Origin: Chitinophaga agri
GTDB lineage: Bacteria > Bacteroidota > Bacteroidia > Chitinophagales > Chitinophagaceae
Length of the DNA stretch: 64,000 nucleotides
Assembly (NCBI RefSeq): GCF_010093065.1
Contig: NZ_CP048113.1
Location: forward strand, 5,660,001-5,724,000
Direction: 5' to 3'
A program made the translations under genes and the position numbers. Of this stretch, positions 1 through 64,000 are shown piece by piece. The notes under the pieces are model-generated. The model saw only the letters and a program-made list of their open reading frames with translations, was not told the DNA's origin and ran no database searches. Position 1 is the first letter of the stretch. Each line of letters starts with the position of its first letter.

Positions 1-1258
<1,258 letters not shown>

Positions 1259-1373
1259 ATTTTATTTTTTGTGATAGACTATTACAATTTCCCAATATGT
1301 TACCTTATTGGTCTTAGGTCAGAGTAATCGCTGTAAAGTGTCTGGCTGTGAGACGTAGATCATATTCAAGATC

Positions 1374-1486
<113 letters not shown>

Positions 1487-1492
1487 TTATTG

Positions 1493-1530
1493 AAAAAGCT
1501 CCGGACGAAAGTCTCGGAGCTTTTTTGTTT
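1493..1530 (+). terminator. rRNA operon terminator
   Basis: A GC-rich hairpin (AAAGCTCCGGAC / GTCTCGGAGCTTT, one bulge) is followed by TTTTTTGTTT. It sits 7 nt after the 5S gene and would end the rRNA operon on the plus strand. Confidence 0.85.
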
Positions 1531-1549
1531 TTAGCCTGTTTATAACGCT

Positions 1550-2374
1550 TTATTCTTTCTTTTTCTTCCTGAAGTCATCATACCAATGAGCGATATTGAC
1601 GGATACTCCCATTCCAAATGCTACAGGCAGGAAATATTCGTTAAATTCATATCCCGCATAAGCCTCGTCGTTAAGCAATAATGAAAACATAAGCTGCATC
1701 TGAAATTTGACATATTTATACCCGGCCCTGAATGTAAATGCCGGTTCATAAAAAGGTAATGTTTTTGTACCTATATTAAGGTAGTTCACTCTTCTGTCGG
1801 GTTGGTTCTCGAACGCTTTCGCACCTGCATAGAGATTATTAAATTTTACTATAGAGAACCGGGAGGTAAATGCTGCTTCAATAGCAGGGTGAGCAAAACC
1901 AATTCCTGGTTGAATAAAGAACTTATTAAAGTGTGATCTTAGCAGGTAGTCATTAACAGTACCAAGACTACTGCTATAATCATCCGACAATGTTTTAAAG
2001 CTACCATTGCCATAACCTGCGTAGACATCAAAGACCATTCTCTTTTTAAGATCTAAAGGCTTAAAAAATCCGACAGCACCTTCAATAACACCACCTCTTG
2101 TATTTTCATCCATAAACAGGTCATCACTCTCTTCATCGTCGATATTAATTCCTAAATCGTATACATACTGTCCATTAGCCATGATGGCGATGTTATTTGA
2201 CACAGCAAATGCAGCCTGGAAATTGGTAGGAGACACACTCCCCTTGAATTCATGCTTTTCTTTTAATAATGGCTCATTCACAGTATTGGGAACATAGATG
2301 TGGCTGTTGCAGGCAGAAAAAAACATCAGCAGGCTACAGGTAGTAGCTGCAGGCAGGTTGAAATAGTTTCGCAT
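1550..2374 (-). CDS. Hypothetical outer-membrane lipoprotein
   Basis: A 274-residue protein of unknown function. The N-terminus is a lipoprotein signal peptide with lipobox FSAC, the lipidated cysteine being about residue 22. The rest has alternating hydrophobic and aromatic stretches (for example FTFRAGYKYVKFQMQLMF) and glycine-rich turns. That pattern suggests a beta-rich or small barrel-like outer-membrane protein, with a highly basic end (FRKKKKE). It starts 12 nt after the LacI regulator gene on the same strand, so the two are probably cotranscribed, and the regulator may control it. No enzyme motif is visible. The function is not recognised; outer-membrane location is inferred from the lipobox and composition. 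Confidence 0.7.
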   Translation of the reverse strand: MRNYFNLPAATTCSLLMFFSACNSHIYVPNTVNEPLLKEKHEFKGSVSPTNFQAAFAVSNNIAIMANGQYVYDLGINIDDEESDDLFMDENTRGGVIEGAVGFFKPLDLKKRMVFDVYAGYGNGSFKTLSDDYSSSLGTVNDYLLRSHFNKFFIQPGIGFAHPAIEAAFTSRFSIVKFNNLYAGAKAFENQPDRRVNYLNIGTKTLPFYEPAFTFRAGYKYVKFQMQLMFSLLLNDEAYAGYEFNEYFLPVAFGMGVSVNIAHWYDDFRKKKKE

Positions 2375-2386
2375 AACTTAATTAAT

Positions 2387-3424
2387 TTAAGCAGTTTCTG
2401 GTTGCTCGCTTGATTCCCTTTCGATCAGTTCCACCGGAAATACAAAGTGTTTAGTGATCTTCATAGTATCTCCATAGTTGATCAGCTTCACAATTGTATC
2501 CACAGCTTTCTGCCCCATTTTATAGCCGGACTGTTCAATCGTAGTAAGTGCAGGAGTAATAATTCTTGATGCCTGATCATTTGAATAACCCACTACTTTG
2601 ATATCTTCAGGGATTTTAACGAGTTGTCTTTTGGCTTCCTGGATAAATGCTACTGCTGATGTATCATTGGCGGCAAATAGACCATCTGGACGTTCATATT
2701 CACCAAGGAGTTCTTTAGAAGCGGCAATTGCTGCTTCCGATGTCAAATTATGAACGTACATCAGACGCTCATCGAAAGGGATGTTGTATTTCGCTAATGC
2801 CGTTTTATAGCCACTGAGGCGTTGCTGGTAAAGATTGCAGCTTAGCATTCCTGTGAATAATGCAATACGTTTACAGCCCTGCCGAATCAGATGTTCAGTA
2901 GCAAGAAATCCTCCTTTAAAATCATCTCCAGTAATAGTATAACCAGGGAATTCGGCTGGAACGCGGTCATAAAAGACTAAGGGTATATTATTCTTTATAA
3001 AGGGTGTGAAATGTTCATAATTGACTGTGAACATGGAAGATACAGCAAGGAGTCCATCCACTCTAAGGGAGAAGAATGTATTGACCAGTTCCTTTTCCAT
3101 TTCTATTGTATCATCAGACTGCCCTATTACAATACTGAAGCCATATTTATGTGCTTCATGCTGTATACCACTGATGGCAGTACTCTGGAAATACATGGAA
3201 GTACGTGGCACTATCAGGCCGATAATGTTGGATCGGTTCTTACGTAAACTGGACGCTATCCAGTTCGGTACATATCCCATTTCAGTGGCGGTCTGACGTA
3301 CCTTATCTCTTGTTTCCTGGTTGATCAGCTTATTATTTTGTAAGGCTCTCGATACCGTGGAAGCAGATAAGTTTAGCACTCTGGCAATGTCGTAGATGGT
3401 AATTTTAGTACTTCGTTCTTTCAC
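2387..3424 (-). CDS. LacI/GalR-family transcriptional regulator
   Basis: A 345-residue regulator. Residues about 8-55 are a LacI-type helix-turn-helix (ITIYDIARVLNLSASTVSRA) with hinge helix. The rest is a periplasmic-binding-protein-like sensor domain containing the usual IIGLIVP start and DGLFAANDTSA segment, so it is expected to bind a sugar or related ligand. The length is normal for the family. It is the first gene of a two-gene minus-strand unit with the lipoprotein. The ligand and target genes cannot be told from sequence. A second, different LacI regulator lies at 44462-45484. Confidence 0.92.
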   Translation of the reverse strand: MKERSTKITIYDIARVLNLSASTVSRALQNNKLINQETRDKVRQTATEMGYVPNWIASSLRKNRSNIIGLIVPRTSMYFQSTAISGIQHEAHKYGFSIVIGQSDDTIEMEKELVNTFFSLRVDGLLAVSSMFTVNYEHFTPFIKNNIPLVFYDRVPAEFPGYTITGDDFKGGFLATEHLIRQGCKRIALFTGMLSCNLYQQRLSGYKTALAKYNIPFDERLMYVHNLTSEAAIAASKELLGEYERPDGLFAANDTSAVAFIQEAKRQLVKIPEDIKVVGYSNDQASRIITPALTTIEQSGYKMGQKAVDTIVKLINYGDTMKITKHFVFPVELIERESSEQPETA

Positions 3425-3513
3425 ATTCTTGAGGTTCAGTATATAAATATAGCGATATATTGAGCAACTTTTGTAACAAGCAACCTCATTATTTTCATAG
3501 GATTAGATATTAA

Positions 3514-3567
3514 CATTCTAAAAGCAGTGGGGCTCCGGTATACCGGAGCCCCACTGCTTTTAGAATG
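3514..3567 (-). terminator. 54-bp perfect palindrome after metalloprotease gene
   Basis: Two 27-base arms are perfect reverse complements with no spacer (centre between 3540 and 3541, GGCTCCGGTA|TACCGGAGCC). The element begins 13 nt past the stop codon of the minus-strand metalloprotease gene. Its position fits a transcript-end hairpin. There is no long T-run after it on the minus strand, only the TTTTAG inside the stem, so termination is probable but not certain. Confidence 0.6.
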
Positions 3568-3579
3568 GCTGATGATTGA

Positions 3580-6138
3580 TTATTTCGGATCCAGTGCCTG
3601 ACTGATTCTTTCTGCAAGATCGCTCAGGTGATAGCGGCTAAGCGGGTCTTGTATAGTAGCTGCCGCAGCACGGATATCAGTACGCAGTGATACAAGGTGC
3701 GCACGTGCGATACTGCTTACATCCGATTTGGTTGGATCAGCTGGAGCAGGACCGAACATGATACTCATTCCACTCATTGAAGACTGCTCTTTAGCAGATA
3801 TAAGCTGGATGACGTGGTCTACGTATGATTTCTGCAGATTACGGCGGAATACATCAATAGTCTTCCGGCTGTACACCTCACTGAAAATACCCTTTTTCAC
3901 ATCATTCAGGAACGCGGTTGCCTGGTAGCTGGTAGCGCCGTCATTTGCTTCATTGTTAATTAGCTTAACAAGCGTATTACTACCCAGGATGCGATCCAGT
4001 ACCGGATTCTGACGGGCACTTACGATAGTAGTAGCATTATTCCCCGTACGTGAAAGAATGTCTTTATCGAGCAGCCATTTAGGAGTCGTGAATACCTGAT
4101 CATTCAGGAATTGTACGGCTTCCTGCTGAATATTCTTTGGAACAGCTTCGTATACACCACCTTCCTGTTCTACAGTTTTAGGTGTTTCGTAGATACCACC
4201 GATGTTCTTGGCAACATGACCCAGGTAACGGCCGAACTGCGTATTAACTTCACGATACAGTTCTGCGAGGTTGCTGTAGCCTTCATTTTCTTCTTTGGTC
4301 CAGGTGAGGAGATTAGGCATGATACGTTGCAGGTTCTTGATACCATAAGAACCTGCTTTCATTGCATTATCACCCAGGTCTTCATTCTGAGATCTCGGAT
4401 CGTCAGGATTTGTTTCTGTACCAAACCAATATTTCTTTTCTTTCAGTTTTTCAACAGTCCACTTGTTAAGGATAGCTTTTTCAGCATCAGCAGTTGCTGC
4501 TTCCGGGATCAGTTTGTATCCCCATTCAATAGCCCATTTATCATAAAAATTGATGCGGGGATAGAGGTCAGCACCAGTAATTCCGTCTTCTGGTTGAGCT
4601 ACATAGTTAAAACGTGCGTAGTCCATAATGGAGGCAGCGAAACCGTTTTCTTTCGTCCATGCTTTATCTCTTAGTTTCTCAACAGGATATGTTGAGCTGG
4701 AGCCAAAGTTATGGCGAAGGCCAAGTGTGTGACCTACTTCATGAGAAGATACGAAGCGGATCAGTTCTCCCATCAGTGCATCATCAAATTGCATTGTACG
4801 TGCACGCGGATCGTTTGGAGCACATTGTATAAAATACCAGTTACGCAGTAAGCGCATCACGTTATGGTACCAGTTTATATGGCTCTCCATGATCTCACCG
4901 GAACGTGGATCGTGAATATGTGGACCACTTGCGTTAGGAATATCGGAAGGTTTATACACGATGGCGGAGAATCGCGCATCCTCAAGACTCCAGGTAGAGT
5001 CCTGCTCACGGGTAGGAGCCACTTTGGCTACAACGGCGTTTTTGAAGCCTGCTTTTTCGAATGCGGCCTGCCAGTCATTCACCCCCTGGATCAGATAAGG
5101 AACCCATTTTTTAGGGGTAGCCGGGTCTATATAGAAGATGATCGGTTTCGCTGGTTCAACCAGTTCTCCACGTTTGTATTTCTCAAGATCTTCCGGTTTG
5201 GGTTCAAGACGCCAGCGGGTGATCATGGAAAGGCGTTTTACACCCTGTGGGTCCAGATCAAAGTCAGTTACAGAAGTGGTGAAGTAGCCTACACGAGGGT
5301 CGAAATACCTGGACTTCATCGGTACTGCAGGGAGCAGTATCATGGAAGAGTTCAGCTCAAGCGTCGCATTGCCGCCAGGACCAGGCATACCAGGTCCCTG
5401 TTGACCAGAAGCTTTTGAATAGGTTTTAACCGTTTTGATTTCGGTATTAATAGGGTAGGATTTAACATCAACTATGTATGACTTATCCTGCTGAACGGCA
5501 CCCAGTTTAAGCATGCTTTTGACGCGGGAGTCGAAGAAGAAGATGTCATTATCACCCTGTATATAATCGGTCAGATCAATTACAGTACTGTTCTTATCTG
5601 AAAATGCTTTAATATCAAATGCAGCAGCAATGGGTTGAATGTTGGAATTCATCACAGCATTGAACATCGGCTGGCTGGAATCTCTGGAGATCTCAGAATA
5701 AGAGATGTTTTTGAGAAAGATGCGGTTATTAGGTCCTTTCTCAAAGCGGATCACGTTTTCTCCGATTTCATCACCACTGTACCCCATCATGGCAGCACGC
5801 AGGCCTGCTGCCGATTTGGAGATGCGGTTCACGACGAGGATGTCTCGTCCTAAAAGAGAATCGGGGATCTCAAAGAACACTTTATCATCCTGCTTGTAGA
5901 TGTTAAACAGGCCGGAGTCTGCGATAGCAGCAGATGTAATAACCTCACCAAATTTTTTGGGAGCCGTTTTCGGACCGCTTTTGGCGGGCATAGGTGGACG
6001 GACTGTCGAATCTTTAGCGGGAATAGGTTCCTGTTGGGTCTTCTTTCGCTTTTGTGCTGTCGACATAGTGTTGATACTCAGTACCAACAAAAGCGTACCT
6101 GCGGTTGTGGCGATGGTACGGATTGCGTTTTTCTTCAT
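3580..6138 (-). CDS. Secreted zinc-dependent metalloprotease (HExxHxxGxxH)
   Basis: An 852-residue exported protein with an N-terminal signal peptide (about residues 1-29) and a Pro/Lys-rich segment after it. The zinc-binding motif HEVGHTLGLRHN lies near residues 466-477 and marks a metzincin-like gluzincin active site: three His ligands and a catalytic Glu. The overall layout, with long N-terminal domains before the protease domain, matches the large Bacteroidota zinc-dependent metalloproteases that carry DUF5117/DUF5118 domains. Substrates of that group are unknown. It is transcribed alone, with a long upstream region and a palindromic hairpin just after the stop. Several long plus-strand frames inside it are antisense shadows. 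Confidence 0.9.
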   Translation of the reverse strand: MKKNAIRTIATTAGTLLLVLSINTMSTAQKRKKTQQEPIPAKDSTVRPPMPAKSGPKTAPKKFGEVITSAAIADSGLFNIYKQDDKVFFEIPDSLLGRDILVVNRISKSAAGLRAAMMGYSGDEIGENVIRFEKGPNNRIFLKNISYSEISRDSSQPMFNAVMNSNIQPIAAAFDIKAFSDKNSTVIDLTDYIQGDNDIFFFDSRVKSMLKLGAVQQDKSYIVDVKSYPINTEIKTVKTYSKASGQQGPGMPGPGGNATLELNSSMILLPAVPMKSRYFDPRVGYFTTSVTDFDLDPQGVKRLSMITRWRLEPKPEDLEKYKRGELVEPAKPIIFYIDPATPKKWVPYLIQGVNDWQAAFEKAGFKNAVVAKVAPTREQDSTWSLEDARFSAIVYKPSDIPNASGPHIHDPRSGEIMESHINWYHNVMRLLRNWYFIQCAPNDPRARTMQFDDALMGELIRFVSSHEVGHTLGLRHNFGSSSTYPVEKLRDKAWTKENGFAASIMDYARFNYVAQPEDGITGADLYPRINFYDKWAIEWGYKLIPEAATADAEKAILNKWTVEKLKEKKYWFGTETNPDDPRSQNEDLGDNAMKAGSYGIKNLQRIMPNLLTWTKEENEGYSNLAELYREVNTQFGRYLGHVAKNIGGIYETPKTVEQEGGVYEAVPKNIQQEAVQFLNDQVFTTPKWLLDKDILSRTGNNATTIVSARQNPVLDRILGSNTLVKLINNEANDGATSYQATAFLNDVKKGIFSEVYSRKTIDVFRRNLQKSYVDHVIQLISAKEQSSMSGMSIMFGPAPADPTKSDVSSIARAHLVSLRTDIRAAAATIQDPLSRYHLSDLAERISQALDPK

Positions 6139-6877
6139 TTGTGTGTATTAAAAAAGGTCGGTTTATTGAGAATTTAGTGGGTAGTGTTGAAAATACACAT
6201 ATTAAGCAGTAACTTATCGGGGAATTCCATGAACGCTTAAAATGTTACAGGAATGGACACGGGGAGAAATAATGATATATCAACAGTATCTTAAGAGGAT
6301 ATAATGTTTATGAATAAATTTGTTGATATGGTATCTTTTATACTTATATTACAGAGTGAATGAAATGTTGCAGTGTCTCTATGATAGACGTTTTTCACCT
6401 GCTTTATCGATTTTACTCCACGTTGGAAATAGATAGACCGGTAGGTAACCAGCTTAAATTTTATGATATTGTGATGACTGCTCAAAAGCTTAAAAATGAC
6501 TCAAAGTGTGGATGGTAGCGGATAAGGAGGGAAAAATGTAACAGAAAATTTCTGTTGGAACATTTAAAAAAATTCTTAAATTGTGCGTCCAACTTTGAAA
6601 AAAATCAATAAATTTCAGGTTCCAGGGATATTATTCATAAGGGGTGTAGCCCAATTTTTGATATAGGTTGCAATTGACAATTAAAGTGTATGCTCAACAA
6701 AACAGTGGATTGTAAGGCTGCCTGCTGGCGGCTTTTGGTGGTGCGTTAAATTTTGTGAGATTTTGAGGGCTGCACTTGTTTTTTTGGGTCAACCGTATAA
6801 CTTTGCGAATCACGTATTTATATTGCAGAAATAACAAAAAACAATAGTTTAATCTTTAACACTAAAATTCAATCAAC
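6139..6877. other. Intergenic region between divergent metalloprotease and exbB genes
   Basis: These 739 bp are AT-rich and hold no convincing gene; the one short minus-strand frame (6291-6485) has no ribosome binding site or recognisable product. The right end contains the promoter of the ExbB operon (6776-6805). The left end must hold the promoter of the metalloprotease gene, but no clear TAnnTTTG box was found for it on the minus strand. Confidence 0.6.
6776..6805 (+). promoter_or_regulatory. Promoter of the exbB-exbD-exbD-tonB operon
   Basis: A TTG (-33 element, 6776-6778), a 19-nt spacer and TAACTTTG (-7 element, 6798-6805) match the Bacteroidota sigma-A promoter pattern TTTG / TAnnTTTG. 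Transcription would start near 6812, about 65 nt before the exbB start codon. Confidence 0.65.
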
Positions 6878-7738
6878 ATGGCTGAGACTAAAACAACTGT
6901 GACTGCAGGTTCTGCCAAAGCATCTTCTCATCAACCTAAGAAGTCATCCAATGTATTCGCATTGCTGGCTGTGCCTATCTGTATCGCTATAGGTGTTCTC
7001 TTTTACATCTTTGTATTAGGTAGTCCTGATAACTTCCAGGGTGGTATCAAAGGTCCGAACGCGCATCCAGTTGAAGAGGGTATCGGAAAATGGTTCGCAA
7101 CAGTTTATCAGGGTGGTGCTATTGTACCTATTCTTATTTCTGTACTACTGATCTGTGTAACTTTCGTAATAGAACGTTTCCTGTATATCACTAAAGCGAA
7201 AGGTAAGTTCAGCGGTGCTGATCTGGTAAGAAGAGTTCAGTTCCACCTGGCTAATAAGAACGTAGACGCAGCGCTGGCTGAGTGCGACAAACAGAAAGGT
7301 TCTGTAGGTAATGTACTGAAAGCTGGTCTGAAAAAGTACAAAGAAATGATCACCAACACTGAGCTGGATACAGAGCAGAAGATCCTGACTATCAAAAACG
7401 AGATCGAAGAAACTACCGCTCTGGAACTGCCAATGATGGAAAAGAACCTGGTGTTCCTGTCCACTATCGCTTCCGTAGCAACCCTGCTTGGTCTGTTCGG
7501 TACTGTATTGGGTATGATCAAATCCTTCTCTGCTATGTCTGCTGGTGGTGCTCCAGATTCTGCTAAACTGGCATTAGGTATCTCCGAGGCGTTGATCAAT
7601 ACCGCTCTGGGTATCGGTACTTCCGCTATCGCGATCATCATGTATAACTTCTTTACCACTAACATCGACGGCATCACTTATGCAATCGACGAGTCTGGTT
7701 TTACTTTGACTCAGAGCTTCGCAGCTAACCACAAATAA
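6878..7738 (+). CDS. exbB: MotA/TolQ/ExbB proton channel family protein
   Basis: A 286-residue inner-membrane protein, the channel part of the proton-motive-force motor that energises TonB-dependent receptors. Membrane segments are visible at about residues 26-50, 80-105, 188-215 and 235-258. The last two carry the family signature (VATLLGLFGTVLGMIKSF, and ALGISEALINTALGIG followed by a further hydrophobic run). It is longer than enteric ExbB because of an N-terminal Ala/Ser/Lys-rich cytosolic tail and an extra first segment, as is common in Bacteroidota. It is the first gene of a four-gene operon and starts at an ATG in a normal context after the promoter leader. Confidence 0.93.
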   Translation: MAETKTTVTAGSAKASSHQPKKSSNVFALLAVPICIAIGVLFYIFVLGSPDNFQGGIKGPNAHPVEEGIGKWFATVYQGGAIVPILISVLLICVTFVIERFLYITKAKGKFSGADLVRRVQFHLANKNVDAALAECDKQKGSVGNVLKAGLKKYKEMITNTELDTEQKILTIKNEIEETTALELPMMEKNLVFLSTIASVATLLGLFGTVLGMIKSFSAMSAGGAPDSAKLALGISEALINTALGIGTSAIAIIMYNFFTTNIDGITYAIDESGFTLTQSFAANHK

Positions 7739-7807
7739 TTTTTAATTATTTGTGTGGAAAACGCGCAGTTTTGAATCTATATAAAGTAAACTAAAAAAGG
7801 AGTAAAG

Positions 7808-8467
7808 ATGCCTAAAGTTAAAATGCCCAGGAAGAGCACGCTGGTTGATATGACCGCGATGTGTGATGTGGCTTTCTTGCTGCTCACTTTCTTCATGCTG
7901 GCAACCAAATTTAAACCGGACGAGCCGGTAACTGTGGTAACTCCGTCATCCATCAATACTAAACTGCTGCCAGATTCTGATGTAATCATGCTGACAGTTG
8001 ATGCAGGCGGTAAGATATTTTTCAGCATGGACGGCCAACCTAAAAGGCAGCAGCTGATCAATGACCTTGACCAACAGTATAAGCTCGGTCTGACTGAAAA
8101 GGAAAAAAACAACTTTGTTGTTGGCTCCAGCGTAGGTACGGATATTAAAAGCCTGAAAACTTACCTCGACATGAAACCTGAAGAGCGTAAGAAAGCCGGC
8201 TTGGAAAAAGGTATTCCAGTTGACTCTGCCAATAACGAAGTAGCTGTATGGATCGAATATGCAAGATCTGCACAGGGTGGAAATCCTAAGCTGCAGTATT
8301 GTATTAAAGCCGACAATGGTACTCCATATCCTGTAATCAAGGACATCCTGGATACCTTCAAGGAAAAAAAGATTCAGAAGCTGAACCTGGTGACTAACCT
8401 GGAAGCTGCACCTGCAGGATCTGCAGCAGCGCTGGCCCGTGCCGAAGGTAAGTCAGATCATGAATAA
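7808..8467 (+). CDS. exbD: ExbD/TolR biopolymer transport protein (first copy)
   Basis: A 219-residue protein with a single N-terminal membrane segment (about residues 20-38, MCDVAFLLLTFFMLATKF) that contains the conserved proton-carrying Asp. A periplasmic domain follows. AAAAAGGAGTAAAG just before the ATG is a good ribosome binding site. It lies 69 bp after exbB and is followed by a second, different ExbD; Bacteroidota Ton motors often carry two. The periplasmic part is longer than in E. coli ExbD (141 residues), with an insert between the membrane helix and the C-terminal fold. Confidence 0.92.
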   Translation: MPKVKMPRKSTLVDMTAMCDVAFLLLTFFMLATKFKPDEPVTVVTPSSINTKLLPDSDVIMLTVDAGGKIFFSMDGQPKRQQLINDLDQQYKLGLTEKEKNNFVVGSSVGTDIKSLKTYLDMKPEERKKAGLEKGIPVDSANNEVAVWIEYARSAQGGNPKLQYCIKADNGTPYPVIKDILDTFKEKKIQKLNLVTNLEAAPAGSAAALARAEGKSDHE

Positions 8468-8539
8468 GCAGATTTCAAGTAAACAGCAAGCAACGCTGCG
8501 GCGCTGAGTTGCTATTGAAAACTAAAAAAAAGAGCTACT

Positions 8540-9133
8540 ATGGCAGAAATGGATACCAGCAGTAGTGGTGGGAAAGGTAAACACCAGGGTACGAAATCCA
8601 AGAAGCAGTCTACACGCGTAGACATGACTCCAATGGTGGATCTCGGCTTTCTCCTGATCACGTTCTTCATGTTGACTACGACGATGAGCAAGCCCAAAAC
8701 AATGGACTTGATCATGCCGAAAGATACTGAGAATGAAAAAGATCAGAATAAGGTTAAAGAAAGTACTGCACTCACTATACTGCTTGGAAAAAAAGACCGC
8801 GTATACTACTACGAAGGTCTGGCACAGGACCCGAACGCATCGGCAAATCCTGACTTTTTCAAAGCAACAACTTTTGCTAACACAGGCGGCATCAGAGATG
8901 TAATTATTAAAAAGCGTGATGAGGTTTCTCAATTAAGGAACTCAAAGGGAGAACCTGAAGATGTGGTAGTAATCATCAAAGCTGATGATGACGCTACATA
9001 CAAGGATTTCGTTGATATTCTGGACGAAATGGCCATCAATCGCATTCAACGTTATGCTACAGTTGATATCAGTGACCAGGATAAAACCTGGATTAAGCAG
9101 ACTGAAGCAGCTAACGGCGGTGGCTCCAAGTAA
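8540..9133 (+). CDS. exbD: ExbD/TolR biopolymer transport protein (second copy)
   Basis: A 197-residue paralogue of the preceding gene. A Ser/Gly/Lys-rich cytosolic start is followed by the membrane helix MTPMVDLGFLLITFFMLTT with the conserved Asp, then a periplasmic domain. The two copies share the membrane motif but differ elsewhere, so they probably form a mixed ExbD dimer or serve different interactions within the ExbB pentamer; that is inference. It lies 72 bp after the first exbD and 42 bp before tonB. Confidence 0.92.
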   Translation: MAEMDTSSSGGKGKHQGTKSKKQSTRVDMTPMVDLGFLLITFFMLTTTMSKPKTMDLIMPKDTENEKDQNKVKESTALTILLGKKDRVYYYEGLAQDPNASANPDFFKATTFANTGGIRDVIIKKRDEVSQLRNSKGEPEDVVVIIKADDDATYKDFVDILDEMAINRIQRYATVDISDQDKTWIKQTEAANGGGSK

Positions 9134-9175
9134 TTTAGAAACAATTTCTTTGTATCCATCCTTAAAATTTAAACA

Positions 9176-10015
9176 ATGGATTCCGCTAAAGTCTTAAAGT
9201 CCGATTTTCTGGATATCCTGTTTGAGAACAGGAATAAGGAATATGGGGCTTATGACCTCAGACGACAATACGACAAAAGGGTGCGTAACGCCGTAATCGG
9301 TAGTGCCGCGCTGATGTTGGTTGTTATCGCAGGTTATGCAATCAGTAACTACATCAATAAATTAGAACGGGAAAATCCTGATAAGAAACCCGTGATAGAG
9401 CAGATCAAGATGGAGGACGTGAAGATTCCGGATGATCCGAAAACGCCACCTCCACCTCCACCTCCACCTGCTCCACCACCACCGGTGAAGCCATCCGTAC
9501 AGTTCACTCCTCCTGTCATCAAGAAGGACGAAGAAGTACCGGAAGATGAAGTACCGCCTAAAATCAAGGACATTGAGAATAAGGCAATCAGTACTAAAAC
9601 TGTAGAAGGTGATCCTAACGGTATCGACCCGGGATTACTGGAAGATAGTAAAGGTACAGGTGTGGTAGAAGCTCCTCCTCCTCCTCCAAAAGAAGAGATC
9701 TTTACTTTCGTAGAACAGCCGCCTACCTTCCCCGGTGGTGAAGAAGCGCTGGCTAAGTTCCTGAGCAAAAATATCCGTTATCCTCGCGTAGCGCAGGAAA
9801 ATTCGATCTCAGGTACTGTGTTTGTACAGTTCGTAGTAGACTCAGATGGTAACATCAAAGATGTGAAAACTGTAGGTGCTGCGAAAGGTGGTGGTCTGGA
9901 AGAAGAAGCTATCCGTGTGGTAAAAATAATGCCTAAATGGAAAGCTGGTAAACAGAACGGCCGTCAGGTATCTGTTCAGTTCAACCTGCCTATCCGCTTT
10001 ACTCTTCAAGAGTAG
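9176..10015 (+). CDS. tonB: Energy transducer TonB
   Basis: A 279-residue TonB. In order: a cytosolic N-terminal motif typical of Bacteroidota TonB (KSDFLDILFENRNKEYGAY, about residues 8-26), one membrane helix (about 40-60), a proline-rich linker (PPPPPPPPAPPPPVKP), and a C-terminal TonB domain (about 190-279, with YPRVAQENSISGTVFVQFVV). It carries energy from ExbB/ExbD across the periplasm to TonB-dependent receptors such as the SusC protein and the receptor elsewhere in this window. It is the last gene of the operon and is followed by a terminator. A shortened paralogue, with the same N-terminal motif but no ExbBD genes, lies at 53913-54764. Confidence 0.93.
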   Translation: MDSAKVLKSDFLDILFENRNKEYGAYDLRRQYDKRVRNAVIGSAALMLVVIAGYAISNYINKLERENPDKKPVIEQIKMEDVKIPDDPKTPPPPPPPPAPPPPVKPSVQFTPPVIKKDEEVPEDEVPPKIKDIENKAISTKTVEGDPNGIDPGLLEDSKGTGVVEAPPPPPKEEIFTFVEQPPTFPGGEEALAKFLSKNIRYPRVAQENSISGTVFVQFVVDSDGNIKDVKTVGAAKGGGLEEEAIRVVKIMPKWKAGKQNGRQVSVQFNLPIRFTLQE

Positions 10016-10037
10016 CAGATTCAAGGATATTTATCCG

Positions 10038-10073
10038 AAAACCCGGTCCGGCCCAGCCGAGACCGGGTTTTTC
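10038..10073 (+). terminator. Terminator of the exbB-tonB operon
   Basis: A perfect 11-bp stem (AAAACCCGGTC / GACCGGGTTTT) is followed by TTCTATTT, 22 nt after the tonB stop codon. Confidence 0.85.
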
Positions 10074-10111
10074 TATTTATTGGTATATTGCTGCCTGAAT
10101 TGTGAATAATT

Positions 10112-11497
10112 ATGCTAGGGAATAATCTTACCGGATACGACGATACAATTGTAGCATTGGCTACAGCACCAGGTATAGGAGCAATTGCGGTAATCCGCCT
10201 AAATGGAACAAAAGCAATTGATATCTGTAATTCCCTGTTCCCTGCCAAAGATCTCCATCAGCAGGCAGGACACACGCTCCATTTCGGTGCGATCACTGAC
10301 AGAGGGCGTACGATTGACGAAGTAGTGGTCAGCCTGTATAAAGCACCCCGCTCCTATACAGGAGAAGATATTGTGGAAATCTCCTGCCATGGTTCTCCTT
10401 ACATCCAGCAACAGATCATAGATGCCTGTATTCACAATGGTGCCCGAATGGCTAAACCAGGTGAATATACCATGAGGGCCTTCCTCAATGGTAAACTCGA
10501 CCTGACCCAGGCAGAGTCTGTTGCAGACCTTATCGCCAGTAACTCCGCCGCCAGCCATCAAACCGCTATGCAGCAGATGAGAGGTGGCTTTTCTAAAGAG
10601 CTTTACGCCCTGAGAGAACAACTGATAAGTTTTTCTGCCCTGATCGAGCTCGAACTCGACTTCAGCCAGGAAGACGTCGAGTTTGCCGATCGAACGCAGT
10701 TATATCGCCTGATTAATGAAGCAACAGTTGTGGTGACTCACCTCGTTGACTCGTTCCGTATGGGTAATGTGATCAAAAATGGCGTTAATACCGCCATTGT
10801 AGGTAAACCTAATGCGGGGAAGTCTACGCTATTAAATACGCTCCTAAATGAGAATAGGGCCATTGTTAGCGACATTGCGGGTACTACCCGCGATACCATT
10901 GAAGAAATCCTGAATATACAAGGTGTCCTATTTCGTCTGATAGATACCGCAGGTATTCGTGAAAGTGCAGACATTATCGAAAGTATCGGTGTGCAAAAGA
11001 CAATGGAGAAAATACGTGAGGCTGGTGTAGTACTATATCTGTTTGATGTAAATGAAACCTCCCGCGAAGAACTGCAGGTACAGGTAGATACTTTCCTGAA
11101 AGAAGGGATCAATTATCTCCTGATCGGTAATAAGACCGATATCGGAGGAATGGCACTGATGCAGGAGAAATTTGCCGGTATCGCAGATATTCTCTTTATA
11201 TCAGCCAAGCAACATGAGCACATACAGGAACTTAAAGACCGTCTCGTACAAAAGGTAATGAGTGGTGATATCAACACTGAAGATACTATTGTCACTAACG
11301 CCCGCCACTACGCCGCTTTACAGGAAGTATTGAAAGCTTTGAAGGATGTTAGATTTGGACTCGATAGTCAGTTGCCGGGAGATTTGCTGTCTCTGGATAT
11401 CCGGAGATGCCTGCATTATCTCGGAGAAATAACCGGACAAATTACTAATGAAGATCAGCTGGATTTTATTTTCAGCAAGTTCTGTATCGGGAAATAA
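10112..11497 (+). CDS. mnmE: tRNA uridine-5-carboxymethylaminomethyl modification GTPase MnmE
   Basis: A 461-residue protein of normal family length. It works with MnmG to install the cmnm5 group on wobble U34 of certain tRNAs. An N-terminal tetrahydrofolate-binding domain (about 1-120) is followed by a helical domain with an inserted GTPase domain: G1 GKPNAGKST near residue 230, DTAGIRE in the G3 region, and NKTD for G4. The C-terminus ends FCIGK, with the cysteine conserved in MnmE. The gene is single, just after the tonB terminator, and is followed by its own hairpin. Confidence 0.97.
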   Translation: MLGNNLTGYDDTIVALATAPGIGAIAVIRLNGTKAIDICNSLFPAKDLHQQAGHTLHFGAITDRGRTIDEVVVSLYKAPRSYTGEDIVEISCHGSPYIQQQIIDACIHNGARMAKPGEYTMRAFLNGKLDLTQAESVADLIASNSAASHQTAMQQMRGGFSKELYALREQLISFSALIELELDFSQEDVEFADRTQLYRLINEATVVVTHLVDSFRMGNVIKNGVNTAIVGKPNAGKSTLLNTLLNENRAIVSDIAGTTRDTIEEILNIQGVLFRLIDTAGIRESADIIESIGVQKTMEKIREAGVVLYLFDVNETSREELQVQVDTFLKEGINYLLIGNKTDIGGMALMQEKFAGIADILFISAKQHEHIQELKDRLVQKVMSGDINTEDTIVTNARHYAALQEVLKALKDVRFGLDSQLPGDLLSLDIRRCLHYLGEITGQITNEDQLDFIFSKFCIGK

Positions 11498-11509
11498 ATA
11501 GTTCGCTTT

Positions 11510-11557
11510 ATTAAACCACTATGCCTCTACTATCTGGTAGAGGCATAGTGGTTTAAT
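11510..11557 (+). terminator. Hairpin after mnmE
   Basis: A perfect 21-bp stem (11510-11530 with 11537-11557) with a 6-nt loop begins 12 nt after the mnmE stop codon. There is no downstream T-tract, but the stem itself ends in GTTTAAT. It probably marks the transcript end. Confidence 0.6.
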
Positions 11558-11705
11558 GGAGATTGTGTGAAGCGTGTTCCGGACAACGCAGAAGGCCAGA
11601 ACCTCGTCTATATCTTAAACCTATATTCATACCCGATATACCATCAAACATACTAGTATCTGTTGCCTGTTTCGTCTCACCTTTGTATAGCAAAAGATAA
11701 TACAC

Positions 11706-12839
11706 ATGAAAAATACACTAACAATTTATATAACCTTCTTTGCTTTACTGCTGGTCTCTTGTGTTAACAAGAGCGGCTCTTTATCCAATACCATAGATTC
11801 GACAACGACAAGCACCGGCCCTGGTGCGCAACTCGAAGAAGTATTTGCTGACAGTACGTATCAACTTACAGGTGTGGCAGTATCTCCCGACGGAAGATTA
11901 TTTACCAACTATCCTTATTGGCTGGATACCCATCGTTATTCAGTAGCAGAAGTGATAGATGGTAAACCTGTACCATACCCTGATTCTACCTGGAATAGTT
12001 TTAAAAAAGGAGATAACGGTGAGAATAAATTCGTCTGCGTACAGGCTGTTGTAACAGATGAAAACGGGTATCTGTGGATTGTAGATGCGGCTGGTATCGG
12101 ACTGGGCCCCGTGTATCAGCATAGCAACAAAGTAGTGAAGATCAATCTTGCCACAAACAGTATTGAACGTATATACCGCTTCCCTGAAAGTGTCACTGAC
12201 AACGATAGCTATATTAACGACATCCGTGTTGATAACGCAAAGGGTTTTGCCTATATGACGAGTTCCTCCAATGGTGGTATAGTTGTACTGAATACTAATA
12301 CAGGGGATGCGCGATTTGTATTACATCAGTCTCCCTCCGTAAAATCAGATACTGCATATCACTTTGCTATAGCAGGAAGAGAGCTGACTAAAGCAGATGG
12401 CAGTATACCAAAGATTAACTCAGATGGTATCGCATTATCTCCCGATAAGGCATGGCTATATTATAAACCACTTACTGATAATAGACTCTATCGTATCAGC
12501 ACTTCCCTGCTTCGTGACTTTTCTTCTCCACTCCAGAAAATAAACAACAGTGTTGAAGACCTTGGTAAATTCATAACCACTGATGGGATGGAATTTGATA
12601 AAGAAGGCAATCTGTATCTAGGAGACCTGGAAAAAAGTAGTATTGTAAAGATTACACCCGATCTAAAAATGCATACGATAGTAACAGACACGGCCCTTCT
12701 TTCCTGGCCTGACAGCTATAGTATCTCTGCTGACGGCTATCTGTATATTTCAGCTTCACAGATCGCACGTATGCCGTGGTTCAATGATAACAAGAGTCGT
12801 ACGGTATATCCTTATAAAATTTTCAGACTGAAATTGTAG
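11706..12839 (+). CDS. Major royal jelly protein / yellow-like lipoprotein (L-dopachrome tautomerase-related)
   Basis: A 377-residue exported lipoprotein with lipobox LVSC and acylated cysteine at about residue 19. The mature part is a six-bladed beta-propeller of the major-royal-jelly/yellow type, seen in stretches such as GVAVSPDGRLFTNYPYW near its start, DENGYLWIVDAAG, and INSDGIALSPDKAWLYY. Bacterial members are annotated as L-dopachrome-tautomerase-related or SMP-30-like; their substrates are generally unknown. It appears to be a single gene with a terminator-like hairpin 110 nt after its stop. Confidence 0.82.
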   Translation: MKNTLTIYITFFALLLVSCVNKSGSLSNTIDSTTTSTGPGAQLEEVFADSTYQLTGVAVSPDGRLFTNYPYWLDTHRYSVAEVIDGKPVPYPDSTWNSFKKGDNGENKFVCVQAVVTDENGYLWIVDAAGIGLGPVYQHSNKVVKINLATNSIERIYRFPESVTDNDSYINDIRVDNAKGFAYMTSSSNGGIVVLNTNTGDARFVLHQSPSVKSDTAYHFAIAGRELTKADGSIPKINSDGIALSPDKAWLYYKPLTDNRLYRISTSLLRDFSSPLQKINNSVEDLGKFITTDGMEFDKEGNLYLGDLEKSSIVKITPDLKMHTIVTDTALLSWPDSYSISADGYLYISASQIARMPWFNDNKSRTVYPYKIFRLKL

Positions 12840-12949
12840 ATGTCAAACCACTGTGTCTCTTTGCACATGTAAACCGCCTGCAGCTGCCAATCAAAGAAAT
12901 TACAAATGCAGAGTCGGTCACCTGCTATGACTACTACTACTACTACTAT

Positions 12950-12986
12950 ACGGGTATGGGCGTCGTTCCTACCCGTGTATTTTATT
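12950..12986 (+). terminator. Terminator-like hairpin before the NRPS-like gene
   Basis: ACGGGTA (12950-12956) pairs with TACCCGT (12970-12976), extended by GG/CC, and is followed by GTATTTTATT. Directly upstream is a short (ACT)n run at about 12931-12948. It would end transcription from the royal-jelly-like gene. Confidence 0.55.
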
Positions 12987-13102
12987 AGGATATCCCACTA
13001 ATAACTGCTTACTCAAGTATATTTCAAAATCACACTAAACTAATTCAACTCCCCGTTGTTTAAAATGATACATCAGCATGTTATAATCATATCTGGGAAT
13101 CT

Positions 13103-15736
13103 ATGTCGCAGAGACAAGCATTACATGAACGGAATCCCTCACCTACATCGGACTATCGCCTTTCACATCCACTGGACCTACGTTCTCTACAGGAACTCAT
13201 CCATGAAAAAGCGCTGCTCTACCCCGATAAGGTCGTACTACGCTTCAGGGATCACGTAATAACATATAATAAATTAAATAATTCTGCCAATCAATTCGCC
13301 CGGCTCCTGGCTGATTACGGCATTCGTAAGGGCGCAATAGTAGGGCTTGCATTAGATCGTTCACCAGAAATGCTCTATTGTCTGCTCGCTATTGTAAAGG
13401 CTGGTGCCACCTATCTTCCGCTTGATCCCGAATATCCACAGGCCAGGATAGAATTCATGTTGCAGGATGCAGACGCCAGCCATCTTATTACTTCCGACAA
13501 ATACTCAGGTAAATTTCAGAGTAAGGCACGTGAAATACTGATGGAAGATTTATTGCGGCAGTCTCCACAGTATAACGTTACGCCTCCCGAGGTGAACATT
13601 AGTATGAATGATGTAGTGTATATACTATACACATCAGGCTCTACCGGTCAGCCGAAAGGGGTACAGATCACACAGCTGGGGCTGGTGAATTTCCTTGTAG
13701 GCATGTTGAAGGCTCCTGGACTAGCCATGCATGACAAGGTGCTGGCATTGACCACCATCTCATTTGATATATCCGGGCTAGAATTATATCTGCCATTGAT
13801 TGCCGGTGCTGAGATCATCCTGACTGATGTGCAGACTTCCAGAGACACGCGACAGCTTATGGAGACTGTCAGACAACAAGGTATAACTGTTATGCAGGCC
13901 ACGCCGGCTACCTGGCGTATGATGCTGGAGTCCGCCTGGGAAGGCCGTTTGCCGTTGAAAGCACTGATCGGAGGGGAGGCGCTTTCCAAGAAACTGGCGG
14001 AGCGGCTCCTGGAGAAATGTGATAGTCTTTGGAATATGTATGGCCCTACAGAGACAACTGTGTGGGCTACACTAAAAAAGATAAATCTGGATGATGAAAT
14101 TATCACCGTCGGCAGACCTATAGACAACATGTTCGCCTATATTCTGGATAGTCAGCTAAGACCTGTCCCTGATGGCACTGTCGGAGAAATATTTATTGGT
14201 GGCGCAGGTGTTGGGAAAGGATATCTGAATAGGCCTGAGCTGAATAAGGAACGTTTTATCCATGATCCTTTTTCTGATAGCCCCGGTGCGTTGATGTATA
14301 AAACCGGTGATCTCGGTAGGATTGTAAATGATGGAGAAATACAGTGTCTTGGCAGAATGGACCACCAGGTCAAGATTAGAGGCTATCGTATTGAACTGGG
14401 AGAAGTAGAATACACTCTTGGCCAGCAAAAGGGGATCAAAGATGTAGTCGTGCTGCCCAAGGATGAACGGCTGGTAGCCTATGTCGTGCAGGAAGATGGC
14501 GCTAGTATAAACTTTGCTGAATGGCAGCAGATATTGAGAAAAACGCTGCCTGAATACATGGTACCAAGCAATTTCGTACTACTGCCCCAATTTCCGCTCT
14601 CACCGAATGGCAAGGTAGATCGAAATGCCCTGGACGCCATGGGAATGGAAATGGAAAAAGCTAGCCGCATATATGTCCCGCCCCGTACTGAACAGGAAAA
14701 GCTGGTCGCAGGCATCTGGGGCGATTACCTGCATGTAGATAAAGTTGGGATAAAGGATGATTTCTTTGAATTAGGAGGTACCTCCATTGTCGCTATGCAG
14801 ATAATGGCCCGCATAGAAAGAGAGATGGGGAAGCGGCTGCCGTTGGCCAGCCTCTTTACTGCTAACACAGTAGAAAAGCTGACTACTGAAATGGAACTGG
14901 ACGATCAGTCGATCTCCTGGGATTTACTCGTACCGGTAAAGCCAACCGGTAATAAGCCGCCCATATTTATTGTCAACGGGCTCGATATGAATGTGCTGCT
15001 GTTCAATAATATTGCACGTAATATGGACCCGGATCAGCCTGTATACGGCTTTCAGCCACGGGGGCTGAACGGACTCGATGAACCATTTGAAACGCTGGAA
15101 GATATGGCAGCTGAGTATATCGCTGCACTACTTGAAAAAGAATTTGCAGATGGCTACGCTCTTGCAGGATATTCCTATGGGGGAGTAGTGGCCTATGAAA
15201 TGGCCAGACAGTTACAGGCGATGGGAAAAAAGGTGAAAATGCTGGCGATGTTCGATACCTACGCCTATAACAAAGGTCACTTTGAAACGGGGTTGCCCAG
15301 GTATATCCGAAAAATAAAACGACAGTTTCCCAAGTTCTTGTTTATCTCTCATTCACTTATTCATAATCCTGGAGAAACGTTACGTTACCAGCAGGCATTC
15401 TTTGTCAGAAAGTACAATGAGTTCGCCGTATATATGGGTATACAGCGGCCTCCTGAAACTGAAAGTGCAGAAGACAGGATCAATGAGAAATATGAGCTGG
15501 CTTACAGCAAGTATCACATGCAGCCATCAGATGCCTGTATCATTGATTTATTCCGCGTAAATATCAGGCTCTATTATCTTGATGACCCTGACTTCCTTGG
15601 GTGGAAACCTTATGCACTTAAAGGAATTGAAGTACATGATGTAAAAGGCAATCATAAAACATTTCTCATGCCGCCTAATGACAAAGATTTTGCTATCTTG
15701 CTACAGCAATTGGTAGACAAGCGTCTGAGCGAATAA
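13103..15736 (+). CDS. NRPS-like protein: adenylation - carrier - thioesterase
   Basis: An 877-residue single-module protein without a condensation domain. The adenylation domain (about residues 30-540) has A3 LYTSGSTGQPKG near 173-186, A5 NMYGPTET, and A10 PLSPNGKVDRNAL near 498. A carrier domain follows (LGGTSIVAMQIM, phosphopantetheine serine about residue 561). The C-terminus is a type I thioesterase (GYSYGGVVAYE, Ser about 691; likely catalytic His in GNHKT near 850). Aligning its core motifs by hand with GrsA gives the ten specificity residues D-I-L-Q-L-G-M-V-W-K, which resemble codes reported for glycine; that reading is inference. It would load an amino acid and release it by hydrolysis or transfer. 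The beta-lactamase gene follows 27 bp later and the lanthipeptide genes lie close by, but a shared pathway is not proven. Confidence 0.88.
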   Translation: MSQRQALHERNPSPTSDYRLSHPLDLRSLQELIHEKALLYPDKVVLRFRDHVITYNKLNNSANQFARLLADYGIRKGAIVGLALDRSPEMLYCLLAIVKAGATYLPLDPEYPQARIEFMLQDADASHLITSDKYSGKFQSKAREILMEDLLRQSPQYNVTPPEVNISMNDVVYILYTSGSTGQPKGVQITQLGLVNFLVGMLKAPGLAMHDKVLALTTISFDISGLELYLPLIAGAEIILTDVQTSRDTRQLMETVRQQGITVMQATPATWRMMLESAWEGRLPLKALIGGEALSKKLAERLLEKCDSLWNMYGPTETTVWATLKKINLDDEIITVGRPIDNMFAYILDSQLRPVPDGTVGEIFIGGAGVGKGYLNRPELNKERFIHDPFSDSPGALMYKTGDLGRIVNDGEIQCLGRMDHQVKIRGYRIELGEVEYTLGQQKGIKDVVVLPKDERLVAYVVQEDGASINFAEWQQILRKTLPEYMVPSNFVLLPQFPLSPNGKVDRNALDAMGMEMEKASRIYVPPRTEQEKLVAGIWGDYLHVDKVGIKDDFFELGGTSIVAMQIMARIEREMGKRLPLASLFTANTVEKLTTEMELDDQSISWDLLVPVKPTGNKPPIFIVNGLDMNVLLFNNIARNMDPDQPVYGFQPRGLNGLDEPFETLEDMAAEYIAALLEKEFADGYALAGYSYGGVVAYEMARQLQAMGKKVKMLAMFDTYAYNKGHFETGLPRYIRKIKRQFPKFLFISHSLIHNPGETLRYQQAFFVRKYNEFAVYMGIQRPPETESAEDRINEKYELAYSKYHMQPSDACIIDLFRVNIRLYYLDDPDFLGWKPYALKGIEVHDVKGNHKTFLMPPNDKDFAILLQQLVDKRLSE

Positions 15737-15763
15737 TACCAATGCTCAAAGCCCATAATTGAA

Positions 15764-16648
15764 ATGAGAAATCTAATCTTGCCATGTTCCCTGGCATTAT
15801 CGTCCTTACTGTTAGGCATTCAAAGTTCCGCACAACAAAAGAATACCAGAAAATACATTCATGAAACCACTGCCGCCGCTCAGGGACATGTTGGTATGGC
15901 AATGTTAACATTGCAGGGCAAAGACACGATGTCGTTTAACGGCAATGACAGGTTTCCGATGCAAAGTGTATTCAAAGTACCACTGGCACTTGCTGTACTC
16001 GATCAGGTAGACAAGGGAAAGCTCAAACTTGACCAGATTATCCACATCAGAAAGGAAGAGTTATTACCAACCTGGAGTCCTATCAAAAAAAAGTATCCGG
16101 ATGGAACAGATATGCCACTCAGTGAGTTACTTGCTTACACTGTTTCGCAGAGTGATAACAACGGCTGCGACATTTTGTTTCGCCTGGTAGGAGGTACCGA
16201 CTATGTAGATCGATATGTCCATAGTATTGGTATCGACAGTATATCCATCAAAGCAACAGAAGAAGGAATGGCACAGGCCTGGAATGTACAGTATACTAAC
16301 TGGGCTACACCCGTCGCAATATTGCATATGCTGGTCGGTATAGAAAAAGGGAGTTACTTGTCTAAAAGTAGCAATGACTTCCTGCTCAAAATTATGCGTG
16401 AAACTACAACAGGTCCAGGCAGAATGAGAGGCCTGTTACCTAAAGATGCGATAGTCGCTCATAAAACGGGCACTTCCGATACATGGAGCGGGATCACTGC
16501 CGCTACCAATGATGCCGGTATCGTCACATTACCAAATGGAAAAAAATATGCCATTGTCGTGTTTGTCAGCGATGCGAAAGCCGATGAAGCTACCAGAGAT
16601 GGTGTCATCGCTAAACTCACCCGGCTGTTCTGGGACAGACTCAAATAG
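15764..16648 (+). CDS. Class A beta-lactamase (CfxA/PER-like subclass)
   Basis: A 294-residue secreted serine hydrolase with a signal peptide (cleavage probably after SSA, about residue 23). All class A motifs are present: S68-V-F-K71 (nucleophile and general base), S130-D-N132, a Glu pair at 166-167 in the omega loop, and K234-T-G. The omega-loop form, with VQYTNWATP after it, is that of the Bacteroidota subclass (CfxA, CepA, PER type) rather than TEM. It is expected to hydrolyse penicillins and cephalosporins in the periplasm. It follows the NRPS-like gene by 27 bp, so cotranscription is likely. Its last 8 bp overlap the 3' end of lanB on the opposite strand. Confidence 0.93.
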   Translation: MRNLILPCSLALSSLLLGIQSSAQQKNTRKYIHETTAAAQGHVGMAMLTLQGKDTMSFNGNDRFPMQSVFKVPLALAVLDQVDKGKLKLDQIIHIRKEELLPTWSPIKKKYPDGTDMPLSELLAYTVSQSDNNGCDILFRLVGGTDYVDRYVHSIGIDSISIKATEEGMAQAWNVQYTNWATPVAILHMLVGIEKGSYLSKSSNDFLLKIMRETTTGPGRMRGLLPKDAIVAHKTGTSDTWSGITAATNDAGIVTLPNGKKYAIVVFVSDAKADEATRDGVIAKLTRLFWDRLK

Positions 16649-19600
16649 CCTGTTGCTGCTTTTGCATAGCTAATCTGGATTCATAATACTTACTCAGAAA
16701 ATGATAGACAACCATTTCATGTTTCCGCTGGTTGGAAGAGAACATCCTGTTCAGAAACATGTGAATATAACTGGATAATAGCTCGTCCCATGTATTAACA
16801 GTCACAGTACGAATGGCCTGTTGAATGTGGGACGATCTTTTTTCCAGTAGCAATGCTACCTCTTCAATTTCATTAGTTGTATCCTGTTGAGGATCAAGGA
16901 AACTACTGATCTGACGCATGTGTTTACGATAACTGGCATTTAATTGTGTCTGCAATGTCTGGCTTCCTCCAAATTCACGGAAGAAATGTTGTTGTAATCT
17001 TTTCAGATATGCCGCTCGTTTCGGAAGCATATAGCCAAAGTCCTGCAACAACATATCCACACCCCGTATCGCCAGCAGCCAGCGGAAATGTTCTCCTTCT
17101 TCTCCCTGCAGGAGGTCTATACAGCCAATGGCCGCTTCGCTGTCATAAAAGAAGATGTTTTCACTTAGCACCATTGTCTGTTCCCCATATCGCTCTATTT
17201 CTCTTATATAGGTATCTGTCTGTATCTTGTGAATAAGAATGGGGTCTATATTGGCAGATATCTTTTCATGTAGTTCTTCCAGTACAGTTTTCCAGAACAC
17301 AGGATCAGTAGCATGATGGAAGCGTATCCGCAGATGATCTTCCGGATCAGTATAACGAATGAAGAACCATTTATCAATGATGCTCCTTTCTACCAGGCTT
17401 TTCACTAACGGAAAGACGACTTCTTTCAATACCTTCTCCGCTGTAGTAACCCCCGTATAGATCTTCACGTATAACCATTCACTGCCCGTCTGGAAACGTC
17501 GTGGTAGTGTTGTCTGAGAGGATGGAAGTACAGGCGGTTGTTGTTGCTGTATACTTTTAAATGGAATAATGATCTCATTGGTAAATCTGCCCGCAGTGCC
17601 GTTCACCCAACACTGATCGGGTGTCTGTAATACCTCCTGTAATGTCAGTTGCTCTTTCTTTAACAGTGTGGTCACTAATAATTGTATACAGGCTGTATTA
17701 TCAAGGTCAATGAACAACTCATTGTCCCGCTCTGCAATAGTAACATACCTTGGGAGGCGTAATGCTGCTCTGATAACGGAAAAGGCGGCCACCTGCTTTG
17801 CCGGGGTATCATTCTTTTTTAGCGAAGGATGTTCTTTACTGTGAATAACCCAGCTGCATTTCTGCAGAATGATTTTCCCATATCGTACTCTGGGTAGAAA
17901 GGAGGTTGTTACTGGTAGCTGCCATTGCCAGCCAGTAGCATGCCTTAACTGCTGGAACTGCAGATCACAGAGGAATTTGTATATCGGTAGACTTCCAACA
18001 GTAAAATTATGTGCGGTACTCAGCCGGGGTATGACTCTTTTGTTGAAATGTTTTGAACGTAGTATAACGCGGTCCTGCTGTACACTAACCATCAGGTCTG
18101 TTACCGGCAGCTGTCTGTCGGCTGGCACGCTGCCATTTCCGAGATATACGATCTCATACGCTCTCAGCTGCGGCCTTAACAGGATATTGCCCGTACGAGA
18201 TTCCGGCAGATGTATGATCTCCGCATAGATCACATCCGGCTGACTATCCGCTTCTTCTCTGAGACATTCCTGTACCAGTGTTTTCAGTTCAGGATCACCA
18301 TGACAGAATCTTCCCAGCAAATTAGCCGCTGAAGGTCCTCCACAGGAACTGAAATCGAACAAATATACCCCATTATCCAGCGTTTGCGCATTTTGACTAA
18401 CCAGGCTCCCCATCAGATAAAAGCTGTCCGGAATAGGGCTGTTTTCGCCAGATACGAGGTGGTTGATATCTTCGTCGGTCAATGTCACTTCCACCTGCTG
18501 TTGCTGCATGCAAGCCATATATCTCTGTAGCTGAAACTGCCGCATATTATTCCAGGTAATAGTTTCGGAGGAATGGCTATTCCCAGCGGATATCTCTTCC
18601 AGTAATGGAGCATATGCCGCATAATGACTATTATAGGCACCATAACCGATGCCTGTTTCCGTATCCAGTGCAAGGGCCAGTGGCACTTCCTGCTCTTCGT
18701 AGCGCTGAATGAAATGCTTACAGAACTGCTGTAGATCAGGATGCTTATTGACAGTGGATAACTTCCACAACATTGTCATCTGTTCCTGTATTTCACTGAT
18801 TACAGACTGACTGATCGTATTAGTTGCTGTAGATAGAAATAGATCCGTCTGGATCAGGTCTTTATTTTTGGTTTCGGGTAATAGCTGTCTGACCAGTGTA
18901 TGTATCTTCAGATACTGTGAGACACCTGGAACTGCGATCGTCAATAATTGTTGTATACTACTAAGTATATGAGTCACTGACTGAATACCATGCAGTTCTG
19001 CTGTTCGCGCCGTCAGTACATGAAAGAACTCTTCGCCGGTGATAGTCGGTTCCAGTTCACTGACCAGTATCTGACTTGCTATCAGTTCCTGTATAAACCC
19101 GTTCGCCTCATCTTCACTGATCTCTTCGTCGGTAATATGTTGGGAAAGTGTCTGTAGCGTGGCGCCTTCGGCGGATTTATTAAGCACTGCTTCCAGATAG
19201 GAAGAATAATTGACTGCGGTAAGGTCGTACTGCCGGAACTTGTTTTTCACGGTGAACGCTGCATACCTGTAGGTGTCTCCTGCTCTGTAAATGGAATTAT
19301 TTGGAAAGTAGCGTAATTGTGCCTGTACAACAGGAATAGCTGCAATGCTTTCTGCCAGTTCTGCTACATAGTTCATGTCCAGTCTGCAGTGTTTTCTATG
19401 CGCATCAGCTGACTGAATATACACATCCGTTGAAGAGGCAATATGTCCAGTACTACATCCGGCAAACAATCCATAAGGCGTACAACGTGTGCTCATACGC
19501 AGCACATATCGAAAAAGAGACATCACCAGTTTCTGTATATCCTTTTCGTTGCTGAGTTGTCCGGTTTGCCATTTCCCGAGTTCGCTGCTCAACTCTGGTG

Positions 19601-19754
19601 AGGCGATATATATAGCTTCTGCAAGATAGGGCGTCGAAAAAACTGTTTTTATTTCATCAGCCATTGCTACATAAGGCAGCTGTAAAAAGCGGGTTAAAAA
19701 ATCTACCGGCATCAGTGGAGACCTGAGCAGGTAAAAGCCTTTATCAATGATCAT
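16641..19754 (-). CDS. lanB: Lantibiotic dehydratase LanB, full length
   Basis: A 1037-residue class I lanthipeptide dehydratase in one chain. It uses glutamyl-tRNA to glutamylate Ser/Thr of the precursor peptide and then eliminates glutamate to give dehydroalanine or dehydrobutyrine. The glutamylation domain (about residues 1-740) starts with the usual LLRSPLMP and has RMSTRCTPYGLF at about 86-97, matching the Arg/Arg/Thr residues needed in NisB. The elimination domain (about 748-1037) shows the SpaB-C type pattern WLYVKIYTG, FFIRYTDPEDHLRIRFH and WLLAIRGVDMLL. It is transcribed divergently from the two precursor genes and lanC, leaving a 236-bp shared promoter region, and converges on the beta-lactamase gene. 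The length agrees with NisB/SpaB, so this LanB is not split. Confidence 0.94.
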   Translation of the reverse strand: MIIDKGFYLLRSPLMPVDFLTRFLQLPYVAMADEIKTVFSTPYLAEAIYIASPELSSELGKWQTGQLSNEKDIQKLVMSLFRYVLRMSTRCTPYGLFAGCSTGHIASSTDVYIQSADAHRKHCRLDMNYVAELAESIAAIPVVQAQLRYFPNNSIYRAGDTYRYAAFTVKNKFRQYDLTAVNYSSYLEAVLNKSAEGATLQTLSQHITDEEISEDEANGFIQELIASQILVSELEPTITGEEFFHVLTARTAELHGIQSVTHILSSIQQLLTIAVPGVSQYLKIHTLVRQLLPETKNKDLIQTDLFLSTATNTISQSVISEIQEQMTMLWKLSTVNKHPDLQQFCKHFIQRYEEQEVPLALALDTETGIGYGAYNSHYAAYAPLLEEISAGNSHSSETITWNNMRQFQLQRYMACMQQQQVEVTLTDEDINHLVSGENSPIPDSFYLMGSLVSQNAQTLDNGVYLFDFSSCGGPSAANLLGRFCHGDPELKTLVQECLREEADSQPDVIYAEIIHLPESRTGNILLRPQLRAYEIVYLGNGSVPADRQLPVTDLMVSVQQDRVILRSKHFNKRVIPRLSTAHNFTVGSLPIYKFLCDLQFQQLRHATGWQWQLPVTTSFLPRVRYGKIILQKCSWVIHSKEHPSLKKNDTPAKQVAAFSVIRAALRLPRYVTIAERDNELFIDLDNTACIQLLVTTLLKKEQLTLQEVLQTPDQCWVNGTAGRFTNEIIIPFKSIQQQQPPVLPSSQTTLPRRFQTGSEWLYVKIYTGVTTAEKVLKEVVFPLVKSLVERSIIDKWFFIRYTDPEDHLRIRFHHATDPVFWKTVLEELHEKISANIDPILIHKIQTDTYIREIERYGEQTMVLSENIFFYDSEAAIGCIDLLQGEEGEHFRWLLAIRGVDMLLQDFGYMLPKRAAYLKRLQQHFFREFGGSQTLQTQLNASYRKHMRQISSFLDPQQDTTNEIEEVALLLEKRSSHIQQAIRTVTVNTWDELLSSYIHMFLNRMFSSNQRKHEMVVYHFLSKYYESRLAMQKQQQAI

Positions 19755-19871
19755 AATGTTCTGAATACAACCAATAAGTTAACTTTTATCTGTATTGCGA
19801 AGGCCCCCCTTAAAAGGTGATATTTTGTTAACTCGGAAACAAGTGCAGAAAATCCCCTTTTCCAGTGATGG

Positions 19872-19899
19872 TTGTAAGGCTGGTTTATCCTTATCTTTA
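19872..19899 (+). promoter_or_regulatory. Probable promoter of the precursor-lanC unit
   Basis: TTG (19872-19874), a 17-nt spacer and TATCTTTA (19892-19899) give a near match, one base off, to the TTTG / TAnnTTTG pattern. Transcription would start about 90 nt before the first precursor gene. The spacer is slightly short, so confidence is limited. Confidence 0.4.
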
Positions 19900-19990
19900 A
19901 GAAGAATGAAACCCGAACCCTCATTGCCCGCTATAACGAACTGCTAGAGAAACTGTATTCATTTCTTAATATTTAAATCACTTGTTAACT

Positions 19991-20149
19991 ATGAAGAAAG
20001 CGTCAAGCAAAAAGCTGAACCTTGGTAAGATCAAAATTGCCAAATTAAGTGCTACAAAGCTGGAAGTTGCTAACCAGCAGGCTAATGCACCAACCTACAC
20101 TGGTTGCAGCCTCTTTAAATGCCCTCCACCTCCGGAAGCAGGAAACTAA
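19991..20149 (+). CDS. Class I lanthipeptide precursor 1
   Basis: A 52-residue peptide. The leader is Lys-rich with KKLNLGKIKIAKL at residues 7-19, a form of the KKLxLxKxxIxxL leader seen in Bacteroidota class I lanthipeptides and probably the LanB binding site. The likely core is the C-terminal 18-20 residues, TYTGCSLFKC followed by PPPPEAGN. T35 or T37 with C39, and S40 with C44, could form two small thioether rings, leaving a stiff tetraproline tail. There is no Gly-Gly cleavage site, so the leader boundary is unknown. It lies 31 bp before precursor 2 and divergent from lanB. The ATG at 19991 is the only start that includes the whole leader. Confidence 0.85.
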   Translation: MKKASSKKLNLGKIKIAKLSATKLEVANQQANAPTYTGCSLFKCPPPPEAGN

Positions 20150-20180
20150 GTACAGCAGTTTATTGAAAATCTAAAACCGC

Positions 20181-20375
20181 ATGCTAATGAAAAAGAAAGT
20201 TGAAAAAAAACTTGACCTTGGTAAGATCAAACTGGCCAGTCTGACCCGTGAAAAACAGGATATGAACAATGGCGCAGCCTTGATACCTACTACCACAATA
20301 CTTTCCTTTAAAGTATGTACAGACGATATCAGTCAGGGCGCACCTATCTGCAGCGTCGACTCCTGTCGTTTCTAA
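20181..20375 (+). CDS. Class I lanthipeptide precursor 2
   Basis: A 64-residue peptide (62 if M3 at 20187 is the start). The leader repeats that of precursor 1: KKLDLGKIKLASL at residues 9-21 differs from the other at four of 13 positions, all but one conservative. The core differs. After NNGA (29-32) comes a Ser/Thr-rich segment with three Cys: T37-T39, S42, C46, T47, S51, C57, S58, S61, C62. S42-C46 (SFKVC) has the same spacing as SLFKC in precursor 1. Up to three thioether rings are possible, and TTT could give several dehydrobutyrines. It is followed by a 12-bp hairpin and then lanC. Confidence 0.85.
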   Translation: MLMKKKVEKKLDLGKIKLASLTREKQDMNNGAALIPTTTILSFKVCTDDISQGAPICSVDSCRF

Positions 20376-20382
20376 CTGTATA

Positions 20383-20421
20383 ATCATGGTGCAGCATACA
20401 CTACAATGTCTGCACCATGAT
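20383..20421 (+). promoter_or_regulatory. Hairpin between precursor 2 and lanC
   Basis: A perfect 12-bp stem (ATCATGGTGCAG / CTGCACCATGAT, 20383-20394 and 20410-20421) with a 15-nt loop begins 7 nt after the precursor stop. Only a short T-stretch follows (GCTTTGTG), so it fits a leaky terminator or an mRNA-stabilising element that keeps precursor transcript above lanC transcript. That role is inferred. Confidence 0.6.
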
Positions 20422-20439
20422 GCTTTGTGATGACTATAT

Positions 20440-21654
20440 ATGGATTATAAAAAAAGTGCCGGGAAAACGTTACAGCGTATCAGCATTGCGCTGGACAGCT
20501 TTACAGAAAATAGTGCCAGCCCCGGTTTATTGGGAGGCTATACAGGTGCCGCTTTATTCTATGCCTACTATTATCAACTGACAAAAAAAAGAAAACATCT
20601 CAGCAAAGTACATCACCTGCTGGAACAGGCTGTACATGATCTGGCCGGAACTGCCCTTCCTTATAACTATTGTAATGGCATTGCCGGCATCGTATGGGGG
20701 ATACAGCATCTGGTTAAAGCCGGCTTTGCCGGAGACGAAGGGCTGGAAGACATTTTTGAAGATGTCGATGCAATACTCGGAGAAGAAATGATCAGCACAT
20801 TACAACAGGGAGGCCATGATTTCCTGCATCAGGGACTTGGGATTGCCCTGTATTTCCTGGAACGGACTCAATATCCGCTTGCTGTTAAATGGTTAGAGGC
20901 AGCTGTTGATGCGCTTCAGGATACAGCTATTGAAACACTGGAAGGTATCACCTGGCAAGACCATCTTACCGGCCTGACGGACAGGCCCGCAAATGAAACT
21001 TCTTTTAACCTCGGCCTTGCGCACGGAGTGCCTGCCATTCTCTCCATTCTGGGCATGATACATAATAAGGGTATTGCAGTAGTGCAAACGGCAGCGTTAC
21101 TCAGAAAAGGGCTGAACTGGTTGCTGGACTGTAAAAATCCACCAGACAAAACAGCTATATCCCTGTATCCGGCGCTGGTAGACATCCAACATACAGCACT
21201 TACCGGACATCAAAGTCGTCTTGGCTGGTGTTACGGCGACCTGGGCATCGCCACACTGATGCTGAATGCTGCTAACTGGTTGAGCGATAATACTTATAAA
21301 ACGTACGCACTAGACATCTTCCATCATACATTACAACACCGGAATGCACAGAACGGAAGTGTACATGACGCCTGTCTTTGTCATGGCAGTGCAGGTATTG
21401 CCCATATATACCGGCGTGCCTGGTTGCAAACAAATGATCCTGCTTTACTCAATGGTGCAACACACTGGTTACAACATACCCTGCAAATAAATACACATCA
21501 GGACGCCCCAGCTGGTTTCTGCTTTTATGGAAAAGGAGCCTATGAAAACAGTTATGGCATGCTGGAAGGCATAGCTGGCATCGGACTTTCACTTATTGCG
21601 GCAATTGATCCTGATACAGATCCTGCATGGGACCGGTGTATATTGTTATGCTGA
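20440..21654 (+). CDS. lanC: Lanthipeptide cyclase LanC
   Basis: A 404-residue zinc-dependent cyclase that adds cysteine thiols to dehydrated Ser/Thr, forming lanthionine rings. The LanC alpha/alpha-toroid repeats are seen in the recurring Gly-rich motifs (GLLGGYTGAALF, YCNGIAGIVWG, FLHQGLGIALYF, GLAHGVPAILSIL, GWCYGDLGIA, CHGSAGIAHIY). The zinc ligands are C264 (WCYGD) and C314-H315 (LCHGSAG); H195 (LAHG) corresponds to the catalytic histidine of NisC. The length is normal. It lies 64 bp after precursor 2 and is probably in the same transcript. The partner dehydratase LanB is encoded divergently. Confidence 0.95.
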   Translation: MDYKKSAGKTLQRISIALDSFTENSASPGLLGGYTGAALFYAYYYQLTKKRKHLSKVHHLLEQAVHDLAGTALPYNYCNGIAGIVWGIQHLVKAGFAGDEGLEDIFEDVDAILGEEMISTLQQGGHDFLHQGLGIALYFLERTQYPLAVKWLEAAVDALQDTAIETLEGITWQDHLTGLTDRPANETSFNLGLAHGVPAILSILGMIHNKGIAVVQTAALLRKGLNWLLDCKNPPDKTAISLYPALVDIQHTALTGHQSRLGWCYGDLGIATLMLNAANWLSDNTYKTYALDIFHHTLQHRNAQNGSVHDACLCHGSAGIAHIYRRAWLQTNDPALLNGATHWLQHTLQINTHQDAPAGFCFYGKGAYENSYGMLEGIAGIGLSLIAAIDPDTDPAWDRCILLC

Positions 21655-21747
21655 TATTTTCGTTATATTACGTATAAAGCCGGTTGCCTATTGTAAGTCA
21701 AATGTTACCCATTACTGTCCGCATTGGCATATTTTAAATGGATACAC

Positions 21748-22374
21748 ATGATCCGCCTGTATTTCGTGAATAACCATCCTATTATCCTGGAAGGCCTGCA
21801 CTCATTTTTTAATGACGAACATGATATCATCATAGCCGGAGAGGCCAGAAGTGGCGTAGGATGTCTTAAATTCCTGATGCATAACAGCGTCGACGTTATT
21901 ATTATTGATACCTGTCTGCCCGATATAGACAGCGTGCAATTGTGTGCCAATATTAGAATGGAATATCCGGCAGTCAGTGTACTCGTACTCAGTTTTATGA
22001 AGGAGGAACGATATATCAACAGTCTGCTGCAAAGCGGTATAGGCGGTTATGTACTCAATACGGCAGACAAAGGTGAACTGCTATTTGCGATCCATTCTGT
22101 ATATGCCGGAGAGATATATCTCTCACCTGCTATCAGGCAGGCGATGAATAGTGAAAGGGTAGGGGTACAAAAAAAATTCCCTCCTCTTACGAGAAGGGAA
22201 AAAGAAGTATTAAGTCTGATATCAGAAGGAAATACAAATGCAGAAATTGCAGAAAAGCTGTTTATCAGTGCTGATACTGTGAATAGTCACCGGAAGAAAT
22301 TACTTGCCAAACTGGAAGTCAGGAATACCGCGATGCTTATTAAGTATGCTGTTGATAACAACCTGCTGGTCTGA
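21748..22374 (+). CDS. LuxR/NarL-type response regulator with degenerate receiver
   Basis: A 208-residue two-domain regulator, with the receiver at about 1-120 and a LuxR helix-turn-helix at about 145-205 (LTRREKEVLSLISEG, NAEIAEKLFISADTVNSHRKKL). A TTG eight codons upstream is in frame, but the ATG at 21748 gives the standard receiver start. D54 (IIIDTCLPD) is in the phospho-acceptor position and S82 in the Thr/Ser switch position. The metal-binding acidic pair is replaced by N8-N9 (VNNHPIILEGL rather than VDDHP), and the conserved lysine by N104 (GYVLNTAD). Phosphorylation is therefore doubtful. No histidine kinase gene is nearby. Its position 93 bp after lanC suggests it regulates the lanthipeptide genes. 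Confidence 0.9.
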   Translation: MIRLYFVNNHPIILEGLHSFFNDEHDIIIAGEARSGVGCLKFLMHNSVDVIIIDTCLPDIDSVQLCANIRMEYPAVSVLVLSFMKEERYINSLLQSGIGGYVLNTADKGELLFAIHSVYAGEIYLSPAIRQAMNSERVGVQKKFPPLTRREKEVLSLISEGNTNAEIAEKLFISADTVNSHRKKLLAKLEVRNTAMLIKYAVDNNLLV

Positions 22375-23499
22375 TCAATTACTCTTGAAGTAGATCTTTT
22401 CCACTACAACCCCCAGCTTTTTCATCGCTGATGCGTCGCTCTTTACTCTCTTATCACCAGTCACCTGATCATATAATTTAGGATCGCTGGAGTTATTGGC
22501 CTTGAACACCACATTCACTCCTTTTCCTGCAAACGCACCACCTTCCCAGTCAGCGACTGCACCACCATTATCCCACTCAAATCCATTGATCCTGAAATCA
22601 CGGCCATTCACCTTTACTACTTTTTCCAGAGGATCGCCCACTTTGATACCGAATGGCGGTTTCCACTTGGAGTTTTCTTTTGTGAAAGAGACAGCAGTAC
22701 CTTTTTCTCCGTTAAAGAGTACTTCCATTTCATTGTCCGTATCAGGGAATACATAGTATCCGGTACCGATTTCATTGCCCTGGTAGTCCTGCGCCGTGCG
22801 TGCTACTACATTCTCTTTTCCGTAAAGCTCATACAGTTGTTCCGGCTGGCGTAACTTGAAAACAGGTCTTACGTCCCAGTTGAATGTCTCCGCTGCCGCA
22901 TTTGCCGGAGCTGTAGGTGTGCTACCTGGTTCAGCAGGAGCTGTTACACCATTAGCGGCAGTCGTACTGGTTGATGCCGTGGCGGTATTATTATCCGTGG
23001 TGGTAGCAGTGGCATCCGCAGATGAATTGTTATCTGCCACGGCTGGTGAAGGCAGCTGCATGGGCGGCAGGGTAGCCGGAATAGCACCCGTGGTATAAAG
23101 GGTTGACTTCTCTTCGAGCAGCGCTTTCGTTTCGCCTTTATACTTATTGGCTACATATGTAGCCAGTGGGAATACACTGTTGGTCTGCAGGTTCATAGCC
23201 CTGAGATGCGCAATGAACTGCTGTCTGTTACCATTACTGAACTGGTAGATAAATTTCAGAGAGGCATCTAATGCTGCAGGATCTTTTGCCAGTTCCGTCA
23301 TTGTCTTATCAATATCCAGACCGGCAGCGCCGCTCCTTGACATCTGTTCAGTTACGAAGACAACAAGGGAGTCATTCCTTACTTCGTAACGCTTCGCGAA
23401 TTTTCCGGAATAATCTTCTGCGATCTTGTCCTCCAGTTTCGTTTGCGCTTGTATGGTAAGGGGGAGAGCAAATGCTAATATGGCAATGATGCGTTTCAT
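22375..23499 (-). CDS. Secreted protein of unknown function
   Basis: A 374-residue exported protein with a clear signal peptide (MKRIIAILAFALPLTIQAQ, cleavage after QAQ). Residues about 30-140 form an N-terminal domain. A low-complexity Ala/Thr/Asn/Pro-rich linker covers about 145-205. The C-terminal domain (about 210-374) contains QPEQLYELYGKENVVAR, GTGYYVFPDTDNEMEVLF and GIKVGDPLEKVVKVNGRDF. The C-terminal part resembles nothing with known activity that I can name. Its stop codon directly abuts that of the response regulator on the other strand, without a base between. It is probably periplasmic; I make no functional claim. Confidence 0.75.
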   Translation of the reverse strand: MKRIIAILAFALPLTIQAQTKLEDKIAEDYSGKFAKRYEVRNDSLVVFVTEQMSRSGAAGLDIDKTMTELAKDPAALDASLKFIYQFSNGNRQQFIAHLRAMNLQTNSVFPLATYVANKYKGETKALLEEKSTLYTTGAIPATLPPMQLPSPAVADNNSSADATATTTDNNTATASTSTTAANGVTAPAEPGSTPTAPANAAAETFNWDVRPVFKLRQPEQLYELYGKENVVARTAQDYQGNEIGTGYYVFPDTDNEMEVLFNGEKGTAVSFTKENSKWKPPFGIKVGDPLEKVVKVNGRDFRINGFEWDNGGAVADWEGGAFAGKGVNVVFKANNSSDPKLYDQVTGDKRVKSDASAMKKLGVVVEKIYFKSN

Positions 23500-24131
23500 G
23501 CATGGTCGTTTTAGTAATAGGAATTGGCCTGATCACAACCAGGCACTTACCATTACTAAATTATAGAATTATCCTGATTGTTAGCGCGGATACGGCCTTT
23601 TTCGATTGCTTACTGGCATTTGCCGGCGAGCAGATATACCCGGGTATAGCGGCTAACGTAGGAACCGGGTCGGATATTGCGTAGACCGGTATTTCATAAC
23701 GCAGAATTATAAAGGCATAACGGCAGTCTGCTCACGGAGAAAATATAAAGATCACTGTTCACTGTTCGATGTACAATGCTTGAATATTATTTATGCTTTA
23801 TATGAAGTTGTTTTTCAGATAAACATATAGGATTGCCGGTATATTGAGCGATTGACATTCCTTTACGGGTCTTCTGAGGGTACTGTTGGTCATAGCAAAG
23901 CAAATATGGTTTAACGGTTATCTGAGTGATACGTTTTCGGGCGATCGTGTTTAGTCCAATGGTGAGCTAAAGCTAATAAAATAAATTTTACAGAAGAACT
24001 ACTGAATAGAATAATACTATGGGCACACGCGTTTCGCATAGCGCACTTTTTGCCTGCTGGTAAAAATGACAAGTGGAACAAGTCAGCGCAAAGCCGCCAT
24101 GTTCCACTTATTCATTTAGTCAGAAGGAGGA
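23500..24131. other. Intergenic region, 632 bp
   Basis: No credible gene is seen; the short frames on both strands lack start contexts and recognisable products. The left part must contain the minus-strand promoter of the secreted protein ending at 22375, and the right end holds a hairpin (24071-24109) after the next minus-strand gene. The middle is AT-rich without repeats I could identify. Confidence 0.5.
24071..24109 (-). terminator. Hairpin after the DUF6515-like gene
   Basis: A 10-bp perfect stem (AAGTGGAACA / TGTTCCACTT) with a 19-nt loop lies 23 nt past the stop of the minus-strand gene. On that strand it is followed by GTCATTTTTACC, a short T-tract. Confidence 0.5.
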
Positions 24132-24926
24132 TTAATTATCGGCAGACATTTTGCCAACAATTTTATATCCCCGTGAATTATCGGCATTGGTTACTTCCTG
24201 ATAATACATACCATCCGGAGAAACATACAGTTGCTGCCCGTTGATTTCTACACCACGGCTCCCTTCAGGCAGTGTGGCCATAATTTCATCAGCCGGTGGC
24301 GCAGAAGGGTCACCCTGGTTGTCCTGACCACTGCCCGTATTCAGTTCCCCGTTTTTACCTACTACTGCATACTTGGTTTGTTTATCCTGCAGGACTTCCT
24401 GATAGAATGTACCATTTTTTTCATAGTAGGTATTACCATCGATCACGACTGTTTTTGCCCCGCTTGGCAGTGCAGGCACAACGACGCCCATAGGAGGATC
24501 GACTACCTCATATTGCTCCGTTTGTGTTTGTGTATTGGCATATGGACGGTAGAAGAATCCATCATAATAGTAGTAAGGGCCCCAGCCCGTGTTAAATGTC
24601 AGGAAACCATACGGCAGAATGCCTACACGGAATCCTATCGGTGGGCCATAATAACGGTAAGGACGATAATAATAACCACTACGGTAATAATGGCCACCGT
24701 AGTAGCGCACAGGCGGGCGATAATATCCTCCCCATCTGCCATAACCTACTCCTACTCCGATCCTGGTGGATACGTGAGGAGAGGAAACGATCCTTCTGCT
24801 TACGCCTGGTCCAACTGATACACGTCCTCCACCCCCAAAACGTCCCCGCTGGGCATAGGCACTGCTTACTGCGCTCATTGTGGCCAGCACAATGAGGGTT
24901 CCCAGTAAAAATATCCTGTTTTTCAT
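24132..24926 (-). CDS. DUF6515-type secreted protein
   Basis: A 264-residue exported protein. The open frame extends 20 codons further upstream, but the ATG at 24926 gives a proper signal peptide (MKNRIFLLGTLIVLATMSAV, cleaved near AYAQ). After a Gly/Arg-rich start comes a Tyr/Pro/Arg-rich region (YYRPYRYYGPPIGFRVG), then two copies of a small motif: VVIDGNTYYEKNGTFYQEV and VEINGQQLYVSPDGMYYQEV. This layout matches Bacteroidota DUF6515 proteins of unknown function. It is likely cell-envelope associated and is transcribed alone. Confidence 0.75.
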   Translation of the reverse strand: MKNRIFLLGTLIVLATMSAVSSAYAQRGRFGGGGRVSVGPGVSRRIVSSPHVSTRIGVGVGYGRWGGYYRPPVRYYGGHYYRSGYYYRPYRYYGPPIGFRVGILPYGFLTFNTGWGPYYYYDGFFYRPYANTQTQTEQYEVVDPPMGVVVPALPSGAKTVVIDGNTYYEKNGTFYQEVLQDKQTKYAVVGKNGELNTGSGQDNQGDPSAPPADEIMATLPEGSRGVEINGQQLYVSPDGMYYQEVTNADNSRGYKIVGKMSADN

Positions 24927-25253
24927 TTTCAAGTATTTAGTGTGGTGCCACAGCCTGATTGGTTGGCCGCAAATCAAACTGTACAACTACAAGTGTAAAG
25001 AGCGTTTTTTGCTCCCTGTTATTGATAGTTAGACTGTTATCTAACGCCAGGGTTTAAGCTTTAGTGTATTTTAACAATTCCTGTACCAAAGAAATGGTGT
25101 TTGATAATCAATTGTTTATGTTCGTTACTTTCACTGCTCTCATTAGGAAATGGCAATTGTCAGCTTATTGGTTCCTTCGGGAAATGGACTCCCTGCTGCC
25201 TCAATTGCTGGCAGTAGAATATACGTTTAGTTGACTTGTAGTGAGTTGTGTGG
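24927..25253. other. Intergenic region, 327 bp
   Basis: This lies between two minus-strand genes and holds no gene. It should contain the promoter of the DUF6515-like gene; I could not find a clear TAnnTTTG element on the minus strand. Confidence 0.45.
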
Positions 25254-25910
25254 CTAGTAAAGCTGATTGCGCAGGATGCGTTTGATCATGTGAATGGTGG
25301 TCCGGCTGATCTGGCCTTTGTATTTTTCAAGGACGGCATTTTCACTCAGTCCCTCCCCAAGGTCAATTACTATCAGGAGCCATTTGCTGAGAAATTCAGA
25401 ATTAGGGGTCCGGTACTTCAGGAGACGGCGTACCGTTTCGATCACCGCTTTGCTGACCTGCCCCTCATTCAGTTCAAAGATCTCGTCCGTACTTAGACCA
25501 AGTGCTATGTCCTGGGCTACACGAGAATAATCCTGCAGGTACTTTTCGTTCGCTTCCATTACCTGCAACAGCGGATTATCACTATACCGGATCACAGCAT
25601 ACTTTCTGGCCTGTTTATGTAACTCAGTAAGCGCATAATTGCGGGCGATGTTATCACAAATGACAAGATCATCCTTAGAGAGTTCAAACCATTCCCCTTT
25701 TACTCTTTTATGCTGAAACACAATATGCAGGCATTCCTCCAGCTCGCTCATATTCGCGGCCGCATATTGCCTGATCACTCTGAACATGACTGGTAGATGC
25801 GTGTGGTAGGAGCCAAGCCTCTTCTGAAGATCCTGCGTTTTGCCGATCTTAAAAAGGTTCTTTCCAGTATTGATAATGTAAACGCACTTTCCGATTTGTA
25901 CTTGCTGCAT
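25254..25910 (-). CDS. GIY-YIG / T5orf172-type protein with duplicated helix-turn-helix-like tail
   Basis: A 218-residue protein. Residues about 8-84 form a GIY-YIG-like domain of the T5orf172/MUG113 type: VYIINTG, LFKIGKT with K21-I-G23, R31, E59 in the helix, and GEWF at 72-75. Such domains are predicted single-strand or structure-dependent nucleases. The tail holds two similar 29-residue units (about 138-166 and 187-215) with the pattern LSxxxxxExxxGQxSxxxIxxxxRxL, each looking like a helix-turn-helix. It may therefore bind DNA. It is divergent from the McrBC-like operon, with repeat-rich DNA between them. Nuclease activity is inferred from the family only. Confidence 0.75.
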   Translation of the reverse strand: MQQVQIGKCVYIINTGKNLFKIGKTQDLQKRLGSYHTHLPVMFRVIRQYAAANMSELEECLHIVFQHKRVKGEWFELSKDDLVICDNIARNYALTELHKQARKYAVIRYSDNPLLQVMEANEKYLQDYSRVAQDIALGLSTDEIFELNEGQVSKAVIETVRRLLKYRTPNSEFLSKWLLIVIDLGEGLSENAVLEKYKGQISRTTIHMIKRILRNQLY

Positions 25911-26128
25911 CGGCCGATTAGTTACAAGAATGTCATAATAGGTTACTACTGCAATTTGCCGATTTTTTTTGATAATCGATCATTTTAAATGAAGCAGGGA
26001 TTGTCTGTTTGAGCTTTAAAAGCCTGTCCTGGGAGCTTACCCGTTTACAGTTGCTATTGACCCTTTACTGCCAGTAGTCAGAAGATGGTCTGAACTCCTC
26101 TCTTTTACCTCATTATAAGGTCATCTAT

Positions 26129-26221
26129 AGGGCACTTCAAGGGCACCATAAGGGCACTTCAATATCCAAAGGATATTGAAGTGCCCTTATGGTGCAATAT
26201 AAATGACTTATAAGTGCCCTT
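26129..26221. repeat. Four copies of GGGCACTT in a nested inverted arrangement
   Basis: The inner pair forms 25-bp perfect arms (26143-26167 and 26171-26195) with a 3-nt loop. Within and outside these arms the word AGGGCACTT occurs twice in plus orientation (near 26130 and 26152) and twice inverted (AAGTGCCCT near 26180 and 26213). The result is a symmetric array of about 90 bp. It could be a bidirectional terminator, a REP-like mobile repeat, or a binding site for a dimeric protein. The DNA alone does not decide. Confidence 0.75.
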
Positions 26222-26261
26222 TTAGCATGAATATCGGTTGCCGATCAGCACATGATAATAT

Positions 26262-26280
26262 CGTTATCATTTTGATAACG
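26262..26280. promoter_or_regulatory. Possible operator palindrome upstream of the McrBC-like operon
   Basis: CGTTATCA (26262-26269) and TGATAACG (26273-26280) are perfect inverted repeats with a TTT centre, 46 bp before the McrB-like start codon. The size and spacing suit a dimeric repressor site, but no cognate regulator is identified. Confidence 0.45.
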
Positions 26281-26326
26281 TGTTGATTTTTAGATGTTTA
26301 CTTAAATATTGAATAAATTGCATGCT

Positions 26327-27994
26327 ATGAAGCGCGCACGTATATATGACGTCAGGGAGGGGGATATCGATTATCATAAACAGCTGTCTCCTGATAAAGC
26401 GTTCCTTTTCAGAAGCGAGGAGTCGTTACCGGATAGCATGGAAGGGGATATCGTTTTTATTGTTGATCAAACGGAGAAGCAGGCATTTTACACTATTGCC
26501 ACAGATATTCTCTGTAAAAGCACCCATAAGGCAGATAAACAGGGGGTAACATTTAAATACAATAACAAGACCTATAGCAGTACGTCCGGAACGAGATTCA
26601 GAAAATATGATATTCTGCAAACTGTTGAGATCTCTGCTGGCTGGGTATGGTGTCATTCACTACCCGATAACCCGGTTGTTGACCTATGGAATGAACAGGG
26701 AGATAATCCAGACAGATTGAAGAATGTTAATGAACTGCAGAAGTTATTTACAACCGGGCCCGCTTTTGAACAGCTTGACAGGTATAACATACAAGTGGAT
26801 ATAGTGGATATTCCGGTGAATCAGTCAAATATAAAAATGACGATGGTGACATCCTCGACGCATATGAAGAAAAAGGAAACCATTTCTTATGAGCATCCTT
26901 ACCGAAAGCTTTTAATGGCTATCAGAACGAAGCCGTTTGTCTTGCTGAGTGGGGTAAGTGGTACTGGCAAATCCTGGCTTGCCCGTAAAATTGCATACAT
27001 GACCTGTGCTGATGAAGCGCTCAGAAAAGGTGAGCAACCCGGAAATTTTGAAATAGTAAGAGTACGGCCAGACTGGCATGATCCGGATGAATTACTTGGG
27101 TATCAGACTATTATTCAGGGAGGGAGGGTGCGTTATCACTGTACGGATGTGTTGAGGTTTATCGTGAAAGCATGGCAGTATCCACATGTACCATTTATTC
27201 TCTGTCTTGATGAGATGAACCTTGCCCAGATAGAGCATTATTTTTCTGATTTTTTAAGTGTATTAGAAACAGTCAGATCGGACAACGGGAGAATCATTTA
27301 TGATGCATTTATTAGCCACTCCAGGGTAAAACAGTACAGCAGAGAAGATGAAACTTTCTGGATGCAGCTGGGATTGGAAGGTAATGATCCGCTTATGCAG
27401 CACTTCCTTATGCATGGAATTTCTATACCGGTTAACCTCGTTGTGATAGGCACCGTAAATATTGACGCGACTACACGAACACTCAGTGCAAGGCTGCTGG
27501 ACAGAACGATGATAATAGAAATGAAGAGAAGGGACCTATGGCATGATCTGACCGCAGCGCAGGAAAAATGGGAATATCCTGAGACATATGAAATTGCTGC
27601 CTGGCTCAGGCAACCACCACTGGACCGACATGTAGCCTATAGTCGTTACCCCGATATAGGAATGACGATCATGCAGCGACTGGAGAAGCTGCTTCATGTA
27701 TTAGATAACTCACCATTTGAGCTGTCCGAGCGTTTTGTTCACAGCACATTGGTCTATTGTTTCCTGCATAACGAGTTAGCTATAAAAGAACAACAGAAGG
27801 ATGACTGGCTCAATAGCTGCCTGGACGAGATAATCTGTATGAAAATACTGGTCCGTATCTCGGGAGATAGCAATTCCTGCAGACCCGTGCTTGAGAAGCT
27901 GATGGGTGAAACAGCGTATTATCCTGTTAGCAGGCGAAAAGTGACGCATATGCTGGCGCTTCTTGAAAATAATGGTTATACCTCTTACTGGTAA
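26327..27994 (+). CDS. McrB-like AAA+ GTPase of a type IV restriction system
   Basis: A 555-residue protein. The frame opens at a TTG six codons earlier, but the ATG at 26327 is preferred. The N-terminal part (about 1-200) contains segments such as EGDIVFIVDQ and may be the modified-DNA reader; that is inference. The motor part is McrB-like: Walker A GVSGTGKSW near residue 208, Walker B with the family hallmark CLDEMNLAQIEHYFSDFL, and VVIGTVNIDATTR with LSARLLDRTMIIE as the sensor region. McrB-type motors use GTP to translocate DNA and drive the McrC nuclease against modified (often phage) DNA. The partner gene follows 3 bp later. Confidence 0.87.
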   Translation: MKRARIYDVREGDIDYHKQLSPDKAFLFRSEESLPDSMEGDIVFIVDQTEKQAFYTIATDILCKSTHKADKQGVTFKYNNKTYSSTSGTRFRKYDILQTVEISAGWVWCHSLPDNPVVDLWNEQGDNPDRLKNVNELQKLFTTGPAFEQLDRYNIQVDIVDIPVNQSNIKMTMVTSSTHMKKKETISYEHPYRKLLMAIRTKPFVLLSGVSGTGKSWLARKIAYMTCADEALRKGEQPGNFEIVRVRPDWHDPDELLGYQTIIQGGRVRYHCTDVLRFIVKAWQYPHVPFILCLDEMNLAQIEHYFSDFLSVLETVRSDNGRIIYDAFISHSRVKQYSREDETFWMQLGLEGNDPLMQHFLMHGISIPVNLVVIGTVNIDATTRTLSARLLDRTMIIEMKRRDLWHDLTAAQEKWEYPETYEIAAWLRQPPLDRHVAYSRYPDIGMTIMQRLEKLLHVLDNSPFELSERFVHSTLVYCFLHNELAIKEQQKDDWLNSCLDEIICMKILVRISGDSNSCRPVLEKLMGETAYYPVSRRKVTHMLALLENNGYTSYW

Positions 27995-27997
27995 CGC

Positions 27998-30289
27998 ATG
28001 CAGACACTCCTGATTAAACATCCGCATTTTACGCTTGAAATAGAGGTCGCAGATGATAAGGACAGAAGAGGCTTTGAGCGGACCTTTCTGATCGCCTTTC
28101 AGAGACATTGGAAAAAGCATTTCGTCACGAAGTATGAATTCTCATCTAATAGTACAGAATGCCGGATATGGCAATATAACAACCGGGCTCGGTTTGAACA
28201 GGTGAATATCAGTAAAGTGACCCATCCCGTTTTCTTCGAAAATACCAGTTATAAATTCAACCTGGATTTTAAAAAAGATGTACTACATCCATTTGTCTAT
28301 AGTAAACTTTATAATATTGAAAGTCTGTTTAAAATGCGGGAAATTACCGAAAGGACTTATACCGCTTCCGCTATCATAAACTTTCAGAACCAGATCGGAT
28401 ATTTTGATCTGAATATCAATTATCAATATAAGACCGTACCTCATAGTGTCTTGTTCCGGTTTGAAGTGTTTCCCGTAAAAATGAATTTCAAACGCGATTT
28501 CCCGGCTATCATTAAAGATATAGAAGTAGTGTTCCCCAGGTTGGTAATAGATCAGCTGAAAAAGACCTATCACAATTTTGATCTTCAGGGTACTGCCGAC
28601 AGTGAAATAGTATGGTGGATTATTTTTACGAACCTTTTCAGAAGTATTATACGGCATGTGGAAATGATAGTAAAGGATCCATATAAACATTTGGGTACGG
28701 AAATAAAACATGTGACTGCCGGCAAGGTTAAAAAGCCCAAGGGCAGACTGGCTGATAAACTGGAAAGATTTCAGGGACAACCTGATAAACACTTCAGCGT
28801 AGCGCGCACAAAGCTCATAGAAGACAACTACGAAAACAGGTTCGTAAAATTCATCATTAAGGATTTACTCTCCAGCTTTAAAACTATATACGGTAAGGTA
28901 AAAAAGGATAGCAGCTTTAAAAGGATGTCAGAAGAATACCGCATACAACTGGAATATGCCGCTGATGCATTGTCCGCCTTGTTGCGCAATCCTTTATTCA
29001 ACAAGGTAAAAGATTTCAAAGAACCAAAGCAACAGTCTGCGGTATTGCTATCCCGTCCTGGTTATGCCGGACTGATAAAAGACTGGGAATCCTTTCATAG
29101 CGGATATCATTTACTGGAAGGTATATACGAAATGGAATTTAAGGACATTGCGTATCTGTATCAGGTCTGGTCTTTTTTTGCTATCGCAGATCTTTTACGT
29201 CGCATTACAGGTGTATCGCCTGATATCATCAAAATGCCAACCATACGAAAACAGGAGTTCCGGGAGGTATTGCAAAAAGATATGGCGTCAAAAATGGTCT
29301 ATCACTGTCCGGATCAAACGGTAATAGAATTATATCAGGAACTGCGGTATACACCCGATTTCACCGATACAGATGCCGGTACACTACATGAATACGTTTG
29401 CCCTGATATCATACTGCGTATTGGAAAAAAAGATCAGCCGCGCAATCTCTATCTCACCTATCTTTTTGACGCTAAATACCGACTGAGGGAATCTGCACGT
29501 TACCGGAATATGGATGAGCCATTACCTGACGACCTGGAACAAATGAACAACTATAAGGAGGTAATCTATCACAGGAGAGAACAGGATGGAGGATATGAAT
29601 ATACAAAGGAAGTAACGGGCGCATATGTGTTATATCCCGGTCGGGCCCAGGAAGCGACCTATCGCCAGTATTACGAGCAGATAATACTGCAAACTAACAG
29701 GGGCGGATTCCCATTATTACCCTACAATAAGATGGGAATGTCATTCCTGGAAGAACACCTGCGCATGCTCATCAGTATAGATAGCAAAATACACCTGTAT
29801 AATATCATTAAGCCCAAAGGTATCGATGTGAAAAGCACGAATGCCTATGTTATTGTATTACCAGTTCCCGTATCAGAACTGGCACTGATCGCAGCAGTGA
29901 CCGATCAGATAATGGCAGAGTTTCCATGGAGGACCTGGCAATCAATAATAGGCACTGGCGTCATTCGCTATATGGCCCCTTATATACAAGGGAGAGGGAT
30001 CATCTGCTATTACGAAATTATGGGAATTGACGTGAAGCCGTGGCGCGATATTTATCCCCGTTCACATCCTGCCTATCGTAATGAAGGCCGGCGCTACATG
30101 GTCTTACAACTCGCTAATAAACAAATGCTTGATGGATATGTGCAGATAAAAGGAATGGCTAACAATAAACGTTATACGCAGATAAGGCAATTGTATCGTC
30201 CTGTAAATGGTATGATAAGGACGTTGTCTGAGAATAGTATACGGGAAGCTGCCAGGGATGCTATCTGGACCAGCAGGCAAAAAGGATAG
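27998..30289 (+). CDS. McrC-like nuclease subunit with DUF2357-type domain
   Basis: A 763-residue protein starting 3 bp after the McrB-like stop. The N-terminal two-thirds matches the DUF2357 type that accompanies McrB-like motors. A PD-(D/E)xK nuclease core is visible towards the C-terminus: CPDIILRIG near residue 469, then LFDAKYRL near 491 with the Asp and Lys of the DAK motif. A C-terminal domain of about 150 residues of unknown role follows (INIKM-like beta strands, IIGTGVIRYM). It is expected to be the endonuclease of a two-gene type IV restriction system. It is larger than E. coli McrC (348 residues). The aldo/keto reductase gene that follows is unrelated in function. Confidence 0.82.
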   Translation: MQTLLIKHPHFTLEIEVADDKDRRGFERTFLIAFQRHWKKHFVTKYEFSSNSTECRIWQYNNRARFEQVNISKVTHPVFFENTSYKFNLDFKKDVLHPFVYSKLYNIESLFKMREITERTYTASAIINFQNQIGYFDLNINYQYKTVPHSVLFRFEVFPVKMNFKRDFPAIIKDIEVVFPRLVIDQLKKTYHNFDLQGTADSEIVWWIIFTNLFRSIIRHVEMIVKDPYKHLGTEIKHVTAGKVKKPKGRLADKLERFQGQPDKHFSVARTKLIEDNYENRFVKFIIKDLLSSFKTIYGKVKKDSSFKRMSEEYRIQLEYAADALSALLRNPLFNKVKDFKEPKQQSAVLLSRPGYAGLIKDWESFHSGYHLLEGIYEMEFKDIAYLYQVWSFFAIADLLRRITGVSPDIIKMPTIRKQEFREVLQKDMASKMVYHCPDQTVIELYQELRYTPDFTDTDAGTLHEYVCPDIILRIGKKDQPRNLYLTYLFDAKYRLRESARYRNMDEPLPDDLEQMNNYKEVIYHRREQDGGYEYTKEVTGAYVLYPGRAQEATYRQYYEQIILQTNRGGFPLLPYNKMGMSFLEEHLRMLISIDSKIHLYNIIKPKGIDVKSTNAYVIVLPVPVSELALIAAVTDQIMAEFPWRTWQSIIGTGVIRYMAPYIQGRGIICYYEIMGIDVKPWRDIYPRSHPAYRNEGRRYMVLQLANKQMLDGYVQIKGMANNKRYTQIRQLYRPVNGMIRTLSENSIREAARDAIWTSRQKG

Positions 30290-30312
30290 CCAGAATTGCT
30301 TAAATTAGGTGT

Positions 30313-31209
30313 ATGAACTACAATATACTTGGCAATTCCAATCTGGATATCAGTGAGATCGCCTTTGGATGTATGTCCCTGGGCAGCAACGCAACTGAAA
30401 ATGAGACGTTGATCAAACAGGCACTTGACAAAGGGATCAACTTTTTTGATACGGCAGACCTCTATCAGCATGGTGAAAATGAAAGACAGCTTGGAGCAGC
30501 GCTGAAAGACAGAAGGAACGAAGCGATCATCGCTACTAAAGTGGGTAACCAGTGGCGTAACGATGGAAGTGGGTGGGACTGGAACCCCTCCCCGGAATAT
30601 ATTGTAAAAGCGGTAGAAGACAGCCTCCGCAGGCTCGGAGTAGAGTATATCGATCTTTATCAGCTGCACGGCGGCACAATGGAAGACCCTATCGATGATA
30701 TTGTAGATACCTTCGAGCAGCTGCAGCATCAGGGTAAGATCCGGTATTATGGTATTTCTTCTATCAGGCCGAATGTGATCAAAGAATGGGTCCAACGGTC
30801 TAATATGAGCAGTGTGATGATGCAGTACAGTTTACTGGACCGGCGTCCGGAGGAAGATATGTTACCCTTGCTGAATAAACATAATATTGGTGTGCTGGCA
30901 AGAGGTAGCGTGGCAAAAGGACTGCTGGCAGGTAAACCGGCTGAGCCATACCTGAATTACAGCGCCACCGAAGTGGGAAAAATGGCAAATGCGGTATTAA
31001 AATTCTCCGAAGGTAAACGTACGCCCGCACAGACTGCCTTGTGTTATATTTTAGGGGAGCCGGCAGTAAGAGCGGCAGTAGTAGGAATAAGAACGCTGAC
31101 GCAATTGGAAGAGGCAGCAGGTTTACCGGCAACCACTCCGCTTACGTCAGCGGACCGGTTATTGTTAGGATACGAGCTGGTCGCTAACTATTACGACCAG
31201 CATCGCTGA
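30313..31209 (+). CDS. Aldo/keto reductase
   Basis: A 298-residue NAD(P)H-dependent oxidoreductase with a TIM-barrel fold. The catalytic tetrad is readable as D46, Y51, K76 and H119 (FFDTADLYQHG, IATKVG, LYQLHGG). Family signatures near the C-terminus bind the cofactor phosphate (AAVVGIRTLTQLEE). The substrate is not predictable. It lies 23 bp after the McrC-like gene and may be cotranscribed, although no functional link is evident. It converges on the S41 peptidase gene with 9 bp between the stops. Confidence 0.92.
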   Translation: MNYNILGNSNLDISEIAFGCMSLGSNATENETLIKQALDKGINFFDTADLYQHGENERQLGAALKDRRNEAIIATKVGNQWRNDGSGWDWNPSPEYIVKAVEDSLRRLGVEYIDLYQLHGGTMEDPIDDIVDTFEQLQHQGKIRYYGISSIRPNVIKEWVQRSNMSSVMMQYSLLDRRPEEDMLPLLNKHNIGVLARGSVAKGLLAGKPAEPYLNYSATEVGKMANAVLKFSEGKRTPAQTALCYILGEPAVRAAVVGIRTLTQLEEAAGLPATTPLTSADRLLLGYELVANYYDQHR

Positions 31210-31218
31210 CAATCATAT

Positions 31219-32775
31219 TTACTGTATACGCTTGCCGATACGGTAGTCCACCATCCCGTTGAACTTCGGCGATGTGATGGAACGTGGCAGGGCAGCGCGC
31301 AGACTGGTAGTGCTCTGTGTCAGGACCCGCGCATTTGCACTTGTTCTGCCAAAGCTGCCGGTACTGATATAGTTAAAGATCTTGTCCAGGTTTTCGTCGT
31401 CCGTACGATATCCCCAGGGTACATTGATATAATCATTCGCTGCTTCATCAGGTGCGATACCTTTATAATAGCCTCCTGAGCGATTGGCATTTTCAGTAGC
31501 AAAATTGATAGCATACAGATCAGCAAGGTATTGCTTGGTGTGTGTGCTGTCATACTTTGAAATATTGAAGGTAATAAACCCTACCGGCTTGCCGTAGGTC
31601 GTATCTCCCACCAGCTTCACATTCATATAAGGCATCAGGTTGTTCAGCGTCAGTTCGCTGGCAGATGCGGTGTGGGAAGAGGTGATGAAAAAGACATTAT
31701 TTAATGATAACCCTCCGGTGGATGATGGAAAGGAAACGCTGGCCTCCAGCCCGGTGCCATCGAGATTAGCCGTTAGCTTGTCATTATACTTATAATAGTA
31801 CATTGGCTTACGTGCAGCAGCAGCAGGGGCGATCGCACTGTCGAGGTATTCCGCTGTAGTGACTGATCCTCCGCCATTGTAGCGCAGATCTACGATCAGG
31901 TTAGTGATACCGGCAGACTTGAACCTGCTGAACAGTGCATCCAGGGTACTCTTGGTAAGTGTAGCGGCCCCTTTGGTATTGAAGGTATTGGTGAAGGTAT
32001 AGAATACAAAGTAGCCTGTCTTTTGACCATTCACCGTATATACCGTATCGAACAGTACCGGGTTGATATTGAAGGAGCCGGATGTCAGTGTGTAAGTGGC
32101 TACGGTACCTGTAATCGCTTTTTTAACTTTCAGTGTTACCGAAGTGGAATAATAGATGGCATTGGTTACCTTATCCACATTACTTCCCCCGTCATAAGAG
32201 AGATTAGTGTCTCCGTTAATAGCCGTGATTTCATCTCCGCGGTTCAGACCTTTCCGCCCGGCAGGGGAGTTCTTATCTGCGTAAACAATATAAAGATAAG
32301 ATTTGGACCCGTCGGATGCATAGCTTACCTCCATACCATAATTGCCGGTAGCACTCACCTTATTAAAGGTTTCGGAAAGACCGTCCTGCAGTGAGCTGGA
32401 CAATGACCCTGTGCGGTCCAGGAAACTATACCGGTCCAGTACCTGGCCATTACTTACTGAATAGGACTTCATGGTTTCAAGCAGATTATCTGCGGAGGCA
32501 TAATTGCTGCTGGAAGGGTCTAGTTGTGGCACCTGATTATACCACAGGTAAGTTGGCAGGTCCGTCGTTTTATTACGGCCGCCGTTAATATAAGTCACCT
32601 GCATGATACGGTACATCAGGTATTTCAGGGAATCTTCATCGCTGACTACGGAAGAGGCAGTTGGCGTGCTGTTGTCGGCTCTGTTGGCATCATTCTTACG
32701 GCATGCCGTGAGCATAGCACTACCAAGAACAGTAATTATCGCCACCTTTACGGCTAACGTAAAATATTTGTTCAT
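31219..32775 (-). CDS. S41-family (C-terminal processing) peptidase lipoprotein with PDZ domain
   Basis: A 518-residue lipoprotein (lipobox LTAC, C25). A PDZ-like domain lies at about residues 140-220 (GSKSYLYIVYADKNSPAGRK, GDEITAINGD), followed by a tail-specific protease domain. VDLRYNGGGSV is the conserved glycine-rich strand, SHTASASELTLN holds the nucleophilic serine, and GDTTYGKPVGF holds the lysine base. It is expected to cleave proteins or peptides in the periplasm or at the cell surface. It is transcribed alone, divergent from the GH92 gene. Confidence 0.9.
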   Translation of the reverse strand: MNKYFTLAVKVAIITVLGSAMLTACRKNDANRADNSTPTASSVVSDEDSLKYLMYRIMQVTYINGGRNKTTDLPTYLWYNQVPQLDPSSSNYASADNLLETMKSYSVSNGQVLDRYSFLDRTGSLSSSLQDGLSETFNKVSATGNYGMEVSYASDGSKSYLYIVYADKNSPAGRKGLNRGDEITAINGDTNLSYDGGSNVDKVTNAIYYSTSVTLKVKKAITGTVATYTLTSGSFNINPVLFDTVYTVNGQKTGYFVFYTFTNTFNTKGAATLTKSTLDALFSRFKSAGITNLIVDLRYNGGGSVTTAEYLDSAIAPAAAARKPMYYYKYNDKLTANLDGTGLEASVSFPSSTGGLSLNNVFFITSSHTASASELTLNNLMPYMNVKLVGDTTYGKPVGFITFNISKYDSTHTKQYLADLYAINFATENANRSGGYYKGIAPDEAANDYINVPWGYRTDDENLDKIFNYISTGSFGRTSANARVLTQSTTSLRAALPRSITSPKFNGMVDYRIGKRIQ

Positions 32776-33127
32776 ATGTTCATGTTCTTTATGGCTGTAT
32801 GTCTATATGGGAAAATGCTGATATGATCGGTGATTGCATCGAACGATATTAAAACGGCAGATCTGTCTTTCTGGTATATTGATTTCATATGGCCTCTTGC
32901 CTGCCGGTTATAAAATTCATCGTTTGACTATAAAAGCGGGGTCAGGTTTATTCCCTCTGACAAAAACCATAAGGTTTTTAATAAAGACGGTTTTTAGTTC
33001 TGCAAAGCTAAAACATTTTAGCCCCAGCCTGGTCATGGCATCGCCATTTATAAAATAAACAAATACTTTTCGTGTGAAACGCTATTTTTACAGACTTATA
33101 AAAGCTAAAATTCCATTCCGTCTCAAC
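32776..33127. other. Divergent intergenic region (S41 peptidase / GH92)
   Basis: These 352 bp hold no gene. An open frame in phase with GH92 begins at a GTG (33074), but the ATG at 33128 gives the signal peptide, so that stretch is probably untranslated leader. I could not assign promoters. Confidence 0.5.
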
Positions 33128-35416
33128 ATGAAAAGAGTTATCTTATCCGCCCTTATGCTGGCCTCTTGCTGGGTAAAGGCGCAGACAGTAAACAGCGTAA
33201 CCGATCCGGTAGAGTGGGTCAACCCGCTGATGGGTACCGATTCCAAAGGTTCCCTCTCTACAGGAAATACCTATCCTGCCATTGCGACCCCATGGGGAAT
33301 GAACTTCTGGATGCCGCAGACCGGCAAAATGGGAGATGGCTGGGCTTATACCTATGCTTCTGATAAACTGCGCGGTTTTAAACAAACCCACCAGCCTAGT
33401 CCATGGATCAATGACTACGGTCAGTTTGCCATCATGCCGGTGACAGGAACTGTGAAGTTTAAGGAAGATGACCGCGCCAGCTGGTTCTCTCACAAGGCAG
33501 AGGTTTCCAAACCTTACTATTATAGTGTTTATCTGGCTGATCATAATGTGACCACCGAGATCACGCCCACCGAAAGAGCAGCTGTGATCCGTCTGACCTA
33601 TCCAAAGACTGACAGCGCATTCTTCGTGATTGACGCACTGGACAGGGGGTCTTATGTTAAGGTATTACAATCTGAGCATAAGATCATCGGTTATACTACT
33701 AAAAACAGTGGTGGTGTTCCTGCTAATTTCAAGAACTACTTCGTACTGACCTTCGACAAACCGTTCACTTATGTAGCTACATTTAAGAACGGTGAACTGA
33801 AGCAGGGTGAAGCTGAAGCCAAAGATAAACACGTAGGTGCTGTGATTGGTTTTGCTACGGCAAAAGGAGAGAAGGTGAACGTAAAAGTAGCATCCTCTTT
33901 CATCAGCCCTGAGCAGGCAGAACGTAACCTGCAGACTGAAGTAGGCGCCAGCACCTTTGACCAGATAAAGGATAAGGCAAAAGCCGCATGGAATAAAGAA
34001 CTGGCCCGTATCAAGGTAGAAGGCGGTACTTCTGAGCAGACCCGCACCTTCTATTCCTGCCTGTACCGTACAATGCTGTTCCCTCGTAAGTTCTATGAAT
34101 ACGATGAGAAAGGCGCTGTAGTACACTATAGCCCATATAATGGGCAGGTATTACCAGGTTATATGTTTACAGATAACGGTTTCTGGGATACTTTCCGCGC
34201 GACCTTCCCATTCTTTAACCTGATGTATCAGTCTATGAACGCACACATCATGGAAGGAATGGTGAACGCTTACAAGGAGAGCGGTTGGTTACCTGAGTGG
34301 GCAAGTCCTGGCCACCGTGACTGTATGATCGGTTCTAACTCTGCTTCCCTGATCGCTGACGCTTACTTAAAAGGTGTCAGAGGTTTTGATATCAATGTAG
34401 CTTACGAAGCGCTGCTGAAAAACGCGAATAACGCGGGTCCGCTGACTTCTGTTGGCCGTGCAGGTGTAAACTATTACAATGAACTGGGTTATGTGCCTTA
34501 TGATGTGAAAATCAATGAGAACACAGCCCGTACACTGGAATATTCCTACGATGACTTCACTATCTATAAACTGGCAAAGGCGCTGAACCGTCCTGCTGAA
34601 GAAGTGGAAAGATTTGCAAAGCAGGCGCGTTACTACCGTAATGTGTTTGATCCTGAAACCAAACTGATGCGCGGTAAGAACAAGGACGGTAAATTCCAGA
34701 CGCCGTTCAATCCGTTCAAATGGGGCGATGCCTTCACCGAAGGTAACAGCTGGCACTATACCTGGTCAGTATTCCATGACGTACAGGGGCTGATCAACCT
34801 GATGGGTGGTAAAGAAACATTCGTTTCTATGCTGGATTCAGTATTCTCTATGCCTCCGGTATTTGATGATAGCTACTACGGTGGAACTATCCACGAGATC
34901 CGTGAAATGCAGATCATGAATATGGGTCAGTATGCACATGGCAACCAGCCTATTCAGCACATGATCTACCTGTATAACTATGCAGGTCAGCCATGGAAAT
35001 CACAATACTGGCTGAGAGAAGTAATGAACCGCCTGTATTCCGCTACGCCTGATGGTTATTGTGGTGATGAAGATAACGGTCAGACCTCTGCATGGTATGT
35101 GTTCTCCTCCCTGGGCTTCTACCCGGTATGTCCTGGTACACAGCAGTATGTAGTAGGTGCACCACTGTTTAAGAAAGCGACCGTTACCCTGGAATCAGGT
35201 AAGAAAGTAGTGATCGCTGCTCCTAAGAACAGCGATGCTAACCGCTACATCAAAGGTGTTACTGTGAATGGTAAAGCTTATACCAACAACTGGCTGGATC
35301 ACAATGAACTGATGAAAGGTGCCGTGATCAATGTGGATATGGATGCAGTGCCTAACAAGGCAAGAGGTATCTCTGATAACAATGTACCTTACTCCCTGAC
35401 ACAGGAGCTGAAATAA
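33128..35416 (+). CDS. GH92 family alpha-mannosidase, secreted
   Basis: A 762-residue exported glycoside hydrolase (signal peptide MKRVILSALMLASCWVKAQ). Family 92 features: an N-terminal beta-sandwich starting VEWVNPLMGTDS, then an (alpha/alpha)6 catalytic domain with TDNGFWDTFRATFPFFNLM, PEWASPGHRDCMIGSNSA, and GYCGDEDNGQTSAWYVFSSL. GH92 enzymes are calcium-dependent exo-alpha-mannosidases that trim N-glycans or yeast mannan by inversion. The linkage preference cannot be read here. It is single, with a strong terminator 39 bp after the stop; the SusC/SusD pair lies 2 kb downstream and may import the released sugars, which is inference. Confidence 0.94.
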   Translation: MKRVILSALMLASCWVKAQTVNSVTDPVEWVNPLMGTDSKGSLSTGNTYPAIATPWGMNFWMPQTGKMGDGWAYTYASDKLRGFKQTHQPSPWINDYGQFAIMPVTGTVKFKEDDRASWFSHKAEVSKPYYYSVYLADHNVTTEITPTERAAVIRLTYPKTDSAFFVIDALDRGSYVKVLQSEHKIIGYTTKNSGGVPANFKNYFVLTFDKPFTYVATFKNGELKQGEAEAKDKHVGAVIGFATAKGEKVNVKVASSFISPEQAERNLQTEVGASTFDQIKDKAKAAWNKELARIKVEGGTSEQTRTFYSCLYRTMLFPRKFYEYDEKGAVVHYSPYNGQVLPGYMFTDNGFWDTFRATFPFFNLMYQSMNAHIMEGMVNAYKESGWLPEWASPGHRDCMIGSNSASLIADAYLKGVRGFDINVAYEALLKNANNAGPLTSVGRAGVNYYNELGYVPYDVKINENTARTLEYSYDDFTIYKLAKALNRPAEEVERFAKQARYYRNVFDPETKLMRGKNKDGKFQTPFNPFKWGDAFTEGNSWHYTWSVFHDVQGLINLMGGKETFVSMLDSVFSMPPVFDDSYYGGTIHEIREMQIMNMGQYAHGNQPIQHMIYLYNYAGQPWKSQYWLREVMNRLYSATPDGYCGDEDNGQTSAWYVFSSLGFYPVCPGTQQYVVGAPLFKKATVTLESGKKVVIAAPKNSDANRYIKGVTVNGKAYTNNWLDHNELMKGAVINVDMDAVPNKARGISDNNVPYSLTQELK

Positions 35417-35455
35417 TATAAATACATCCTGAAGGCAATGCCTTCAAACAATAAA

Positions 35456-35490
35456 CAAAGCCCGGCTTCATTAAAACGAGCCGGGCTTTG
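35456..35490 (+). terminator. Terminator after the GH92 gene
   Basis: A perfect 12-bp stem (CAAAGCCCGGCT / AGCCGGGCTTTG) with an 11-nt loop is followed by TTATTAATT, 39 bp after the stop codon. Confidence 0.8.
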
Positions 35491-35539
35491 TTATTAATTA
35501 ACAGATAATCATTAAATTAAACTTCCAAAGAAGGACGAG

Positions 35540-36367
35540 ATGAAGCAATATTCCCGTTTACTATTATGGGTAATAGCCGCAGCCGTATATAGTTGTGCTC
35601 CAAAACCCTACGCAGCGACCAATAAAATATACCGTCAGCAGGCCAAACAACTGGCCACTACCCTGAAGGCAGCGCCGGGAGCGATCCCTGTTGATGGGGC
35701 ACCGACTGCAGCGAACTGGATCGGGACCACTAATTTCAACCTCCGGAAGCCTAACTATGTGATTATTCATCACACCGCCCAGGGTTCCTGTGATACTACC
35801 TTTAATACCTTCACATTGCCCCGTACCCAGGTGAGCGCGCATTATGTCGTGTGCAAAGACGGCACGGTCAATCATATGCTGAATGACTACCTGCGGGCAT
35901 GGCATGCCGGATTGGCCAAGTGGGGGAATGTAACAGATATGAACTCCTGCTCTATTGGTATTGAACTGGATAACAACGGATTTGTACCATTTGAGCCAAA
36001 GCAGATCAATAGCCTGCTGGTGTTACTGGATTCCCTGAAGCACCGGTATAACATTCCGGCCGCCAACTTCATTGGTCACGGGGACATCGCCCCAGGCCGT
36101 AAAGTAGACCCAAGCGCCTTTTTTCCCTGGCAGCAACTGGCGGAGAAAGGTTATGGATTATGGTATAGTGATACATCAAAGATCCTGCTGCCTGTAGATT
36201 TCAGCAGTAAACAGGCATTACGCATAGTAGGGTATGATACCCGTGATACATCAGCCGCCATTAAGGCGTTCAAAAGACATTTCATCTCCGGGGAATCAGC
36301 CGGTAATGCCCAGCTTAGTGAAGGAGAGAAGAAGATATTATTCAGTTTGATGCAACAAAGCGAATAA
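35540..36367 (+). CDS. N-acetylmuramoyl-L-alanine amidase (amidase_2 type) lipoprotein
   Basis: A 275-residue lipoprotein (lipobox YSC, C19) that should cleave the bond between muramic acid and the stem peptide in peptidoglycan, including recycled or anhydro fragments. The amidase_2/AmpD fold is shown by VIIHHTAQGS (H77-H78), AWHAG (H122), SIGIELDNNG (E142), and IGHGDIAPGRKVDP (H180, K188, D190). These give the zinc ligands and catalytic Glu/Lys. It is the first of two closely spaced genes, with the next starting 18 bp after its stop. Confidence 0.93.
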   Translation: MKQYSRLLLWVIAAAVYSCAPKPYAATNKIYRQQAKQLATTLKAAPGAIPVDGAPTAANWIGTTNFNLRKPNYVIIHHTAQGSCDTTFNTFTLPRTQVSAHYVVCKDGTVNHMLNDYLRAWHAGLAKWGNVTDMNSCSIGIELDNNGFVPFEPKQINSLLVLLDSLKHRYNIPAANFIGHGDIAPGRKVDPSAFFPWQQLAEKGYGLWYSDTSKILLPVDFSSKQALRIVGYDTRDTSAAIKAFKRHFISGESAGNAQLSEGEKKILFSLMQQSE

Positions 36368-36385
36368 CCTTTTCAATTCATATTT

Positions 36386-37147
36386 ATGCGATCCTTATCA
36401 CTCCGGCCCTGTTATCTTATAATAGTAACATGTATGATGGCCGTATCCGCGTTTGCACAGAAAGGCGACTGGTACACACTGACCACTGGCGCCACACCTG
36501 TTTGCCATCTCAAGATCAGTGATGATGAACTGATTGTGGAGGACGGAGGGATGCCATCTAAAGAAGTAAAGCTGGCAGGTGCCAGAGGGAAAGGAGATGG
36601 GTTGGTGCATTTAGAGATCAGAAAGGTCAATGCGAATGGCAGGTTCTATACTGTTCATTATTCAGAAGACAACCTGTATTTCTGTACCACCTTTAAGTAT
36701 TTTAAAGACAGGGATTCCCTCCTGATGTTTTGCGCCGATGGCGTGGATGATGGGTATAAGACACTCCAGGAAGCCATGAGTGCCATTAAGAAAGATACCG
36801 GATCACATTTCAGTATTACGTTGTACAGAAAGGAGCAACTGGATGCACAAAAACGTAAAACCCCTGTTAGTAAAGCTACTGAAGAAGAATTTAGCACGGG
36901 GCTGACCAGGTTTACCCGACACATGGATCAGTTTTGGCAGTATCGTGGCTACGGCCGTTTTGAACCCTTTTATATCTGGATGAACCTCATTAACGGCAAT
37001 GCGTTTGCCAATGCTTTCGGTGACCGCTTTAATACCCTTAGCCTGGATGCGAAGAATCTCAAGGTGCCCATTGACAAATACAGTAGTAATCCTATGATAA
37101 AAAAGCAGCTACAGGACGCCGGATTGCTGAATCTGGAAAATCAGTAA
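36386..37147 (+). CDS. Secreted hypothetical protein
   Basis: A 253-residue exported protein with a signal peptide ending near AFAQ (about residue 25). The mature part is mixed and rather basic, with segments such as HLKISDDELIVEDGG, FYTVHYSEDNLYFCTTF and FWQYRGYGRFEPFYIWMNL. No domain is recognised. It begins 18 bp after the amidase gene and is probably cotranscribed, so a cell-envelope role is possible; that is inference only. Confidence 0.72.
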   Translation: MRSLSLRPCYLIIVTCMMAVSAFAQKGDWYTLTTGATPVCHLKISDDELIVEDGGMPSKEVKLAGARGKGDGLVHLEIRKVNANGRFYTVHYSEDNLYFCTTFKYFKDRDSLLMFCADGVDDGYKTLQEAMSAIKKDTGSHFSITLYRKEQLDAQKRKTPVSKATEEEFSTGLTRFTRHMDQFWQYRGYGRFEPFYIWMNLINGNAFANAFGDRFNTLSLDAKNLKVPIDKYSSNPMIKKQLQDAGLLNLENQ

Positions 37148-37533
37148 ATATTTATTGCGTTCATTATCAGTATCTTTTGTAAAGAAATAAATATTATTTC
37201 AGTCTATTTAGTCTACTTGTTTTGTAGATTACTAAATGTATGTTAATTTTGGCCCTGTACTTAAAGCCATACATTAAAAATGTTTATAGCCTATAGGGTA
37301 AATAACGGTGCTGCAAAAGGAATCTGTACCAACGTCGTATCTTTTATGTCCGGGTGTTGTTCCGGGACATCTCAATCTTCTTGTTCGTGCATGTAATGAT
37401 GCCAGCTTTAGCGAGTAAATAATCGATCATAGCAAACAGCTAATAATAACTACCGGTCGTCGCCGGCAGCTAGGGACTCCCTTTGCCTGACCAACCGTAA
37501 TCCTTCTTATAACAATCTGATAAATCTGATACA
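37148..37533. other. Promoter and long leader region of the SusC/SusD operon
   Basis: These 386 bp contain no gene. A strong promoter match at 37221-37251 implies a leader of about 275 nt before the SusC start codon, long enough for a regulatory RNA element. A small hairpin (ATGTCCGGG...CCGGGACAT, about 37348-37371) lies inside it. No anti-sigma factor or ECF sigma gene, the usual SusCD regulators, is next to the operon. Confidence 0.55.
37221..37251 (+). promoter_or_regulatory. Promoter of the SusC/SusD operon
   Basis: TTTG (37221-37224), exactly 19 nt, then TAATTTTG (37244-37251): a full match to the Bacteroidota TTTG-N19-TAnnTTTG pattern. The start of transcription would be near 37258. 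Confidence 0.7.
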
Positions 37534-40500
37534 ATGATTAAACAATTACCAGGAACTGCCGCGATACTGCTATTTGCGCTTCTGGGCCGGCAGCAGCAGG
37601 TGCAGGCACAGGATGCGAAGGTATCCGGAGTGGTAACTGCCCGTTCTGATGCACAACGCATACCAGGTGTCATCGTAACTGTGAAAGGTACCAACAGAGG
37701 TACAAGCACCGATGCTGATGGTAAATTTTCTATCGTAGCAAAACCAACAGATACTCTTCACTTCACCTTTATAGGCTATAGCGCCATTGATCAGGTCGTA
37801 TCTACTAATAAAGTTGTCAATGTGGCGCTGGAAAGCACAGAAAGTCGCCTGAATGAAGTAGTAGTGACTGCATTAGGTATCTCCCGGGAGAAACGTTCCC
37901 TCGGGTATGCGGTACAGGAACTGAAAGCAAAAGACATTGGTGAGGTAAGAGAAACAAATCTTGTAAATGCACTGGCAGGTAAACTGGCTGGTGTAACCAT
38001 CACTAACAGCCAGGGTAATATGGGTTCTTCCCGTATCATCATCCGTGGTGAAACTTCCATCGCCGGTAACAACCAGCCACTATTTATTGTGGACGGTATT
38101 CCGGTGGATAACAGCCAGCTGGGTATCGGTACCGGTCGTGACTTTGCTAACGCAATCTCCGATCTGAACCCCGACGATATTGAATCGCTCAACGTACTGA
38201 AAGGACCTAACGCTGCGGCACTCTATGGTTCCCGTGCAGCTGCCGGTGTCCTGGTTATTAAAACCAAGACCGGTAAGAGTGCCAAAGGACTGGGCGTTAC
38301 TGTAAACTCCAGCGCTACTTTCGAAAGTCTGTTGGTACTGCCTAAATTCCAGGACGTATATGGTCAGGGTACAGGCGGACAGTTCTCTTATGTAGATGGT
38401 AAAGGCGGTGGACTGAACGACGGTGTGGATGAAAGCTGGGGGCCGAAAATGGATGGCCGTCTGATACCACAGTTCTTTTCCAATGGACAGCCTGCGCCTT
38501 TCGTGCCGCATCCTGATAACGTAAAGGATTTCTATGAGACTGGTTATACGTTAAACAATGGTGTCTCTGTAGGAGGTACCAGCGAGAAAATAGATTACCG
38601 CTTCTCATTCAATAATACCAAACAGGAAGGTATCCTGCCTAACACAGGTATCACCCGTAACTCATTCGCATTAAACAGCACCTATCGTCTTACACCTAAG
38701 GTGACGCTGAGCACTTTCGCCAACTATACAAGAGCCGGTGCTGATAACCTCCCTGGTGTAGACGGTCGTCGTGGTAACAGCGTCACCTTACAGTTCATCT
38801 GGTTCGGTCGTCAGGTAGATACCCGTTTACTGCGTAACTATAAAAATGCAGATGGTACGGACTATAACTGGAACCACAGTTACTACAGTAACCCATATTG
38901 GATCCAGCATGAAAATACTGTTGGCCAGGCACGTAACCGCTTCTTCGGAAATGCACGCCTTGCTTATGAGATCACCGACTGGTTATCTGCAAACCTGCGT
39001 GTAGGTACTGATACCTACAATGATAAGCGTAAATATAAAGTGGCCTTCTATACCAATGGCACGCCGTTCGGTTCTTATACAGAAGATAATTACGTAGTAA
39101 GCGAGACGAACGTAGAGTTCACGCTGAATGCAAAGAAGAAAATAAGCAGCGACTTCACGATCGACGGACTGGTGGGTGTGAACGAGCGTACCAATCAGTT
39201 TGAACAGAACTATCAGCAGGCGCCTAAACTGGCAGTGAAGGATGTATACACACTGAATAACTCCAGAGACCCGTTGATCTCTACCAGCTATTTTACCAAG
39301 CTGAAAGTATATAGTGCTTTCGCTTCAGCACAGCTGAGCTTTAGAGACTGGGCATTCCTAAACGTCACGGCACGTAACGACCGCTCTTCTACATTGCCTT
39401 CTGAAAATAACTCTTATTTCTATCCTTCTGTAAATGGTGCTGTTGTACTGAGTGAAGCGCTGAACATCAAGAGTGATGTACTGTCCCTCCTGAAGATCAG
39501 AGGTGGATGGGCGCAGGTAGGTAAAGATGCCGATCCTTATCAGCTGATCAATACGTATCCTTTCAGTCAGCCTTTCGGTGCTTATCCGCTGCTGACCGTA
39601 AATGATAAATACCTGAAAAAAGACCTGAAACCAGAGATCACAAAAGCAGCTGAAGTAGGCGTGGAAGCCAGCTTCCTTGATGATCGTATACGTACGGATG
39701 TGACCTACTATACTTCCAGCAGTTACAACCAGATCCTGCTGGCTGACGTAAGCGCCACTACCGGTTATCTCAAAAAACTGCTGAATGCCGGTAAGATCAA
39801 CAACCATGGTATCGAGGTGACATTGGGTGGTACACCAATTTCTACCCCTTCAGGTTTCCGTTGGGATATCAACTTTAACTATGCCAAAAACATTAGTAAA
39901 GTAGTAGAGCTGGATCAGGACGGTTATCTCAATGACTATGTACTCGGTAGCTCCGGTAACATTCAGGTGCTGGCCAGCAAAGGCAAACGTTATGGCGCCC
40001 TGTATGGTAAAGCATACGCCCGTGATGCAGAAGGTCGTATCCTGGTAAATGCAAACGGTACCCCACAGATCGCAAACGACAAAAAAGTGCTGGGTTACTA
40101 TACGCCAAAATGGACTGGTAGTGTAAACAACAACTTCTCCTTTAAAGGATTCACTTTCGGATTCCTGATCGATACAAGACAAGGTGGATCTATCTGGTCT
40201 GGTACTAACTACACAGGTATCTATACCGGTGTACTGGCTGCCAGCTTACCAGGACGTGATGCTGAACATGGTGGTCTGCCTTATTACTTTACAGGTAATA
40301 ATACCAACGGTACCACTGTAGCCCTCGCTGACCACAATGCGGCAGCACCAAACGGAGAGACTGTTTATCATGACGGTGTTGTATTCGATGGTGTGACTGC
40401 GGATGGTAAAAAGAATGAAGCGATTCTGCCTGCACAGCGTTACTACAAATCAGTATATAGCTCTTCTCTGAATGAGAGTAGTGTATACAGTGCCTCTTTC

Positions 40501-40734
40501 ATCAAACTGCGTGAAGTAAGACTGGGATATACCCTGCCACAGGAACTCACGCATAGATGGGGTATGCAGGCGATCAATCTGACAGTGACAGCACGTAACC
40601 TGTTCTACATTGATAAGAAGGTGCCGAACATCGATCCGGAGACAGCCTTCAACACAGGTAACGGACAGGGGCTTGAAACCCTGCAGATCCCAACTACACG
40701 TAGCCTGGGTCTTAACCTGAGGGTATCCTTTTAA
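37534..40734 (+). CDS. SusC/RagA-family TonB-linked outer-membrane transporter
   Basis: A 1066-residue outer-membrane receptor. After the signal peptide (about 1-26) comes a carboxypeptidase-regulatory-like beta domain (about 27-110, KVSGVVTARSDAQRIPGV). The plug domain (about 120-240) contains the SusC signature LAGKLAGVTITNSQG and QPLFIVDGIPVDN. The C-terminal barrel ends in an aromatic residue (LRVSF). It imports oligosaccharides or other polymers across the outer membrane using TonB energy, paired with the SusD lipoprotein encoded 23 bp later. The substrate is not predictable, because no polysaccharide-specific enzymes are in the same operon. Confidence 0.95.
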   Translation: MIKQLPGTAAILLFALLGRQQQVQAQDAKVSGVVTARSDAQRIPGVIVTVKGTNRGTSTDADGKFSIVAKPTDTLHFTFIGYSAIDQVVSTNKVVNVALESTESRLNEVVVTALGISREKRSLGYAVQELKAKDIGEVRETNLVNALAGKLAGVTITNSQGNMGSSRIIIRGETSIAGNNQPLFIVDGIPVDNSQLGIGTGRDFANAISDLNPDDIESLNVLKGPNAAALYGSRAAAGVLVIKTKTGKSAKGLGVTVNSSATFESLLVLPKFQDVYGQGTGGQFSYVDGKGGGLNDGVDESWGPKMDGRLIPQFFSNGQPAPFVPHPDNVKDFYETGYTLNNGVSVGGTSEKIDYRFSFNNTKQEGILPNTGITRNSFALNSTYRLTPKVTLSTFANYTRAGADNLPGVDGRRGNSVTLQFIWFGRQVDTRLLRNYKNADGTDYNWNHSYYSNPYWIQHENTVGQARNRFFGNARLAYEITDWLSANLRVGTDTYNDKRKYKVAFYTNGTPFGSYTEDNYVVSETNVEFTLNAKKKISSDFTIDGLVGVNERTNQFEQNYQQAPKLAVKDVYTLNNSRDPLISTSYFTKLKVYSAFASAQLSFRDWAFLNVTARNDRSSTLPSENNSYFYPSVNGAVVLSEALNIKSDVLSLLKIRGGWAQVGKDADPYQLINTYPFSQPFGAYPLLTVNDKYLKKDLKPEITKAAEVGVEASFLDDRIRTDVTYYTSSSYNQILLADVSATTGYLKKLLNAGKINNHGIEVTLGGTPISTPSGFRWDINFNYAKNISKVVELDQDGYLNDYVLGSSGNIQVLASKGKRYGALYGKAYARDAEGRILVNANGTPQIANDKKVLGYYTPKWTGSVNNNFSFKGFTFGFLIDTRQGGSIWSGTNYTGIYTGVLAASLPGRDAEHGGLPYYFTGNNTNGTTVALADHNAAAPNGETVYHDGVVFDGVTADGKKNEAILPAQRYYKSVYSSSLNESSVYSASFIKLREVRLGYTLPQELTHRWGMQAINLTVTARNLFYIDKKVPNIDPETAFNTGNGQGLETLQIPTTRSLGLNLRVSF

Positions 40735-40757
40735 TGAACCGATTAAAGCAGTAAATC

Positions 40758-42185
40758 ATGAAATTAGTTAAATATATATTGGGTCTTGCTGGCGCTGTTG
40801 TATTATTGAACAGTTGCTCCAAGCTGGAGGACATCAACAAGAATCCGAACGAATCGGAGCAGGTGCAGCCTGACTATCTGCTGACCAACGGTATTAAAGC
40901 CAACGTAGATACTTATTGGGGTACCGATGCTGCAATGGAAACAAGTTTGCTGTATGTACAGTACTGGGCTAAGATCCAGTATACTGACCCTGACAGATAC
41001 ATCCCTGCTGCCACCAGCATTCAAACTATATGGAATAACTTCTATGCACAGGGTGTAGCTGACTTTACAAAGCTGATACAGCTGGGAGATACGTTGCATA
41101 ATCCTAACTATAAAGCAGTGGGTATTATCATGCGCTCCTGGATATTCCAGGTACTGACTGACTTTTATGGTAATGTGCCTTATTCACAGACAGCAAAGAT
41201 CGATCAATATCTGACACCCAAATATGATGAACAACGTGATGTGTACCTGGGACTGCTGGCAGAATTAAAAACTGCTGTAAGCCTGATCTCTCCATCTGAT
41301 AATCCGATCGGCGGCGATATCCTGTACAACGGCGATATGAACAAATGGAAGAAGTTTGCCAATTCACTCAGACTGCGTATTGCATTACGTATATCCGATA
41401 AAGAATTTGCAGCGGCAAAAACAGTATTTGATGAAATCGGTGCAGACGAAAGTAACCTGATCGTTAGCAATAGCGATAACGCCCAGCTGGTATACCAGGC
41501 ATCTCCTAACCAGAATCCGGTGGCAAAGAACAGGGAAACCCGTAATGACTACAGGATCAGCAAGAGTGTGGTGGATAAACTGAATGAGTTTAATGATCCA
41601 CGTTTGCTTATTTACGGTGCTATTCCAAGAGATACCAATAAAGTGGTGGGCATCACCAACGGTCTGGCTACTGACTCAGCAGCTCGCCTGGGCTTTAACA
41701 AGACTTCAGATGTGGGCGCAGTATTCACTGCTGCAACAGCACCTGCTGTATTATTCAATGCTGCAGAACTGTTGTTCATTAAGGCAGAAGCAGCACAGGT
41801 AGGTTTATTACCAGGTGATGCATCATCACTGTATAATCGTGCAGTGACAGCTTCCCTGAAGCAGTACAATGTGAGCGATGCAAATGTGACGGCTTACCTC
41901 GCACAGGCAGCTGTAGCTTATAATGCGGCTAACTATAAAAAATCTATCGGTGAGCAGAAGTGGTTAGCATTGTTTGGTGATGGATTGGAAGGGTTCGCTG
42001 AATGGCGCAGACTTGATTATCCAAAGTTACCAGCAGCATACACAGGCAACCTGGGTGGTAAAATACCTTTAAGACTAACTTATCCTTCTTCAGAGCAGGC
42101 ACTGAACGGAACCAACTATAAAGCAGCCGTCACTAATCAGGGACCGGATGCGTTGACCACCCGTTTATGGTTTGACAAAGAATAA
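40758..42185 (+). CDS. SusD/RagB-family surface lipoprotein
   Basis: A 475-residue lipoprotein (lipobox LNSC, C20) that caps the SusC pore and helps bind substrate at the cell surface. The start KLEDINKNPNESEQVQPDYL and the alpha-helical repeats (ADFTKLIQLGDT, YKAVGIIMRSWIFQVLTDFY) fit the SusD-like_2 subgroup. The segment LFNAAELLFIKAEAA is the usual conserved helix, and WLALFGDGLEGFAEWRR the C-terminal signature. It is the second gene of the operon and is followed by two terminators. Confidence 0.94.
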   Translation: MKLVKYILGLAGAVVLLNSCSKLEDINKNPNESEQVQPDYLLTNGIKANVDTYWGTDAAMETSLLYVQYWAKIQYTDPDRYIPAATSIQTIWNNFYAQGVADFTKLIQLGDTLHNPNYKAVGIIMRSWIFQVLTDFYGNVPYSQTAKIDQYLTPKYDEQRDVYLGLLAELKTAVSLISPSDNPIGGDILYNGDMNKWKKFANSLRLRIALRISDKEFAAAKTVFDEIGADESNLIVSNSDNAQLVYQASPNQNPVAKNRETRNDYRISKSVVDKLNEFNDPRLLIYGAIPRDTNKVVGITNGLATDSAARLGFNKTSDVGAVFTAATAPAVLFNAAELLFIKAEAAQVGLLPGDASSLYNRAVTASLKQYNVSDANVTAYLAQAAVAYNAANYKKSIGEQKWLALFGDGLEGFAEWRRLDYPKLPAAYTGNLGGKIPLRLTYPSSEQALNGTNYKAAVTNQGPDALTTRLWFDKE

Positions 42186-42187
42186 CA

Positions 42188-42213
42188 AAAGCGGGATAGT
42201 TTTCCCGCTTTCG
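42188..42213 (+). terminator. First terminator after the SusC/SusD operon
   Basis: A 9-bp stem (AAAGCGGGA / TCCCGCTTT) lies 2 nt after the SusD stop codon, with a 6-nt loop. Confidence 0.7.
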
Positions 42214-42319
42214 TAAATTAATTTCCGTTTTTGCTTTACTGTTTGAGACAAGAATATTGATTTTTGTTCTATCAGATACACTCTTGTTCAATTTGTAATA
42301 GTAAAAAGTGATGAATTAG

Positions 42320-42345
42320 GCCCCGGTTTCCCGGGGCTTTTATTT
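42320..42345 (+). terminator. Second terminator in the same orientation
   Basis: A 7-bp GC stem (GCCCCGG / CCGGGGC) with loop TTTC is followed by TTTTATTTTTAAT. The T-tract is on the plus strand, so it backs up the first terminator and shields the convergent SDR gene. Confidence 0.75.
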
Positions 42346-42354
42346 TTAATCAGG

Positions 42355-43140
42355 TTATAATACGGGTGTTCTGCCCCCATCTACGCATAAATTGGTTCCG
42401 GTGATGTAGGCAGCGGCCGGAGTGGCCAGGAATGCTACCGCCGCAGCAATCTCTTTCGGGTCACCAAATCTTTTCATCGGGATCTCCCTTAGATATTCCT
42501 CTTCGATATTGTTTACGGTAGTGTTGCGTTTGGTAGCGCTATACTCCATCATAGATTGCAGGCGTGCGGTGTTGGTCATACCGGGCAGCACGTTGTTCAC
42601 GGTGATACCATAGGGGGCCAGTTCGCCCGCCATTGTTTTTGCCCAGGAAGCAACACCTCCGCGGATCGTATTAGATACCCCCAGATTTTTAAGCGGTGCT
42701 TTAACTGATGTTGAAACAATATTTATGATACGTCCGTAACCAGCAGCTGTCATGCCCGCTATAACGGCCTGTACGAGTATATGGTTGATAATAACATGTT
42801 GCTGGAAGGCATCTGTAAATTCGTGGATGTCGGCTTCCATAACCGGACCTGCTTTGGGCCCGCCGGTATTGTTGACAAGAATATGTACCGTTTTTCTTTC
42901 GGTAATACTTTTTATAGCCTGTTCCACCTGTTGGGTGTCACGGAAGTCAGCTACCACATAACTATGCTCCTGCAAATGTTCAGTAGCCAGTCCGGCAACA
43001 GCGGTCTTCAGACTTTCCTTGTTCCTGGCCAGCAGGACGCATTCTGCGCCCAAAGCAGCCAATTCACCGGCTGTTGCCAATCCTATTCCCTGAGTGCTTC
43101 CACAGATAACGGCGGTTTTCCCCTTTAACGATAGTTCCAT
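42355..43140 (-). CDS. SDR-family oxidoreductase lacking the Tyr-Lys catalytic pair
   Basis: A 261-residue Rossmann-fold protein. The frame opens at a TTG nine codons upstream; the ATG at 43140 gives the usual start. The cofactor motif CGSTQGIG (13-20) and NNTGG (90-94) are present, and S143 stands at the catalytic serine position. In place of the Tyr-x3-Lys pair it has S156 and R160 (GVSNTIR, spacing S-x12-S-x3-R). The C-terminus (AAYITGTNLCVDGG) is normal. It may be an inactive or non-classical reductase. I believe related Bacteroidota SDRs share this form, but cannot check. It is a separate unit, convergent with SusD. Confidence 0.88.
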   Translation of the reverse strand: MELSLKGKTAVICGSTQGIGLATAGELAALGAECVLLARNKESLKTAVAGLATEHLQEHSYVVADFRDTQQVEQAIKSITERKTVHILVNNTGGPKAGPVMEADIHEFTDAFQQHVIINHILVQAVIAGMTAAGYGRIINIVSTSVKAPLKNLGVSNTIRGGVASWAKTMAGELAPYGITVNNVLPGMTNTARLQSMMEYSATKRNTTVNNIEEEYLREIPMKRFGDPKEIAAAVAFLATPAAAYITGTNLCVDGGRTPVL

Positions 43141-43223
43141 ACTAATAGATAACTGATAATTACACAATGATCTGCAAAAGCCGTTGAGATGTTTTAGCTA
43201 AGATAGGACATCCCGGTCTTATT

Positions 43224-44348
43224 CTAAACACGTACGTATATACGCTTTTTATCAAGTATTTTTCCGACGCTCCAGCAAAACAACATAAATACCAACGCAA
43301 ATAACAGCGATCCGGGTTTACCAGGCGCAATCTGCTGGAAAATGCCTGCATTGATCGCCTTATAAACACTGACACCTCCAATCTGGAAGAAGTAGAGGAA
43401 GATCACCACTACCTCTGACAGCAGGTAAAGGAAAAGTGGATTCTTACCAAAAACTGTAAAGAAGCCTGTCCAGCCTTCCAGTTTCCTGAAATCTATAATA
43501 TAGATCAGCAGAGAAAGCAGCAAGAGATCAATACCTACCGTAAACAGTACATAAGAGCTTGTCCACAATTTTTTATTGATAGGGAACTGGGCATCCCAGA
43601 GTACTGCTAATACTATCAGGAATCCGCCTGCTTGTACCAGTTTGCCTAGTCCTTTACCCGTTTTACCATACTCCTGTACAAATAGTCCCGTATAGTAACC
43701 TGCGATAACATTCACAATGGCCGGGAATGTACTCAGCAGCCCTTCCGGATCAAAAGCAATCCCTTCACCATGATACAGGTGACTATCACCCATAACAAAC
43801 TTGTCGAAAAGTATTGCGGCATTACCTGTCAGGCTATATCTGTCAGCCGGGTCACCAAAAGTGTACATGATCGCCCAGTAGCCAAGTAACAGCACAGCAC
43901 TCACTGCCCACACCGCTTTTTTAGGCAGATAGTGGATCAGGAGGGAGGCGAAACAGTAACATAGTGCAATACGTTGTAAGACACCGAGAATACGGGTATC
44001 AGATAGCGGAATGAATTCCAGTCCTGCCGGCGTGTGTCTTACGAACGGCAGCCAATACATCAGGAATCCAAGCAGGAAGATCAGGATGGTACGACGGAAG
44101 ATCTTTGATAACACCGTCTTATCATCCAGCTGCTGAAATTTACGCATACTAAAGCTCATCGCATTACCTACGGCAAACAGGAAGGAAGGGAATACCATGT
44201 CTGTCGGCGTACAGCCATGCCACTGTGCATGGTTGAGCATATCATAGGACGTATCCCAGCCGGGGGTATTGACAATGATCATGAAACATACTGTCAGTCC
44301 CCTGAATACGTCCAGGGGTAAAAAGCGCTGCGGTGTTATATTGGTCAT
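43224..44348 (-). CDS. HGSNAT/DUF5009-type acyltransferase-like membrane protein
   Basis: A 374-residue integral membrane protein with about ten hydrophobic segments. The N-terminus RFLPLDVFRGLTVCFMI, then NHAQWHGCTPTDMVFPSFLF, is the signature of the heparan-alpha-glucosaminide N-acetyltransferase/DUF5009 group, where the histidine in the NHAxWHG region is thought to take part in acetyl transfer. Bacterial members probably acetylate cell-surface or imported sugars. It is divergent from the LacI regulator gene (113 bp apart), so the regulator may control it. Confidence 0.85.
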   Translation of the reverse strand: MTNITPQRFLPLDVFRGLTVCFMIIVNTPGWDTSYDMLNHAQWHGCTPTDMVFPSFLFAVGNAMSFSMRKFQQLDDKTVLSKIFRRTILIFLLGFLMYWLPFVRHTPAGLEFIPLSDTRILGVLQRIALCYCFASLLIHYLPKKAVWAVSAVLLLGYWAIMYTFGDPADRYSLTGNAAILFDKFVMGDSHLYHGEGIAFDPEGLLSTFPAIVNVIAGYYTGLFVQEYGKTGKGLGKLVQAGGFLIVLAVLWDAQFPINKKLWTSSYVLFTVGIDLLLLSLLIYIIDFRKLEGWTGFFTVFGKNPLFLYLLSEVVVIFLYFFQIGGVSVYKAINAGIFQQIAPGKPGSLLFALVFMLFCWSVGKILDKKRIYVRV

Positions 44349-44461
44349 AGATGTCTGTTGGATATTTTATAAATATAATACAACCATTTTACTACGCATA
44401 GGTAGAAATTTTAGCGTATCCGGAATGATTTTTTTACTTTAGTGGTAAAGCATCCCCTTAG

Positions 44462-45484
44462 TTGAATAACAAAGTCACCATAGCAGATATCGCCAGAGAA
44501 CTGAATTTAACAGGTGCGACTGTTTCCAGAGCCTTAAATAACCGTAAGGGTACCAGCGAGGAGACCCGTAAGCTGGTACAGGCCGCTGCCGAGAAAATGA
44601 ACTACAGGCGCGACAGGATAGCCTGGTCACTCCGGTCAGGCCGTACGAATATTATCGGCGTCATTATTCCCAGCGCGGAGATTAATTTCTTTGGCTCTGT
44701 TGTCCACGGCATTGAAAGCATGGCGAACCAGCATGGGTATAACGTGCTGATCTACCAGTCCAATGAGCAGCCGGAGTATGAGAAAAAAGCAATAGAGACA
44801 TTCCTGAGCACCCGTGTGGATGGTATTCTGGCGTCTATCGCCAAGGAGACCAAGGAATTTAGTCATTACCTCGAAATCAAAGAACATGGGGTACCGCTGG
44901 TCTTCTTTGACCGTGCGAACGACAGTCTGAATATTCCTTCGGTTGTCGTGGATGACTTTAAGGGCGCTTATTATGCTACTGAACATCTTTTAAAGCAGGG
45001 ATATACCCGCATCGCCCATATTGCAGGGCAGCAGCACCTCAAGATCTTCAAAGATCGCCTGGATGGTTACAAAGCAGCATTGGCCGCGAATGGTGTTACC
45101 TTCGACGAATCCATGGTTTATTTCGGGGATGTGTCCATCAATGCCGGCCGTCAGGCTATTGCGCATCTGTTGACTGTTCCTCATCCTCCTGATGCTGTAT
45201 TTGCAGTGGAGGATTTTACCGCTTTGGGCGCCGTAAAGGAACTGAAAGACAGGAATGTCGACATCCCAGGGTCTTTCGGCGTGATCGGCTTTGCAAATGA
45301 GTCGTTCGATGAGCATATCACACCGAGTCTTTCCAGTATAGATCAGCAGACGGTTGAAATGGGGAAGGAGGCGTGTCGTTTACTCATGGAGCTGATCGAA
45401 GGTAATGGCGTGGTAAGTACGCAGGTCCGTACCAAGGTAGTGCTTGAGCCAGTAGCCCGGTTCAGGCAGTCTTCTCAGAAATGA
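44462..45484 (+). CDS. LacI/GalR-family regulator, probable galactose-operon repressor
   Basis: A 340-residue regulator with an N-terminal helix-turn-helix at residues 5-50 (VTIADIARELNLTGATVSRA) and a sugar-binding domain (TNIIGVIIP, DGILASIAKE, PDAVFAVEDFTALGA). The only start that keeps the DNA-binding domain whole is a TTG at 44462; no in-frame ATG lies upstream, so TTG initiation is likely. It stands just before the glycosidase-galK-galT operon, whose promoter contains a LacI-type palindromic site. The simplest reading is a repressor of that operon, relieved by galactose or a galactoside. Confidence 0.92.
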   Translation: MNNKVTIADIARELNLTGATVSRALNNRKGTSEETRKLVQAAAEKMNYRRDRIAWSLRSGRTNIIGVIIPSAEINFFGSVVHGIESMANQHGYNVLIYQSNEQPEYEKKAIETFLSTRVDGILASIAKETKEFSHYLEIKEHGVPLVFFDRANDSLNIPSVVVDDFKGAYYATEHLLKQGYTRIAHIAGQQHLKIFKDRLDGYKAALAANGVTFDESMVYFGDVSINAGRQAIAHLLTVPHPPDAVFAVEDFTALGAVKELKDRNVDIPGSFGVIGFANESFDEHITPSLSSIDQQTVEMGKEACRLLMELIEGNGVVSTQVRTKVVLEPVARFRQSSQK

Positions 45485-45611
45485 TCCTTCTTGTTTATTG
45501 ATAAAGCATTTTTGAAGTCAGATGTCTTTGAAAAGTCCTCTGTTGTGGTGATTCCTGCCACCAAGCAGTCCCTTTCAAAGGACCTCTTCCAAACCGCTTG
45601 TAAAATTGAAA

Positions 45612-45623
45612 GTAAACGATTAC
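45612..45623. promoter_or_regulatory. LacI-type operator, upstream copy
   Basis: GTAAACGATTAC. It is the exact reverse complement of the promoter-proximal copy at 45736-45747, 124 bp away centre to centre. It contains the AAnCGnTT-type core of LacI-family operators. An auxiliary site for looping is plausible. Confidence 0.65.
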
Positions 45624-45733
45624 ATTTATTGTCTATTCCACATCCTTTTTTAGATACAGTGTTGTTTACCAATTGTTTATTGTAAAACATGCCAATAGGC
45701 CTTATCAGCCACACTGTATTTTAGAGAGAAGTA

Positions 45734-45765
45734 TTGTAATCGTTTACGTAAATCTTTTAACTTTG
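45734..45765 (+). promoter_or_regulatory. Promoter of the glycosidase-galK-galT operon
   Basis: TTG (45734-45736), a 21-nt spacer and TAACTTTG (45758-45765). The -7 box is a full match. The operator copy at 45736-45747 overlaps the spacer, so a bound repressor would block RNA polymerase. Confidence 0.65.
45736..45747. promoter_or_regulatory. LacI-type operator, promoter copy
   Basis: GTAATCGTTTAC, overlapping the end of the -33 element and the promoter spacer. The core AATCGTTT fits the AAnCGnTT pattern of LacI-family sites. The likely binder is the regulator encoded 250 bp upstream. Confidence 0.7.
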
Positions 45766-45874
45766 AGAATTATTCCACAAAAAATAGATTCCATGGATAT
45801 ATCTGCAGTCAGAATTTAATGCCAACAGCGCTTCTTCATATTCAACAATACAAGCTCCACAAAATTGAAAAAAC

Positions 45875-46942
45875 ATGAAAATGAAAGTATTTCTGACTGT
45901 CCTGCTCTCCGCAACAATGGCCAATGTTGCTTTTGCGCAGGAAACCTCCAGAGAGATCTGGTCTAAAAAGAAAGCTGCCAAATGGTATAAACAGCACACC
46001 TGGCAACGGGGCGCTAATTTCATTCCCAGCTATGCCATTAATCAGCTGGAAATGTGGCAGGCATCTACTTTTGATACTGCTGTTATTAACAGGGAACTGG
46101 GGTATGCTGCGGGTATCGGCATGAACTCAATGAGGGTATTCCTTCATCATGCTGCCTGGGAACAAGATCGTGAAGGCTTTAAACAAAGGATGAACACCTA
46201 TCTGGATATATCCGACAGGAACGGCATCTCCACCACCTTTGTGCTGTTTGACGACTGTTGGAATAATACTTATACGACCGGTCAGCAACCTGCCCCTAAA
46301 ACCGGGATACACAACTCAGGCTGGCTGCAGGATCCGGGTATACGCAGGGAAACTTCCCCGGCGCTCACCGATACACTGGAGTTGTATGTAAAAGACGTGC
46401 TGACATCATTCGGAAAAGATAAACGTATCCTGTTGTGGGATCTGTACAATGAACCAGGTAATTCAAATTATGGTAATAAAAGCATGGACCTTTTACAGAA
46501 AGTATTTGTCTGGGCCAGGCAGGTGCCGGTAGAGCAACCGGTATCAGCGGGTGTATGGGCGAAAAACCTGACCGACCTGAATACTTTCCAGCTGAATAAC
46601 TCTGACGTCATCACCTATCATAATTATGCAGATGAAAAAGAGCATCAGCAGGTAATTGACAGCCTGCGGAAGTTCGGCCGTCCGCTGATATGTACAGAAT
46701 ATATGGCCCGCACAAGGGGAAGCCGTTTCCAGAATATCATGCCGCTGCTCAAGAAGGAAAAAGTGGCTGCATATAACTGGGGACTGGTATCTGGTAAGAC
46801 CAATACCATCTACGCATGGGATACTCCTATGAAAGATGGCGCAGAGCCTTCCGTGTGGTTCCATGACATCTTCCGCCAGGATGGAACGCCCTATAGTGCG
46901 GAAGAAGTAACAACTATAAAAACATTGACGGGAGGACATTGA
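45875..46942 (+). CDS. Secreted GH5-like glycoside hydrolase
   Basis: A 355-residue exported enzyme (signal peptide ending AFAQ, about residue 22) with a clan-A TIM barrel. E193 in LLWDLYNEPGN is the expected acid/base, and E275 in PLICTEYMAR the nucleophile. The start WYKQHTWQRGANFIPSYAINQ and GMNSMRVFLHH are typical of the cellulase-like group often named 1,4-beta-xylanase in Bacteroidota. The true substrate is unknown. Being in one operon with galK and galT, it may release galactose-containing sugars, which is inference. It is first in the operon, under the LacI-type operator. Confidence 0.87.
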   Translation: MKMKVFLTVLLSATMANVAFAQETSREIWSKKKAAKWYKQHTWQRGANFIPSYAINQLEMWQASTFDTAVINRELGYAAGIGMNSMRVFLHHAAWEQDREGFKQRMNTYLDISDRNGISTTFVLFDDCWNNTYTTGQQPAPKTGIHNSGWLQDPGIRRETSPALTDTLELYVKDVLTSFGKDKRILLWDLYNEPGNSNYGNKSMDLLQKVFVWARQVPVEQPVSAGVWAKNLTDLNTFQLNNSDVITYHNYADEKEHQQVIDSLRKFGRPLICTEYMARTRGSRFQNIMPLLKKEKVAAYNWGLVSGKTNTIYAWDTPMKDGAEPSVWFHDIFRQDGTPYSAEEVTTIKTLTGGH

Positions 46943-46977
46943 TCTCCCTTTAGTATATCATCAAAAAAATAAATACA

Positions 46978-48144
46978 GTGGAGCAAGCTAAATTAAACGC
47001 CTTTTCCCAGCAGCATTTCGACCAGGAACCAATAATGGTAAGAGCAGCAGGGCGTATTAACCTGATCGGAGAGCACACCGACTATAATAACGGGTTTGTA
47101 TTGCCCGCTGCTATAGACAAAGCTATTTATCTGGCTATCGTAAAACGTAATGATAACAAGATCATTTTACATGCGCTGGACGTAAATGACCGCTATGAAG
47201 GTTCTCTGGATAATGTTGTCCGTACAGCACAGCAATGGCCTGACTATCTGCTGGGCGTTGTGCAGCAGTTACAACAGGCTGGTCATATCATTGGTGGTTT
47301 CGAATGTGCTTTTTGCGGTAATGTTCCCCTGGGCGCCGGCCTTTCATCCTCCGCAGCACTCGAATGTGCAACCATCTATGCATTGAACGAGCTTTTTGGA
47401 CTGGGAATCGGTCGTAAGGACATGACCTTGCTGGCACAGGCTGCAGAAAACCACTTCGTAGGTGTACGCTGCGGTATCATGGACCAGTTTGCGAGCATGT
47501 TCGGTAAAAAACAACAGCTGATCAAGCTGGATTGTGCTTCACTGGATTATGAATATATTCCTTTCAACTTTGATGATGTTAGTCTGGTGTTACTGGATAC
47601 GCAGGTAAAACACTCTCTGGCATCTTCTGAATACAATACCCGCCGCGCGGAATGTGAAACCGGTGTGGCGCTGATCAAAAAGCATCACCCGCATGTGAAC
47701 AGTCTGCGTGATGCCAATATGGATATGCTGAATGAATATGTGAAGTCACATAATGCTACCGTATATGACCGTTGTCGTTATGTAGTTGAGGAGATCCAGC
47801 GTTTGCAGGATGCTTGTGAAGACCTGCAGCGTAACGACCTGGAGGCATTTGGAAAGAAGGTATTCGCGACACATGAAGGACTGGATAAACTGTATAATGT
47901 AAGTTGTCCGGAACTGAACTGGCTGGCTGAATTTGCCGCAGGCCAGCAGGGTGTGTTAGGTGCCCGTATGATGGGTGGCGGTTTTGGTGGTTGCACCATC
48001 AACATCGTCAGGAAATCCGCAGTACCTGCATTGCTGGAAGCAGCCGCAGCTGGTTATGAGCAGGCCTTCAAAACACCACTGAAAGCATATGTTACCAGTA
48101 TCGAAGATGGTTGCCGCACTGTCAACAATCTTGTTAATAACTAA
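46978..48144 (+). CDS. galK: Galactokinase
   Basis: A 388-residue GHMP kinase that phosphorylates galactose at C1 with ATP, the first step of the Leloir pathway. Signature [16 protein letters not shown] at about residues 26-41, ATP motif [13 protein letters not shown], and C-terminal [12 protein letters not shown] are all present. The start is a GTG (46978), which places the signature at the normal distance; no ATG fits better. It lies 35 bp after the glycosidase and 65 bp before galT. Confidence 0.96.
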
Positions 48145-48209
48145 GTACTAGATCGCAGGGTGGTCTGATACCATGTCCCGGACCACCCTTCATTAAATGT
48201 TCTGAGAGA

Positions 48210-49277
48210 ATGTCTGAAAATACCTTTGATCTGACAGCGCATCCACATACCCGTTTAAACATCCTCACAGGAGAATGGGTATTGGTATCGCCACACCGTT
48301 CCAAACGCCCATGGCAGGGGAAAGTAGAATCTCCTGCGCTGGTGCAGCGTCCCGCCTATGTGGAAGATTGTTATCTGTGTCCGGGAAATACCCGCGCAGA
48401 CGGTACTAAAAATGCACAATACGACGGACCGATCGCATTTACGAATGACTTTTCCGCATTGCTGGCAGATACGCCGGCCGGAAAGGTGGATGAAGATGAA
48501 TTACTGATCGCGCGTTCACAGAAAGGCATTTGCCGGGTGATCTGCTTTAGTCCGCGTCATGACCTGACCTTACCTGAAATGGATCTGCGGGATATCCGCA
48601 AAGTGGTGGACCTCTGGCATGCACAGCTGGAAGAGCTGGCCGCCGTTCCATTTATCAAATACATACAGATCTTCGAAAATAAGGGAGAGATCATGGGTTG
48701 CAGCAACCCGCACCCCCATGGTCAGATCTGGGCTTCTGAAGACGTGCCGATGGAACTTGAAAAAGAGACCCGTCAGCAACGCAACTATTTCCAGCAGCAC
48801 GGCCGTAGTCTGCTGACTGCTTACCTGGAAAAAGAACTGAAAGCAGGAGAGCGTATTATCGCAGAGAATGAGCATTTCGTGGCGCTGGTACCTTTCTGGG
48901 CAGTCTGGCCATATGAGGCGATGATCATCAGTCGCCGTCATGTACAAAGTCTGCTGCAGTTCACAGATGCTGAACGTGATGGACTGGCCGCAATCCTGAA
49001 AGATCTGACCACCCGTTACGACAACCTCTTTGAAACATCATTCCCATATTCCGCAGGTATGCATCAGATGCCGTTCAATGATGGTGAGGATCATCCGGAA
49101 TGGCACTGGCATATGCACTTCTATCCGCCTTTGCTGCGTTCAGCTACCGTGAAGAAATTCATGGTAGGATACGAAATGCTGGCGCATCCGCAAAGAGATA
49201 TTACGCCGGAGTTTGCGGCGGCGCGTCTCCGCGCACTGCCGGTAGTGCATTATAAACAAGCTGGCGTACCTGCTTAA
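48210..49277 (+). CDS. galT: Galactose-1-phosphate uridylyltransferase
   Basis: A 355-residue HIT-superfamily enzyme that exchanges UMP between UDP-glucose and galactose-1-phosphate. The active-site motif NPHPHGQIW lies near residues 166-174, with the second His as nucleophile. The metal-site residues CYLCPGN near the start and HWHMHFYPP near the C-terminus are present. It completes a short Leloir operon with galK; galE and galM are not in the window. A terminator follows. Confidence 0.96.
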
Positions 49278-49309
49278 ACTGTTTATTTTTTTTGAACCAA
49301 TAATGTGCA

Positions 49310-49338
49310 GGGACTGCTTTTTAGCAGTCCCATTTTTT
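49310..49338 (+). terminator. Terminator of the galactose operon
   Basis: A 9-bp stem (GGGACTGCT / AGCAGTCCC) with a 4-nt loop is followed by ATTTTTTAT, 33 nt after the galT stop codon. Confidence 0.85.
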
Positions 49339-49465
49339 ATGCTATGTTGACCCGTCCATACAAATGTCCTGCACTGTATCCAAATCATCTCATAAAACAA
49401 GGGTGAAACAACAAAGGTGTACCCTGCTACGGATACACCTTCATGACTATCGTGATATTTTTGTT

Positions 49466-51514
49466 TTATAATAAGATCCTTACACCGCCATAGTAGTTTC
49501 TGTCAGGTGCCGGATTGTAATACCTGGCGCCTACGGCATTCAGGTCATTTCCCAGGCTATACCGCTGATTCAGCAGATTATCTGCACCGGCATAGATGGC
49601 CAGCCATCTGTTCACGCCCCAATTCAGTTTAGTTTGTACCAGGTGATATTCTTTTGCAAAAGAGGTATTGGCATCATCCAGTGGTAAACGGGTCGTATAG
49701 TTGTATTGTGTATACAACGATACACGGGCAGGTAGTTCAATCAGCAGGGCTGACGTAACTACATTTTCAGGTACACCGGTAAGCGCATTGCCGGAAAAGT
49801 CTTTGCCTGCATTGTTATAATTGCTGAACCGGAAATGACTGTAGGTGTAACTTCCCTGCAACTGTATGCCACGGAAAAAGCCACTTGTCCTTGGGGTCTC
49901 CAGCCAGGCACTTCCCTGAAATTCTACTCCCGTCTGATTCGTACCTCCTGCATTGGTAAAGAACTCCGTACCATCATCATGTAGTTTACGTACGATCGCT
50001 TCCTCCAGTTTGTAATAGAAAACGGAAGCATCCAGCTGGAAACGGTTATTACGGGTATTTAAGCGGAGGCCCGTTTCATAGTTCCATCCCGTTTCTGCCT
50101 GAAGGGCGGTATTGATGATGTTATCTGAGGCCCTCACTTCCGCTATGGAAGGTGGGGAATAGCCCCGGCTGACAGTCGCACGTGCCGCCAGTGAAGGTGT
50201 GATCAGATAGGACAGCGAGAAGCGGGGCATGAGTTCCGCCGTAAACTTCTTTTTGCCATCTGTGCCTGCAGCGACGTCGTTGAAGTGGTAGCGATAATAG
50301 TTAAGGCTTACCGCAGCTTCTGCCACCCACTGTTTACCCGGTCTGAATGTAAGGCCGGTAAAATAGAAGTATTGTCTGGCGGTGATATCACTGGCTGCCT
50401 GTAACGTATCTCTTACACCCGCACGGTTGCCATAGTTGTCAATGTCAGAAGTGGTTTGCTGCCATTCCATACCTGTTGTCCAGTCCATTCGCATACCAGT
50501 ATTGCCGATCTGCTGGTCCTGCAGGGCAAAGTAGGTACGTGCGCCTGCAGTATTCTCATCCCTTGCTTCAAAGTTGGTGATAAAGGGATTTTCAAAATGA
50601 GTGTTACTACCAAACACAGTAATAACATGCCGCCAGTGTTCAGACAGCTGAGAAGTGTGCACCAGTCCTCCAAAAGCAGTCTTATTACGGATACCCGCCT
50701 GTTGTGTTATAGCCCCTGGTAGCGTAGGAGTGGCAGGGCGGGATGCTTTCGGATTGGCCTCCATCTGTGCCAGCGTCAATCCTCCCGGTGTCCTGTAGTT
50801 CAGATCACTGTAAAAGGCGATCAGCTTCAGCTGATTATGTGGATTATACTGCCATTCCTGCGCCGTCTGCACATAGTAACGCTTCATGGCGCTGTTATCA
50901 CGATAGCCATCGGAACGATGTACTGCCTGGTAGATATTCACTTTATAGTTCCCCGATTGCTGCTGCCAGCCCAGTTGCTCGCGGAACAGTCCATAGCTGC
51001 CACCTTGTATATCAGCCCGTACATGATTACTGTCAGGTAATGTACCTGCCGGATGTAATAATACGACGCCTCCTGAGTTAGCACCAAACTGGCTGCCGTC
51101 AGGGCCTTTCAGTATTTCTATTCCCTGAAAGCTACCGGGGTCAGACAGGTTCAGGTAGGAGTTACCACCTGCATCTGTAAGAGGAATTTCGTCCAGGTAC
51201 ATTTTGACGTTCCGGATGCCAAAGGGAGAGCGGAGCAGGCTACCTCTAAGGGAAAGCCGGTAACTGCCGGGAGAACGTTCTTCCATGCGTACACCGGGAA
51301 CAGTGTTCATGGCAGGTAACAGGGTGACGCCCTGTTGTAACTGTAACTGCCGGGAGGTAAGCACGGTACTGCTGGTAGGTACCTGCAGCAATGTAAACTG
51401 TTTGCCAGGATATGCCTGTATGGTTACCTCCCGGAGACGATGTGTTGTATCAGAATATGACTGTGCGTAACTGGCCAATGGCAATATGCCAAGCGCCAAT
51501 AGAACTTTTTTCAT
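49466..51514 (-). CDS. TonB-dependent outer-membrane receptor
   Basis: A 682-residue receptor with a signal peptide (about 1-17, LASYAQ). The plug domain (about 28-160) has a TonB-box-like start (REVTIQAYPG) and IEILKGPDGSQFGANSGGVV. A beta-barrel follows, ending in LL. It lacks the carboxypeptidase-like domain and the size of a SusC protein, and fits the FecA/FhuA-like siderophore or metal-complex group. The ligand is unknown. It lies 42 bp after the sugar dehydrogenase gene and is probably cotranscribed with it. Confidence 0.93.
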   Translation of the reverse strand: MKKVLLALGILPLASYAQSYSDTTHRLREVTIQAYPGKQFTLLQVPTSSTVLTSRQLQLQQGVTLLPAMNTVPGVRMEERSPGSYRLSLRGSLLRSPFGIRNVKMYLDEIPLTDAGGNSYLNLSDPGSFQGIEILKGPDGSQFGANSGGVVLLHPAGTLPDSNHVRADIQGGSYGLFREQLGWQQQSGNYKVNIYQAVHRSDGYRDNSAMKRYYVQTAQEWQYNPHNQLKLIAFYSDLNYRTPGGLTLAQMEANPKASRPATPTLPGAITQQAGIRNKTAFGGLVHTSQLSEHWRHVITVFGSNTHFENPFITNFEARDENTAGARTYFALQDQQIGNTGMRMDWTTGMEWQQTTSDIDNYGNRAGVRDTLQAASDITARQYFYFTGLTFRPGKQWVAEAAVSLNYYRYHFNDVAAGTDGKKKFTAELMPRFSLSYLITPSLAARATVSRGYSPPSIAEVRASDNIINTALQAETGWNYETGLRLNTRNNRFQLDASVFYYKLEEAIVRKLHDDGTEFFTNAGGTNQTGVEFQGSAWLETPRTSGFFRGIQLQGSYTYSHFRFSNYNNAGKDFSGNALTGVPENVVTSALLIELPARVSLYTQYNYTTRLPLDDANTSFAKEYHLVQTKLNWGVNRWLAIYAGADNLLNQRYSLGNDLNAVGARYYNPAPDRNYYGGVRILL

Positions 51515-51556
51515 CGGGTAGTGTCTTCTGTTATTTCAAAGCTAACAGTATTTTAA

Positions 51557-52876
51557 TTATTTCACCCGCCAAATGGTATTACCGGCATCATCAGCTACCA
51601 GCAGGGCGCCATCTGTAGCAACGGCGATGCCTACCGGCCGGCCATATACCTCACTCTTGTCAGCATCAGCAATGAAACCAGTCAGAAAGTCTTCCGGCTG
51701 CCCGGCAGGGTTTCCATTTTTAAACGGCACAAAGACCACCTTATAACCGGAGAGGGTAGAGCGGTTCCAAGAGCCATGCTGCCCTATAAACGCGCCGTTT
51801 CTGTACTTTTCGGGTAACGCCTTGCCCTTGTAAAAAGCAAGGCCTAAAGAGGCTGTATGTGCGCCGAGGGAGAGGTCAGGCACAATCGCCTTATTAACCA
51901 GTTCCGGCTGCTGTTTGCCTTCCATGGTAGGATCAGGATGTTGGCCCCAGTAGGAATAAGGCCATCCATAAAAACCACCCTCTTTTACACTGGTGAGGTA
52001 GTCAGGCACCAGCTCATCACCCAGCTCGTCCCGTTCATTGACGGCTGTCCATAACGTTTGTGTACCAGGAGCCCAGTCCATACCTACAGGATTGCGTAGT
52101 CCGCTGGCGTATATTTTCTCTCCGCTACCATCCGTATTGATCACAAGAATGTTGGCACGTCTCTGTTCGTTTTCCATGCCATGCTCTGCATTGTTACTAC
52201 CAGAACCTACACTTACATATATTTTATTGCCTGCAACATTGGAAATGATATTGCGTGTCCAGTGATTATTGTAACCACCGGCAGGCAGGTCGAGGATCTT
52301 TTTACCCTGGCCGGAAATGACAGTATCGCCATTCTTATAGGAGAATTGCAGAATACCATCAGTGTTGGCGACGTAAAATGTTTTGTCGAGCAACAGCATG
52401 CCGAATGGCTGGTTTAATTCCTTTAAAAAGGTAGTGCGGACCTCTGGTATTCCATCACGGTCGTTATCACGTAATAATGTAATGCGGTCGGCACTGTTGC
52501 CGAAATTCCCCGAACCGGCTCTACCACTCACAGCATCTTTGACCTTTTTACCGACATCATCATGGGTACTTGATTCTGCTACCAGTACATCTCCATTGGG
52601 CAATACATACATCCACCTGGGGTTTTTAAGGTCCGTTGCAAAGGCAGTCACCGTGAGCCCCTGTGGCGCTACAGGGGTGTTCCCTTCATGCCATCCCAAT
52701 ACGTTACTGTAGTTCTTTGAAGACTTTGTGGCATATGGGGCCGGCAAAGAATCTGTCTGCGCAGTAGTATCCGTGTGGGTGGTACTATCAGCAGATGACT
52801 GATCTGGTTTGGTGGCATTGTGACAGGCCGCGAGTGATAACAAGACAATGGCCGCAGCTGGTAAATATTTTCTCAT
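51557..52876 (-). CDS. PQQ-dependent sugar dehydrogenase-like lipoprotein
   Basis: A 439-residue lipoprotein (MRKYLPAAAIVLLSLAAC, C18). A longer frame starts at a TTG 13 codons upstream, but the ATG gives the signal peptide. A Ser/Thr/Asp-rich linker is followed by a six-bladed propeller of the soluble glucose / L-sorbosone dehydrogenase type: LTVTAFATDLKNPRWMYV, GLRNPVGMDW, FIGQHGSWNRS, PVGIAVATDGALLVADD. It is expected to oxidise a sugar or other alcohol using PQQ; no PQQ genes are nearby, so the cofactor would come from elsewhere or the activity may differ. It is the first gene of a two-gene minus-strand unit with the receptor. Confidence 0.88.
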   Translation of the reverse strand: MRKYLPAAAIVLLSLAACHNATKPDQSSADSTTHTDTTAQTDSLPAPYATKSSKNYSNVLGWHEGNTPVAPQGLTVTAFATDLKNPRWMYVLPNGDVLVAESSTHDDVGKKVKDAVSGRAGSGNFGNSADRITLLRDNDRDGIPEVRTTFLKELNQPFGMLLLDKTFYVANTDGILQFSYKNGDTVISGQGKKILDLPAGGYNNHWTRNIISNVAGNKIYVSVGSGSNNAEHGMENEQRRANILVINTDGSGEKIYASGLRNPVGMDWAPGTQTLWTAVNERDELGDELVPDYLTSVKEGGFYGWPYSYWGQHPDPTMEGKQQPELVNKAIVPDLSLGAHTASLGLAFYKGKALPEKYRNGAFIGQHGSWNRSTLSGYKVVFVPFKNGNPAGQPEDFLTGFIADADKSEVYGRPVGIAVATDGALLVADDAGNTIWRVK

Positions 52877-53912
52877 GTGATAATCAGTATTTTGCTCTAC
52901 ATCATTTCTACGCAATTTTGCTGCCTGAAAAAAAATATAGGCGATGGATTTGGAAATATAATTTCCTGCTGTATATTTGTCTACAGAATCAGTAGACTAT
53001 TGCTGTTTACCACCACCCGGGGATGAGCGCTGAGTATTCTCCTTGTTTTGGCCCACCATCAGAACAATCGCATCAGCACGTAAAGATCAAAAACCGATTT
53101 CATTATGCAAATGCATAACCAATTATTGATACATACTTATTCTGTGGGTGACGTGGTAACGAATGATCATATTCATTTCTGTAAGATAGTTGTCTCCGGC
53201 AGCTATTGTTGATCACTAAAGATATTGTTTGCTATAAGCTGTAAATAAAAATGCCCGGTCAGGTTAGCGGGGAAGGTGTGTTGCAGATTTATTGGTGGTA
53301 AATTCTATGTAATATACCTCCCGCGCCCCCTGGCATTATTCTTAACATTATATACAGCTGTCTGCTGAATGGCGGAACCTGCGTTGCCTGCAAACCTTCA
53401 TTACTAAATTTATCATTACAACATCATTATACCTGCTCGGTAACGATATCAATGTTATCATAAAAGATAGTGAATACTTCCTTTAGCAAATAGGTGATCC
53501 CGATCTGGATGTCAATCTGGAATGGTAATTTTTCACTACACTTTCTCTTTAACTACTCATCGTGTAATTTTTAGGATGAATGAATAAAATTCCCTGCTGT
53601 CACAATTACCAGGTAACAGGATAGCCGTGCATGCTGTTACAGGTGCTGCCTTTGGCTGTGACTGATAACACAATATTGGCAGGGATTTCAACGCGACATC
53701 TACTGCTATTTATTATAAAGCACTTACCTGTTGAGCATCGCGGAGTGATAATATATAGCAATTGTTTTTGTAAGCATCAGTTGTTTTATTGTGCTGATAT
53801 ACTGTTCGCTTACTTCCTTTCAAACGACCGGTCAGCAACATGCTGAAAACTTTTTTCAACTTTTCGTATGGAAAAGTATTTGCCCCGCATCTATATTGTA
53901 AATGTTTATCCC
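52877..53912. other. Gene-free region of about 1 kb
   Basis: No frame here looks coding: all are short, with poor start contexts and composition. The left part should carry the minus-strand promoter of the sugar dehydrogenase unit. A small perfect palindrome (TTATGCA-AA-TGCATAA, 53103-53118) and AT-rich, T-rich stretches are the only structure seen. The right end leads into the TonB paralogue; an in-frame ATG at 53868 was not chosen as its start. A small RNA gene cannot be excluded. Confidence 0.5.
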
Positions 53913-54764
53913 ATGAATGCAAAGAACATTATTAAATCAGATTTTCTCGACATTCTTTTCGATGGTCGTAATAAAGACTACGGTGCCTATGAATTACGCC
54001 GTAGCGAAGACAGGCGTGTGCGAAATGCTATAATAGGTACGGCTTCCGTGGCTTTGGTGATCATTGGTGGATATGTGCTGAGTAACAAACTATTGGCTGC
54101 GGATATGCATAAACGAAGTGAAGTTGATATAGTGGCTGCTATTCCGGAAATGAGAGACTTACCTCCGGAAGAGAAACCGGTAACACCACCACCACCGGCT
54201 GTTCCCACACCGCCACCACCGCCTGTTTCAACCGCTGGTTTTGTAAGTCCTGTCGTGACAGATGACGATCTTGTACGCGATGAAGAACAAATGCCTCCGA
54301 GGGATAGTCTTGAACACAAAGCCATTGGCCTGACGAGTACAAATGTCCCTGGTGGTGACAGCGAAATGGAAAATCCATTTGCAGGTGTACCTGGTGGGAA
54401 CGGCGTCGTGGAACCACCTAAGCCACAGGTGCCTGTTGACGAACCTCCGATGATCTTTGTTGAAATAATGCCCGAATTTATGGGTGGTGAAGATGCATTG
54501 ACAAGGTTCCTGCGGAAGAATATCCGGTATCCACATATGGCGCAGGAAAACGGCATTGAAGGAAAGGTATTTGTACAGTTTGTTGTCAATAAAGATGGGT
54601 CGATCAGTGATGTGCAGACCGTAGGTGCACACAGAGGTGGTGGCCTGGAAGAAGAAGCCATGCGCGTGGTAAAACTGATGCCAGCCTGGAAACCTGGTAG
54701 ACAGAGTGGCCGATATGTAAGCGTACGCTATAACCTCCCCATCGGTTTCCAGTTAGAACACTAA
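53913..54764 (+). CDS. Orphan TonB-family energy transducer
   Basis: A 283-residue TonB protein. The frame opens at 53868, but the ATG at 53913 aligns with the start of the operon-encoded TonB at 9176. It has the same cytosolic motif (KSDFLDILFDGRNKDYGAY), one membrane helix (about 38-56), a Pro-rich linker (PPPPAVPTPPPPPV), and a C-terminal TonB domain (YPHMAQENGIEGKVFVQFVV). No exbB/exbD genes accompany it, so it must share the motor of the 6878-10015 operon or another. It may serve a special receptor or condition. A weak hairpin lies at 54852-54874. Confidence 0.9.
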   Translation: MNAKNIIKSDFLDILFDGRNKDYGAYELRRSEDRRVRNAIIGTASVALVIIGGYVLSNKLLAADMHKRSEVDIVAAIPEMRDLPPEEKPVTPPPPAVPTPPPPPVSTAGFVSPVVTDDDLVRDEEQMPPRDSLEHKAIGLTSTNVPGGDSEMENPFAGVPGGNGVVEPPKPQVPVDEPPMIFVEIMPEFMGGEDALTRFLRKNIRYPHMAQENGIEGKVFVQFVVNKDGSISDVQTVGAHRGGGLEEEAMRVVKLMPAWKPGRQSGRYVSVRYNLPIGFQLEH

Positions 54765-54851
54765 AAACTAATTTCTTTTTATCAGATAGTATTACCCGAT
54801 TAACACAATTATTCTTTCAATTCACCCCAAAGTAAACGGGGACTTGCAATG

Positions 54852-54874
54852 AGCCGCAGCATTCCGCTGCGGCT
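54852..54874 (+). terminator. Hairpin between tonB paralogue and ppc
   Basis: A 9-bp stem (AGCCGCAGC / GCTGCGGCT) with loop ATTCC lies 87 nt after the TonB stop; only TACTCGTTT follows. It is probably a weak terminator. TAACTTTG at 54887-54894 just after it is a possible -7 box for ppc, without a clear -33 partner. Confidence 0.45.
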
Positions 54875-54972
54875 TACTCGTTTAAATAACTTTGCATTCT
54901 ACTTTGTAACTATTTTATATTATTTTTAGCTCCCGGTTGGCATAGGCTCTTTTAATATTACCAAATTTAGTT

Positions 54973-57552
54973 ATGGAAGCACCGGTTAATAATACCTTGC
55001 AGTTGTTTAAGAACCTGGTTGGTACCAAGTTCCAGTTATACAATAGTCTGTTTACCGCATTACCTTTTCATAAGGTAGAGAGAACCGGCGTATTTCTGTC
55101 ATTGTTCCTCATCCACTGTGAAGAAGGATTCGCAAAGGAAAAAAGTCCCCAGGAAATTCTCGATTCTTATTTTCAGCAGTACACCTCCTGCAGCAATGAA
55201 CAGCAGAAGCTGGACCTCATGTTCCGCTTTGTGCAGTACGCTGAGCGCCAGGTAGTGTTGTTTGATGCGCTTGAAGATGCCGCTTTCCGTCAGATCCATG
55301 ATGTGCACGGCACAGGCACACTGAGCCACCTCTTGTCCGAGATCACCGCCGAACAGGCTGAAGACAGGCTGGCTAAGAAGTTACAGGATTTCTCCGTAAG
55401 GCTCGTATTGACAGCACACCCTACCCAGTTCTATCCAGGCGGTGTACTAACTATCATCAATGACCTCTCAAGGGCATTGATCAATGATAATACCGCCCAG
55501 GTGAACGCTTACCTTCAGCAGTTGGGTAAAACTCCTTTCTTTAAGAAGGAAAAACCTACGCCATACGATGAGGCTATCAGCCTTATCTGGTTCCTGGAAA
55601 ATACATTCTACCCTGCCGCCGGGCGTATTATTTCCAAACTGAAGGCACAGTTCCCCGCTGCTGTCAATAGTAATAATCCAGTTATCCGTATGGGATTCTG
55701 GCCTGGTGGAGACAGAGACGGTAACCCGTTTGTAACAGCAGATACTACCTTACGTACCGCTGAGGCGCTGCGTGGAGGTATCATTAAGTGTTACTACCTG
55801 GATGTGCGCCGTCTGAAACGCCGCCTGACGTTCAAAGGTATTGAGCAGGAGCTCAACGCCCTGGAACAACAGCTGTATAATAATCTGTTCATTCCAGGGC
55901 AAAAGACCAACATATCACAAAAAGAGATACTGGACGTACTCGCACGTATCCGCATCATACTCATAGAAGAGAACAACGGCCTGTTCCTCAACCTGCTGGA
56001 TGACATGGTCAGCCGCGTGGAACTCTTCGGACTGTTCTTCGCTACGCTGGACATCCGTCAGGATAGTTCTGCTCATGGACCACTGCTGGAAGCAATCGCT
56101 GAAAAGACAGACCTGTTGCCGAAAAATTATAAAGACCTGCCGGATAATGAGAAGATCACTCATTTGCTGAATATTAAAGCTAAAGCAGATCCGGGTGTGC
56201 TGGAAGATGCCCTGCATAAAGATACCCTCGCCACTATTGCCGCTGTAAAGGAGATTCAGCAGGCCAACGGCGAATTCGGCTGTCACCGCTATATCATCAG
56301 CCACAGCATGAATGCACTGAATGTCATGGAGGTGTATGGTCTCTTCCTGGCTTCCGGCTGGGAAAAAGACAAACTCAGCATAGATATCGTGCCACTGTTT
56401 GAAACCATCGATGACTTACGTCAGGCGGGTAATGTGATGCGTGAGTTGTATGATAATGCTGCCTACAGGGAACACCTGAAAAAGCGTTATAACAAACAGA
56501 CCATTATGCTGGGCTTCTCCGATGGTACCAAAGATGGTGGTTACCTGATGGCCAACTGGAGCATCTATAAGGCAAAACAGGAACTGACCCGTATCTCCAG
56601 GGAATATGAAATAGATGTTGTCTTCTTCGATGGTCGTGGCGGTCCTCCAGCAAGAGGTGGCGGTAAAACTCACCAGTTCTATGCGTCTATGGGACGTGAT
56701 ATTGCCAATGAAGAAATTCAGCTGACGATACAGGGACAGACCATCAGCTCCAACTTCGGAACAGTGGAATCTGCCCAGTTCAATATTGAGCAACTGGTAC
56801 ATGCCGGTATTGCCAATGAGCTGTTCTCCTCCCGTGAAGTGACCCTTTCCGGGGAAGAAGAGTCATTGCTACAGGGACTGGCAGATGAAGGGTATAAAGC
56901 ATTCAATGTACTGAAACATCATCCTGACTTCCTGGATTACCTGGACTTCGCAAGTCCGCTGCGTTACTATGCAGAAACCAACATCGGTAGCCGTCCTTCC
57001 AAAAGGAACGCTGCTGCCAAACTGAACCTGAACGATCTCAGGGCGGTGCCTTATGTCGGTGCCTGGAGCCAGCTGAAACAGAACGTACCTGGTTATTATG
57101 GCGTAGGTTCAGCATTGGAAGTACTGGAAAAAGAAGGTAAATGGGACGACCTCAGGAAACTATACAAAAACTCCCTGTTTTTCCGTACCCTGCTGGGTAA
57201 CTGTCAGATGGCGATGAAGAAAAGCTACTTCCCCCTTACAGCAGCATATGGTAAACATCCACGTTTCGGCGAAGTATGGAACATGATCCATGATGAGTAC
57301 AAACGTACCCGTACGATGATCCTGAAGCTGGTAGGTGAAAATGAACTCATGGCTGCCTATCCGGTTGATCAGCTGTCTATTCAGATGCGTGAGCGTATCG
57401 TGCTGCCGCTGCTTACCATACAGCAGGCTGCCCTGGTGCGCATTCGCGAACTGAATGAGACGGGCAATGGTGATGGCCTGAAAGAAACGTATGAGAAACT
57501 GGTTGTACGTTGTTCCTTCGGTATTATCAATGCCGGGAGGAACTCCGCTTAA
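54973..57552 (+). CDS. ppc: Phosphoenolpyruvate carboxylase
   Basis: An 859-residue enzyme that carboxylates PEP to oxaloacetate, replenishing the TCA cycle. Landmarks: VLTAHPTQFYP near residue 150 with the catalytic His, FWPGGDRDGNPFV near 245 (PEP/bicarbonate site), FDGRGGPPARGGGKTHQF near 552 (glycine loop), and the C-terminal NAGRNSA. It differs from the E. coli type in HPTQ instead of HPTE and FDGRGG instead of FHGRGG, and is slightly short. A divergent Bacteroidota PEPC is the most likely explanation. It is single, with a strong terminator after it. Confidence 0.92.
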   Translation: MEAPVNNTLQLFKNLVGTKFQLYNSLFTALPFHKVERTGVFLSLFLIHCEEGFAKEKSPQEILDSYFQQYTSCSNEQQKLDLMFRFVQYAERQVVLFDALEDAAFRQIHDVHGTGTLSHLLSEITAEQAEDRLAKKLQDFSVRLVLTAHPTQFYPGGVLTIINDLSRALINDNTAQVNAYLQQLGKTPFFKKEKPTPYDEAISLIWFLENTFYPAAGRIISKLKAQFPAAVNSNNPVIRMGFWPGGDRDGNPFVTADTTLRTAEALRGGIIKCYYLDVRRLKRRLTFKGIEQELNALEQQLYNNLFIPGQKTNISQKEILDVLARIRIILIEENNGLFLNLLDDMVSRVELFGLFFATLDIRQDSSAHGPLLEAIAEKTDLLPKNYKDLPDNEKITHLLNIKAKADPGVLEDALHKDTLATIAAVKEIQQANGEFGCHRYIISHSMNALNVMEVYGLFLASGWEKDKLSIDIVPLFETIDDLRQAGNVMRELYDNAAYREHLKKRYNKQTIMLGFSDGTKDGGYLMANWSIYKAKQELTRISREYEIDVVFFDGRGGPPARGGGKTHQFYASMGRDIANEEIQLTIQGQTISSNFGTVESAQFNIEQLVHAGIANELFSSREVTLSGEEESLLQGLADEGYKAFNVLKHHPDFLDYLDFASPLRYYAETNIGSRPSKRNAAAKLNLNDLRAVPYVGAWSQLKQNVPGYYGVGSALEVLEKEGKWDDLRKLYKNSLFFRTLLGNCQMAMKKSYFPLTAAYGKHPRFGEVWNMIHDEYKRTRTMILKLVGENELMAAYPVDQLSIQMRERIVLPLLTIQQAALVRIRELNETGNGDGLKETYEKLVVRCSFGIINAGRNSA

Positions 57553-57578
57553 AGTTTATTACATACTTATCATACGGA

Positions 57579-57612
57579 AACGCTCAATGCAATACTGCAT
57601 TGAGCGTTTTTC
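57579..57612 (+). terminator. Terminator of ppc
   Basis: A perfect 13-bp stem (AACGCTCAATGCA / TGCATTGAGCGTT) with a 4-nt loop is followed by TTTCATT, 26 nt after the ppc stop codon. Confidence 0.85.
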
Positions 57613-57729
57613 ATTCTGCATTTTTTGCGTAAATTAACGCACGGAAGATCACTGAAGACTTATATACATTAACCCATCCCTGCAACGCGATGTCAGGAAC
57701 AACAAGACACTATTTAAACCAAAATCACT

Positions 57730-58032
57730 ATGCATTTAACGGCAAGGGAGACTGAAAAACTATTGTTATACCTGGCAGGAGAACTTGCAGAGAAGAGAAA
57801 GGCCAGGGGACTTAAACTGAATTATCCGGAAGCAATTGCACTGATCAGCAGCCGGTTGCAGGAAGCTGCCAGGGACGGGCAGACGGTCGCGCAACTGATG
57901 CAGTATGGTGCTACCATACTTACCAGAGAGGATGTCATGGAAGGAATTCCTGAAATGATAGACGAGATCCAGATAGAAGCGACTTTTCCCGATGGTTCCA
58001 AACTGGTAACAGTACACCATCCTATCAGATAA
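57730..58032 (+). CDS. ureA: Urease subunit gamma
   Basis: A 100-residue urease gamma subunit of standard length (start [20 protein letters not shown]; conserved [16 protein letters not shown] and [23 protein letters not shown] segment). It is part of the (alpha-beta-gamma)3 urease that hydrolyses urea to ammonia and carbamate. It is the first gene of a compact operon ureABCEFGD. It lies 177 bp after ppc and past that gene's terminator, so its promoter is in this gap. Confidence 0.97.
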
Positions 58033-58074
58033 CAGACACGCCCATCCACCCACTTCTAAACCTCCTTGCTGCGT

Positions 58075-58449
58075 ATGATCCCAGGTGAATACTTTATAGC
58101 GCCAGGCGTTATTGACGCCAACAAGGGCCGTACCGTCGCACAGGTACATGTTGTCAATACCGGCGACAGACCCGTGCAGATCGGCTCTCACTGTCATTTT
58201 TTTGAAGTGAACCGTATGTTGTCATTCAACAGGGAACACGCCTTTGGTATGCGGCTGAACATTGCTGCCGGTACTGCTGTGCGCTTTGAGCCCGGTGAAG
58301 AAAAAACAGTAGAACTGGTATCACTGGGTGGTAACCGCCGCGCCTTCGGTATGAACGATCTTGTTAATGGGACTACCATAGGTGATAACGCCCGCAGTAA
58401 AGCCATGCAGCAGATCCATGACCAACAATTTAAACATCAGCCGGAATGA
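58075..58449 (+). CDS. ureB: Urease subunit beta
   Basis: A 124-residue beta subunit. A TTG three codons upstream is in frame, but the ATG at 58075 gives the standard start MIPGEYF. Conserved blocks are [37 protein letters not shown] and [10 protein letters not shown]. It is slightly longer than many at the C-terminus. Its stop overlaps the ureC start by 4 bp (ATGA), indicating translational coupling. Confidence 0.96.
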
Positions 58450-60167
58450 GCCTTAAAATTAACCGTGACCGCTATGCGGCTATGTATGGTCCTACCACTG
58501 GCGACAAAGTACGCCTCGGTGATACGGACATCATCATTGAAATAGAACACGATCATACGGTATATGGAGATGAAGCCAAGTTTGGCGGAGGTAAGACCAT
58601 CCGCGATGGTATGTCTCAATCTGCTACGGCTACACGCGATCAGGGTGTACTGGATATGGTGATCACCAGTGTGATGATCATTGATCACTGGGGAATTGTA
58701 AAAGGGGACATCGGTATCAAAGATGGCCGTATCGTGAAAATAGGTAAAGCCGGTAATCCTGATACCATGGATGGTGTAGACCCGGATATGATCATTGGCG
58801 CCAGTACAGAAGTACATGGTGGCGCAGGACTGATCGCCACTGCCGGTGGTATTGATACACACATCCATTTTATCAGTCCGCAACAGATCACGCATGCATT
58901 GCACAGTGGTATCACGACCATGATAGGTGGAGGAACGGGGCCTGCGGATGGTACCAATGCGACGACTGTTACTCCCGGGAAATGGTTTATCAAAAAGATG
59001 TTGCAATCTGCCGATGCATTCCCTATGAATCTGGGCTTTCTTGGCAAAGGTAACTGCGCGACCGAGCCTCCCCTGTGGGAACAGATAGAAGCGGGTGCCC
59101 TGGGCCTTAAAATACACGAAGACTGGGGGGCTTCTCCTGCCGTGATCAACGCTTCGCTGAAAGCAGCCGATAAATACGATGTGCAGGTAGCTATTCATAC
59201 TGATACGCTGAACGAATCCGGCTTCCTGGAAGATACGATCCAAGCGATCGGCGGAAGGGTTATTCATACCTATCATACAGAAGGCGCTGGTGGTGGGCAC
59301 GCACCTGATATTATCAGGGCTGCGATGTATCCGAATATACTTCCTTCTTCTACTAATCCCACCCGCCCCTACACCGTCAATACCATCGATGAACATCTGG
59401 ACATGCTCATGGTATGTCATCACCTGGACAAGACGGTGCCGGAAGATGTGGCTTTTGCAGATTCACGTATCCGCCCGGAAACAATTGCTGCAGAAGACAT
59501 CCTGCATGACATGGGGGTATTCAGTATGATGAGCTCCGATTCGCAGGCTATGGGACGGGTAGGTGAAGTCATCATCCGTACTTGGCAAACGGCCGACAAA
59601 ATGAAGAAACAGCGTGGTGCATTAAAAGAAGACGAAGGCAGGCATAATGACAACTATCGTGCAAAGCGGTATGTGGCTAAATACACTATCAACCCCGCCG
59701 TCACACATGGTATCGCTGCACATGTCGGATCGCTGGAACCAGGCAAGCTGGCGGATGTGGTGCTATGGAAGCCTGCATTGTTCGGCGCCAAGCCTGAAAT
59801 GATCATCAAAGGTGGGATGATCATCTGTAGTCGCATGGGCGATCCGAATGCCTCTATTCCTACCCCGCAACCAGTGATATACAGAGAGATGTTCGGCGCC
59901 TTCGGCGGGGCACTGCACAAGACCTGTGTAACATTTGTCTCGCAGGCCGCAGCGGGCAAGAACATCGCGCAGGAATATGGTTTACAGAAGATCGTATTGC
60001 CGGTAAAGAACTGCCGCAACATTGGCAAGAAAGATATGATACACAACGACAGCACACCTGCAATAACCGTCAACCCCGAAACTTACCAGGTAACGGTGGA
60101 TGGTCAGGTACTGACCTGTGAACCGGCTACCGTATTGCCGCTCGCACAGCGTTATTTCCTGTTTTAA
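58446..60167 (+). CDS. ureC: Urease subunit alpha (catalytic)
   Basis: A 573-residue catalytic subunit with a dinickel centre. Metal and active-site residues are present: [14 protein letters not shown] (HIH), K222 in GLKIHEDWG (the lysine that is carbamylated), [30 protein letters not shown] with the catalytic His, and [16 protein letters not shown] with the Asp ligand. Length is normal. A 328-residue antisense frame covers its first part but is only a shadow. ureE follows 8 bp later. Confidence 0.98.
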
Positions 60168-60175
60168 CTACAACT

Positions 60176-60679
60176 ATGATCATTATAGAAAAAATAGAAG
60201 GCAACATCATTACCTGTCCGACAGAGCCACGGATCACTGATCCGCTGCAGCTGGAATGGTTTGAAACAGGTAAGCGGGTGTTGCGCCGCTATACACTCGG
60301 CGGACAGGAAGTCGCCCTGCGTTTCATGCGGGAAGCACCTATGCTGCAACAGGGAGATATTGTATGGATGGATGATAAGAAAGCGATCGTCATCAGCATC
60401 CTGCCTGCACAGGCGATTGTGCTACGGCCTGCTACAATGACGGATATGGCCGTGATCTGTTACGAAATTGGTAACAAACACCTGCCATTATTCCTGGATG
60501 GTGAGGACGTGCTGGTGCCTTACGAAGAACCGTTATTCCGCTGGCTTGAAGCAAGGGGATATGTGCCGGCAAAGGAACTCAGGACGCTAACCAATATGCT
60601 GAAAAGCAATGTTACGCCACACGGCCATGGCACTAGCGGATCACTCTTTAGTAAGATCATGCAGCTGACTGGCAAATAA
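60176..60679 (+). CDS. ureE: Urease accessory protein UreE (nickel chaperone)
   Basis: A 167-residue nickel metallochaperone that delivers Ni to the UreDFG-apo-urease complex. The N-terminal UreE domain and the C-terminal metal-binding domain are seen (CYEIGNKHLPLFLDG, including the key His). The C-terminal tail has only a short HGHG (TPHGHGTSG) instead of the long His-rich tail of some species, so nickel storage capacity is probably modest. Confidence 0.95.
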   Translation: MIIIEKIEGNIITCPTEPRITDPLQLEWFETGKRVLRRYTLGGQEVALRFMREAPMLQQGDIVWMDDKKAIVISILPAQAIVLRPATMTDMAVICYEIGNKHLPLFLDGEDVLVPYEEPLFRWLEARGYVPAKELRTLTNMLKSNVTPHGHGTSGSLFSKIMQLTGK

Positions 60680-60685
60680 ACTATT

Positions 60686-61372
60686 ATGCACAACTGGTTA
60701 CCATATCTCTTACATTTAAGCGATCCGACATTGCCGATCGGGGCGTATACACATTCCGGCGGACTGGAAACCTATGTGCAGCAGGGGGTGATCAAGGATG
60801 GTGTAAGTGCCGCTGCTTTCATTCGTAATACATTGGAACATAATCTGCCTTACAACGACGCCCTGTTTGCTGCACTGGCCTATCAGGCAACAGTAGCGGA
60901 TGATGTCTCATTACTGGTAGCGCTCGATCAGGAGTGCACAGCCCTGAAATCTCCTCAGGAGCTGCGTATGGCAAGTCAGAAGTTAGGGATCCGCCTGCTG
61001 AAGTTGTTTTCGCCGTTGGCGCAATATCCAACCGGAGAAAAATATATGCAGCAGATCAAGGCAGGTAGCGCCACCGGACATTATTGTCTGGCATTTGGTA
61101 TATATGCCGCGCTATCGGGCATTCCACTTACAGAAGCATTAACTGCTTTTTATTATAACGCGGCTACCGGTATGGTTACAACCAGCGTGAAGTTAGTCCC
61201 GCTGGGACAACAGCTGGGACAGCAGATCTTATTTGAACTGTTATCTCAATTACCTGCATTGGTAACGCGTACGCTGACGATACCAAGGGATATGGCAGGA
61301 CGGTGCAGCTTTGGCGCTGATATCAGCAGCATGCAGCATGAACGGCTGTATTCCAGATTATACATGTCTTAG
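60686..61372 (+). CDS. ureF: Urease accessory protein UreF
   Basis: A 228-residue all-helical accessory protein that helps assemble the UreDFG complex and acts on the UreG GTPase. The start [21 protein letters not shown] is the family signature, and [16 protein letters not shown] lies near the C-terminus. It begins 6 bp after ureE. Confidence 0.95.
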
Positions 61373-61437
61373 GAATTGAATGCAGTGAAGATCATAGCGA
61401 ATTCTTTAATTCCTCCTTCCTAACTAAAATTAACACT

Positions 61438-62076
61438 ATGCAATCTCGTACATACATCAAGATCGGTGTGGCCGGACCTGTAGGCGCCGGTAAAACAGCA
61501 CTGATAGAAAGACTCTCCAGACAGTTGCATCAGCAATATAGTCTGGCTGTGATCACAAATGATATCTACACAAAGGAAGATGCGGAATTTCTGATGAAGA
61601 ACAGCCTTCTGCCTGCTGAAAGGATCATCGGTGTGGAGACAGGTGGATGCCCCCATACTGCCATCCGGGAAGACGCCAGTATGAACCTGGAAGCTGTGGA
61701 AGAAATAGCTACCCGGTTCCCGGACGTGGAACTCATTTTCATAGAAAGTGGTGGCGACAATCTATCTGCTACTTTTAGTCCTGATCTGGCTGATGTGACT
61801 ATTTTCGTGATAGATGTAGCAGAGGGAGATAAGATCCCCCGCAAAGGAGGGCCGGGCATTACCCGTTCAGACCTCCTGGTGATCAATAAAACAGACCTGG
61901 CACCCTACGTAGGTGCAAGTCTCGAAGTGATGGAGCGTGATGCCAGCAGGATGCGTCAGGGCAGGCCCTTTGTTTTCACCAATCTGATGACACTGGACGG
62001 ACTGGATGCAGTCATCGGCTGGATCAGGAAGTATGCCTTACTCGAAGCCGTAGAGGAGCCGGCATTGCTGCAATGA
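61438..62076 (+). CDS. ureG: Urease accessory GTPase UreG
   Basis: A 212-residue SIMIBI GTPase that couples GTP hydrolysis to nickel insertion. The P-loop [12 protein letters not shown] (about 11-22), [15 protein letters not shown], the CPH metal motif in [16 protein letters not shown], and [10 protein letters not shown] (G4) are present. Its stop overlaps the ureD start by 4 bp. Confidence 0.97.
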
Positions 62077-62855
62077 CAAGTGAACTGGATATCAGGGCGG
62101 CGGTCAGGGGGACGCATACCTATCTGCAACACAGCTATTTTACCAAACCATTTAAAGTAGCCGATATCAGTGGTAGCCGGTCAGGCGACCTGCACCTGAC
62201 AATAATGACAGCATCTCCGGGAATACTGGATGGTGATCAGTATGAGATCAGTGTACATCTGCAGCCGGAGACCTGTGTGCATTTGTATACGCAGGCATAC
62301 CAGCGCATCTTTCAGATGGAAATGGGGGCAAAGCAACGATGGCAGGTGAGAATGGAAAAGGGCAGTAGCCTGTATTATCTGCCTCATCCCAGTGTACCGC
62401 ATGAGCGGTCCATATTTGACAGTGCCAGCCGTATTGAACTGGAGCCGGATTGCCGCCTATTGTGGGGAGAGATCATTACGTGCGGAAGAAAGCTAAGCGG
62501 AGAGATATTTCGTTGTGACTATTTCAAAAATGTACTGGAAGTATGGTGCCATGGCCGGTTGTTGTTCAAGGATGTTACCGTGCTGGAACCAGCCATTATA
62601 TCGCCTGGAGCAACAGGGCAGTGGGAAGGGTATACACATCAGGCATCACTGTTATGGTATGATGCACAGCAGGATATAGATGCAATGGCGACACTTATCC
62701 ATAACTGCCTTTCATCCGAAGAAAAGATCAAAGCTGGTGTGTCGCGTACTGCCGCGGGAGCATTGTTGATCAGGGTGCTTGGCAATGGAGGAGAGCAGCT
62801 TTATGCACTATTTAAAAGGATATCCTTACTCACAGGACAGGAAAGAAAACTTTAA
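62073..62855 (+). CDS. ureD: Urease accessory protein UreD
   Basis: A 260-residue scaffold protein (also called UreH) that binds apo-urease and UreFG during nickel insertion. Conserved segments are GVLDGD-like ([16 protein letters not shown]), [30 protein letters not shown] and [13 protein letters not shown]. Its position at the end of the operon, rather than before ureA, is common in Bacteroidota. Translationally coupled to ureG. Confidence 0.94.
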
Positions 62856-62865
62856 AAGATACTAC

Positions 62866-63567
62866 ATGAATGCAGCATTGCAATTACTGATCACAACCGC
62901 TGTGACCATCAGTTTTTTGCACACGGTAACAGGCCCGGATCACTATGTGCCCTTCATCGCCCTGAGCAGGGTCAGGGGGTGGTCCATATCGAAGACGGTG
63001 GGTTGGACGCTGCTGTGCGGAGCCGCCCATGTGGGTAGCTCGGTGTTATTGGGGTTACTGGGTATCGGCCTGGGATGGTCACTGTCAAAGATCAGTGGTG
63101 TGGAAGGTGTGCGGGGAGGACTGGCAGGATGGGCCTTGCTGACTTTCGGGTTGTTGTATACTATCTGGGGATTGAAACGGGCCTGGAGTAACAAGGTCCA
63201 CAAGCATTTTGACGTGTATGATAATGGCGAAATCTATGTTTATGAACATAAACACGGAGAGATTGTTTATCCACAGGAGCGGATGAAGGTCACGCCCTGG
63301 ATTATGCTGATCATTTTCGGATTAGGTCCCTGTGAGCCACTGATCCCATTGCTGACCTACCCGGCGGCACAGCATTCAGCATATGGTATGTGTATGCTGA
63401 TAGGCAGTTTTACACTGTTCACCCTACTGACCATGGTAGGGATGGTCTTATTAGGGTATTACGGCTTCTCGTTATTGAGAATCAGTTATTTGGAACGGTA
63501 TGTGCATGCGCTGGGGGGAGTAACAATACTGATCTGTGGCGTGGGTATGGTATGCCTTGGCTGGTAA
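62866..63567 (+). CDS. Urease-linked membrane protein, probable nickel/metal permease
   Basis: A 233-residue integral membrane protein with about six hydrophobic segments. An in-frame TTG lies inside ureD, but the ATG at 62866, 10 bp after the ureD stop, gives a proper N-terminal helix. The first helix contains FLHTVTGPDHYVPFIALSR, an H-x5-DH arrangement like the metal-binding first-helix motif of nickel/cobalt permeases, and the third block GLGPCEPLIPLLTYPAA is also typical. A central cytosolic loop (about 95-140) is charged. Urease needs nickel, so an uptake role fits; an exporter of the TauE/DsbD-like type is the alternative. Confidence 0.78.
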   Translation: MNAALQLLITTAVTISFLHTVTGPDHYVPFIALSRVRGWSISKTVGWTLLCGAAHVGSSVLLGLLGIGLGWSLSKISGVEGVRGGLAGWALLTFGLLYTIWGLKRAWSNKVHKHFDVYDNGEIYVYEHKHGEIVYPQERMKVTPWIMLIIFGLGPCEPLIPLLTYPAAQHSAYGMCMLIGSFTLFTLLTMVGMVLLGYYGFSLLRISYLERYVHALGGVTILICGVGMVCLGW

Positions 63568-63655
63568 GATTTAAGGAAAATTTAAGAGTCCGCTGAACGT
63601 TGCATGAATCGCGGAATCTTATGTATAAATGGCGGCATTTGGTACAGTAACTTCA

Positions 63656-63663
63656 TAGTTTTG
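63656..63663 (+). promoter_or_regulatory. Possible -7 promoter element of gnd
   Basis: TAGTTTTG matches TAnnTTTG, 83 bp before the gnd start codon. The nearest TTTG (63638-63641) is only 14 nt upstream, shorter than usual, so this is a weak call. Confidence 0.35.
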
Positions 63664-63746
63664 TCAGGTCAGATAATAGTATTTGCAATTGGTAATTGAT
63701 AATTCGTACTTTTACTTCATTCTTTTAGGCACTTACACGATAATTT

Positions 63747-64000
63747 ATGGCACAAAGCGTATTCGATTTTGGCATGATTGGTCTTGGCGTAATGGGACGT
63801 AACCTGTTACTGAACATGGCTGATCATGGTTTTTCCGTTATTGGTTTTGATAAAGATAGTACCAAGACCGGGGCTCTGGAATCGGCTGCTACAGCTGGCA
63901 CTACTGTAAAGGGAGTGGCAGAACTGGCAACCATGGTACAATTACTGGAGCGTCCGCGTAAGCTGATGATGTTGGTACCAGCCGGTCAGCCGGTGGATGA
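63747..64000 (+). CDS. gnd: 6-phosphogluconate dehydrogenase, 5' part (cut by window end)
   Basis: The first 84 codons of a gene running off the right edge. The start MAQSVFDFGMIGLGVMGRNL carries the Rossmann dinucleotide motif GLGVMGRN of 6-phosphogluconate dehydrogenases. NMADHGFSVIGFDKD and PRKLMMLVPAGQPVDE are further family blocks. The enzyme oxidises and decarboxylates 6-phosphogluconate to ribulose-5-phosphate in the pentose phosphate pathway. The long N-terminal spacing resembles the decarboxylating (GndA-type) enzyme. Confidence 0.93.
   Translation, partial: MAQSVFDFGMIGLGVMGRNLLLNMADHGFSVIGFDKDSTKTGALESAATAGTTVKGVAELATMVQLLERPRKLMMLVPAGQPVD

Follow-up and report, generated by a model that had tools for sequence, protein, structure and literature searches.

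A predicted compact gene cassette for class I lanthipeptides in Chitinophaga, with one constant precursor and variable partners

Organization of the cassette

The window, i.e., the whole stretch of 64,000 nucleotides of Chitinophaga agri DNA analyzed here, belongs to a single contig of 7.97 Mb and contains two short neighboring open reading frames, designated precursors A and B, which are flanked by genes for a lanthipeptide dehydratase (LanB), a lanthionine cyclase (LanC) and a response regulator (Table 1). LanB is transcribed divergently from the precursors. For precursor B, a start at an alternative in-frame ATG (20181) would lengthen the peptide by two residues.

Table 1. Features of the cassette and its surroundings (positions in the window).
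Feature	Position	Strand	Size	Sequence, domains or matches
NRPS-like stand-alone protein	13103..15736	+		adenylation, carrier, thioesterase
Class A beta-lactamase	15764..16648	+		NF012099, 344 bits
LanB, full-length dehydratase	16641..19754	-	1037 aa	PF04738 E 3.7e-163, PF14028 E 5.5e-68, TIGR03891
Precursor A	19991..20149	+	52 aa	MKKASSKKLNLGKIKIAKLSATKLEVANQQANAPTYTGCSLFKCPPPPEAGN
Precursor B	20187..20375	+	62 aa	MKKKVEKKLDLGKIKLASLTREKQDMNNGAALIPTTTILSFKVCTDDISQGAPICSVDSCRF
LanC cyclase	20440..21654	+		PF05147 E 1.3e-41; GLAHG, WCYG, CHG motifs
LuxR/NarL-type response regulator	21724..22374	+		PF00072, PF00196
Gene next to the regulator	22375..23499		374 aa	
T5orf172/MUG113-type gene	25254..25910			PADLOC PDC-S57 (E 2e-8)
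AAA_5 ATPase	26309..27994			PADLOC candidate PDC-M26A (E 4e-37)
DUF2357/PD-(D/E)XK protein	27998..30289			no PADLOC match

The LanB was found to be a single chain that holds both the glutamylation and the elimination domain (PF04738, PF14028), and a profile built from 9 LanBs matched NisB (4wd9) over positions 14-1032 of 1038 (E 5.5e-66). For LanC, structure-profile matches were obtained to 8byk (E 3.3e-14) and to NisC (2g02, E 8.8e-4), and the three short motifs of Table 1 are among the LanC motifs listed in the available text of PMC3091789. The original prediction of class I precursors adjoining LanB and LanC is supported by these domain and structure-profile matches; the locus has the gene content expected of a class I cluster, namely Ser/Thr and Cys in the LanA core with separate LanB and LanC genes alongside.

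The regulator was compared over 36 sequences, i.e., those of the window and of the 35 orthologous loci described below, at the acidic pair, the phospho-acceptor Asp and the Lys of receiver domains. The acceptor Asp is kept in all 36, and the acidic pair reads DD in 20, DN in 6 and NN in 10, the window being one of the last; 22 sequences retain the Lys, and 12, again including the window, have Asn instead. Judging by these residues, the regulator of the window may no longer be responsive to phosphorylation. The ORF families that the cassette conserves over the 35 loci include no kinase.

Other neighboring genes were considered in turn. The beta-lactamase is chromosomal and belongs to subclass A2, its 344 bits exceeding the cut-off of 320; it is found near LanB in 12 of the 35 orthologous loci as well as in C. 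pinensis DSM 2588. The NRPS-like gene lies near the cassette in 10 of the 35, and these ten all belong to the window's closest relatives. With so few occurrences, neither gene was retained as part of the pathway, and the beta-lactamase is probably not needed for the peptides. The 374-aa gene has a secreted-protein-like start and was near the cluster in 17 of the 35 loci; as an immunity candidate it was ruled out, being present in 79/79 genomes of the genus regardless of the cluster. A mobile origin of the cassette was likewise unsupported, since positions 19754-21700 had no match in the plasmid collection and positions 19991-20372 had none in the phage collection. Promoter-like sites (2, against 1.5 in shuffles) and terminator-like sites (2, against 0.7) say little, and a loose candidate match to a Bacteroidetes -33/-7-like consensus lies at 19795. 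Further downstream, the AAA_5 ATPase and the DUF2357/PD-(D/E)XK protein (26309-30289) resemble an McrBC-like pair, and the T5orf172/MUG113-type gene precedes them.

Leaders, cores and selection

Two adjacent precursors with one leader and unlike cores had been predicted, and the open reading frames of A and B bore this out, with the common leader KKL(N/D)LGKIK(I/L)A(K/S)L exactly as it had been written. Precursor A consists of a leader (residues ~1-26), a linker and a core of approximately (N)APTYTGCSLFKCPPPPEAGN, which contains two Cys and PPPP; precursor B has the same leader and a core of approximately PTTTILSFKVCTDDISQGAPICSVDSCRF, which contains three Cys and TTT. In the available text of PMC7268733, LxLxKx5L is the leader motif of Bacteroidetes class I precursors, and it is present here in both leaders, as LNLGKIKIAKL in A and LDLGKIKLASL in B. 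Against NF038153 (lant_leader_L1a), A scored 20.6 bits and B 15.2 bits, both below the curated cut-off of 22 bits, and at E values of up to 1 the profile was matched by 29/29 members of the A family and 36/39 of the B family. By sequence, the two leaders resemble the NF038153 family, with the pair of the window falling below its cut-off.

For A, protein searches retrieved 28 relatives (best E 2.6e-22), and for B they retrieved 38 besides the window's own (best E 1.9e-27); with so many relatives, the pair is not a chance occurrence. Wherever a source organism was stated among these matches it was Chitinophaga, and two of the relatives were already labelled ‘class I lanthipeptide’ in public records. 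A sample of 394 genomes from the family contained 4 with a match to A, each of the same genus as the window.

Selection was estimated for each peptide on the window and 10 close relatives. The pN/pS values for B were 0.08 in the leader, 0.43 in the linker and 0.04 in the core, and those for A were 0.15, 0.22 and 0.15, respectively, so that in A the constraint on the core does not exceed that on the leader, and the contrast of core to linker is mild. These ratios indicate purifying selection both in the leaders and in the cores, with the linkers held more loosely.

Orthologous loci

A scan of named genomes with alignment of LanB yielded 79 loci, drawn from the best 80 of 471 matches. All 35 loci with a LanB at least 46% identical to that of the window (46-73%) were taken as orthologous, and none above the cut was dropped; the cut itself was chosen after the peptides of the loci had been inspected. 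The next locus below it, of a Spirosoma (L089, 45%), lies on a contig that begins just before LanB, and no leader-type ORF was seen there. By taxon, 33 of the 35 are Chitinophaga, one is a Flavihumibacter MAG (L066) and one is [Flexibacter] sp. (L090). In the LanB tree, which took in 33 of the 35 orthologues (L065 and L069 were removed by the start-site filter), the orthologues and the window clustered together, to the exclusion of four long-branched outgroups (100/99).

LanB, the precursors, LanC and the regulator were arranged alike in all 35 loci, and LanB, LanC and the regulator were the only ORF families of at least 90 aa in 35/35. No further family of this size occurred in more than 17 of the 35, the minor families being partly annotated, and a transporter, a leader protease or an immunity gene was not seen among the conserved ORF families of the 35 loci.

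Outside the orthologous set, a sister group of Chitinophaga LanBs with 39-41% identity was observed among the matches listed (L111, L112, L117, L119, L126, L131, L136, L139). Its loci carry arrays of 4-8 different precursors, mostly with GG leaders, in which CCVETDEVTCP-like and ISSCRATSP-like cores recur.

A constant precursor and variable partners

Exactly one A-type peptide was found in each of the 35 loci, as in the window. It is the first precursor in 33 of them, another precursor standing ahead of it in L072 and L130. In 34 of the 35 loci it is accompanied by 1-5 further precursors, and in C. vietnamensis (L074) by none. Together with the peptides of the window, this gave 36 A peptides and 59 partners, 95 precursors in total.

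The A peptides follow a pattern of a PT...C ring and then S/T-x3/4-C. The spacing of the first ring is T-x3-C in 34/36 and T-x4-C in 2/36, and the alternative donor T37 is lost in two A peptides with T-x3-C (L087, L099). That of the second is S-x3-C in 20/36, S-x4-C in 15/36 and T-x4-C in one. A third Cys occurs in 17 of the 36, and the A peptide of L109 has CPAP as its tail. From these patterns, the predicted rings of A are T35-C39 (MeLan) and S40-C44 (Lan). Among the partners, the C-terminus takes the form S-x5-C-S-x3-C plus one or two residues in 50 of the 59 and is built otherwise in 9. Five of those 50 have Ile instead of Ser immediately ahead of the last Cys, and S56 is therefore the likely ring donor in B; the predicted rings of B are S40-C44, S49-C55 and S56-C60.

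It had also been proposed that both cores keep an S-x3-C unit. The two stretches, SLFKC and SFKVC, are indeed there; as a conserved unit of the pair, the proposal did not hold, because the spacing of the second ring varies among the A peptides, and SFKVC falls within that half of the core which varies among the relatives of B. The two lipid II-binding motifs given in the available text of PMC7268733, [S/T]x3CTP(G/S)C and TxTxEC, were the only such patterns searched, and they occurred in 0/95 precursors.

Co-occurrence of A and B in the genus

Profiles of A and B were next searched in 79 genomes from the genus. A full-profile B was defined as a match reaching position 57-59 of the 59 profile positions, with matches listed to E ~2e-6; the per-genome results carried no such limit. 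A was found in 51/79 genomes, and, among the matches listed, full-profile B was present in 49 of these 51 and in 0 of the 28 genomes without A, i.e., both in 49, A only in 2, B only in 0 and neither in 28. Fisher's test gave a P of 2e-19, which ignores shared ancestry and linkage and is descriptive only: with genomes of common descent and genes linked in one operon, the co-occurrence is not an independent test.

The two genomes with A and, among the matches listed, no full-profile B were G418 and G462 (C. vietnamensis), with partial or weak B-profile matches of best E 1.7e-7 and 1.6e-7, respectively; G436 was the one genome without A to give a weak B match (E 0.0058). In C. vietnamensis (L074/L148), A is the only precursor and adjoins LanB, LanC and the regulator. 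In G418, LanC and the regulator accompany a diverged A, and no LanB match was found in the 13 kb examined.

Orphan A-like precursors were also observed, at 8227-8382 of L050 (G330) and at G354:C7 276171-276293, with the leader KKLTLNKIKIAKL; the core of the one in G330 contains PTCAVCDP. No match to the LanB or LanC of the window was found in the surrounding 17 kb of the orphan precursor, and such peptides may be processed in trans. Further matches of similar size were seen in G354, G405 and G410.

Leader removal and export

No GG cleavage site is present in A or B of the window. GG precedes the core in 3/36 A peptides (L069, L072, L130) and in 13/59 partners. The C. agri genome encodes four C39-peptidase proteins, one of them inside a second lanthipeptide cluster, and these proteins could serve A and B in trans. 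This second cluster (G000:C1 7584220-7591673; L052 4221-11674) consists of a C39-ABC transporter, a split LanB (854 + 274 aa) and a 613-aa LanC-domain protein; an NF038153 leader search of the genome found no precursor there. With its split LanB and a LanC of its own, its make-up as read from the sequence is of the pinensin type.

Interpretation and alternatives

The locus is best described as a putative compact Chitinophaga class I cassette, in which lanB is transcribed away from lanA(A)-lanA(B)-lanC-response regulator. In the proposed scheme, LanB would bind the KKLxLGKIK leader shared by A and B and dehydrate Ser/Thr residues of the cores, and LanC would join Cys to the dehydro residues. 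A would then carry two adjacent rings (T35-C39, S40-C44) followed by its proline tail, and B three rings (S40-C44, S49-C55, S56-C60). Cleavage of the leader and export would be provided by genes outside the conserved cassette, and the regulator would probably control the operon. On sequence grounds, two distinct products are very probably made by the one LanB/LanC set. A two-component system or two separate products had been named in the original prediction; these were the right alternatives, and sequence cannot decide between them.

We lean, at a probability of about 45%, towards A and B being partners, of which A is constant and B changeable. In its distribution B depends on A and not the reverse, and A is constant and single-copy, which slightly favors partnership; the locus of C. 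vietnamensis, which has A only and keeps LanB, LanC and the regulator, makes it less likely. An antibiotic role for the two peptides would be plausible. A more elaborate version is doubtful, namely a modular weapon or signal in which the constant A would serve, e.g., in docking, and fast-changing partners would set the target, the genus holding A at one copy and duplicating or replacing these partners.

The strongest rival, with a considerable chance of being correct, is that one LanB/LanC set with a promiscuous leader produces two independent lanthipeptides from a growing library, with no obligate partnership. The number of partners ranges from 0 to 5 per locus, 9/59 partners are without the common C-terminal pattern, C. 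vietnamensis has A only, and the arrays of the sister LanB group reach 8 different precursors (L111, L112, L131, L136), all of which fit such a library. However, under free assortment some B-only loci would be expected, and none was seen among the matches listed, full-profile B being found in 0/28 genomes without A; moreover, A stays single in 35/35 loci while its partners multiply.

It is improbable, though worth stating, that A and B act not as antibiotics but as signals or surface-active morphogens, the conserved response regulator then belonging to their circuit. A regulator is indeed present in 35/35 loci, no immunity gene is common to all 35, and the two lipid II patterns are absent from the 95 precursors. 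However, immunity may reside elsewhere or be superfluous in a Gram-negative producer, and LuxR-type regulators are in any case frequent in biosynthetic clusters. That the locus is decaying or silent and makes no product is very improbable, since, despite the loss of the acidic pair and Lys from the receiver of the window regulator and the lack of a LanB match in the 13 kb examined in G418, the pN/pS of the cores is low (0.04 in B, 0.15 in A) and the LanB and LanC frames have stayed open over a deep clade.

A biological role is likely, as A is widespread (51/79 genomes) and the cores are constrained. Few lanthipeptides of Bacteroidota are known as products, and what is new here is the genus-wide pattern of a constant A with variable partners. 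If A and B do act together, as we prefer, they would constitute a class I pair with one constant and one variable member.

Comparison with known systems

The closest counterpart is type 1 lantibiotic cluster I of C. pinensis DSM 2588, Cpin_1435-1440, in the available text of Marsh et al. 2010 (PMC3091789), which comprises a beta-lactamase (Cpin_1435), LanB (1436), two LanAs (1437 and 1438), LanC (1439) and a LuxR-family regulator (1440). The two LanAs are given there as 50% identical, owing to similar N-termini. Taken by locus tag, this order, bla-lanB-two lanA-lanC-LuxR regulator, is the same as that of the window. The LanB of the window is 73% identical to that of another strain, C. pinensis YS-16 (L085), and it is from YS-16 that a likeness of the cores to cluster I is inferred. 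The available text of Marsh et al. 2010 mentions no isolated product for cluster I, and a literature search with four of the Cpin locus tags returned nothing beyond that paper. The cassette is thus not new, having been described in silico in 2010, and the window is a further member. As to the original remark that neither core was recognized as a known product, no characterized product was found in the accessible literature; the novelty is reduced by the report of the pair in 2010. The core and leader strings had no match in the literature text searched, although an earlier listing in the supplementary tables of PMC7268733 is possible. Chitinocin of C. flava was considered as the product of the cassette and set aside.

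The pinensins (Mohr et al. 2015) are of class I and from the same genus as the peptides of the window (available text of PMC7268733, PMC13060382 and PMC9248904). They differ in having a split LanB (PMC7268733), whereas that of the window is one chain, and in their two methyllanthionine rings as described in the available text of PMC13060382. As of 2020, the available text of PMC7268733 gave the pinensins as the only lanthipeptides isolated from Bacteroidota; deepflavo and deepginsen are tied to Flavobacterium and Chitinophaga strains in the accessible part of a review table. Pedobacter lusitanus, also of Bacteroidota, has class I lanthipeptides as well (Bothwell et al. 2021, as described in the available text of a review).

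Among two-component lantibiotics, alpha peptides of the investigated pairs are said in the available text of PMC7268733 to bind lipid II and to carry a motif for it, whereas the pair of the window has neither of the patterns searched. What the window shares with such systems is that two structurally different lanthipeptides are encoded together. Roseocin and birimositide likewise comprise two peptides from one gene cluster (available text of PMC7268733 and PMC10027976), and roseocin, like A and B, joins a conserved leader to diverse cores (PMC7268733); both are of class II, whereas the cassette of the window is of class I.
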